IMG/VR virus record: IMGVR_UViG_3300028025_003290
Span: 1-33,560 of that record
DNA length: 33,560 nucleotides
Origin: a virus
Reading direction: 5' to 3' (one strand)
Shown: positions 1 through 33,560 of the stretch, piece by piece
How the letters are laid out: every line of letters begins with the position of its first letter
Position numbering within the stretch: the first letter of the stretch is position 1
Made by a program: the position numbers and the translations under genes
The notes under the pieces: model-generated
The model's database searches: none
What the model was told of the DNA's origin: nothing
Seen by the model: only the letters and a program-made list of their open reading frames with translations

Positions 1-628
1 ATTCCCCCCCCCTGATGGAGTTGTCGGTGTTGGCCACATTACCGCTTTCTCTTGTCGTTTGGCTAAAGCTTTGCGACTGTTGCTTCCCCCTGAATTCCCT
101 GTTGTTGGCGTGTGGAAAAAACTTTCGTTGTCGGGCAACAATCCATATTCTATCCCGCTGGTGTTTAGCCCCAACATCGGCTGCTCCCAGCACTCCCCAT
201 TCCGCATCAAACCCCAGTTTGGCCAAGTCTGCAAGGATTGTTCCGAGTCCTCTAGTAGCGAGCATTGGACTGTTTTCAATGAATGCGTATCTTGGTCGTA
301 CTTCGCCAATAATCCTTGCCATCTCTCGCCACATTCCTGAGCGTTCCCCATCAATTCCAATTCCTTTTCCAGCAGCGGAGATGTCTTGGCACGGAAATCC
401 GCCTGATACGACATCAACAATTCCTTGCCAAGGTTTTCCGTCAAAGGTTTGAACATCATCCCAAATCGGGAAACTTTCAAGTAATCCGTCATTTTGTCGG
501 GCAGCAAGTACGCAAGCTGGGTATTGTTCCCATTCAACGGCACAGACTGTTCGCCATCCGAGCAAATGTCCCCCAAGTATTCCGCCACCAGCACCTGCGA
601 ATAAAGCCAACTCATTTAATCTCTCCAT
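1..628 (-). CDS. dcm: DNA (cytosine-5) methyltransferase, N-terminal part (gene runs off the window start)
   Basis: Transfers a methyl group from SAM to cytosine C5. Reading leftward from the ATG at 628-626, the frame is open to the window edge. Visible motifs are motif I FAGAGGG (residues 10-16), catalytic motif IV PCQ (79-81), motif VI ENS (118-120) and motif VIII QRDRIWIVA (157-165). The rest of the gene, with the C-terminal VGN motif, lies at 33560-33372, so the molecule is circular. After about residue 165 the better protein-like frame changes: one frame reads IWIVA and the next reads FFHTPTTGN and later MWPTPTT. The change falls between about positions 116 and 138, near an A6 run and a GGG. 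Only the second frame stays open across the join; the first meets TGA exactly there. The start overlaps the stop of the 49-aa gene upstream. Identification is from motifs. No cognate restriction enzyme is present, so anti-restriction is inferred. Confidence 0.9.
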   Translation of the reverse strand, partial: MERLNELALFAGAGGGILGGHLLGWRTVCAVEWEQYPACVLAARQNDGLLESFPIWDDVQTFDGKPWQGIVDVVSGGFPCQDISAAGKGIGIDGERSGMWREMARIIGEVRPRYAFIENSPMLATRGLGTILADLAKLGFDAEWGVLGAADVGAKHQRDRIWIVARQRKFFPHANNREFRGKQQSQSFSQTTRESGNVANTDNSIRGGE

Positions 629-777
629 CAAAAAGGTGCATCCTCATAAACAATTTTGGGTGCTTTTACCCTGATAAAAGTCCAACCATCACGCAAACTA
701 GTGATGTGTTTGGCTTCCCAAAGACTGCTGACAATACGCATTCTGTCGTTGTTTTCGTCAAAAATGTGGTATTTCAT
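628..777 (-). CDS. small conserved-type phage protein, 49 aa
   Basis: This short gene reads MKYHIFDENNDRMRIVSS at its start and ends in YEDAPF. It is locked into the operon on both sides: its ATG overlaps the stop of the replication gene (ATGA), and its TGA shares one base with the ATG of the methyltransferase (TGATG). Such couplings support real translation. No domain is recognised. The protein is soluble, with alternating hydrophobic and charged residues, and may be a single small beta-rich fold. Function unknown. Confidence 0.7.
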   Translation of the reverse strand: MKYHIFDENNDRMRIVSSLWEAKHITSLRDGWTFIRVKAPKIVYEDAPF

Positions 778-1547
778 GCACCAGCCAATCTCAAGCGTTC
801 ACGATACTGACCTTCAGTTTCGCCAACATTAGGCAATATGCCAAGTTCTTTACCCCTAGCCATAGTGCTGGCAACAGAAGCATCCCAGCGTGTGTAGGAT
901 TTGTCTTGAGTTGTGATGTTTTTGGCAAAAGTTCTTCTCACCCAATTTCGCCAAGTAGCAGTCCAATCAGATTTAACTCCTTTAGCTCCAGCCTGAGCAA
1001 TCCAATGGTCTTTAAATTCAGCAAAGGTTTTTTTAGCATCTAGGTCAGGTCTTTCAGATTTACAGAATTCAATCCAATCTTCAGGTAATTCAAAATCTGT
1101 GGATAACCTAGTAGCTCTGCTACCCCCATTACCCTTTCCCTTACCCTCTCCCTTACCCAAACCCTTACCCAAGCCGTCATCTGTCAGCATATTGCTGTCA
1201 AATGTCTGCACTTCGTCAATTGGTTGCGAGCCATCGGGTGACGGATACTTCCCTTTGCTCCTAACCCTTTGTTCCCATTTAAGAATTTGTAAATACGGTT
1301 TTTCATCAACCATATACATAATGACAAGCTTATGTCTGACAAATGACCGCAGCCAGCTGTCTATTTTTTCTAGTTTAAATTCTTTTAATGGAAAGCATCT
1401 TGATTTAAGTATTGCTGGTCTAGCATCCATGCGACCAAAGTCATCGGATACAACCAACAATCTGTAAAAAAATACTTCTTCTTCAGAAGTCAAGCTGTCA
1501 ATTAAAGATGAATCAACTATGCCTTCTTTTAACAATCTATTCGGCAT
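774..1547 (-). CDS. phage replication initiation protein, DnaT / lambda O-like
   Basis: A 257-aa protein that probably opens the phage origin or recruits the host primosome. Residues 1-100 resemble the winged-helix N-terminal domain of phage replisome organisers, with the pattern SEEEVFFYRLLVVSDDFGRM and an R-rich end. Residues 125-142 are a low-complexity Gly-Lys linker. Residues 153-205 carry the tryptophan pattern of DnaT-like ssDNA-binding domains (LPEDWIEFC ... HWIAQAG ... W..TWRNWVRR). No Walker motif is seen, so it is not a helicase. It follows the regulator gene and the structured leader, and it overlaps the 49-aa gene downstream. The start at 1547 has no clear Shine-Dalgarno and sits just after a hairpin with a T tract. 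A short frame starting at about 1560 (MKDFYAE) ends inside the first codons of this gene. Family assignment is from the overall pattern. Confidence 0.8.
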   Translation of the reverse strand: MPNRLLKEGIVDSSLIDSLTSEEEVFFYRLLVVSDDFGRMDARPAILKSRCFPLKEFKLEKIDSWLRSFVRHKLVIMYMVDEKPYLQILKWEQRVRSKGKYPSPDGSQPIDEVQTFDSNMLTDDGLGKGLGKGEGKGKGNGGSRATRLSTDFELPEDWIEFCKSERPDLDAKKTFAEFKDHWIAQAGAKGVKSDWTATWRNWVRRTFAKNITTQDKSYTRWDASVASTMARGKELGILPNVGETEGQYRERLRLAGA

Positions 1548-1559
1548 AAAAATCTTTCA

Positions 1560-1642
1560 TAAAAAAAGCCCTAAACAGCAATCTCATCTTTTTTAAGGAT
1601 GTTGGCGGACACCGAGTAGGTGCAGATTGCTGACTAGGGCTT
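1560..1642 (-). ncRNA. candidate structured leader RNA or attenuator
   Basis: Between the regulator and the replication gene lies a long inverted repeat. AAGCCCTA (1566-1573) pairs with TAGGGCTT (1635-1642), and AGCAATC (1577-1583) pairs with GATTGCT (1625-1631), with a 3-nt internal loop. The interior holds two further small stems, CACC/GGTG (1610-1613 with 1619-1622) and CATC/GATG (1585-1588 with 1598-1601), giving a three-way junction. On the minus strand the closing stem runs directly into seven Ts (1561-1567, the first two still inside the stem), as in an intrinsic terminator. It could be a processed small RNA, for example of the c4 antisense type known upstream of phage genes, or an attenuator of the leftward operon. 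The class is inference; the pairing is seen. Confidence 0.55.
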
Positions 1643-1683
1643 ACTCTCAACTCACCGCCAAGTGATGTATTAATCATACCTTA

Positions 1684-1911
1684 TTATTCCAATTCAGGCC
1701 AAATAAATTTGTAAACTTTTGGAAACATATTTTTTCTGCTCATTAAGCCACAGCTTTTCTTCTCCAACTCAGCCCCTAAAAAAACCATTTTGTCGTATGG
1801 TATGCCCTTGGTTTTCCATTGGGCAACAGCTGGTGGGCTTACTTTGCATAGCTTGGCAACAGCAGTTGTGCCACCTAAAAGGTCTACAATTTGTGAGTCA
1901 GTTAATTTCAT
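1684..1911 (-). CDS. YdaS/Cro-like HTH regulator, 75 aa
   Basis: A DNA-binding protein likely to act as Cro or CI on the divergent promoters next to it. Residues about 13-38 form a helix-turn-helix of YdaS/Cro type (GGTTAVAKLCKVSPPAVAQW followed by KTKGIP). The C-terminus, ending FIWPELE, is typical of small phage Cro-like proteins. There is no Shine-Dalgarno before the ATG at 1911-1909. The leftward promoter (-10 TATACT at 1927-1922) puts the transcript start about 3-5 nt before the ATG, so the mRNA is nearly leaderless, like lambda cI from PRM. YdaS family members are sometimes annotated as antitoxins, but no YdaT-like partner is adjacent. The role as repressor of the rightward early promoter is inferred. 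Confidence 0.8.
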   Translation of the reverse strand: MKLTDSQIVDLLGGTTAVAKLCKVSPPAVAQWKTKGIPYDKMVFLGAELEKKSCGLMSRKNMFPKVYKFIWPELE

Positions 1912-1921
1912 AATTAAGCTT

Positions 1922-1949
1922 AGTATAGCCTAAAAAATATATTTTGCAA
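1922..1949 (-). promoter_or_regulatory. leftward promoter for the regulator and replication operon
   Basis: On the minus strand, TTGCAA (1949-1944) is followed after 16 bp by TATACT (1927-1922), a good sigma70 match. It fires toward the regulator gene and leaves almost no 5' leader. Its -35 box lies 6 bp from the -35 box of the rightward promoter, so one bound protein could affect both. Confidence 0.75.
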
Positions 1950-1955
1950 AGGGTA

Positions 1956-1984
1956 TTGACAATCTCTTTTAGTGGGCTTAATAT
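1956..1984 (+). promoter_or_regulatory. rightward early promoter
   Basis: A perfect TTGACA (1956-1961), a 17-bp spacer and TAATAT (1979-1984) make the strongest sigma70 promoter seen in the window. The predicted start is about 1990-1992, at the first base of a 16-bp palindrome. It drives the early operon starting at 2023. Confidence 0.85.
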
Positions 1985-1990
1985 TTAATT

Positions 1991-2006
1991 ACTGCAATAT
2001 CGCAGT
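1991..2006 (+). promoter_or_regulatory. palindrome at +1: operator or 5'-end mRNA hairpin, copy 1
   Basis: ACTGCAATATCGCAGT is a 5-bp inverted repeat with a 6-nt centre, starting 6 bp after the -10 box. It is followed by GAG and the ribosome site. A second copy with one base changed in the loop sits at the same distance from the promoter at 5932-5959. It can act as a dimer operator on DNA, or as a stem at the extreme 5' end of the transcript. Confidence 0.7.
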
Positions 2007-2022
2007 GAGAAAAGGAGTATTT

Positions 2023-2229
2023 ATGAACCACGATGAATTTGTTGCCATGCAACAGCAAGAAGAACGCCTAGAACTAGCTTTGGAACGCATGGAAGCTGGT
2101 GATTTCTTATCCGATGATGATGTTTCTATCATTCGTTGGGCGTGTGGTAAACCTTCCAAACCAAAATCTAAACTAGCCCCATTATTTGAGGATTGGGCAA
2201 CTATTTTCCGTAAACAAGGAGTAATTTAA
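2023..2229 (+). CDS. small acidic early protein, 68 aa
   Basis: First gene of the rightward early operon. The start MNHDEFVAMQQQEERLEL is chosen because AAAGGAG lies 5 nt upstream at 2011-2017; the frame could extend to 1972, but that would pass upstream of the predicted transcript start. The N-terminal half looks like an acidic alpha helix; the C-terminal half is Lys/Pro-rich then hydrophobic. The stop TAA shares a base with the ATG of the SSB-like gene, so the two are translationally coupled. No family is recognised. As the first gene after the promoter it could be a regulator or an SSB partner, but this is speculation. Confidence 0.8.
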   Translation: MNHDEFVAMQQQEERLELALERMEAGDFLSDDDVSIIRWACGKPSKPKSKLAPLFEDWATIFRKQGVI

Positions 2230-2867
2230 TGATTATCAGAGAAAACCGTACAGAATCCACTTTTAAGCTACCGCCATCAGGGTCACACCTTGGGCGTTTA
2301 TACAGAATCCTAGACCTTGGCACTCAGAAGGTTGAATGGCAAGGTGCAATCAAGATGCAACGCAAGCTGATGTTTAGCTTTGAGTTACATGGCGAAGATA
2401 ACGATGGCCACCCACTAACCACTAACGATGGCAAGCCGTTGATGATTTCTAAACGCTATACCATGTCTTTGGGCGAGCAATCTACCCTACGCAAAGACTT
2501 GGAATCATGGCGTGGCAAGAAGTTCACAGCAGAAGAACTGCTAGGCTTTGACCTAAATGTATTGTTAGGCAAGTTTGCTATGTGTAATGTTACCCATAAC
2601 GACCGTGAAGGTAAGACATACGCTAATTTGTCAGGTCTTAGCCAAGTGCCAGCAGCATTGAAGAAGATGCCTGAGCCTACTGGCGTGAACGAATTGATGA
2701 TATTTAGCTTAGATGCTTTTGACCAAGCTAAGTTTGACAGTCTTTCAGACGGACTTAAAGACATTATTAAGAAGTCTGCTGAATGGCGTGGCACTAACGG
2801 TGAAGAAGAAGCTAATAAAGCTGTTTCTGTTGCCTTGGCCAATATTGATGATGACATGCCCTTTTAA
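2229..2867 (+). CDS. ssb: phage single-stranded DNA-binding protein
   Basis: A 212-aa protein of the kind found in early operons of many podo- and siphoviruses, where it coats ssDNA during replication and recombination. Beta-rich stretches around residues 20-120 fit an OB-fold-like core, for example KVEWQGAIKMQRKLMFSFEL. The C-terminus IDDDMPF matches the acidic tip of bacterial SSB (E. coli ends in DDDIPF), which docks host repair and replication proteins. This tip is the main evidence. Neighbours are an exonuclease downstream and, on the other strand, RusA and Ref-like nucleases, giving a recombination set. The true family of the core (phage SSB versus an unrelated OB fold) cannot be fixed by eye. 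Confidence 0.75.
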   Translation: MIIRENRTESTFKLPPSGSHLGRLYRILDLGTQKVEWQGAIKMQRKLMFSFELHGEDNDGHPLTTNDGKPLMISKRYTMSLGEQSTLRKDLESWRGKKFTAEELLGFDLNVLLGKFAMCNVTHNDREGKTYANLSGLSQVPAALKKMPEPTGVNELMIFSLDAFDQAKFDSLSDGLKDIIKKSAEWRGTNGEEEANKAVSVALANIDDDMPF

Positions 2868-2876
2868 GGAGTAATT

Positions 2877-3008
2877 ATGAAAAAGCTATTAGTTGTTGCA
2901 CTTTTAACCATTTCAGGTATTGCTACGGCATCTTGCCCACCATACTCACCTTACGGTTGCCGTCAAGGCACAAACGGTAAGATGGTTTGTGGATGCGGTA
3001 TTAGATAA
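2877..3008 (+). CDS. small secreted cysteine-rich protein, 43 aa
   Basis: A very short gene with ribosome site AAGGAG at 2866-2871 and a start 9 nt after the SSB stop. It begins MKKLLVVALLTISGIATAS, a textbook signal peptide: two lysines, a hydrophobic core and an A-T-A-S cleavage region. The mature part is about 24 residues with four cysteines (SCPPYSPYGC ... MVCGCGIR), enough for two disulfides. It would act in the periplasm or outside the cell. No function is recognised; superinfection exclusion or envelope modification are possibilities for an early exported peptide. Confidence 0.75.
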   Translation: MKKLLVVALLTISGIATASCPPYSPYGCRQGTNGKMVCGCGIR

Positions 3009-3014
3009 ATTTTA

Positions 3015-3081
3015 GGGGCAAAAGCGGATGCTGGCTTAAGTTTTATAAGACTTGCAAGTAGCCAGTGCAGCGAGTAGCCCC
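3015..3081 (+). ncRNA. candidate structured RNA element between early genes
   Basis: The 87-nt gap between two + genes folds well. An outer stem GGGGC (3015-3019) pairs with GCCCC (3077-3081). A second stem GCTGGCT (3030-3036) pairs with AGCCAGT (3060-3066). A small inner stem AAGT/ACTT (3038-3041 with 3050-3053) closes a loop. The ribosome site AAGGA of the next gene follows within 10 nt, so the fold could control its translation. There is no T tract, so it is not an intrinsic terminator. No known riboswitch class was recognised. Confidence 0.5.
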
Positions 3082-3095
3082 ACCTTAAGGATATT

Positions 3096-3734
3096 ATGAG
3101 TTTTTTAGTAGCCAACATCCCACCAGTTAAATGCTTTGTTCGTAAAGAGTTTTTGTATAACCACGAATCAGGTCACGGTGAACTAGAACCATGCGTATGG
3201 ATGACCGCTAAAGCAATCAAAGGTCAAGCTTTCCGTATTGAGTCTATGCTTACAAACTACGGTGCTTTGTACGACAAATTACCCATTAGTGCGTATGTAT
3301 GGAAAGAAGTGGCTGACCCATTACCACTAGATTTCTTGCAGATTTGGGATTGTTTGTCATACGACATGGCCGTGGTTGAAAAGTCTAATCTTCGCGGGTT
3401 AAAGGTCAAATACTTTGGTAAAGATAAGCAGTTTCATTTTGGCAATTATTTATTCACCATTGACTTTGCCAGTCCTGATGCTAACCGCTTGGATACGAGT
3501 TTTAGTGAAGGTGTAGAAGAACATAAATCCTACAATTTTATTAAACTAGACAATGGACAATTTGCTTGCCAGCCCAACAATAGATGCCTTTGGTACGATG
3601 TTTCATTAGTTCCAGCGGTATTAAAAACACCTGATTTTAAGATACCAACTCAGATTTACAGCGTTGAAAACCATGCTAAATGGACTGCAAAAGATGAGTG
3701 GTTTTATAACTTTGTAGAAATTAAAGATGAATAG
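3096..3734 (+). CDS. conserved phage protein of unknown function, 212 aa
   Basis: A soluble protein without signal peptide or membrane segment, rich in aromatic residues. It has mixed alpha/beta character, with stretches such as CLWYDVSLVPAV near residue 168 and NRLDTSFSEGVEEHKSYNF near 135. It begins MSFLVANIPPVKCFVRKEFLY, resembling a protein seen in other uncultured aquatic phages, which is recollection rather than a search result. It lies after a structured RNA and overlaps the following HTH gene by 8 nt, so it belongs to the early operon. No catalytic motif is apparent. Confidence 0.85.
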   Translation: MSFLVANIPPVKCFVRKEFLYNHESGHGELEPCVWMTAKAIKGQAFRIESMLTNYGALYDKLPISAYVWKEVADPLPLDFLQIWDCLSYDMAVVEKSNLRGLKVKYFGKDKQFHFGNYLFTIDFASPDANRLDTSFSEGVEEHKSYNFIKLDNGQFACQPNNRCLWYDVSLVPAVLKTPDFKIPTQIYSVENHAKWTAKDEWFYNFVEIKDE

Positions 3735-4080
3735 AAAAGAACTTTTACAAAAAAAATTATTGGAGCAACTAGCTATTACTCCTATGACTCGCACAGAAAT
3801 GGCTGAGTTTTTAGATGTTAGCGTGGTTTTTATTGCTCGTTACATTACCCAGCTAAGAACATCAAAGCAGATATACATTCACCATTACGAAAGAACGCCA
3901 AGGGGTAAACCAAAGTCATTCTATGCAACTGGTAACTTGCCTGATGCCCCTGAATTACCGCCAATCCCACAGCGTGAGTTGCAAAAGCGATACAGAGAAC
4001 AAGCCCACGGCAATACAAAGCCTAAGAAGTTTTCACCACGCATGGATGAAGCAGCCAGTTGGATGTTTAACCCATGCTAA
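3727..4080 (+). CDS. winged-helix DNA-binding protein, 117 aa
   Basis: Probably an early transcription regulator. Residues 1-60 form a winged helix-turn-helix: LLEQLAITPMTRTEMAEFLD, then VSVVFIARYITQLRTSKQIY as the recognition helix, then a beta wing IHHYERTPRGKPKSFYATG. The C-terminal half is Pro- and basic-rich (PPIPQRELQKRYREQ) and probably disordered. Its ATG overlaps the stop of the preceding gene by 8 nt. A switch function from early to later transcription is possible but only inferred from the HTH and the position. Confidence 0.8.
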   Translation: MNRKELLQKKLLEQLAITPMTRTEMAEFLDVSVVFIARYITQLRTSKQIYIHHYERTPRGKPKSFYATGNLPDAPELPPIPQRELQKRYREQAHGNTKPKKFSPRMDEAASWMFNPC

Positions 4081-4172
4081 CCGTTTTGTGGGTCGTTATC
4101 GGTGGGTTTGGAATGTTAGCTCTAGCTATCTTGTCTATTTTGTTTGCTTTATGGTGGACTCAAAATGAATAA
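4074..4172 (+). CDS. single-pass membrane microprotein, 32 aa
   Basis: The reading frame starts inside the last codons of the HTH gene and encodes MLTVLWVVIGGFGMLALAIL followed by a hydrophobic stretch and a short polar end WWTQNE. Almost the whole protein is one membrane helix. It overlaps the following gene by 8 nt, and this tight overlap on both sides is the main evidence that it is translated. Function unknown. Confidence 0.55.
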   Translation: MLTVLWVVIGGFGMLALAILSILFALWWTQNE

Positions 4173-4329
4173 GGTAGCCATCAAAACCGCTTGGGTGGCG
4201 TTATTTATTGTTTTGGTGGTGTTGGCTTATGGTCATGGCTACAAAAGCGGTAGAAACGCTCAATTAGACTTTGAAGATGTATTAAAGATAGCTAAATCAC
4301 AATTTACTTGCAGAATGGAAATCAAATGA
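4165..4329 (+). CDS. small membrane-anchored protein, 54 aa
   Basis: Starts MNKVAIKTAWVALFIVLVVL, a membrane anchor, followed by a short soluble tail with GYKSGRNAQLDFEDVLKIAK. The internal ATG at 4165 is preferred over 4144 because it fits the overlap pattern of the operon. A small protein with an N-terminal anchor and the G-Y-K-x-G-R-N-A motif is common in phage early or lysis-accessory regions. Its TGA overlaps the next ATG (ATGA). Function unknown. Confidence 0.65.
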   Translation: MNKVAIKTAWVALFIVLVVLAYGHGYKSGRNAQLDFEDVLKIAKSQFTCRMEIK

Positions 4330-4499
4330 AACCAATACCTAGAATTGAAAATGATGAGTTTATGAGGGTGCAATATGTTGTTGATAAGTTTGAGCCAATT
4401 ATTGAATACCGAACCATCAAACGAGAAAAAGTAGGCACTTGGTTGCTTGGGTTGTTACCTGTTTACAGATACTTTTATAGCGATTGGAGCGAAAAATGA
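4326..4499 (+). CDS. hypothetical early protein, 57 aa
   Basis: Reads MKPIPRIENDEFMRVQYVVD, with a conserved-looking aromatic stretch near the end (LPVYRYFYSDWSEK). It is coupled by ATGA overlaps at both ends. A mildly hydrophobic segment GTWLLGLLPV may associate with membrane but is short. No family recognised. Confidence 0.65.
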   Translation: MKPIPRIENDEFMRVQYVVDKFEPIIEYRTIKREKVGTWLLGLLPVYRYFYSDWSEK

Positions 4500-4711
4500 A
4501 ACCTGTTGGATGGTGGAACAAAAATCGAAGAATTCATTGGCAAGATGCAATTTTAGAAACACAAGAAGGCGATTGGAATACCCCACTCTACACCGCACCA
4601 AGAGAGTTAAGTGATGAGGAAATAGGCGAACTATTTAGTAAATATGGTGAAAAAGATAAATGGTTTGATTTTGCTAGAGCAATACTAAAAAAAGCGAGAG
4701 AACATGAATAA
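4496..4711 (+). CDS. hypothetical early protein, 71 aa
   Basis: Contains W-rich N-terminal sequence MKPVGWWNKNRRIHWQDAI, a segment TPLYTAPRELSDEEIGELF and a C-terminal helix FARAILKKAREHE. The LYTAP-x-ELSDEE pattern is common in short proteins of enteric and aquatic phages, where it is also unassigned. Coupled to the gene before it by ATGA. The start at 4496 is used rather than 4484 for that reason. Confidence 0.65.
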   Translation: MKPVGWWNKNRRIHWQDAILETQEGDWNTPLYTAPRELSDEEIGELFSKYGEKDKWFDFARAILKKAREHE

Positions 4712-5021
4712 AGAATTTTTACTTGATTTGTTTGAATATTGTGACGGTAACTTGTATTGGAAAAAGCCAGTAAATACAAAAATCAAAGTTGGTCAAAAAG
4801 CTGGTTGCTTAAAAAATGATGGCTATATACAAATTAGGGTCAATAAAAAGCCATACCAAGCTCATAGACTTATTTATTTATACCATCATGGTATGTTGCC
4901 TGATTACCCATTAGAGTTAGACCATATAAACAGAAATCGTGCCGACAATCGCATAGAAAATTTAAGAATTGTCACTAAATCTCAAAACCAATTTAATAGA
5001 AATAAAAAAAATGATAATTAA
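4704..5021 (+). CDS. HNH homing endonuclease, short form
   Basis: A 105-aa free-standing HNH nuclease. The core motif is ELDHINRNRADNRIENLR (residues 71-88), with the catalytic DH pair at 73-74 and the downstream N-x-x-E-N-L-R typical of the family. The upstream helix YQAHRLIYLYHHG precedes it. It lacks the AP2 DNA-binding domain present in the other HNH gene of this genome. It lies between two early genes and overlaps both by about 8-11 nt. Homing into intergenic sites is known for this family; mobility here is inferred. Confidence 0.85.
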   Translation: MNKEFLLDLFEYCDGNLYWKKPVNTKIKVGQKAGCLKNDGYIQIRVNKKPYQAHRLIYLYHHGMLPDYPLELDHINRNRADNRIENLRIVTKSQNQFNRNKKNDN

Positions 5022-5757
5022 ACAAAAAAATAGCGAGTCCTCTCACTGGTATACCAAAACTGGCCAGTCAGCTTATCAAGTTGAGGGTAAAACAGGGCTT
5101 AGAGCTACAACTTTGCGTGATGCTCGTAAGTTAGACCTAGTGCCTAGCGTAACCACTATTTTGGGTGTGGCAGCTAAACCAGCGCTAACCCATTGGTTGC
5201 AGACTCAGGTTTTGTTATCAGCTTTGACATTACCAAGAGAGCCAAATGAACCTGAAAGCGACTGGCTTGAGCGTGTAATGGCTGACTCTAAGGTACAGGG
5301 CAAACAAGCAGCAGAAAGAGGAACGGCTATCCACGGCATCATTGAAAGCTACTTTGAACAGGTTTACTTACCTGAGTGGCCTGAGTATGTAAGAAACATA
5401 GATAAAGCCCTTATAGATGCGTTTGGAAGCCAACTGTGGCTATCAGAAAAGTCTTTTGCCCATGAGCTAGGGTACGGTGGAAAAATTGACCTGTCAGCCC
5501 AAAATCTAGTCGTGGACTTTAAGACCAAAGAAACAGATTTAGCCAAGGTTGAGCCATACCACGAACATAAGATGCAACTGGCAGCCTATTGCGTAGGTCT
5601 TGGCTACAAGATTGAGGAATGTAAGGCAGCAATTGTATTTGTCAACGGCACAACAAATGAAGTAAAGTTATGCGAAATACCCCCCGATTCCCTGAAATCG
5701 GCATGGGAATGCTTTGCCCATCTTTTAGCGTTTTACCGCTTAAAGAACAATATCTAA
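5011..5757 (+). CDS. PD-(D/E)XK exonuclease, RecB/Cas4-like
   Basis: A 248-aa phage exonuclease that probably resects DNA ends for recombination together with the SSB-like protein. From the ATG at 5011, motifs are ERGTAIHGIIE (residues 102-112, His108), then GGKIDL with Asp160, then VVDFKTKE with Asp169 and Lys171, and a helix with Q189 and Y193 (KMQLAAYCVGLGY). These match the RecB-family nuclease core. The upstream extension to 4969 overlaps the HNH gene heavily and is not preferred. The ribosome site is poor, so translation may be coupled to the HNH gene. A tRNA gene begins 8 nt after the stop. Confidence 0.85.
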   Translation: MIIKQKNSESSHWYTKTGQSAYQVEGKTGLRATTLRDARKLDLVPSVTTILGVAAKPALTHWLQTQVLLSALTLPREPNEPESDWLERVMADSKVQGKQAAERGTAIHGIIESYFEQVYLPEWPEYVRNIDKALIDAFGSQLWLSEKSFAHELGYGGKIDLSAQNLVVDFKTKETDLAKVEPYHEHKMQLAAYCVGLGYKIEECKAAIVFVNGTTNEVKLCEIPPDSLKSAWECFAHLLAFYRLKNNI

Positions 5758-5764
5758 AGGATAT

Positions 5765-5843
5765 TCCGCAGAACCCGAGCATGGTGCATGGGCTGGACTG
5801 TTAATCCATGGTTAGCTGAGTTCAATTCTCAGATGCGGAGCCA
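5765..5843 (+). tRNA. tRNA-Asn (anticodon GTT), CCA encoded
   Basis: Acceptor TCCGCAG (5765-5771) pairs with ATGCGGA except at the inner pair. The D stem is CCCG/TGGG with GG in the loop. The anticodon loop is CTGTTAA on a TGGA/TCCA stem, with C26 unpaired. The T arm CTGAG-TTCAATT-CTCAG is canonical. Discriminator G is followed by encoded CCA (5841-5843). The mismatches at the inner acceptor pair and at 27:43 make it slightly imperfect, but all arms are present. Confidence 0.9.
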
Positions 5844-5931
5844 AAACTTTACAATCAACTAAAAATAACCTTACAGTTGTTGCATAAAAACAACACAATC
5901 TAAGTACTTTCCCTAATTCTGTAAATATTTC

Positions 5932-5959
5932 TTGCATTATCACTTAAGTTAGCTAAACT
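5932..5959 (+). promoter_or_regulatory. second rightward early promoter
   Basis: TTGCAT (5932-5937), 16-bp spacer, TAAACT (5954-5959). The predicted start falls on the first base of a palindrome nearly identical to that at 1991-2006. It restarts transcription after the tRNA for the last four + genes. Confidence 0.65.
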
Positions 5960-5965
5960 GTCATT

Positions 5966-5981
5966 ACTGCAATAACGCAGT
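5966..5981 (+). promoter_or_regulatory. palindrome at +1: operator or 5'-end mRNA hairpin, copy 2
   Basis: ACTGCAATAACGCAGT differs from copy 1 by one loop base. The shared block runs from ATT before it to GAG after it, about 22 nt. Distance to the -10 box is the same as in copy 1 (6 bp). Confidence 0.7.
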
Positions 5982-6002
5982 GAGTAAACAAAGGAGAAGC
6001 AA

Positions 6003-6206
6003 ATGGAAGTATATGAATACGATTATGACGGCATCAAATTAGAGATTCACTATCACACAGAAGATGGTGATGAAAGTGTAGGCATGTTTGGTACGCAGAT
6101 TTATGTAGAAGGCGTATTTCACAAAGGTGAAGACATCACCGACCTTATTGGCAAGTCTACTTACGAATTTCTTGAATCTGAACTTAGCGAGGCTTTAAAT
6201 GGTTGA
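6003..6206 (+). CDS. hypothetical acidic early protein, 67 aa
   Basis: Encodes an acidic, probably beta-rich protein beginning MEVYEYDYDGIKLEIHYHTE, with GMFGTQIYVEGVFHKGEDIT in the middle and a C-terminal helix YEFLESELSEALNG. A good ribosome site AAAGGAG (5990-5996) precedes the ATG by 6 nt. First gene after the second early promoter. No family recognised; a DNA-mimic or inhibitor role cannot be judged from sequence alone. Confidence 0.8.
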   Translation: MEVYEYDYDGIKLEIHYHTEDGDESVGMFGTQIYVEGVFHKGEDITDLIGKSTYEFLESELSEALNG

Positions 6207-6288
6207 TATTCTAAAAGGTTTATTTCTAGGTGTTTGTTTCTTTGTTATCCCACTTACTGTGTGGGTTATTAAAACTGGGGGGTTGTAA
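6199..6288 (+). CDS. membrane microprotein, 29 aa
   Basis: Encodes MVDILKGLFLGVCFFVIPLT plus VWVIKTGGL, essentially one hydrophobic helix. The start overlaps the end of the previous gene by 8 nt, and the next ATG begins 1 nt after its stop. Too short for family assignment; the packing in the operon is the support. Confidence 0.5.
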   Translation: MVDILKGLFLGVCFFVIPLTVWVIKTGGL

Positions 6289-6289
6289 A

Positions 6290-6487
6290 ATGAATCAAAA
6301 AGAGATGGTGTTAGCTCACTTTAAAAAGCGTAAATCAATCACTAGCTGGGAAGCCATCCAAAAGTATGGAATCACACGCCTAGCAGCCGTTATATGCGAG
6401 TTAAAGGGTACGCACAACATTATTGCTACCATTGAAACAGCAGAAGGTAAGCGTTGGGCTAGATATACCTACATGGGGGCAAAATGA
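6290..6487 (+). CDS. winged-helix protein, 65 aa
   Basis: Begins MNQKEMVLAHFKKRKSITSW, then EAIQKYGITRLAAVICELKG as a helix-turn-helix, then a beta hairpin (ATIETAEGKRWARYTYMG). This is the short helix-turn-helix domain found in many phage early regions, which fits a DNA-binding regulator. Its TGA overlaps the ATG of the final microprotein. Confidence 0.8.
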   Translation: MNQKEMVLAHFKKRKSITSWEAIQKYGITRLAAVICELKGTHNIIATIETAEGKRWARYTYMGAK

Positions 6488-6561
6488 ACAACTTTTTAAT
6501 GCACTTATGCACTTGGTTATTTCTAGCCCTAATACTCTGCATTTTTTTAAGCAATATTTGA
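6484..6561 (+). CDS. membrane microprotein, 25 aa, end of rightward operon
   Basis: MNNFLMHLCTWLFLALILCI and a few more residues form a single membrane helix. Coupled by ATGA to the winged-helix gene. Its 3' end overlaps the 3' end of the convergent endolysin gene by 15 nt, so opposing transcripts meet here. No clear terminator hairpin was seen at the junction. Confidence 0.45.
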   Translation: MNNFLMHLCTWLFLALILCIFLSNI

Positions 6562-7008
6562 GTATTCTTCAGCAGTCAAGATTCCTGATACATATTTATT
6601 CTGCGGTTTAAATATGGTCAGGAATTGGTTTCTCATCTCAGGGGCAAACGATACATGAACCCATCTACCAAACTCATGAATTACTTGGTCTACCTGAATT
6701 TCTGAATCCTTTAAAGCTTTGGCCACAGCATAAGGGTCGCCATAGCTAGGACAAACAAAGTCAATAGCCCAGCCATCCATGTGACTTGATTTAGCAGCAC
6801 CACCAATCGCTTGATTAACAGCTGGTAGGCGTAACCATGAGCTAACCCGAATTGGCTTGCCTAACAGCTTTCTGATGGCTTCCATGCCCTCTGCTGCCTT
6901 CTTCATGTTTTCTAGTTGTTCAGGGCTTGGTTCGTTAGGAATACCCATGCGAACAGCAGTTTCGCTAAATGTTGCTTCTTCAAGGGTAAAGTTTTCACTT
7001 AGAGTCAT
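6547..7008 (-). CDS. endolysin, M15 family peptidase (D-Ala-D-Ala carboxypeptidase-like)
   Basis: A 153-aa peptidoglycan hydrolase, last gene of the leftward operon. The zinc-site motifs of peptidase M15 are visible: SSHMDGWAIDF with His76 and Asp83, and RWVHVSF with His118. SSWLR near residue 57 is also typical. No signal peptide, so release depends on the adjacent holin. The start MTLSENFTLEEATF at 7008 is preferred; a longer frame to 7053 would add a basic stretch overlapping the holin gene. It overlaps the holin stop by 14 nt. Confidence 0.88.
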   Translation of the reverse strand: MTLSENFTLEEATFSETAVRMGIPNEPSPEQLENMKKAAEGMEAIRKLLGKPIRVSSWLRLPAVNQAIGGAAKSSHMDGWAIDFVCPSYGDPYAVAKALKDSEIQVDQVIHEFGRWVHVSFAPEMRNQFLTIFKPQNKYVSGILTAEEYSNIA

Positions 7009-7402
7009 TTTTAGCCTTTGCATCAATAATCTTTTCAAGGGTGCGACCACCAAAGTAAAAGGACATAATTAACATACCCCATTGACCAAGTAGCTCTACA
7101 TAAGCACGGTTGGTTTCAATGTCAAATGCTGACATCATGGCAAAAGTAAAGTAACCAGCTAAGATAAAGATTAAAGTCATTGGGCGAATGTTCTTAGATA
7201 GCCATGAGTCTGATTTCATGTCGGCTTCTTGTCGCTTAGTCAATTCTTGCATTTCTACAGTATCAGCCTGTAATTCAGCTAATCGCCCTTCTTGCTGTAG
7301 TTTGGCAAGTTCAGCTAATGCTTGGGCTTTGGCTTCAGGATTAGGCAATACTCGGTCTAAGACCTTTTCACCTATGCTAAGTATGGCAGCGATTGGTAAC
7401 AT
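6995..7402 (-). CDS. holin of the 3TM (gene transfer agent) type
   Basis: A 135-aa protein whose first half is an amphipathic, coiled-coil-forming helix (AKAQALAELAKLQQEGRLAE). It is followed by a short polar stretch SWLSKNIRPMTLIF and two clear membrane helices (about residues 76-92 and 104-118, ending in FYFGGRTLEKI). The motif SWLSKNIRP and the ending FYFGGRT are characteristic of the 3TM holin family. It would permeabilise the inner membrane so that the M15 endolysin reaches the wall. Directly next to the endolysin. Confidence 0.85.
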   Translation of the reverse strand: MLPIAAILSIGEKVLDRVLPNPEAKAQALAELAKLQQEGRLAELQADTVEMQELTKRQEADMKSDSWLSKNIRPMTLIFILAGYFTFAMMSAFDIETNRAYVELLGQWGMLIMSFYFGGRTLEKIIDAKAKNDSK

Positions 7403-7983
7403 TATTTCCTCATTAACATTGATGATGCAATTATTAACATGGCTTCAGGGTCACTGGGCTTTTCTTTCCAGCCTACAGTTATTTGACCAATAAATTGATT
7501 GTTGCTGGGTGGCACGGCAATCCTACAAGTGTAGTTAATGCCTAAGTTTTTATACCAAAGTCCTATTTCTGATTGTGCTTTAGGGTATTCAGAGCATGGT
7601 ATTTCATCGGCCATCATCTTGATAATATCGTTGTTGTTGGCTAAGTTTTTGCTAAACAAACCAACATCGTGGCCATCAAACTCTTTATATCTTGATTCAG
7701 GAATGTACGCTCTTTCAACAATTCTTTTGCCAATGACCGTATTTACTGAAAATATGACCACGACATCTGCGTTTGAGCCTTTAAATAGCAGTCTAGAAGC
7801 ATCGTCATAGCGGTCTGAGTTCATGGTTGGAAGTTCTTTGGACTTCTTATAAGCCCCCAACATGACCTCTTGGTTCTGCCAAATAAAGTAACCAGCAAAG
7901 GTAAAAACCGCCATAATGATTAGCGCAAATAACCTAAATGGGCTACTTACATAGGCTAATATTTGTGGCAGTAAATCTTTCAC
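7402..7983 (-). CDS. lysis-region membrane protein with large periplasmic domain, 193 aa
   Basis: One N-terminal membrane helix (residues about 18-34, LFALIIMAVFTFAGYFIW) is followed by about 155 residues of soluble domain, presumably periplasmic. Two cysteines occur in the second half (near IPCSEY and NYTCRI), which could form a disulfide. The ending AMLIIASSMLMRK is hydrophobic. It sits between a TM/coiled-coil protein and the holin with 1-4 nt overlaps. The position suggests a lysis accessory role, but it does not look like a Rz-type spanin (no long coiled coil). Function unknown. Confidence 0.75.
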   Translation of the reverse strand: MKDLLPQILAYVSSPFRLFALIIMAVFTFAGYFIWQNQEVMLGAYKKSKELPTMNSDRYDDASRLLFKGSNADVVVIFSVNTVIGKRIVERAYIPESRYKEFDGHDVGLFSKNLANNNDIIKMMADEIPCSEYPKAQSEIGLWYKNLGINYTCRIAVPPSNNQFIGQITVGWKEKPSDPEAMLIIASSMLMRK

Positions 7984-8231
7984 TTGTCAGCTTTAGAATC
8001 TAACTTTTCAGAAATTTTATCTAGCTTGGAAAATATGACATTAGCTACTCGGTCAAAATCTTCTCTTTTGACATACTCACCAGCAACAACGACCTCAATT
8101 TTATTAACTTTTTCCGCTAATTTTTCATCAGACTTGCGTAAGTCACGATGAGAGTCGTATATCCACTTGAGAGCCGCACCCAATATAAGGTTAGCTACGC
8201 CAAATACCCAATTAAGTGCGGACTGCTCCAT
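7980..8231 (-). CDS. TM-coiled-coil lysis accessory protein, XhlA-like, 83 aa
   Basis: An N-terminal hydrophobic segment (NWVFGVANLILGAALKWIYD) is followed by a charged coiled coil (LRKSDEKLAEKVNKIEVVVA ... FSKLDKISEKLDSKADK). The motif VVAGEYVKREDF is shared with many small phage proteins near holins. Such proteins are often annotated as haemolysin XhlA-like; here this is an analogy based on topology. Overlaps its neighbours by 1-4 nt in the lysis cluster. Confidence 0.7.
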   Translation of the reverse strand: MEQSALNWVFGVANLILGAALKWIYDSHRDLRKSDEKLAEKVNKIEVVVAGEYVKREDFDRVANVIFSKLDKISEKLDSKADK

Positions 8232-8446
8232 TATTGCTCCGTTTTAGCTTCTAATGATTCTTTCAGCATTCTGATAAAAGCAGCTTTACCAACATTTAGC
8301 TGGTCTAGCGAAAATGATGCTCCACCAATTTTGCGGTCTAAATCTTGAATATGATTAACCATCACCTGTTGGCTTTGGGTTAATTCTTCATAAAAATATT
8401 CAACATCATCTAGCACAATCGGGGTTTTTTTCGTGTTTTCACCCAT
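8231..8446 (-). CDS. conserved small phage protein, DUF6447-like, 71 aa
   Basis: Begins MGENTKKTPIVLDDVEYFYE and contains QSQQVMVNHIQDLDRKIGGA and LDQLNVGKAAFIRMLKESL, a pattern I recall for DUF6447 proteins, which occur near tail or lysis genes. Two amphipathic helices are likely. The ATG at 8446 is chosen because GGAG lies about 6 nt upstream; an in-frame TTG further up contains that ribosome site and is unlikely. Function not known. Confidence 0.75.
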   Translation of the reverse strand: MGENTKKTPIVLDDVEYFYEELTQSQQVMVNHIQDLDRKIGGASFSLDQLNVGKAAFIRMLKESLEAKTEQ

Positions 8447-8462
8447 GATTTTCTCCAAAATT

Positions 8463-8482
8463 ACCGCTTAAAGGGAAGCGGT
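8463..8482 (-). terminator. intergenic hairpin, possible weak terminator
   Basis: ACCGCTT (8463-8469) pairs with AAGCGGT (8476-8482) around a 6-nt loop, just after the stop of the preceding gene at 8492. On the minus strand it is followed by AATTTT, a poor T tract. It may reduce read-through into lysis genes or be an RNA-processing site. Confidence 0.4.
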
Positions 8483-8491
8483 TTACCCATA

Positions 8492-8773
8492 TTACCAAGG
8501 TAATCCGCTTGCTACCTTTGGTGCTTTTAGTTCTGCAATTTGCAAATCAAGACTAGCTTCCATAGCCACTAAGTCTAGCTTTTCAGCTAACCAAGTTTTA
8601 ACTACTTCTTCAGTTAGGCTTGCAAAAGGAATGACTGTATCGCCTACTTCTACACCGACTGTGCCATAAGATGATGCTGTGAATTCACCATCTTGTTTAA
8701 CAGCAGAATAATGAACAGTAGTTACGATGTCACCATCTGTGTTACGGTCTAGTTGATTAATAATTAAGTTCAT
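8492..8773 (-). CDS. tail-fibre-associated small protein, DUF7936-like, 93 aa
   Basis: Begins MNLIINQLDRNTDGDIVTTV and ends KVASGLPW. It has a beta-rich first half (ASSYGTVGVEVGDTVIPFAS) and a second-half helix containing TWLAEKLDLVAMEASLDLQI. The ending ASGLPW and the opening are widespread in small proteins encoded directly after phage fibre genes. Overlaps the S74 fibre gene by 4 nt. A fibre-associated or chaperone role is inferred from position only. Confidence 0.7.
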   Translation of the reverse strand: MNLIINQLDRNTDGDIVTTVHYSAVKQDGEFTASSYGTVGVEVGDTVIPFASLTEEVVKTWLAEKLDLVAMEASLDLQIAELKAPKVASGLPW

Positions 8774-10194
8774 TTGCTCTCCAATGCTTCAATTCTAGAT
8801 TTAAGGTCTGTAATGATGGCTTGTTGTTCTTGAATTGCTTTTACAAGGTGAGCAACAATACCGCCTGTCATACCACCAGTAAGACCTTTGCGAACTTCTT
8901 GTCCATCGTTTGACATATTATCAACAACAAACTCAGGGAATACTTGCTCTACTTCTTGAGCCACAAATCCAGCTTTTATATGAGAGCCATCAGTAATCCA
9001 GTCAAACTCTACAGGATTAAGTGCATTAATTTTTTCTAGTGAACCACTAATAGACTGAATGTTTGTTTTTTCTCTTGCATCAGACAAAGAAGCAAATTGC
9101 ACATTTGATGCTCCATTACCAACAATACCGCCCATTGCAGTTGTAGTAACACCGCCAGCATAAAACTGTATGAATCTTGCTGAAGAAGATGTAGTCGTGC
9201 TACCTTTTGAGCATACTAAAGATGGCGAGCTGTCTATTCCTGTATTATAAAAAATGCCAATACCATTACCACCGTTTCCACCAGACCCTTGCACTACAAA
9301 CTTATTATCATCTTGTAATTTTGCTGTAGTCCCCACTAACAAGTTACCAGAGCTATCTATTCTCATGCTTTCTGCTTGAGCAGTATAAAACTCCATTTTT
9401 GTATTAGTACCATCAAAATTAATACCTGACCTAACTTGTCCTGATGTACCGCCAGCATAAGAATAAACAAAGTTTGAGCCACTAAAAAGTAGATTTCCAC
9501 CAGCAATTACTAATTTATCAGCAGGACTACTTGTACCAATTCCTACATTACCGCTAGAGTCAATACGCATCCGTTCTGCACTATTAGTGTAAAAAAGCGT
9601 TGAATATGCACCTAATGTTTCAATATATCCACCAGTTGCATCAACTCCAAAATTGCAAGTTGTTGCTGTGTTTGTGCTTTTTAAATAGGCAGCACCAGTT
9701 GAAGCGGTATTTTCAGCTTGAATTGCTACTGTACCAGCAGAAGCAACATGAAGCCTTTGTGATGGACTAGCAGTACCTACACCAACTCTATTATTAGTAG
9801 CATCAATAACTAAAGTATTGCTATCAAAGTTCAATCCATTAGGAATAGATACTGCACTAGAGTTGATTGTTAAAGCATCTCCACTAGCATCTCCTAGTGT
9901 TGCGCCACCGTTAGCAGCGAAAGCACCTGATACTGTTAATGATGAAACTGTTGCAGCTTGACCATAAGATAAAGCATCGCCTGACGATGTAGCCACAGCA
10001 AGACCAGTAATCTTGTTGTTACCCATCTGCAAGTTGCCAGTCATAGCTGTTTGACCGTCAGCAGCTACTGAGCCTGTAAGAGCCGTTGCAATATCACTTA
10101 GGGTTGTATTCGCCCAAGATGATGAAATGGTTGTACCTGTGACAACTGGGTTGCCAGCGGGTAATGAATAGACTCCTGAGCCATTGCGTGACAT
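8770..10194 (-). CDS. tail fibre with C-terminal S74 auto-processing chaperone domain
   Basis: A 474-aa receptor-binding fibre. The N-terminus (SRNGSGVYSLPAGNPVVTGT) is the attachment region seen in other phage fibres. The middle contains repeats of the type MRIDSSGNVGIGTSSP and MRIDSSGNLLVGTT, expected for trimeric beta structures. The peptidase S74 / intramolecular chaperone domain starts at about residue 371 (SDAREKTNI), with KAGFVAQEVEQVFPEFV and a C-terminal coiled coil. Known S74 domains trimerise the fibre and cleave themselves off before the Ser of this motif. The domain is complete here. Confidence 0.9.
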   Translation of the reverse strand: MSRNGSGVYSLPAGNPVVTGTTISSSWANTTLSDIATALTGSVAADGQTAMTGNLQMGNNKITGLAVATSSGDALSYGQAATVSSLTVSGAFAANGGATLGDASGDALTINSSAVSIPNGLNFDSNTLVIDATNNRVGVGTASPSQRLHVASAGTVAIQAENTASTGAAYLKSTNTATTCNFGVDATGGYIETLGAYSTLFYTNSAERMRIDSSGNVGIGTSSPADKLVIAGGNLLFSGSNFVYSYAGGTSGQVRSGINFDGTNTKMEFYTAQAESMRIDSSGNLLVGTTAKLQDDNKFVVQGSGGNGGNGIGIFYNTGIDSSPSLVCSKGSTTTSSSARFIQFYAGGVTTTAMGGIVGNGASNVQFASLSDAREKTNIQSISGSLEKINALNPVEFDWITDGSHIKAGFVAQEVEQVFPEFVVDNMSNDGQEVRKGLTGGMTGGIVAHLVKAIQEQQAIITDLKSRIEALESK

Positions 10195-12239
10195 TATTTA
10201 CTCTCCTCTGTTATTTCTGGTTGTTGCGCTATATAACCACCAAGCAATGAATTAACTAAAAGTCTAGTCTTAGCGGAATTTGGAGCATTGTTGGATATTT
10301 CTTTAAGTTTATTGATACCGTCAGGGTCAGTCAATAATTTAGCTAATAACTGAGCGTTTTTACCCATTCTGTATTCATCGTAAGCAACTGAAATACGAGA
10401 TGGTTTAGTTACCAAAGCACCAGCTTGACCAATACCGCCCTGTTTAAATTCTTCAGCAATCATTTGATTAAAAGCTGTGGCAGAATTCATAGGCTGTCGT
10501 TTGCCTTGAGCTTCCATCACATCAAGCATCTTTTCAAAGCCATTCCATGCTTGAATACCTGATGATTCAGTTACCAAAGTCTTAAGATTTTCACGCTGTT
10601 GCTTGTTTCCAGCAATAGTTGCGGCAAACTTAGCACCACCAAACTGATTCTCACCACCTTGTAGCTTTTGACCAGTTTCATTAAAAATACCTTCTAAGCT
10701 TTGGCGAGTCCAAGCTGGTACTGCATTAGGGTCTTGCCTACGCAACGCTTGTACGGTTGATTTGATGTCTTTTGGTGTAGTTACCTGTGGGTTTGTTGGC
10801 ATCAAAACACCTTGCTGTGTTCTCATACCTGTTTCACCAACACCACCCTCAGCAATTTGACCAACACGGCCTGATGTTAGCGGATTAACTACATCTGTTG
10901 TCATTTGGCTGTAAATGTCACGGCCTTGTTTGTAAACAGGTGATTTAGTAACCAAAAACTTGTCTAATTTATCTCTAGCAGCGTAAGTTACCGCACCAGC
11001 GTTCTTTTGTGAACCTGTCATAGCGTTCATCTGGCTTGCGTAATCATCATCTAATGACTGTTTAGCAGCAATAAGAACACGCATATCGTTCTCTGGCATA
11101 TTTTTAACGCCATAAGTATCAACAGAACGAACCTTGTCTACAGCGCCCTTAATTCTTGGGTCAGCCAAATAGCCTGATAATTCGTCTTTAGAAATAGCAA
11201 CCTTGCCAGCTTCTTGATAAAAAGGTGCAGAGGCTTGAGTTCTTAGCTTTTGAGCGCCAGCAATTGATTGTTCAGCAGTTCTTTGCAATCCTCTTTCAGC
11301 ACCTTCAACTCTTGGGCTTACTTGTGCCAATGTTCTTTCCATGAATTCCACATTGCTTTGTGGTCTTACATTCATAAAATTAGCCATTGTTGGCGCACTT
11401 CTTGGCATATTCTCAACAACACGCTGAGTAGCAATAAGTGGGTTAGTGCCAGTAACTTGTGCCAATGCCTCTGCTGCCGTTAATCTGTTGCCTTGCTGAT
11501 TAGAAAACTTTAAAAGGTCATCAGCTTGTTTAATTTGTTGCGGTGTAACATTTTCAAAGCCTTTTTTAGCTATTTCACCAGCAGTTGAACGCAAAGCTAA
11601 AGGTGCGCCAGCAACAGCCATTGTTCCACCAGTTGCTAAAAACTGGGCCACAGGGCTATCCACGCCAATATCACGCAACACTTCGGTTGTAGTGCCGCCA
11701 GCAACGCCAGTTAAGCCTGTCATTGATACATCTCTGCCTAAGCGAGAGAATGACTCAATAGGCTTTAATGAACCGCTACCAACAACGCTTTGACCAGCCC
11801 TGACCACATTTCTTGGGTTAATACCACCGCTACCAGCTAATTCTGTAGTAAAACCAGCCACACGGCCAATAGGCGTATTAAATTCAGCTTCAGGTTTAAA
11901 TACACCAGCTTCTGTTAATGCTGTTCTTGTAGGCGTTGCCGTTCTAGGCACTGGCATATTGTCAGTAGTTAGATATTGACCTAATCTACGGTAATTTTCA
12001 GGTGCGCCAACAACTAAATCAACTAAACCAGCAGCACCTTTGCCTAAACTTTGTGCAAGTTTACGACCAGTTGATGCTTCACCTTGACCGCCTGTCAATA
12101 CGCTTTCAGTTTGACCAGCCATCAAAGATTCTTCAGCTTTGGCTTCTTGATAAGCCCTAGCTACGGTGTCAAATTGTGGACTGCCTTTAAGATTTTGATT
12201 CTTAACAATCCATGATGCGTATTCGTCAGCACTGGCCAT
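10194..12239 (-). CDS. large internal virion / ejection-type protein, 681 aa
   Basis: The longest of a run of Ala/Gln-rich structural genes. The N-terminus (SADEYASWIVKNQNLKGSPQ) looks like a short helical module. Residues about 70-225 are Gly/Ala-rich and partly hydrophobic (GLTGVAGGTTTEVLRDI, FLATGGTMAVAGAPLALRS), like membrane-interacting parts of podovirus ejection proteins. The rest is helical and polar. No transglycosylase motif was seen. Placed between fibre and core proteins. An ejection role is inferred by position and composition. Confidence 0.65.
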   Translation of the reverse strand: MASADEYASWIVKNQNLKGSPQFDTVARAYQEAKAEESLMAGQTESVLTGGQGEASTGRKLAQSLGKGAAGLVDLVVGAPENYRRLGQYLTTDNMPVPRTATPTRTALTEAGVFKPEAEFNTPIGRVAGFTTELAGSGGINPRNVVRAGQSVVGSGSLKPIESFSRLGRDVSMTGLTGVAGGTTTEVLRDIGVDSPVAQFLATGGTMAVAGAPLALRSTAGEIAKKGFENVTPQQIKQADDLLKFSNQQGNRLTAAEALAQVTGTNPLIATQRVVENMPRSAPTMANFMNVRPQSNVEFMERTLAQVSPRVEGAERGLQRTAEQSIAGAQKLRTQASAPFYQEAGKVAISKDELSGYLADPRIKGAVDKVRSVDTYGVKNMPENDMRVLIAAKQSLDDDYASQMNAMTGSQKNAGAVTYAARDKLDKFLVTKSPVYKQGRDIYSQMTTDVVNPLTSGRVGQIAEGGVGETGMRTQQGVLMPTNPQVTTPKDIKSTVQALRRQDPNAVPAWTRQSLEGIFNETGQKLQGGENQFGGAKFAATIAGNKQQRENLKTLVTESSGIQAWNGFEKMLDVMEAQGKRQPMNSATAFNQMIAEEFKQGGIGQAGALVTKPSRISVAYDEYRMGKNAQLLAKLLTDPDGINKLKEISNNAPNSAKTRLLVNSLLGGYIAQQPEITEESK

Positions 12240-13411
12240 TATCTATTGCTCCCACCTAAAATTGCATCGGCTTCATTTCTTGTTTGACTTTGAGAGCCAA
12301 CTGCTCTTGGGTTAAAAATGCTTGCATCTGCTGGCACATCATAGTAAGGCACCAAACCCCTAGTGCTTGGGTCAGATTTCATAGTATTTATGATGTTTTG
12401 ATGCTGGCTATACTGAAATTTAGCAGAACGCTTGGCAGCTTCAGCCAACTGACGAATTTCAGGTGCTGTCAATGAAACATCGCCAGACATAGCTCTTTGT
12501 GCCAATGCACCTTCGTTTTCAGTAATTGCACCCTCGCCACGCATTTGCTTACGACCTTGCAAAGTAAGTTGTGCCAAACCTTGAATAGCTTGTCTTGAGT
12601 TAGCAATCTTTTCTGCTGTATCTTTACCGCCTAAACCTAAACCGTCAGCAATTTGTGCAGCAGTTAAGCGTTGATTAGCACCAACACCAGTAAACAACTT
12701 GTTGCTATCCACAGCTTGAATAATACGGTTAGCTGAGTCCGCAGATTGAACTGCACCTTCGGCTGAAATCTTAGAAGCTTTGCTTATGTCACCCACTTGA
12801 CCAGCTAAATCTTTAGCACCGCCTACAGATACATTGGTTGCACCAGCCCTTTTTTGACTTGTGAGCCAATCATTAAATGAGCCTTTAAATCCGCTGTTTT
12901 TTACATCATATTCGTAATTTGTAATATCGTTTGTTTTCTTTGATTCAAATTGTTTTGCCAATAAAGGAGCAAGTGCCTGACCTTGTCTTGATTCAGCACC
13001 AGCAGCTTTTGCGTAAGCTAATTCCAAATTAGGAGCAACCGCAGAAACACCTCTTTGAGAACCAATTGTCAATTGCCCTTGGTCATCCAGTAATGTTTGA
13101 CCTTGTGGGATAACTTCAGGCACAGCTTCACGACCACGCATTGTAGATATAATGTCTTGAGATTCTTGAATCCCTTGTTGACGTAAAATTTTTGCTAATT
13201 CTTCTTGCTTTTTGTCTGCTTCTTTAGCTAATTCACCACCCTTGTAAGCAGAATACATATTGGCAATACCCTGTAGTGGGCTTGCACCGACATAGCGACC
13301 ACTAACCATTTGACCTTGTAGGTTGTCAGACATGCCTTTTTGCAACAACATCTTTGCCAAATCTCTTTGGCGAGAAATATCTTGCATTTGTGGTGTAATT
13401 TGCTCTGCCAT
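12239..13411 (-). CDS. internal virion / structural protein, 390 aa
   Basis: Predominantly helical and rich in Ala, Gln and Ser, with no cysteines seen. It starts MAEQITPQMQDISRQRDLAK, has a middle segment SFNDWLTSQKRAGATNVSVG, a helical part with IIQAVDSNKLFTGVGANQRL, and ends NEADAILGGSNR. The segment GSFNDWLTSQKR resembles a peptide found in several podovirus internal proteins. It shares one base with the next gene and belongs to the ejection-protein block. No enzymatic motif found; exact role unknown. Confidence 0.65.
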   Translation of the reverse strand: MAEQITPQMQDISRQRDLAKMLLQKGMSDNLQGQMVSGRYVGASPLQGIANMYSAYKGGELAKEADKKQEELAKILRQQGIQESQDIISTMRGREAVPEVIPQGQTLLDDQGQLTIGSQRGVSAVAPNLELAYAKAAGAESRQGQALAPLLAKQFESKKTNDITNYEYDVKNSGFKGSFNDWLTSQKRAGATNVSVGGAKDLAGQVGDISKASKISAEGAVQSADSANRIIQAVDSNKLFTGVGANQRLTAAQIADGLGLGGKDTAEKIANSRQAIQGLAQLTLQGRKQMRGEGAITENEGALAQRAMSGDVSLTAPEIRQLAEAAKRSAKFQYSQHQNIINTMKSDPSTRGLVPYYDVPADASIFNPRAVGSQSQTRNEADAILGGSNR

Positions 13412-13413
13412 AA

Positions 13414-13716
13414 TTATTCTCCGTAATTTCCCCAGCCAAACATACCAGTGTTGTAGCCACTCATCATATTGCTTGGATTGCTACCTAAACCTCTAACTTC
13501 TTGGTTTTGTGCGGTAGATAACATAGGGTTATCTTTACGCAAAGCTTGAGCAAGCATCTTAGGGTCTAAACCACCACCTTGTTGTCCACCTAAAGCTTGA
13601 TTAGCTAATTGATTGCCCTGTTGCATAGCTTGTTGCATCATTTGTTGCTGTGCAAGATTATTCTGCATAGTTGGGGCAATACCGCTTAAATTTTGCATCA
13701 TCGGAAAATTGTTCAT
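13414..13716 (-). CDS. small Gln/Met-rich structural protein, 100 aa
   Basis: Low-complexity N-terminal half (QQQMMQQAMQQGNQLANQAL, then GGQQGGG), then LDPKMLAQALRKDNPMLS and a Gly/Asn/Tyr-rich end. It sits between two virion protein genes, overlapping the S74-tailed gene by 4 nt. Probably a minor virion or assembly protein; no family recognised. Confidence 0.65.
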   Translation of the reverse strand: MNNFPMMQNLSGIAPTMQNNLAQQQMMQQAMQQGNQLANQALGGQQGGGLDPKMLAQALRKDNPMLSTAQNQEVRGLGSNPSNMMSGYNTGMFGWGNYGE

Positions 13717-15008
13717 TGCAACGCTCCATAATTAACCATCTTATAGCCACTAGGAAGCTTAATAACGGCTTCAGGCTGGACTTTTTCAACATCTTGAGCC
13801 ATAACACCAATAAACTTACCTTCGCCAGCAGTACCCTTGAATTCAGTCTTATATTCAAACTCGTAAACAGGTAAACCATTAGCCATGTGGCCAATATGCT
13901 TAATGTTTTCTTTAGTACGAATATCAGACATCATGGCAGCGCCACCAAGACTAAATAAGCCTTGCATCATTGCATTACGGTTAGCGTTAGCGGCATTGGC
14001 GTTAGCAATGGCAGCGTTTCCTGTCATTCCAGCAGCACCCAACATATCAGCACCAGTCGTTGTAGCTTGTTGCGGTGCATTTACATAAAATTGGTTAGGG
14101 GCTGTAACTTGTGAACCTGAGCGAACTGCGTTAAGCGTGTTAATTGGTTCATTACGCTGATAAGCCAACTCTTGAAAGCCTTGACCTCTTGCTCTATTTG
14201 CCAACTCTGCTTGCGTTGCTTGATTACCAAAACCTTGTTGAGCAAGAGCGTTGTTCATTTGCAACTGAGCTTGACGGTTAGCATAATCTTGTTGCATAGC
14301 TGTGTTGCCAAATTGACCAGCTTGCAATGATTGACCAAATAAATTCTGTTGAACTTGCTGACCACCTAAAGCCGCCTGATTTCTTAAGTCATTCTGCTTC
14401 ATAGCCAAGTCTTGTTGAGCTTGTTCGTAGGCTTCTGAGCCACGCATAATGCCTTGGTTAGCTAATTGAGTATCTAAAGCCTTTTGTTGGCGTTCCATAG
14501 ATGGTTCTAAGCGTTGCATTAGCAAGCCAGTAGCCTTATCCCAGCCAGCCATGCCTTGATTTTCTAAATCTCGTTGCATAGCTTCAGCACTACCCAATTG
14601 ATTAAACTGAGGAGCATTTAAACGGCTAGTTAATTGTGGAAGTCCGCTAGTGTTGAATGGCTGGTCAATCATTTGACCAACATAATTCAAACCTTTTTCT
14701 TGCAATCTGCCTAATCCCAAAGAACTGGCAACATCGTAGTTATATAACTGTTGTTGTTCAGGGCTAAGAGAAGTTGTAGCAGTCCATGTAGGATTTCCGT
14801 ATTTATCAGTGCCTGTTTCTGCGTACCTTAATGAACCATAAGGCGTAACTTGATTAACACGGTTAGCTGCCGTAGCTTGACGAGCAGCAGCCAAATTACC
14901 TTGTGCAGTTTCTTGAGCCGCCCCAGCATAGTCGGGTGTTGCTGGCGTTTCGGGTTCACCGAAAAGCATTCCTGTAACACCACCTAATAATCCGCCACCA
15001 CCACCCAT
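13713..15008 (-). CDS. virion protein with C-terminal S74-type chaperone domain, 431 aa
   Basis: The N-terminus is Gly-rich (MGGGGGLLGGVTGMLFGE), followed by a long Gln/Ala-rich helical region resembling internal virion or tail proteins of podoviruses (YGSLRYAETGTDKYGNPTWT is a recognisable segment). At about residue 361 a second S74-like domain begins: SDIRTKENIKHIGHMANGLP, FIGVMAQDVEKVQPEAV and the end MVNYGALQ. This domain type acts as a trimerising chaperone and may cleave itself off. Its presence on a non-fibre-like, helical protein is unusual compared with the classical fibre in this genome. Confidence 0.8.
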   Translation of the reverse strand: MGGGGGLLGGVTGMLFGEPETPATPDYAGAAQETAQGNLAAARQATAANRVNQVTPYGSLRYAETGTDKYGNPTWTATTSLSPEQQQLYNYDVASSLGLGRLQEKGLNYVGQMIDQPFNTSGLPQLTSRLNAPQFNQLGSAEAMQRDLENQGMAGWDKATGLLMQRLEPSMERQQKALDTQLANQGIMRGSEAYEQAQQDLAMKQNDLRNQAALGGQQVQQNLFGQSLQAGQFGNTAMQQDYANRQAQLQMNNALAQQGFGNQATQAELANRARGQGFQELAYQRNEPINTLNAVRSGSQVTAPNQFYVNAPQQATTTGADMLGAAGMTGNAAIANANAANANRNAMMQGLFSLGGAAMMSDIRTKENIKHIGHMANGLPVYEFEYKTEFKGTAGEGKFIGVMAQDVEKVQPEAVIKLPSGYKMVNYGALQ

Positions 15009-15009
15009 A

Positions 15010-15444
15010 TTAATCTCCTAGTTTCTTGCGTAATGAGCAACGAAGATTTAGCCATTTGCAATCTTCTTTTCTCATTGCCATTAAAAGTAAATCTCCATTT
15101 TCATGGGCATCTTCAATTAACGCTTTATCTTGGAAACCAAGGTGTCGGTTTAGTTTTACGGCTTCGTCATTAGACGCTTCCATAGTCGCTAATATAACCT
15201 TTTTTTCCAATTTGTTAAAGGGGTAATCGAAACACGCCCATAATAAATTTCTATCCATCCAATATTCACCAACACTGGCTATGTGCATCGCACAGGCATT
15301 GGGTATAAAGTTAGTAAAAGCTACTACTGCTACCAAGTTACCTTCTTTTTCTTGCCCTATAAACTTGGCTTCATCGCCAAATTTCTGAAAAAGTATGCGC
15401 TCAATCCATGCTCGCAAGTAATCTTGATTCTCAGTAGTAATCAA
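15010..15444 (-). CDS. GNAT-type acetyltransferase in the structural block, 144 aa
   Basis: Resembles the small acetyltransferase-like proteins found near internal virion proteins of T7-like and related phages. A beta-rich core (GNLVAVVAFTNF) is followed by VGEYWMDRNLLWACFDYPFN and the helix SNDEAVKLNRHLGFQDKALI. The N-R-H-L-G-F stretch is the usual GNAT C-terminal helix-turn region. The canonical Q/R-x-x-G-x-A loop is not clear, so activity is uncertain. Overlaps the following virion gene by 4 nt. Confidence 0.7.
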   Translation of the reverse strand: MITTENQDYLRAWIERILFQKFGDEAKFIGQEKEGNLVAVVAFTNFIPNACAMHIASVGEYWMDRNLLWACFDYPFNKLEKKVILATMEASNDEAVKLNRHLGFQDKALIEDAHENGDLLLMAMRKEDCKWLNLRCSLRKKLGD

Positions 15445-17213
15445 ATAACTCCCCCAGCTTCCATCACAAAGTCTGTTGATGCCCAGTGAACTTCAATCCC
15501 TTTTGATGCCACATTCAGTGAAATACTTGCACAATAACCTATGCCTGATACACCTTGCCAGTCTTTATTGACGGTTAAAGTACCACCCCAGAAGTTATTA
15601 TCCCAAGTGGCCACATCCCAAACACCAATGGTCAAAGCTGAAGGGTTAAATGAAACCTGACCTAATTGAGATTGAGTATCAAAATCGGTATTGATTGCAC
15701 AAAATACGCTTGGCAAACCGTTATCTGTCAAAAATATAGGTCTTACAAGGGTAAAACGCTTGTTTTGACCACGGCTATCAAAGTAGTTGTAAGCTTGCTG
15801 TACGGTTGCGTTAATTACATTACCGTTATCGGCAAAAGTATCCCAAAACTTGCCAACAAAGCCGTTGCCACCAAAATAGATGTTTTCGTTGTGAATTTCA
15901 AAGTTTGTGGCTGGTACGCCTGTAAATCTACCCCATGATTTTGTAATGTTGTTCATTACATACTGCTCAAAACCAATATTTGTAGGAATGTTCACAATAA
16001 GCATGTTAGCTTTTGCAAAATATTGTATTTCCCACCCAAAATTAGATGAATACAGGCTAGTTGCTTGAGCAAAAGCACCATAAATCTTATCTGTTAGGTT
16101 AATTCGTGGGTCTAAACGGCTAGATTGCAAGGCAGAAGCTAAAGGCACTAGGCCTTCTTGCGTAATTAATAGCAAATCACCGCCAAACTTAGTAAAGCAT
16201 CGTCTAGTAAATGTTGCACCTAGTTGCCAAACACCTCTTAAAGCCCATGTTGTAGCACTACTTGGGTCTGTACCCTCATAAACAATGACTTCACCCATGT
16301 TAGTTACAAAAACAGCGTAATCGTCTACCCCTTGACCAGCATCAATAGTCCAAGTACCCATTGCCTGAATAAAGCCACCCAATTTAGCAACAGAACCAAA
16401 GTCTAGCTTGCTTGCAGCACCTGATACAGCCTTAGTGTTCAAGTACCATACATTCATTGAGTTCTTTTCTACATAAAAAAGTCGCTCTTTGAACACATTG
16501 CTGTTAATAAACAAGCTTGAATCAACACCTGTAATAGCATGAACCACGGTATAAGTGCCTAATACGCTTGCATCTAATGTTGGTGCTGTAGCCATCACAT
16601 AAGTAAATGTGGTTGGGCCAGTAACCGTAATTAAATAAGTGCCGTTGTAATTGGACTCAATAGCACCTGAAATAGTCACTTGATTGCCAGTAACCAATCC
16701 ATGTCCTGAAGCCGTTGTGAGGGTCGCTGTTAGGTTTCCTGTGCCACCCCTTGTAATGGTACTAATTGTCTGTGCTGTGCCTGTGGCGGCTACTTTAATC
16801 CAATTTGTGCCGTTATATAGTAAAGCTGGGTCTTGACCGTTTACTGCTGACAAAAATGAATTGCCAGCACTATTTGTAAAGTTCACATGCTGGAATCTGC
16901 TATTTGATAGCCCTGTATATACAGAAGTGGCCGTGGAAGTAGCTGTGTTATAGATAACACCGTTAGCAACAGCAAACAAAGTCTGCGATGTTGCGCCAGC
17001 GTAGTTCATAACCGTGTCTACAGAACCAGTTATACCGCCTGAATGCTGGCTGTAGCCTTTGCGCATCAAGATGTCGGTTGGCGTAGGAAAGAAGTTCACC
17101 ATTTCAACCGCATCTATAGGGTTCATTTCAGCCAGTGAATCCCTAGCATTCCAGCCACCAATAGGTGAGGGCAAACTTGCCGTTCTAGCAACTCGTCTTT
17201 GTGGGAAAGCCAT
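15441..17213 (-). CDS. head-tail / tail hub protein, P22 gp10-like, 590 aa
   Basis: A large beta-rich virion protein starting MAFPQRRVARTASLPSPIGG, with WNARDSLAEMNPIDAVEMVN close behind. Proteins with this opening occur in many podovirus-like genomes as packaged-DNA stabilisation or tail hub proteins, and a beta-propeller fold is expected. Residues about 153-210 form an inserted Thr/Gly-rich domain (TASGHGLVTGNQVTISGA) that may be an Ig-like or surface module. It follows the 301-aa adaptor gene and precedes the acetyltransferase. The exact functional name is inferred from position. Confidence 0.75.
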   Translation of the reverse strand: MAFPQRRVARTASLPSPIGGWNARDSLAEMNPIDAVEMVNFFPTPTDILMRKGYSQHSGGITGSVDTVMNYAGATSQTLFAVANGVIYNTATSTATSVYTGLSNSRFQHVNFTNSAGNSFLSAVNGQDPALLYNGTNWIKVAATGTAQTISTITRGGTGNLTATLTTASGHGLVTGNQVTISGAIESNYNGTYLITVTGPTTFTYVMATAPTLDASVLGTYTVVHAITGVDSSLFINSNVFKERLFYVEKNSMNVWYLNTKAVSGAASKLDFGSVAKLGGFIQAMGTWTIDAGQGVDDYAVFVTNMGEVIVYEGTDPSSATTWALRGVWQLGATFTRRCFTKFGGDLLLITQEGLVPLASALQSSRLDPRINLTDKIYGAFAQATSLYSSNFGWEIQYFAKANMLIVNIPTNIGFEQYVMNNITKSWGRFTGVPATNFEIHNENIYFGGNGFVGKFWDTFADNGNVINATVQQAYNYFDSRGQNKRFTLVRPIFLTDNGLPSVFCAINTDFDTQSQLGQVSFNPSALTIGVWDVATWDNNFWGGTLTVNKDWQGVSGIGYCASISLNVASKGIEVHWASTDFVMEAGGVI

Positions 17214-17215
17214 GA

Positions 17216-18121
17216 TTAACTTCCGTAGCCAGTATCAGGGATATTTGCGTAACCGATAAGAACCTTAGATGGGTAAGGTGCAAACGATAAGTTTGGTGCG
17301 CCTTTGTCATTAGCTTTGGCCACATTCAAGTAACGGTCATATTCTTGTTGCAGTGCAGTAGTGTCAAAGCCTTTAATCTGCCAATATCTAAGCTTTGTGC
17401 CTAGAATCATGATTTGGTCATCAAATATGGTTGTATCTGTATCTGCCGTAAAGCTATTCTTTACTGCGCCAGATGAGCTTTCTGCCCAGCCTTTTGAACG
17501 ATACTCATAGCCCAAATACTCTTGGGTGTTCATCATTGGCCAAATATTAAAGTATTGACCTAGGATTCTCCAGCGAACTCGTGGGCCTGTTGAGATATAA
17601 CCAGACTTCAACCATTGCCATTGTTGAGCATCTTCAGGGCCTAACATCTCCCAGTGCTTAGTCTTATCCCATTGGGTGCGGTCTGTAATTGTTTCGTAGT
17701 CAGGCGGCAAATCGTATTGTGTCTGACCAAAGGTAAGCGTAGTACCAACAGCAGTTTGCTCTGCTGGCTGGTTTAGGGTAACAGTTGAACCAGTAACGGC
17801 TACCACATAGCAGTCTTGGGGAATGCCAGTGCCTGTAACCATCCATTTATTAGGCACAATACCTGTGGTATTAGCCACATTTAGAATGTCATAAGAACCA
17901 TCTAATACATCGCCTGTTGTGCTTACAGATTGCGTGTAAAAACGATATTCTCTTTGTAATGCTCGCCAGTCGTACTCTTTTGTTAGGTTATAACCTTGGC
18001 GATTCATTAAAGCTAATAGTTGAATCACATCTTGGTTGGTATTACCAGCAACATAAGTGGGTGCTACTAATCCAAGCTCGTTAGAGGTGTCTTGCATTAG
18101 TTGAAGCATTGTTAATGACAT
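17216..18121 (-). CDS. head-tail adaptor protein, P22 gp4-like, 301 aa
   Basis: N-terminal helices (SLTMLQLMQDTSNELGLVAP, then LLALMNRQGYNLTKEYDWRA) followed by beta-rich segments and W-rich parts (WRILGQYFNIWPM, EYLGYEYRSKGWAE). The combination LLALMNRQGYNL followed by YDWRALQREY is typical of a head-to-tail connector or tail tubular protein A-like protein in these phages. It sits directly after the promoter at 18174-18182 and before the gp10-like gene. Probably forms the ring below the portal. Confidence 0.7.
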   Translation of the reverse strand: MSLTMLQLMQDTSNELGLVAPTYVAGNTNQDVIQLLALMNRQGYNLTKEYDWRALQREYRFYTQSVSTTGDVLDGSYDILNVANTTGIVPNKWMVTGTGIPQDCYVVAVTGSTVTLNQPAEQTAVGTTLTFGQTQYDLPPDYETITDRTQWDKTKHWEMLGPEDAQQWQWLKSGYISTGPRVRWRILGQYFNIWPMMNTQEYLGYEYRSKGWAESSSGAVKNSFTADTDTTIFDDQIMILGTKLRYWQIKGFDTTALQQEYDRYLNVAKANDKGAPNLSFAPYPSKVLIGYANIPDTGYGS

Positions 18122-18173
18122 GGCGAATCCTTTACTTTAGTGGTTTGCACCCTAAGTAATTAAGGTTTTCTTC

Positions 18174-18182
18174 ATTATAACA
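18174..18182 (-). promoter_or_regulatory. extended -10 promoter, leftward, for head-tail and later genes
   Basis: On the minus strand TGT-TATAAT (18182-18174) is a perfect -10 with the TGn extension. No good -35 box is present 17 bp upstream, as expected for extended -10 promoters. It lies between the terminator at 18199-18218 and the adaptor gene (start 18121), where a new promoter is needed. Confidence 0.65.
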
Positions 18183-18198
18183 ATTACTGCACAAAATA

Positions 18199-18218
18199 AA
18201 AGGGGGAGAACCCCCTTT
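18199..18218 (-). terminator. rho-independent terminator, leftward
   Basis: AAAGGGGG (18199-18206) and CCCCCTTT (18211-18218) form an 8-bp stem with a 4-nt loop, directly after the stop of the gene at 18220. On the minus strand the stem is followed by TTTTATTTT (overlapping its last bases), so it terminates leftward transcripts. Confidence 0.85.
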
Positions 18219-18219
18219 A

Positions 18220-18846
18220 TTATTCTTCTATTTCTTCAACTTTCTTTTTTGCTCTTGGTTTCTTGTCAGAAGCCATTAACAACAAAGCTTTCATCTGTTC
18301 TTGCATTTCTGCAAGCTTGCGGTCTGTATCAGTCTTAATTCTTTCGTTTTCAGCTTTTAGTTCAGCAATTTCAGCTTCACGCTTGGCTTCTTCAGCAGAA
18401 TCATTAGCTAGGTTTAAGAACGCTCTTGCCTTGTCACGCAATGAATTAGGAGACATGCCAGCAATCATGCCAATTCTTTGCAATTGACCATCATTGGCGT
18501 TAGCTACTAGCTCAACTGTAAAGAACTTTAATGCTCGCAGTTCTTCGGCAGCACTAGCTGTTAGTTGTGGCCATTCGCCAACTGGCGTTCCTACAACTTG
18601 GGCTTGTCCAGCTTGTTTGTTTTGGAAATGCGCCCACTGTCTTGGGAATCTTGCTTTGTGGTCTTCTCTAGCAATTGTGTCAATTTGAGTCAATTGGTCG
18701 CTAGGAGTCATAATTTTGACAAACACAACATCTTGAAAGATTGGTCTGCCAGCTTCTTCTGAAGCAAAGTTTTGTTTTACAGGTTTGATGTAGAACTCAG
18801 CGTACAAATTCTCATCGCCATTACGGATGTCTGATTCAATAGCCAT
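18220..18846 (-). CDS. conserved phage structural-region protein with coiled coil, 208 aa
   Basis: Residues about 1-120 form an alpha/beta domain (IRNGDENLYAEFYIKPVKQN, QDVVFVKIMTPSDQLTQ, HKARFPRQWAHFQNKQ). From about 148 a long charged coiled coil follows (EEAKREAEIAELKAENERIK) and a basic/acidic tail KKPRAKKKVEEIEE. It lies between the major capsid region and the head-tail genes, with its own downstream terminator. Proteins with this layout are found near capsid genes in related phages but have no assigned function. A head-associated or assembly role is possible. Confidence 0.75.
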   Translation of the reverse strand: MAIESDIRNGDENLYAEFYIKPVKQNFASEEAGRPIFQDVVFVKIMTPSDQLTQIDTIAREDHKARFPRQWAHFQNKQAGQAQVVGTPVGEWPQLTASAAEELRALKFFTVELVANANDGQLQRIGMIAGMSPNSLRDKARAFLNLANDSAEEAKREAEIAELKAENERIKTDTDRKLAEMQEQMKALLLMASDKKPRAKKKVEEIEE

Positions 18847-18880
18847 TTAATACTCCTTAAGGGATTAAGGTTGTTAAAAG

Positions 18881-18908
18881 AAAAAAGGGCAGTCCGTTAA
18901 GACCGCCC
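18881..18908 (-). terminator. rho-independent terminator, leftward, after capsid-region genes
   Basis: On the minus strand GGGCGGTC (18908-18901) pairs with GACTGCCC (18894-18887) around a TTAACG loop, with one mismatch, followed by TTTTTT (18886-18881). It lies 24 nt after the stop of the 98-aa gene. It should lower expression of genes to the left relative to the capsid gene. Confidence 0.8.
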
Positions 18909-18931
18909 CCTTAGTTTACTACTTAAGTTAC

Positions 18932-19228
18932 TTAAACGCTAGTAGCAGCGAACCATGCGTAGTCACCTGATGCTAGAGCTACTGCTGGGCTTGTGTAAGA
19001 GCCACCAGAAGCTGTAACAACAAATGTTGAAGCATTGATTGAGCAAGTTGCTGTAGAAGCTGTAACAGCTGCACCAGCTACTGCCAAAACATAACGCTTG
19101 CCGTCTGAACCAAATACTTGTGAACCAGCTGGGCCGTTCACAGGTACGCCAGTACCAGCAGAGTTAGGGTTTGTTTGGACTACTTCTTCCAAATCAATAC
19201 CAGCGGTTGGGGTAATTGAATATGCCAT
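18932..19228 (-). CDS. small capsid-adjacent structural protein, 98 aa
   Basis: Beta-rich, Thr/Ala/Ser-rich protein: MAYSITPTAGIDLEEVVQTN, then SQVFGSDGKRYVLAVAGAAV and ending ASGDYAWFAATSV. It is encoded directly after the major capsid gene and before a strong terminator. That position is typical for head decoration or cement proteins, which is an inference. Size and lack of charged stretches also fit. No catalytic motif. Confidence 0.7.
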   Translation of the reverse strand: MAYSITPTAGIDLEEVVQTNPNSAGTGVPVNGPAGSQVFGSDGKRYVLAVAGAAVTASTATCSINASTFVVTASGGSYTSPAVALASGDYAWFAATSV

Positions 19229-19266
19229 TTTAAATTTCTCCTAAAAGTTAATGGATGTGACTGCAA

Positions 19267-20262
19267 TTAAGCAATCAACACGCCTTGCAAGAAGCTGTTA
19301 GATGTAGTCAAGTTACCAGCCCAGCCGTAAAGCTTGACGATAGCATCTTGGTTAATCGCTTGGCGCTCACCACCGATAGGTACAAAGTTACGCTCTTTAT
19401 GTGGGCGCAAGAAGATGTAGTTAGTGTTCAAGAAGAACATGTGGTTAGTCGTACAAGCATTACCAACACCACCGTCTAACACTACATCCGCAGATGTACC
19501 ACCACCGTAGAACTTCAATGATGCGAAACCACCAGCAGCTGATTCTTCGCTAGTAATACGCTGAATAGCTTGTAGTGACTGAACATACAATGAATAGTAG
19601 TTGTTGTCTGCAACGATAAGGTCAGCCTTGTCATTACCACGAACCAACTGGATAGCCAATGAAGTCATGTACTTTTGGATGTTTGTAGAAGATACTGCTG
19701 CGCCACCGTCAGCTACACCAGCATACTTCTTAGACTGCCAAAAAGTCCAGTTTGCACGGTTAATACCACCGTATGTGCCTGAAGTAGGAGCATCAGGTAC
19801 GGCAGCTGCCAAACCAGTGATGTTCTTACCACCGTTACCAGTACCGTCACCATAGATGTCAGAACCAATACGGTTTAATAGGCGAGCTTCAGAAACTTGC
19901 ATACGACCATCTAAAAGGTCAATGATTGCTTCTTTGCTTGAGTTTTGCAACATTTCAAGACCGCTCATTGTTACTGAGTCAGCATACTGAGTAATGCTGA
20001 ACTGAGCAGCAGAAATAGGGCTGTCAGGAGTAATGTTAAGAACTTCGTAACCTGAGTATGAGTTAGCGTTGTTCGTGTTAGGGTCGTTATACATGATTTC
20101 TTCCAAAATCACATTACCGCCTGAGAATGGGCGTACATTGCCCTTAGACTTCAAACGCTTCAATAACGCATTGTTGTTTGTTAAGTTGTCTGCCAATTCA
20201 CCGCTACGGCTTTGGATAGTCGTTGCGATAATATCGGTAATTGCTGAGTTAGCGAATGCCAT
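19267..20262 (-). CDS. major capsid protein
   Basis: A 331-aa coat protein that probably has the HK97 fold. It starts MAFANSAITDIIATTIQSRS and contains the helix-rich segment MSGLEMLQNSSKEAIIDLLD followed by GRMQVSEARLLNRIGSDIYG, typical of the spine helix region. Later segments include KADLIVADNNYYSLYVQSLQ and a C-terminal beta part (FLRPHKERNFVPIGGERQAI). The scaffold gene lies immediately upstream and a small decoration-like gene downstream, the standard order. An AGGA-type ribosome site precedes the start. Assigned from order, length and pattern. Confidence 0.88.
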   Translation of the reverse strand: MAFANSAITDIIATTIQSRSGELADNLTNNNALLKRLKSKGNVRPFSGGNVILEEIMYNDPNTNNANSYSGYEVLNITPDSPISAAQFSITQYADSVTMSGLEMLQNSSKEAIIDLLDGRMQVSEARLLNRIGSDIYGDGTGNGGKNITGLAAAVPDAPTSGTYGGINRANWTFWQSKKYAGVADGGAAVSSTNIQKYMTSLAIQLVRGNDKADLIVADNNYYSLYVQSLQAIQRITSEESAAGGFASLKFYGGGTSADVVLDGGVGNACTTNHMFFLNTNYIFLRPHKERNFVPIGGERQAINQDAIVKLYGWAGNLTTSNSFLQGVLIA

Positions 20263-20284
20263 GATATTTCCTTAATTTAGTTTA

Positions 20285-21358
20285 TTAAACACGACTGCCT
20301 AGTTCACCCATTTGTTCGGCTAATATAGACCGTCTATCCTTTTTGTCTGTTGCTCCAGCCTGAGTGTTAGGTGTAACGCTCTTAGGACTAACCGCAGCAG
20401 CTTTGGCTTTCGCTACTCGTTGTGCTTGACTTGCTTGGTTTGTAGCCTGTTTCAGAAGTTTATTCTGTTCGGTCTGCCAAACTTCATCATTCAAACGCAC
20501 AGCTTTTGCATAAGCCGTTTCAAGGTCGTTTGCTAAACCGTTCTCAAGTAATTGAGCCATTTGTTCACGCACCGCCTCAAAATGTGGATGCTTCTCCACA
20601 TCACTACTAAATCTTTGTATCTCGTTCATAAGAACGCCTTGCTCTTGCTGTTGCTTCCAGCTACCAACCTGTTGAACTTGTTGTTGCAACTGTTGAATTT
20701 GCTGTTGTAACGCATAAGCCTGTGGGTCTTGATACTGTGTTGTATTTTCGCCACTGTAAGCTGAGTTTAAATCAATTCCGTAATCTTGTGCAAGTTTGTT
20801 AAATAATTCAACCTTTTGCTGATACGGAGCTTGAGTAAGAATCATGTGTGCTCTACCCAAGTTGTTAATCCAAGCTGCTGGGTGAATGTTATTTTTTTGC
20901 AATTCAGGGACAAAAGGACTAATCGCTTCAGTCAAAGCACGAGCATTGTCAGCTTCGGCCTTGTAAGCAGAAACACCCTTTTTGTATTCGGTTTCACGCT
21001 GAGTTGAATATTCCAACATCTTGCGAGCTTCGTCAGGGGTTAGGTTTTCACCTTTGTCTAGCTTATCCCATAAAGGCAAATACTCTTTTTTCCATGTGGT
21101 TGGTCTAGCAACAGTAGGCGTGTACTCTACTTCCTTAGCTTCCACGGAACCGTCTGATTCTTCCGCAGTTTCAGCAACATCAGGCGCAGACTCCTCAACA
21201 GGTCTATCTTGCTCTGCTTTAGACGCAAATTGTCCTTTTTCGTTGCGTATTGGGTCATCATCTACCTCAATTTCTCGTTCTTCAGGGGCTTCCAATGTGC
21301 CATCTTCAGCTTGCTCCATTGCTGCCATTAATAGTTCTCTGCGGTCTTGTTCTGACAT
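20285..21358 (-). CDS. capsid scaffolding protein
   Basis: A 357-aa, strongly charged protein. It begins MSEQDRRELLMAAMEQAEDG and has an acidic, disordered N-terminal third (EVDDDPIRNEKGQFASKAEQ). A helical centre includes ISPFVPELQKNNIHPAAWIN, followed by a Gln-rich coiled coil (QQQIQQLQQQVQQVGSWKQQ) and a basic C-terminus (QRVAKAKAAAVSPKS). This composition and the position directly before the coat gene identify it as scaffold. The ATG at 21358 is chosen because GGAG lies upstream; a TTG at 21370 would include the ribosome site. No protease motif was seen. Confidence 0.85.
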   Translation of the reverse strand: MSEQDRRELLMAAMEQAEDGTLEAPEEREIEVDDDPIRNEKGQFASKAEQDRPVEESAPDVAETAEESDGSVEAKEVEYTPTVARPTTWKKEYLPLWDKLDKGENLTPDEARKMLEYSTQRETEYKKGVSAYKAEADNARALTEAISPFVPELQKNNIHPAAWINNLGRAHMILTQAPYQQKVELFNKLAQDYGIDLNSAYSGENTTQYQDPQAYALQQQIQQLQQQVQQVGSWKQQQEQGVLMNEIQRFSSDVEKHPHFEAVREQMAQLLENGLANDLETAYAKAVRLNDEVWQTEQNKLLKQATNQASQAQRVAKAKAAAVSPKSVTPNTQAGATDKKDRRSILAEQMGELGSRV

Positions 21359-21379
21359 TTTGCTCTCCAAGTTGTCGGA

Positions 21380-21748
21380 TTATCGGTATCTAAGCTTTTC
21401 ATACGCTATTTCAGCGATGCGTTGCTTTAGTTGTGGGTCTTGCTTTGGTGTTGCGTTACTCATCTTTTCGTTGCCAACCTCAATACATCCATGTTGTTTA
21501 AGGTGACTGCGGTGCTTAGATTTAGAGTCAATCCATGAGCCATCAATTTGGCTGACATAACCCTGAATGTCTGATTGAACCATTGGCGCATAACGCCTTT
21601 CTTGTATTTGCTTGGCTTCCCATGACTTTTCGGCTTCTTCTGCGCCTACAGTTGGTGTCCAAAACTCAATAAACTGCTCTTTATCTGTCTTGGCAGTAGA
21701 TTCAGGCTTGTCGTATTCGCTTTTGCATAGTGGGCAAATATGTTTCAT
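21380..21748 (-). CDS. zinc-finger-like conserved phage protein, 122 aa
   Basis: The N-terminus MKHICPLCKSEYDKPEST has one CxxC pair. The central segment YAPMVQSDIQGYVSQIDGSW is followed by IDSKSKHRSHLKQHGCIEVG, with a further Cys and several His. I recall this S-K-H-R-x-H-L-K-x-H-G-C pattern from many podovirus genomes, placed next to scaffold or portal genes. It may bind metal or act as an assembly factor. It abuts the glycosyltransferase gene (shared base at 21748). No function known. Confidence 0.75.
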   Translation of the reverse strand: MKHICPLCKSEYDKPESTAKTDKEQFIEFWTPTVGAEEAEKSWEAKQIQERRYAPMVQSDIQGYVSQIDGSWIDSKSKHRSHLKQHGCIEVGNEKMSNATPKQDPQLKQRIAEIAYEKLRYR

Positions 21749-22656
21749 TACATCCTCGCTATTAGTTCAGGTACTTTGTGATATTCGTCAGGTCGTAAGC
21801 AGACAACGGAGTCATACCATCGGGCATTCTTCCACCGCCAGCATACAAAAGACTCTTGGGGTAGCAAAACAATGGTTTTAACGCCTAAAGCACCAGCTAG
21901 ATGGGCAGTTCCAGTGTCTACAGTAACCACGCCTTTCATAGCTTTCATGTGTTTAGCGGTAATTGACCAGTCTTTTTTCCACCCATCGTTTGGTAAGGGG
22001 TAGAAATTGGCATCTGTTTCAGGGTTTAACGAATAAACATCATCACCCACCAAGGTTTCCATGTGTTCGGCAGAAATAGACTTAATCCAATGCAAAGTTC
22101 CCTTACTTGCAGACCAATTAACGCCTACTTTCTTAGGAATATTGCTTGGTTCGGCTTCAAAATAGCCTTCTGAGCCAACAACTTTCTTATTACTTACAGG
22201 AAATAGTGATTTAGCATAAGGCATGGCGCAGTCAATGTAATACGGTAATGACATTGAGCCAATCCATAGGTCACATTCGTGGGCTGGGCCTTCTTCTGTA
22301 AGGTTAGTTATTTGGTCTATGCACTCCATCTGACCAAGTAATTGCATAAGTGGTGGAACGCACAAAACAACCACTTTTTTTGCACCCAAAACTTTAAGGG
22401 CTGGCAAGAATCTAGCATATTGGAATATATCGCCAAAGCCTTGCTCCATCTGAACCACAATGGATTTGCCAATAAGTGACTCACCGTGCCATGTTTTAGG
22501 TGCAACAGGCAATCTTGCGTAGGGAATGGTTTGATTGGCTAAGATGTCTTTATGCCAACGGTACTCAAAAAGCCTGAAGCCAGCAGAATACCTACCAGCA
22601 TGTAGGTTATCGTAGGCTTTCTTATACTCTGCGTGGGGATTTAAATTAGTAGTAAT
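21748..22656 (-). CDS. glycosyltransferase family 9-like protein, probable AUU start
   Basis: Likely modifies a virion or host surface glycan. GT9-like motifs are QMEQGFGDIFQYARFLPALK and VVTVDTGTAHLAGALGVKTI near the C-terminus. The coding frame clearly continues upstream of the first usual start (TTG at 22512). It reads NPHAEYKKAYDNLHAGRYSA then GFRLFEYRWHKDI, a TPR-like module that precedes GT9 domains in phage proteins. Between the in-frame stop TGA (22668-22666) and that TTG there is no ATG, GTG, TTG or CTG. The best start is one of two ATT codons (22659-22657 or 22656-22654) behind GAGGA; the second has about 6 nt spacing. It would overlap the preceding gene. Product about 302 aa. A frameshift from the gene upstream is the alternative. 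Confidence 0.75.
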   Translation of the reverse strand: MTTNLNPHAEYKKAYDNLHAGRYSAGFRLFEYRWHKDILANQTIPYARLPVAPKTWHGESLIGKSIVVQMEQGFGDIFQYARFLPALKVLGAKKVVVLCVPPLMQLLGQMECIDQITNLTEEGPAHECDLWIGSMSLPYYIDCAMPYAKSLFPVSNKKVVGSEGYFEAEPSNIPKKVGVNWSASKGTLHWIKSISAEHMETLVGDDVYSLNPETDANFYPLPNDGWKKDWSITAKHMKAMKGVVTVDTGTAHLAGALGVKTIVLLPQESFVCWRWKNARWYDSVVCLRPDEYHKVPELIARM

Positions 22657-23168
22657 AATGCTTCCTCATCATCTCGTTCAGCAGCCATTTGAGCTTCGTG
22701 AATCGCTAACAAAGCCTGAGCTTGTGCTATTTGATTCCGTAACTCAACCGTTTTCAGCAGTTGTTCTTGCTGGCGTTGAAGATTGATAATGGTCGCATTG
22801 AGTTTCTTTGTGTCAATTGACGGTTTATCAATCTTAACTTCTGAAACGGATTCTACTTTAGTTTGTTTAACTTGTGAAGGTTTAGGGTCTACTAAGTCCC
22901 TGATTTGTTGCTTGCGTAGGAATTGCTTATCTAGCCTAACTTGAATCTTTGCAGCTTCAGCTTGGGCTAATTTCTTTTGAAGCTTTTTAAAGCGTTTAAC
23001 TTCTTCTTTGGTGAAGCCGTCATGTGTATCAACTTCAACATTACCGCCTGTAACAGTGCCAACTATGTTACAAGTATCGTCTTGGTCTACTGCGTAAATA
23101 ACACCTGTTACTGGGTCTACCTGAAACCCTGAGTTTTGAAACGCATTTGACTGAAACGCAGTAGTCAT
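22641..23168 (-). CDS. virion-associated coiled-coil protein, 175 aa
   Basis: The N-terminus MTTAFQSNAFQNSGFQVDPV carries the AFQxxAFQxxGFQ motif typical of phage tail or fibre-associated proteins. A segment VIYAVDQDDTCNIVGTVTGG follows, then a long charged coiled coil to the end (EEVKRFKKLQKKLAQAEAAK ... LLAIHEAQMAAERDDEEALL). The ATG at 23168 overlaps the stop of the fibre gene (TAATG) and is preferred over the upstream TTG. Probably a minor tail component or fibre linker. Confidence 0.75.
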   Translation of the reverse strand: MTTAFQSNAFQNSGFQVDPVTGVIYAVDQDDTCNIVGTVTGGNVEVDTHDGFTKEEVKRFKKLQKKLAQAEAAKIQVRLDKQFLRKQQIRDLVDPKPSQVKQTKVESVSEVKIDKPSIDTKKLNATIINLQRQQEQLLKTVELRNQIAQAQALLAIHEAQMAAERDDEEALLLLI

Positions 23169-24802
23169 TACGCTCCCCAAATAGCCACTGTAGTAATGGT
23201 CAGAGTATCTGTTGAAGCATCAGTTGTTAGGGTTACGCCAGCACCAGCAGCCACGGTCAAAGTATCGTTATTGCTATCAGCAACAATTGTAGATTGCCCA
23301 GCAACAGCCACATTCTTAAATATGTTTTGAGCACTGCCTGTGTCTGTATTGTTTACAGTAATACTGCCACTAGTTGTAATTGGGCCACCAGATACAGATA
23401 TACCTGTGCCAGCAGTCAAATCTACGCTTGTGACCGTGCCATCAAATTGGTCATCGCTTGTAATGGTGAAATTAGGGTAAGTTCCGCTAATTGATGTCGT
23501 ACCAGCACCAGTTAAGCTAACCACTTGGTCAGGGGCTGTATTTGTAATTGTAATTGAACCAGCACCTTCTGTTACGCTGATTCCTGTACCATCACTAAGG
23601 TTTGCATTTTTCCAAACTCCTGCAACGGCATCATAAATTAAAGTATTACCGCTAGTTGGACTTGTAATTAAAACATTGTGTAGTTCATCTAACTCATAGC
23701 CATTGTCTACTTTTACATAAATTGAACCTACTGTGGAGCTAACTCGTTCAACATATCCAAGTGTTACAGTATGTTGCGGTGCAGTAGGCTTTGTTGTTGT
23801 GTATGCACCAGCAGTTGTTGGTGACAAGTAAATGATTGCACCTTGAGTTAAACCTGAAGTATTTAGCTTGTTGACTGTGCCCATGACGGTAATAAAACCT
23901 TCAGCACCGATAGCAATTGGTTCTGTAACCATGCCAAGCGTACCAGCAGATGTGCCATCAGTAGTTGCTAAAGCTAGTTTTACTGCAACACGATTGCCTT
24001 GAGCACCTGAAATGTAAACAATTTGACCATCAGTTAAAGCAACGCCTGAATCGTTATAGCACATAGCAACGAGTTCTTGGCCAACCTGTAAATTAACATT
24101 GCCACCCTTTAAGCCAAGCTGTAATGTGCCATTGCCATCATCCCATTGGAGTTTAGCTACGGCTTCTACTGGGCTTACTGTGGTGTCAAACTGCACAAAA
24201 TCAGGGCTAGATATTCCACCAGTAACACCAGTCATGCTTGTGATGTTAGTGTTTGTAGGGGCGTTAGCAGTTCCTGAAATATCCGTTTGCGTTAAAACAA
24301 CTGTACCTGTATAACCGTTTACAGATGTCACTGCATCGGTATTGTCTACCTTTTGCCATACAGAGCCGTTAAATATCGCCCAATCGCCAATCTGCCAATC
24401 TGTAATGCCATTAAGGTTGGTTGTTCCAGCCACATCAACGACATAGTAATATCCCTTAGTGCCTGTTGAGCTAGTTAAAGTTGGTGTATTGGTGCTTGCG
24501 TTCCATGTCCCTTGATAGTTAAGGTCACCTTGCAATGGAATCTGACTTGTTGGTACTTTACCGCCAGCATCAAGCGTAGCAACACCTAAAGGTTGCGCTT
24601 TCTCGCTTGTAGGAATGTAACCACTTACCGTTGTGCCACTAATTGAACCGCCTGTGATACTCACATTGTTTGCGTTTTGCTCGGCCATTGAGCCTAAGCC
24701 TGTAAGCGTGTGGTCAGCGTTCCAATCTGATGGGCGTACTAGGTCGGTATCTGTGGTATCAGGTACGGTGCTAACTTTGGTATGTTTGACGGTAATAGCC
24801 AT
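23168..24802 (-). CDS. tail fibre / receptor-binding-type protein, 544 aa
   Basis: Beta-rich, Thr/Gly/Ser-dominated protein. The opening MAITVKHTKVSTVPDTTDTD and the following LVRPSDWNADHTLTGL occur in many phage fibre proteins. Later parts read VNGYTGTVVLTQTDISGTAN, and the end repeats SVDLTAGTGISVSGGPITTS-type elements, fitting a long trimeric fibre. It lacks the S74 domain of the other fibre gene. Adjacent to the 133-aa structural protein and the portal gene. Confidence 0.8.
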   Translation of the reverse strand: MAITVKHTKVSTVPDTTDTDLVRPSDWNADHTLTGLGSMAEQNANNVSITGGSISGTTVSGYIPTSEKAQPLGVATLDAGGKVPTSQIPLQGDLNYQGTWNASTNTPTLTSSTGTKGYYYVVDVAGTTNLNGITDWQIGDWAIFNGSVWQKVDNTDAVTSVNGYTGTVVLTQTDISGTANAPTNTNITSMTGVTGGISSPDFVQFDTTVSPVEAVAKLQWDDGNGTLQLGLKGGNVNLQVGQELVAMCYNDSGVALTDGQIVYISGAQGNRVAVKLALATTDGTSAGTLGMVTEPIAIGAEGFITVMGTVNKLNTSGLTQGAIIYLSPTTAGAYTTTKPTAPQHTVTLGYVERVSSTVGSIYVKVDNGYELDELHNVLITSPTSGNTLIYDAVAGVWKNANLSDGTGISVTEGAGSITITNTAPDQVVSLTGAGTTSISGTYPNFTITSDDQFDGTVTSVDLTAGTGISVSGGPITTSGSITVNNTDTGSAQNIFKNVAVAGQSTIVADSNNDTLTVAAGAGVTLTTDASTDTLTITTVAIWGA

Positions 24803-25203
24803 TATTGATTATTCCTAATGATAGTGCCACCTGAAATATTGACGGTTTGCGTGATGTTGATGTTGGTAGTGTCAAGGTTTAAATCTGCGCCTGTTACGCC
24901 TACTGAACCATCCATCACTACGGTTGTGCCGTCAGCCTTGAATATACGGAAAAAACTAGCTGTTCCACTAGTTACCGCAACTCCATTATTGACTGTGCCA
25001 AGCGTTAAAGTTCCATTGGTATCCGTGCCAAATGCACCAGCCAATACACAAGTAACCAATAAGGTCTGTGTTGTTATGCCAGTATTAGCATTAGCTGGGG
25101 CAGTGCCTTGGTAAATGTTAATAATTGCACCACTACCAGCGTAAGCAATCAAGCCCTCGTTTTGGGCGTGACGAGTACCGTTGGAATACTTTAATGCGCT
25201 CAT
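24802..25203 (-). CDS. small beta-rich virion protein, 133 aa
   Basis: Begins MSALKYSNGTRHAQNEGLIA and contains AIINIYQGTAPANANTGITT, then a Thr/Gly/Val-rich beta stretch with FFRIFKADGTTVVMDGSVGV. The R-x-A-x-N-x-G segment followed by I-x-I-Y-x-G-x-x-P is recognisable from small tail proteins found near the fibre of podovirus-like phages. Shares bases with the genes on both sides. Structural role inferred. Confidence 0.75.
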   Translation of the reverse strand: MSALKYSNGTRHAQNEGLIAYAGSGAIINIYQGTAPANANTGITTQTLLVTCVLAGAFGTDTNGTLTLGTVNNGVAVTSGTASFFRIFKADGTTVVMDGSVGVTGADLNLDTTNINITQTVNISGGTIIRNNQ

Positions 25204-27467
25204 TGAACACCTATAATCTTACCGTCTGCTCCACGAATGACTTGTTTAGGTCTGTTGCTATTTTGGTTAATGTTTTCAGCTAACTGTGCAATCATGTTGG
25301 CAGTCTGTTGATTACCCTGTTGAATAGCAGAAGCAATAGGCGCAAGCGGATGTTCCATAGCTTTAGCCATATCTTCATCTAAATCATAGGCTTGTGGCAA
25401 TCCTTCACCACCGTTCACGCCAGCAGAGATTTGAGCCACTTCAACCTTAGCACCGTTGTTCACATAAGCCAACAACAACTGGGTATTACGCTCAGTCATC
25501 ATCTTCATCTGTGCCATCTTCATTTCCATCTCTCGTTCAGCAGCATCTCTTTGCATTTCCATCTGCATGCGAACTTGAGTTTCTTGAGATTGGTACTCTT
25601 GTTTAGCTCTTTCCATCTCAATTTGTGATTGCATCTTCTGCTGTTCCAACTGCATCTGAGCTTGCATCTTCTGTTGCTCAAGCTGGGCTTGCATCTGCAT
25701 CTTCTGAACTTCAGGTGTTGGCGGTTTAGGCTGACCTTCTTGTTCTTTAGCTTTTTCACGGAATTTATCGGCAGTTTCGTCAATAATTCCTTCAAGTTGC
25801 TTACCAGCTTTAAACGCAGTCACGGCAAACTTAAGCATTTCCATCAACATTGGTGTTGTTTCAGGTATTGCTGTGGCCATTGGCACTGCTTGTTGGAAGA
25901 AAGCACCCATCGCTTGCAAGAAAGCCATACGGTCAGCTTTTTCTTGTTGCTCATCCTGATAAATCATTGAATCGCTAGTAACTTCAATGCGGAAGTTCTT
26001 AGCTGATTCTGACTTTAATAGCTGTAGAGCTTGCGGTACAAGCATCTTATCGTTGTCAGATAGCTGGTCAGCACCTGAAATCTTAATAATCGTATCTTCA
26101 GAGAAGTGATTACAGATAATCTGTGCCTTGATGTTCAACAACATAGTGGCAAACTGCACCACATGGTTTTGCATAGTCTTTAAACGACCAGCAGCATTGT
26201 TTGACTTGATAATCTGTGCGCCAAGCGTTTCATTAGGGTCTGTTTGACCACGCTGAATGTCGGCAATACCCATCAACTCATAGATTTGACCCTTAACTTG
26301 CTCCATAGCTTGGTAGCACTGAGCTAAAGCTTGGGCAAATGGGGTGATGTCTACAAGGTCAATCGCACCTTTCATGCCTTGCTTTTCAGCAAATGCCATC
26401 CAATTGTGGACTGGAATCAAGGTGTTGTTCTCGCCTTCAGAGAATAAACGCTGCAATTCGCTTGAAGAAGCATCGTAAACACCGCGAACCTTCAATGCGT
26501 TAATCAAACCATCAATACGGTCTGACAATGTGTCCAATTCCCTTGCTTGGTCTTGGTACATTACAAAGTCAGGGATTGGTTCTAGGTTTTCAGTCGTTAA
26601 GTTAGCAAACAATGGCTTCGGACATGGCCAAAAGTTCTCCAACTGCAATGGGTCATCACGCTCATCAAGAATCTTACCTAATGATTTACTAATCCATAGT
26701 GCTTTGCCTGATTCTTTGTCCCAAATCTCATAGATGGTGGCTTGCATGGCCATATCTTGTTGTTGGGCATAAGTCTTTGAGTCATGCGGTGTTGAATCTA
26801 ATGGGATTTGATAGCCAAGTTCTTCGCCAAAACGATTAACCAAGGCATCACGGTTCATATATACTTTACGCCATACCGCAGTTACTTCTTCCCATGTTCT
26901 AGCTACTGAATGGCCAAAGTCACGCCAGTGAACATAATCAATAGGTGCGCACTCGTACTCAATACGCTCAGGGCTTTCGTTTTCTAAACCTTCTTGTGAT
27001 TCGTCAGCTTCGTCAATATCTTCGGTAATCTGTACGCCATCTTCAGGAAAACCTTTTTCACCAGCAACAATGTGCGGTTCATAACGAACCCAAGCTGTAC
27101 CACGGCCACCAATCATGCGGTCAAATACCACAGAGTCCATAGCGGACTTGTAATCAGTGTAATGCTCTAGCTCATACTCTAATGCTCGCTCAAGCATCAT
27201 AGAAGCAACACGACCAATTGGGTCGTTGTCACGGAATCTACGACTTACATCAGGCCTTGGCAGTCGTGCAAAGATGGCTGGAATAACCGTCTGCACATTG
27301 GAATATAGGATATTGAATCTAGCGTTAGGATTGTTCTGAGTCCTAGAATCGTCACGGTAGCGTTTGAGGATTTTATCTGCTCGCCCTTCCCATTTCTTAA
27401 AGGTGCGCTCATAACTGGCAATCTCGTTGTACCAGTTCTCATAGGTGTGCTTTGACGAATTTTCCAT
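25200..27467 (-). CDS. portal protein, P22-like
   Basis: A 755-aa dodecameric portal through which DNA is packaged and ejected. The N-terminal part (ENWYNEIASYERTFKKWEGR, then ILYSNVQTVIPAIFARLPRP) and DRMIGGRGTAWVRYEP are typical of P22-type portals. ELMGIADIQRGQTDPNETLG lies in the centre of the clip/wing region. Residues about 590-680 form an extremely Gln/Met-rich helix (QKMQMQAQLEQQKMQAQMQL), expected for the long barrel of P22-type portals. It follows terminase directly (27470), the canonical order. Confidence 0.92.
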   Translation of the reverse strand: MENSSKHTYENWYNEIASYERTFKKWEGRADKILKRYRDDSRTQNNPNARFNILYSNVQTVIPAIFARLPRPDVSRRFRDNDPIGRVASMMLERALEYELEHYTDYKSAMDSVVFDRMIGGRGTAWVRYEPHIVAGEKGFPEDGVQITEDIDEADESQEGLENESPERIEYECAPIDYVHWRDFGHSVARTWEEVTAVWRKVYMNRDALVNRFGEELGYQIPLDSTPHDSKTYAQQQDMAMQATIYEIWDKESGKALWISKSLGKILDERDDPLQLENFWPCPKPLFANLTTENLEPIPDFVMYQDQARELDTLSDRIDGLINALKVRGVYDASSSELQRLFSEGENNTLIPVHNWMAFAEKQGMKGAIDLVDITPFAQALAQCYQAMEQVKGQIYELMGIADIQRGQTDPNETLGAQIIKSNNAAGRLKTMQNHVVQFATMLLNIKAQIICNHFSEDTIIKISGADQLSDNDKMLVPQALQLLKSESAKNFRIEVTSDSMIYQDEQQEKADRMAFLQAMGAFFQQAVPMATAIPETTPMLMEMLKFAVTAFKAGKQLEGIIDETADKFREKAKEQEGQPKPPTPEVQKMQMQAQLEQQKMQAQMQLEQQKMQSQIEMERAKQEYQSQETQVRMQMEMQRDAAEREMEMKMAQMKMMTERNTQLLLAYVNNGAKVEVAQISAGVNGGEGLPQAYDLDEDMAKAMEHPLAPIASAIQQGNQQTANMIAQLAENINQNSNRPKQVIRGADGKIIGVQ

Positions 27468-27469
27468 GC

Positions 27470-28810
27470 TTATATTCTTCCGCTAGGTTTTGTGGTTTGA
27501 GTTCGCCACATATCATTCAATGTGGTTTTGTTCTCACCTACTACAATACCCCGTACAAAGTGGTCTTTCGGAGTGGTTTTATCTTCTTCTTTCCATGCTA
27601 TTGCAAGCATACGAAAAGCATCTGCACCGTGAGAAGTCCAATCGTGTTTGGGTTTATCCCTAAAAACCTTCTTGTCCTCATCGTATTCACGCTGATACTG
27701 CCGTAAGCACTCTATACCGTCATGACATCTATCTGCATCAAACCAGCTTCGCATTAATGCAAGTCTAGTGGCTTGAATACCGTCTTGAAGCGATAAGCTT
27801 GGTACTATTTTAAGCGAAGTCAATGGAATTTTGCTAGATATTTGTTCAATAATTGATTTTCCACCACTTGCTAATGTTTTAGCCCTTGCATCATGGGGTA
27901 AATAATGTGTGCCGTATTTATACCCAAACTCTCGTTCTTTGGCAGCCAATAGGTCTGTGTAATAACTGACTTGATGGCCGTTGCTTGAATGGTAGTCCAG
28001 TATCCGTAGCTCGCCAAACACGACCTGATACCACCAAATAGCTGTATCGTCTGAATAACCCAAGTCCCAAGCTGTATGGCAAGGGAACATCTTGTCATAT
28101 TCCACAGTTGTAATACGCTTGGCATCGGTAAGAACTCGCATTTCTTTACCGTAAAAAGCACCCATAATGGCAGCTTCAAAGCTACATTCAAATTCTTGCT
28201 CGTATTGGTCAGGTGACATTGATGCCTGAGCATCTTCCAATTCAGGCTGTGGCAATAGGTTTGTTTGGCTTGCTCTTAGCGTTCTTACAAACCAGTTGTT
28301 TTGCTTGGTGGCCGTGTTGTATATATCGTAAAAAGCGTTATGACCTTTAGGTGTGCCAATAAATACCGCCCAACCGCTACGGTCTGATAATAAGGGTCTT
28401 AGTACAGCACCCCAAACGCTAGGCTTCATGTCGGCATATTCATCAAGAACCACGCCATCTAAATACAAACCACGCAAAGAGTCAGGGTTATCAGCACCAA
28501 ATAGCCTTATTTTTGCACCATTAAATAGCTCCACCCATAGTTCTGATTGGTTGGCAGATACTCTAAAAGGTTCTGAATACCGCATAAGATAATCCCAAGC
28601 AATAGTCTTACTTTGAGAATAATAGGGTGCAAGATAACCATATCGTGCATCTTTTTTGTTTTCAAGTAAAGCCCTACGGATTAGGTCATTAATGCAAGCA
28701 ACGGTCTTACCAGCCCTTCGGTGGGCTACCAATACAGCCCAACGCTGGGTTCTTTCGTGAAAGTCTGCAAATACCGTTCTAGGGCGATATTTAAGCTTTA
28801 TCGTCTTCAT
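27470..28810 (-). CDS. terL: terminase large subunit
   Basis: A 446-aa packaging motor and headful or cos nuclease. The ATPase domain carries Walker A AHRRAGKT (residues 29-36) and Walker B VVLDEYAD (120-127), followed by FIGTPKGHNAF as coupling motif. The nuclease domain contains AWDLGYSDD with Asp249, LPHDARAKTLASGGKS and the C-terminal DWTSHGADAFRM. All catalytic elements are present and the length is normal for short TerL proteins. It overlaps the small subunit gene by 20 nt. Confidence 0.95.
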   Translation of the reverse strand: MKTIKLKYRPRTVFADFHERTQRWAVLVAHRRAGKTVACINDLIRRALLENKKDARYGYLAPYYSQSKTIAWDYLMRYSEPFRVSANQSELWVELFNGAKIRLFGADNPDSLRGLYLDGVVLDEYADMKPSVWGAVLRPLLSDRSGWAVFIGTPKGHNAFYDIYNTATKQNNWFVRTLRASQTNLLPQPELEDAQASMSPDQYEQEFECSFEAAIMGAFYGKEMRVLTDAKRITTVEYDKMFPCHTAWDLGYSDDTAIWWYQVVFGELRILDYHSSNGHQVSYYTDLLAAKEREFGYKYGTHYLPHDARAKTLASGGKSIIEQISSKIPLTSLKIVPSLSLQDGIQATRLALMRSWFDADRCHDGIECLRQYQREYDEDKKVFRDKPKHDWTSHGADAFRMLAIAWKEEDKTTPKDHFVRGIVVGENKTTLNDMWRTQTTKPSGRI

Positions 28811-29138
28811 CAGCCCATGCTATCTGTATTGAGCCACCGTTATTGCCACTAATTTCATGAGCACTAGTTTCTTTCCATCTAGCCCTAGTCTTTAGCCAAA
28901 AGATAGCAGCAGCCGTATTACCCTTCTTAGCTTGAGCAAACAAAGTGCCAGCAATAGCTGAATTGGCATCAATACGCCCTTCATCTAGCTCATCTTGGTA
29001 ATACTTGGTTAGCGTATCCGCACTAATTTTTAGGCGTTTAGCTATATCTTCGTGTGGACAGCCCAAAGCAGACAGGCGTTTAGCCGTATCTCTATCAGCC
29101 TGAGTGGGCGTATGAGCTGGTCTTCCCATTTTTGCCAT
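28791..29138 (-). CDS. terS: terminase small subunit
   Basis: A 115-aa DNA-recognition subunit. It starts MAKMGRPAHTPTQADRDTAK and has a helix-turn-helix (LGCPHEDIAKRLKISADTLT) followed by YYQDELDEGRIDANSAIAGT and LFAQAKKGNTAAAIFWLKTR. The tail is acidic (AWADEDDKA). The A-x-x-G-N-x-x-A-x-I-F-W-L-K-x-R signature is characteristic. The ATG lies 1-2 nt from the stop of the methyltransferase and overlaps terL. Confidence 0.92.
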   Translation of the reverse strand: MAKMGRPAHTPTQADRDTAKRLSALGCPHEDIAKRLKISADTLTKYYQDELDEGRIDANSAIAGTLFAQAKKGNTAAAIFWLKTRARWKETSAHEISGNNGGSIQIAWADEDDKA

Positions 29139-29139
29139 T

Positions 29140-30324
29140 TTATAACTCCGCTAAAGTTGCTTTTTTACCAGTGAACTCTTCCCAACGCTTAACGATTACA
29201 TCGCAGTATTTAGGGTCTAATTCCATTAATCTAGCCCTTCTGCCTGTTTTTTCAGCAGCAATCATAGTTGAGCCTGAACCACCAAATAGGTCTAAAACTA
29301 TATCTTGTCCTTTGGTATTGTTAAGAATCTGATATTCCATGAGTTCTACAGGCTTCATAGTAGGGTGTATATCGTTGCGTTTAGGGCGTTTACACTCTAT
29401 AAGGGTAGTCTGCTTACGGTCACTAGCCCAAAGATGCCCAGCGCCCTCTTTCCAGCCGTATAAACAGGGTTCATGCTTCCAATGGTAGTCCTGTCTGCCC
29501 ATAACCATGCTGTCTTTTTGCCAAATTAGGCATTGGCGTACTTTCCAGCCAGCATCTTTACAAGCACCCCTGAAGTTGTAGCCCTCAGAATCTGCATGCC
29601 AAATGTAGAAAACAGCACCTTGTTTCATTACGGCATCGGCAGCAACAAAAGCATCTCGTAAGAACTGTCTAAACTGTTCATCGCCCATTGAGTCGTTTTG
29701 AATAGTTAAAGCATCCTTAGTTTTGCCTTCATAAGCCACATTGTAGGGTGGGTCTGTAACCAGTATATCTACCAAGCCATCGGTTAGCTTTTCCACAGAT
29801 TCTATGTTACAGCTATCACCGCACATAAGTCTATGATTTCCAAGGATATATATATCCCCAAGCTTTGTTTTTGGTTCGTCAGGGACTTGAGGCACAGCGT
29901 CTTCGTCTGTAAGCCCTTCTTCTATTGGTGGTGCTAATAAAGCATCTAGCTCTTTATCGTCAAAACCTGTGAGTGAGAGGTCAAAGTCTGCATCTTCTAG
30001 GTCTTGTAGCTCTAGCTTTAAAAAGTCCATATCCCAGCCAGCGTTCATAGCCAACTTATTGTCGGCAATTACATAAGCTTTCTTTTGGGCTTCGGTCATA
30101 TCTTTAAGCTCAATTACAGGGACTTTTGTTAGTCCTAGCTTGCGAGCAGCCATTAGACGGCCATGACCAGCAATAATGCCTTTATCTCCATCAACAAGAA
30201 TAGGGTTTGTCCACCCAAATTCTTTAATGCTGGCGGCAATCTGTGCCACCTGTGCATCATCGTGAGTTCGTGAGTTCTTAGCGTAAGGGATTAACGCTTC
30301 AACTGCAACTTCTGTGATTTGCAT
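29140..30324 (-). CDS. ParB-like domain fused to N4/N6 DNA methyltransferase
   Basis: A 394-aa two-domain protein. Residues 1-95 are a ParB/Srx-type domain (NSRTHDDAQVAQIAASIKEF, GHGRLMAARKLGL, VIADNKLAMNAGW). The methyltransferase carries catalytic DPPY (191-194) first and then the SAM motif LFGGSGST (346-353), the order of class beta amino-methyltransferases. PTMKPVELMEYQILN is also typical. It probably methylates adenine or N4-cytosine in phage DNA against restriction. Encoded directly before terminase, as is common in prophage and phage genomes. Confidence 0.92.
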   Translation of the reverse strand: MQITEVAVEALIPYAKNSRTHDDAQVAQIAASIKEFGWTNPILVDGDKGIIAGHGRLMAARKLGLTKVPVIELKDMTEAQKKAYVIADNKLAMNAGWDMDFLKLELQDLEDADFDLSLTGFDDKELDALLAPPIEEGLTDEDAVPQVPDEPKTKLGDIYILGNHRLMCGDSCNIESVEKLTDGLVDILVTDPPYNVAYEGKTKDALTIQNDSMGDEQFRQFLRDAFVAADAVMKQGAVFYIWHADSEGYNFRGACKDAGWKVRQCLIWQKDSMVMGRQDYHWKHEPCLYGWKEGAGHLWASDRKQTTLIECKRPKRNDIHPTMKPVELMEYQILNNTKGQDIVLDLFGGSGSTMIAAEKTGRRARLMELDPKYCDVIVKRWEEFTGKKATLAEL

Positions 30325-30351
30325 AAGTCATCCAAGTAGTTAGATAACTTA

Positions 30352-30380
30352 ATTGTATCGTTAAAACTTATCTTTAACAA
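30352..30380 (-). promoter_or_regulatory. leftward promoter before methyltransferase-terminase
   Basis: TTGTTA (30380-30375), 17-bp spacer, TACAAT (30357-30352) on the minus strand. It overlaps the last codons of the 48-aa gene and fires toward the ParB-methyltransferase, terminase and portal genes. Confidence 0.55.
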
Positions 30381-30507
30381 CCTTATTGAATTGCTTATTT
30401 AGCATTTCTCTGCGAGCCACTCGTTTGGCTTCGTTCTTTTCAAGGGTTGATTCTTTGTGCGGTTGCAACAAAGAGTTTTCAGGTTTAATCTTTTCTTTGG
30501 GAAACAT
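30361..30507 (-). CDS. small basic protein, 48 aa
   Basis: Encodes MFPKEKIKPENSLLQPHKES, then TLEKNEAKRVARREMLNKQF and a Lys-rich end. It is highly charged and helical. Its ATG overlaps the stop of the previous gene (TAATG). A predicted promoter lies across its 3' end. No family recognised. Confidence 0.65.
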   Translation of the reverse strand: MFPKEKIKPENSLLQPHKESTLEKNEAKRVARREMLNKQFNKVVKDKF

Positions 30508-30689
30508 TACATATCCTTCATTTTAGATTCAATCGTTTCTCTGCGTGTAGGCTTTGCAGTCTTAGCAGATTCTTTAAAGTCTTTAGCTGATGGTCTGCCT
30601 TCTTCGCCAGCTTTCTTCATACGCTCACCTGAACCAGCCTTAATCCTAGCTCTTTTAGCGTGAATGTTGGCGTACAAGCCGTCACTCAT
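30507..30689 (-). CDS. small basic conserved phage protein, 60 aa
   Basis: Starts MSDGLYANIHAKRARIKAGS and continues GERMKKAGEEGRPSAKDFKE with a basic end. The opening S-D-G-L-Y-x-N-I-H-A-K-R is widespread in short proteins near terminase in phages, still unassigned. The ATG at 30689 is chosen because GGAG lies 6 nt upstream; the frame also has a GTG at 30692. It overlaps the preceding gene. Confidence 0.75.
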   Translation of the reverse strand: MSDGLYANIHAKRARIKAGSGERMKKAGEEGRPSAKDFKESAKTAKPTRRETIESKMKDM

Positions 30690-30870
30690 CACGCTCTCCT
30701 AGAAAACGGCCATACGCTTCTTCTAGTTTGGCTTTACGGCTACCTTTTGCGTTGTCACGCTCTACATTTAGGGCAATTGCCACGGCTTGTTTTTTAGGCT
30801 TGCCAGCTTTCATTTCAGCTTTAATGTTTTTGCCGACTGATTCTTTGCTACCTGATTTATCTAAAGGCAT
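30682..30870 (-). CDS. small conserved phage protein, DUF6496-like, 62 aa
   Basis: Begins MPLDKSGSKESVGKNIKAEM and contains KAGKPKKQAVAIALNVERDN. The G-K-P-x-K-Q-A-V-A-I-A-L pattern is well known from short phage and bacterial proteins of the DUF6496 type, function unknown. Lysine-rich, probably helical. Two-nt gap to the Dps-like gene upstream. Confidence 0.75.
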   Translation of the reverse strand: MPLDKSGSKESVGKNIKAEMKAGKPKKQAVAIALNVERDNAKGSRKAKLEEAYGRFLGERDE

Positions 30871-30872
30871 GA

Positions 30873-31229
30873 TTACCCCAAAAATTTAAGTTTATAGGTG
30901 GTTGAATTGATTAAATCAGCGATTTCGTCAATCACATTTTGTAATTCTGAGTCTTGTGGCAAGTCTTGGCGAGCATCTTTTACAAAGCGTTGCAAAGATT
31001 CAAAGTATTTAACAGGGTCTTTTGGTGAGTGGTACACATTAGGATAGTCTTGGACTATGCCATACAGACCTTGATAGCTTTCTACTAATGTGTCTACCAA
31101 ATCAGGAATTTGGTCGTAATACTGTCGGAGTGCTTTGTGTTGTGAGTATGAATAACTTTGGAAGTGCATCAAGTGTGCGTTGGTCGCACTATGCAACAGC
31201 GTTAGGGTAAATAAAGCACACTCTTTCAT
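30873..31229 (-). CDS. Dps/ferritin-like helical protein, DUF5856-like, 118 aa
   Basis: Starts MKECALFTLTLLHSATNAHL and contains HFQSYSYSQHKALRQYYDQI, PDLVDTLVESYQGLYG and a last helix ELQNVIDEIADLINSTTYKL. The H-x-x-x-Q/H-x-x-H-x-A-x-x-x-Y-Y-x-x-I-x-D-L-V-D arrangement matches phage proteins described as Dps-like with a ferritin-type helix bundle. Ferroxidase ligands are only partly recognisable. The ATG at 31229 has GGAG upstream; a longer frame starts at 31271. It follows a promoter at the end of the HNH gene. Confidence 0.75.
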   Translation of the reverse strand: MKECALFTLTLLHSATNAHLMHFQSYSYSQHKALRQYYDQIPDLVDTLVESYQGLYGIVQDYPNVYHSPKDPVKYFESLQRFVKDARQDLPQDSELQNVIDEIADLINSTTYKLKFLG

Positions 31230-31290
31230 AGCATCTCCAAAAAGATGGGTACTCTCCACGGATTTCCCCAAATATCACTCTCGTAAAACC

Positions 31291-31318
31291 ATTATCTCAC
31301 TTTATTCATGCTTTGCAA
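31291..31318 (-). promoter_or_regulatory. leftward promoter overlapping the end of the HNH gene
   Basis: TTGCAA (31318-31313), 16-bp spacer, GATAAT (31296-31291) with TGA before the -10, on the minus strand. The -35 and spacer match the leftward control-region promoter. It overlaps the stop codon of the HNH gene and would drive the Dps-like gene onward. Confidence 0.6.
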
Positions 31319-31796
31319 ACTCTTTATGCAGTAGATTTCTAGCGTTAATAACAGCAACTTTTGCATCTTCAATGTTTTTAAAATGGCCAAAAAAATAATG
31401 TTTTTTGTTTTTCCAACAAGTTACTGTCCATTTTCTGTGATATTTATTCCAATGAACTCCTTTTATTCCTGATTTGCCAATTCCGTTACGGTTGCAACCG
31501 TTTTCTGATAGCGTTGCTGGTCTTAAATTTTCAATTCTATTATCTGTTTTAATGCCATTGATATGGTCTATGTACTTAGGTAAATATCCGTGGTGCATCA
31601 TGAAAATAAGCCTATGCACAGAAAACCTTACTGAGTTTACATAGGTTACGCAATAGCCAGTATTTGATATAGTGCCTACGGAAGAACCAATAACTGACCT
31701 AGAGCATCTGTATTTTTTGTTATAAAGAACGCCATCACGATAATCAAACAAATCCCATAGCAAGTCTTTATCTAGCGTAAAATCTTTTTCAGCCAT
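31302..31796 (-). CDS. HNH homing endonuclease with AP2 DNA-binding domain
   Basis: A 164-aa homing-type nuclease. The HNH core spans residues about 61-100 (VHRLIFMMHHGYLPKYIDHI, then NGIKTDNRIENLRPATLSEN) with the catalytic DH pair at 77-78. The AP2-like domain spans about 109-160 (SGIKGVHWNKYHRKWTVTCW, HYFFGHFKNIEDAKVAV). The other HNH gene of this genome (4704-5021) shares the same N-terminal plan but lacks AP2. It interrupts the leftward operon with intergenic gaps on both sides (about 80 nt), and has a hairpin upstream and a promoter at its end. Insertion as a mobile gene is inferred. Confidence 0.88.
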   Translation of the reverse strand: MAEKDFTLDKDLLWDLFDYRDGVLYNKKYRCSRSVIGSSVGTISNTGYCVTYVNSVRFSVHRLIFMMHHGYLPKYIDHINGIKTDNRIENLRPATLSENGCNRNGIGKSGIKGVHWNKYHRKWTVTCWKNKKHYFFGHFKNIEDAKVAVINARNLLHKEFAKHE

Positions 31797-31828
31797 ATCA
31801 ATACCCTCAATTATTGTTTGGTTAGAAG

Positions 31829-31860
31829 CCCATTAAGAATTGCCGTTCTTAGTGGGTTTT
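31829..31860 (+). terminator. rho-independent terminator, rightward (antisense to the operon)
   Basis: CCCATTAAGAA (31829-31839) pairs over 11 positions, with one G-U, with TTCTTAGTGGG (31846-31856). It is followed by TTTTGTTTATTTT, a good T tract for the + strand only. All genes here are on the minus strand, where the same hairpin lies in the leader of the HNH gene without a T tract. Confidence 0.75.
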
Positions 31861-31878
31861 GTTTATTTTATCATAACA

Positions 31879-32040
31879 TCATCTACGGTTGCGTTTTTCA
31901 TGGCATTGACCGCATAACCATTTTTGATTCATTCCTTCGTTATAGGGTACATAACGCCCAAATTCTTTTGGTTTTCGTAATTTACAGTTTGTGCATTCTT
32001 GCAAGGTTCTGTCACCAGTTTCTTTATTGTCGTGTCGCAT
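31879..32040 (-). CDS. zinc-ribbon protein, 53 aa
   Basis: Encodes MRHDNKETGDRTLQECTNCK with two CxxC pairs, ECTNC and WLCGQCHEKRNRR, separated by about 25 residues with basic and aromatic residues (LRKPKEFGRYVPY). This is a one-zinc ribbon likely to bind nucleic acid or protein. The start overlaps the 3' end of the RusA gene by 17 nt. No specific family recognised. Confidence 0.7.
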   Translation of the reverse strand: MRHDNKETGDRTLQECTNCKLRKPKEFGRYVPYNEGMNQKWLCGQCHEKRNRR

Positions 32041-32386
32041 CAATCTCATCAATCATTACTAGGCATCCACCGCCTTTGCGAATTTCGCCCCTTTGTACTA
32101 TTAAAACATCAATCTGTTCATCGTCATCAAATACGCCAGCATCGGTTAAAGCATCCCAAAGGGCCTTGATGCGGTTATCTATGTCTTGCTTACGCCTATC
32201 CCTTGGATAGAGTGTAACTTGCATTTGTAGGCGTTTATCGCCCATTTTAGGCACTGCATTGTCAAGCACATAGTCTTGAACTTGAAGTTTAAACTCTCTG
32301 CCAGCTTTGCTGATACCCATTCTATTTCTAAAAATGGTGCGGTATGAGTTTACCGATGGGGGTAGGGGTAGGTTAAGCACTAGCAA
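32024..32386 (-). CDS. rusA: RusA-like Holliday junction resolvase
   Basis: A 120-aa dimeric nuclease resolving branched DNA before packaging. The signature DRRKQDIDNRIKALWDALTD (residues 63-82) has the catalytic Asp68 and Asp70, followed by AGVFDDDEQI with a further acidic cluster at 87-90. The opening LNLPLPPSVNSYRT is also typical. Full length. It overlaps the Ref-like gene upstream by 14 nt and the zinc-ribbon gene downstream. Confidence 0.92.
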   Translation of the reverse strand: MLVLNLPLPPSVNSYRTIFRNRMGISKAGREFKLQVQDYVLDNAVPKMGDKRLQMQVTLYPRDRRKQDIDNRIKALWDALTDAGVFDDDEQIDVLIVQRGEIRKGGGCLVMIDEIDATRQ

Positions 32387-32651
32387 GTAGTTTCTCCGTC
32401 ATTTCAAGTAAATCTTCTTGTCCAATTTGATAGTGCTTTTCAAACCCTTTTGCTCCAAGACCATGTACACCTGTATTTCCTCGGTGGTGTTCAACACAGA
32501 GTCCGATAAATGGTGCATTAGCTCTTTTACCGCCAAATCGTCTAATGTGGTGTATTTCAACACCCCCATCGTAGGGCAAACCCAAGTGACGGCATAGCGC
32601 ACATCCAAGTCTTGCGACTTTGGAGTATTGTTCTTTTTCACTTTTGGTCAT
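32373..32651 (-). CDS. Ref-like HNH nuclease (RecA-dependent recombination nuclease family)
   Basis: A 92-aa protein with the metal and nuclease residues of the P1 Ref-like family: CALC (17-20), EIHHIRR (His34, His35), GLCVEHH (Cys52, His55, His56) and the continuation RGNTGVHGLGAKGFEKHY. Known Ref cuts DNA at RecA D-loops. Its placement directly before RusA, with a phage SSB-like protein and exonuclease in the early operon, supports a recombination role. It overlaps its neighbours by 14 nt. Confidence 0.85.
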   Translation of the reverse strand: MTKSEKEQYSKVARLGCALCRHLGLPYDGGVEIHHIRRFGGKRANAPFIGLCVEHHRGNTGVHGLGAKGFEKHYQIGQEDLLEMTEKLLASA

Positions 32652-32859
32652 TTAACATCTGACGAGCAATATCTTCAAGGTCATGGGTTAGGTCTACCAA
32701 CACAATGCTAATGTCGTAGGCCCCATCCCAGTCTTTTTTAAGGGTTGCTTCTTCGTAGGCTTTAGTTGTTCGTTTGATTTCAAGCAATGTTTCAGCAAAA
32801 TCAATGTATTTTGGGCTTTTAACGGCAAAGTTAATTGCCTTGTTGAGAGTTTCGTTCAA
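32638..32859 (-). CDS. hypothetical helical protein, 73 aa
   Basis: Encodes MNETLNKAINFAVKSPKYID, then FAETLLEIKRTTKAYEEATL and a C-terminal helix VDLTHDLEDIARQMLNDQK. It is all-helical and acidic at the end. The gene overlaps both neighbours by 4-14 nt. No family recognised. Confidence 0.7.
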   Translation of the reverse strand: MNETLNKAINFAVKSPKYIDFAETLLEIKRTTKAYEEATLKKDWDGAYDISIVLVDLTHDLEDIARQMLNDQK

Positions 32860-33194
32860 GATTGATTCCTTATCATTTTGTCAAATTGTCTATCGTTGGC
32901 TTGCTGAGTTCGCCATGTTTCCCAGCGTAATTCAGCACATTTTATGTGCAGCTTGAGCATTTCTACTTCGTGAGTAGCTATGCCGATGGCCTTGCAATGT
33001 TGCTTATACTGTGGGCTTGAGTATGCTTCACGCTCCTGACCAGCAATCGTATTCTCGTTACTGGCTTTCATCAAGTCCGCTTTGATTGAGCTTTTAGCGT
33101 TTTCTAAGTCAGCAAGAACTGCCTTTGCCTTCGCGAATTCAGGTGCTTTTTCAAATATAAAATCTATACAAGCGTTTGGGTCAATTTCTTTCAT
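32856..33194 (-). CDS. conserved phage helical protein, 112 aa
   Basis: Starts MKEIDPNACIDFIFEKAPEF and continues AKAKAVLADLENAKSSIKAD. The motif IAGQEREAYSSPQYKQHCKA followed by AELRWETWRTQQANDRQ is shared by a widespread phage protein family in replication/recombination regions, with no assigned function. The second ATG (33194) is used because AGGAG lies 7 nt upstream; the first ATG (33200) sits almost on the ribosome site. Confidence 0.8.
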   Translation of the reverse strand: MKEIDPNACIDFIFEKAPEFAKAKAVLADLENAKSSIKADLMKASNENTIAGQEREAYSSPQYKQHCKAIGIATHEVEMLKLHIKCAELRWETWRTQQANDRQFDKMIRNQS

Positions 33195-33403
33195 CGCCAT
33201 TCTCCTTTTTCACCCCTGTTACCTTTTGCCCATTGTTCTGCAATGCTTCCACATAACTTTGTGCGTCTTGAATTAAATTGAGCATTTCGTAAATACTCTT
33301 GGAATTTTGGCAATCCCCATTGTTGCCGCCATTTAATGAGTTGCCTGACTTCGCATTGATGTTTGTAATCTTCATCCGTATTTCCTGTTAGCAAGTCGTT
33401 CAT
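33191..33403 (-). CDS. hypothetical basic protein, 70 aa
   Basis: Encodes MNDLLTGNTDEDYKHQCEVR, then QLIKWRQQWGLPKFQEYLRN and a basic end with AEQWAKGNRGEKGEWR. It overlaps the end of the methyltransferase (start 31 nt inside) and the next gene. A second frame in the same region (33375-33181) looks like a shadow: it is Asn/Gly/Lys-rich without domain-like pattern. Related short proteins with E-Q-W-x-K-G-N-R-G occur in other phages, function unknown. Confidence 0.7.
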   Translation of the reverse strand: MNDLLTGNTDEDYKHQCEVRQLIKWRQQWGLPKFQEYLRNAQFNSRRTKLCGSIAEQWAKGNRGEKGEWR

Positions 33404-33560
33404 TTAAGAGTTTCCATGCAATTCCAGCCACTTGTGGAACTTGTCCGTTTCCAACGGCTTTAAGTCTGTCCACCCTTGCGGCCACCCCATCAACCATTCG
33501 TACAGGTTCGGGTTGATTGAAGATGTGATGTAAGTTCCATTCGCTTTGGCTGTCCTTGTC
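33372..33560 (-). CDS. dcm: DNA (cytosine-5) methyltransferase, C-terminal part
   Basis: Open from the window end to the TGA at 33374-33372. It reads DKDSQSEWNLHHIFNQPEPV, then RMVDGVAARVDRLKAVGNGQ and VPQVAGIAWKLLNERLANR. The VGNGQVPQVA segment is motif X of C5 methyltransferases, which packs against the SAM site. It continues the gene whose start is at 628-1, in the frame of MWPTPTTPSGGGN at the window start. The joined protein would be about 270 aa after one frame correction upstream. Confidence 0.88.
   Translation of the reverse strand, partial: DKDSQSEWNLHHIFNQPEPVRMVDGVAARVDRLKAVGNGQVPQVAGIAWKLLNERLANRKYG

Follow-up and report, generated by a model that had tools for sequence, protein, structure and literature searches.

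Two early promoters with a shared palindrome

The window (the whole stretch of DNA that was analyzed) is a 33,560-base virus record, and its phage is called a freshwater phage. We located two sigma70-type early promoters on its plus strand. P1 (1956 to 1984) consists of a -35 box, TTGACA (1956 to 1961), a 17-bp spacer, and a -10 box, TAATAT (1979 to 1984); it is conserved in close relatives and was the top-scoring forward promoter-like site in a scan of positions 1600 to 6600. P2 (5932 to 5959) has a weak -35 box, TTGCAT (5932 to 5937), a 16-bp spacer, and the -10 box TAAACT (5954 to 5959), and it fell under the cutoff of the same scan because of its weak -35 box. Homologues of P2 are present in relatives, several with better -10 boxes than that of the window. 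The first gene after P1 encodes 68 aa (2023 to 2229, ATG at 2023) and the first gene after P2 encodes 67 aa (6003 to 6206, ATG at 6003), each on the plus strand and each preceded by the Shine-Dalgarno sequence AAGGAG (2012 to 2017 and 5991 to 5996, respectively); no family was found for either product. Divergent from P1, the minus strand encodes a 75-aa Cro-like regulator (1684 to 1911; Pfam P22_Cro, E value of 2.7e-7).

The original prediction had placed one 16-nt palindrome behind each promoter, and we confirmed ACTGCAATATCGCAGT at 1991 to 2006 and ACTGCAATAACGCAGT at 5966 to 5981. They are enclosed in a common 22-nt block (1988 to 2009, ATTACTGCAATATCGCAGTGAG; 5963 to 5984, ATTACTGCAATAACGCAGTGAG), which is identical at 21 of 22 positions, the single difference lying in the loop. 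The claimed geometry was likewise found in the sequence: six bases separate the -10 box from the start of the stem, at 1991 for P1 and at 5966 for P2, and both palindromes lie upstream of the Shine-Dalgarno sequence. The pattern ACTGC-N6-GCAGT occurs exactly twice in these 33.5 kb, against an expectation of 0.07, and none of 100 shuffles contained at least two copies. A LexA box fits poorly, the CTG and CAG of the palindrome being spaced by 8 bases versus 10 for E. coli LexA.

In the predicted mRNAs, the palindromes would form the stem-loops ACUGC-AAUAUC-GCAGU (P1, 1991 to 2006, plus strand) and ACUGC-AAUAAC-GCAGU (P2, 5966 to 5981, plus strand), both with a stem starting from the predicted +1. 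Predicted folds kept the 5' hairpin in both leaders and left AAGGAG unpaired, except for its last base in P2. Elsewhere in the window, a weak A-U hairpin (30330 to 30345) accompanies a promoter-like minus-strand site; the hairpin is identical in both relatives that have the gene and thus carries no covariation information.

Position and pairing in relatives

We compared the window with six IMG/VR contigs carrying the early region (close relatives). All six have the P1 palindrome at an unchanged offset, with the arms ACTGC/GCAGT in five (one with six-base arms, ACTGCA-ATGT-TGCAGT) and the sequence ACTACA-ATTT-TGTAGT in L006. The offset is likewise preserved at P2, where the ACTGC arms were kept in L003, L004, L005, and L008, and the copy of L007 was one base shorter (ACTGC-ATCGG-GCAGT). 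The P2 copy of L006 (ACCGCA-ATGT-TGTGGT) is imperfect as a DNA palindrome and pairs as RNA via G-U wobble, and its leader showed weak competing pairs for the Shine-Dalgarno sequence in the predicted fold. The genes immediately 3' of P2 vary among several close relatives, with the promoter and hairpin retained. Scans of IMG/VR with DNA patterns made of the window's own letters each found just a single close relative, as conservation does not reside in the letters. The site was absent from L009 and L010, which carry distant homologues of the 212-aa protein.

Wider sampling covered 53 loci encoding relatives of the 5011-to-5757 exonuclease (such relatives are also encoded in Limnohabitans and Methylococcales MAG contigs) and 80 of 398 loci encoding relatives of the Cro-like protein. 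Promoter scans of these loci revealed stems with other letters at the same place, such as CATAGCA-ATTT-TGCTATG, GTGGC-AATAAC-GCCAC, and GTAGC-AATAAC-GCTAC in L016 and L017 and TAAGCA-CTTT-TGCTTA, ACGTC-ATGT-GACGT, ACGGC-AATTAA-GCCGT, and ATGGC-AATTTC-GCCAT in others. Among the relatives, pairing was kept across the arm variants ACTAC/GTAGT, ACCGC/GTGGT, ATAGC/GCTAT, GTGGC/GCCAC, GTAGC/GCTAC, TAAGC/GCTTA, ACGTC/GACGT, ACGGC/GCCGT, and ATGGC/GCCAT. In a distant clade (exonuclease about 48% identical), A-CGCCG-ATA-CGGCG stands directly 5' of AAGGAG, its stem starting from +2, and two pairs are compensated there (variants CGTCG/CGACG and CGCTG/CAGCG). Loops span 3 to 6 nt across relatives; the loop letters A-A-Y..Y are frequent and fairly constant in the close clade but not universal, and loops differ within genomes. 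We saw no promoter-linked hairpin in Stenotrophomonas phage S72. The conservation that had been looked for therefore concerns position and pairing, the exact letters being kept only in the closest relatives.

To profile position, we used 32 clusters of homologous P1 regions in which the promoter was picked independently of hairpins. The hairpin score peaked sharply at offset 6 after the -10 box (mean of 8.6, versus 0 to 3 elsewhere), where 19 of the 32 clusters had strong hairpins, against 0.5 expected with the downstream bases shuffled. As a control, the divergent cro promoters of these loci were profiled, and 1/32 had a strong hairpin. Placing the stem start at the predicted 5' end rests on this offset, that is, on promoter prediction in the 32 clusters. 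The copy-number shuffles, the offset profile, and the cro-promoter control rule out a chance origin of the palindromes.

Covariation was evaluated on 28 distinct copies. All five stem pairs had two-sided changes, with 39 such cells versus 8.1 in shuffles (standard deviation of 2.7), and 14 further pair types were present. The covariation score was 0.835, versus 0.192 in shuffles and at most 0.14 in slid controls, and RNAalifold recovered the same five pairs unaided. The 100% pairing in this set is partly built in, because most copies were found by a scan requiring pairing; without this requirement, 32 of 55 distinct sites were fully Watson-Crick paired, and the unpaired rest came mostly from an AT-rich subclade without a clear hairpin (e.g., L079, L082, L086, L095, L111, and L123). 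Five hairpin sites had one non-Watson-Crick pair, in each case G-U or U-G, a discriminator between RNA and DNA (G-U versus A-C mismatch) that is only suggestive because no more than about three of the five sites are independent.

RNA structure or DNA operator

The palindrome had originally been read either as an operator of the 1684-1911 protein or as a 5'-terminal RNA stem. The second reading was borne out by the locking to the predicted +1, the compensation of all pairs, the wobbles, and the varying loop length, and the first fared poorly. From these comparisons, we consider it very likely that the +1 palindromes encode an RNA structure and that pairing rather than letters is under selection. 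Two-sided changes alone do not decide between RNA and DNA, as they are also compatible with a fast-evolving DNA palindrome.

If the hairpin acts as RNA, it might be a recognition element for a protein of the phage or its host and act in cis, on RNA polymerase or on ribosomes, as a nut- or put-like antitermination site or a translational operator, which we regard as unlikely. Lambda nut boxB and HK022 put are RNA sites in early-operon leaders, and a pair of early units with leader hairpins recalls the nutL/nutR or putL/putR layout. The likeness extends to short RNA hairpins repeated in such leaders, and the fairly constant A-A-Y..Y loop letters of the close clade also fit. A precedent is T4 gene 43, in which a hairpin of 16 to 18 nt serves as a translational operator (PMC3014915). 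Against this reading, stem letters and loops differ within a genome, with loops of 3, 4, 5, and 6 nt, and no transcribed boxA can precede a hairpin located at the very 5' end. Unlike nut, with its boxA beside the hairpin, or put, with two hairpins over about 70 nt, the leader here has a single 16-nt hairpin at +1. A search of Rfam also gave no match to the hairpin at the gathering score or at an E value of up to 0.5. We are similarly doubtful of a broader version, in which the hairpin is a phage-specific cis element beyond an end seal, common to many freshwater phages, whose loop or shape is recognized by some factor of phage or host origin. Such an element could serve antitermination or translational control, or it could help the phage evade a host nuclease defence attacking free 5' ends.

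That the palindrome is instead a DNA dimer site, at which the Cro-like protein or another repressor would block initiation at both early promoters, appears still less probable. A P22_Cro-family protein is encoded divergently beside P1, and the window's two near-identical copies have equal geometry and near-perfect two-fold symmetry. However, the stems of L006 are altered at both promoters, yet its Cro-like protein is 99% identical; conversely, the recognition helix (HTH) of L007 differs, yet the stem letters are the same. Stems also differ among the two or three early promoters (P1, P2, and P3) of single genomes (L006, L016, and L017), and different stems under one Cro-like protein argue against a single operator. 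Half-site spacing is not fixed either, with loops of 4, 5, and 6 nt between the same or related arms, and shifts of 1 to 2 bp separate related copies (L078/L098, L134/L136, and P2 of L007), which favors RNA, as a loop tolerates such shifts easily and a dimer site would accommodate them less readily. Finally, the cro promoter as a rule lacks such a hairpin, and another palindrome covers both -10 boxes and only those.

This second palindrome lies in the spacer, as TTTAG-TGGG-CTTAA over the -10 box of P1 (1968 to 1981) and TTAAG-TTAG-CTAAA over that of P2 (5944 to 5957). The window contains no further TTWAGNNNNCTWAA site (TTWAG-N4-CTWAA); both copies overlap a -10 box, and their letters are largely retained at P1 and P2 of relatives, including the Manatee Spring podovirus L154. 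The P22 c2/Cro operator has the core AAG-N4-CTT, to which the spacer palindrome is similar and the +1 palindrome ACTGC-N6-GCAGT is dissimilar, and the window's Cro-like protein matches P22_Cro. TTWAG-N4-CTWAA is thus probably a better candidate operator of the Cro-like protein than the +1 palindrome. Repression of P1 and P2 would be assigned to this candidate site over the -10 box, separately from the +1 hairpin.

It is highly unlikely that the hairpin affects only initial transcription, with self-pairing of the first 16 nt helping promoter escape or averting R-loops or pausing and having no part in decay: its position is locked to the predicted +1, but an RNA hairpin folds only after leaving the polymerase, late in escape. 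Moreover, the effect of 5'-terminal stems that have been described is on stability (PMC3997798).

Probable end sealing of early mRNAs and known 5' stem-loops

We favor as the main role of the 5'-terminal stem-loop, with good though not full confidence, the sealing of early mRNA ends against 5'-end-dependent decay. We infer this from position, pairing, and precedent, the start at the stem, the stabilization, and the enzymes included. At each early promoter, the first transcribed base would also be the first of the stem. The triphosphate end would thereby be tied into a helix of 5 to 6 bp, directly followed by the purine-rich Shine-Dalgarno leader. The helix probably slows pyrophosphate removal by an RppH-type enzyme and then RNase E entry, and it would keep the ribosome site open. 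In the sequences compared, the loop letters are more constant than pure end sealing requires.

Judged from sequence, the hairpin is an RNA element of phage early promoters that is widespread and conserved in structure; it represents a new family, as no Rfam entry was found, and is ordinary in kind. It provides comparative evidence, over dozens of phage lineages, that first-nucleotide sealing of early mRNAs may have been repeatedly selected, in which case phages in these freshwater hosts would face real pressure from 5'-end-dependent decay. The natural series of stems, with the same promoter, different letters, and a hairpin-less AT-rich subclade, is usable to test end sealing. Our analysis also tells apart the -10 palindrome and the +1 hairpin, which are easily confused in palindrome-based prediction of phage operators.

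The T7 gene 10 leader is comparable in that it carries a stem-loop, encoded by the phage, in the 5' region of the mRNA and ahead of a strong Shine-Dalgarno sequence. The T7 gene 10 transcript is made by T7 RNA polymerase, whereas the promoters here are sigma70-type early promoters and the stem is short; the comparison made here is one of layout. In Cupriavidus necator (Burkholderiales), the T7 gene 10 stem-loop increased expression 1.5- to 3-fold and stabilized the mRNA (PMC6146998). Likewise, 5' stem-loops stabilize recA in Acinetobacter baumannii and vacA in Helicobacter pylori (PMC7509114). In E. coli, a 5' hairpin impedes RppH and stabilizes bla mRNA, and the decay of some mRNAs is insensitive to 5' structure (PMC3997798). 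Stabilizing 5'-terminal stem-loops are also described for the ompA and papA mRNAs of E. coli, in work cited there (Emory 1992, Bouvet and Belasco 1992, Arnold 1998, and Bricker 1999, via PMC3997798). The element proposed here shares with ompA and papA a stem at or near the first nucleotide, followed by a short single-stranded stretch and a Shine-Dalgarno sequence, and the importance of pairing rather than letters; it differs in belonging to phage early promoters, in occurring in two or three copies per genome, and in being predicted from sequence.

Possible stems in transcript leaders

In the clade of related phages that includes loci L020, L022, and L024, the leader downstream of P2, the second of the two predicted early promoters, appears to form a long 5' stem that closes off around 60 nt (L020, 3784-4030; L022, 6344-6650; L024, 6750-7000), with compensated arms ATCAGGTC/GACCTGAT, ATCAAGTC/GACTTGAT, and ATCAGGTCG/CGATCTGAT. 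Separately, we noted a putative weak A-U hairpin on the minus strand of the window (30330-30345), at +1 of a promoter-like site that precedes a gene for a 394-aa protein (29140-30324), and the hairpin sequence was unchanged in both relatives having this gene.

Insertions and a tRNA-like stretch

HNH-like or foreign sequence sits in some relatives (L006, 4321-4680; L024; and L077) between the divergent Cro-like regulator gene, cro, and the first early promoter, P1, and the window carries an HNH endonuclease gene (4704-5021) inside its early operon. Window positions 5762-5845 resemble tRNA-Asn(GTT) and were called by neither ARAGORN nor Rfam. T4-like Acinetobacter phages (e.g., KARL-1) carry a sequence with ∼88% identity to this stretch between genes, where it lacks annotation; the same place in relatives of the window holds an ordinary tRNA-Asn.

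Intergenic inverted repeats

Two intergenic stretches of the window, 1566-1645 and 3012-3085, contain long inverted repeats (arms agccctaa..ctagggct and ggggc..gcccc) and gave zero matches in Rfam. Their layout resembles that of the GGGGCTGG..CAGCCCC and GCGTGGTTAAGCCG..CACGCC elements, which are found in relatives (L020 to L025 and L014 to L017) in intergenic DNA 3' of the exonuclease gene.
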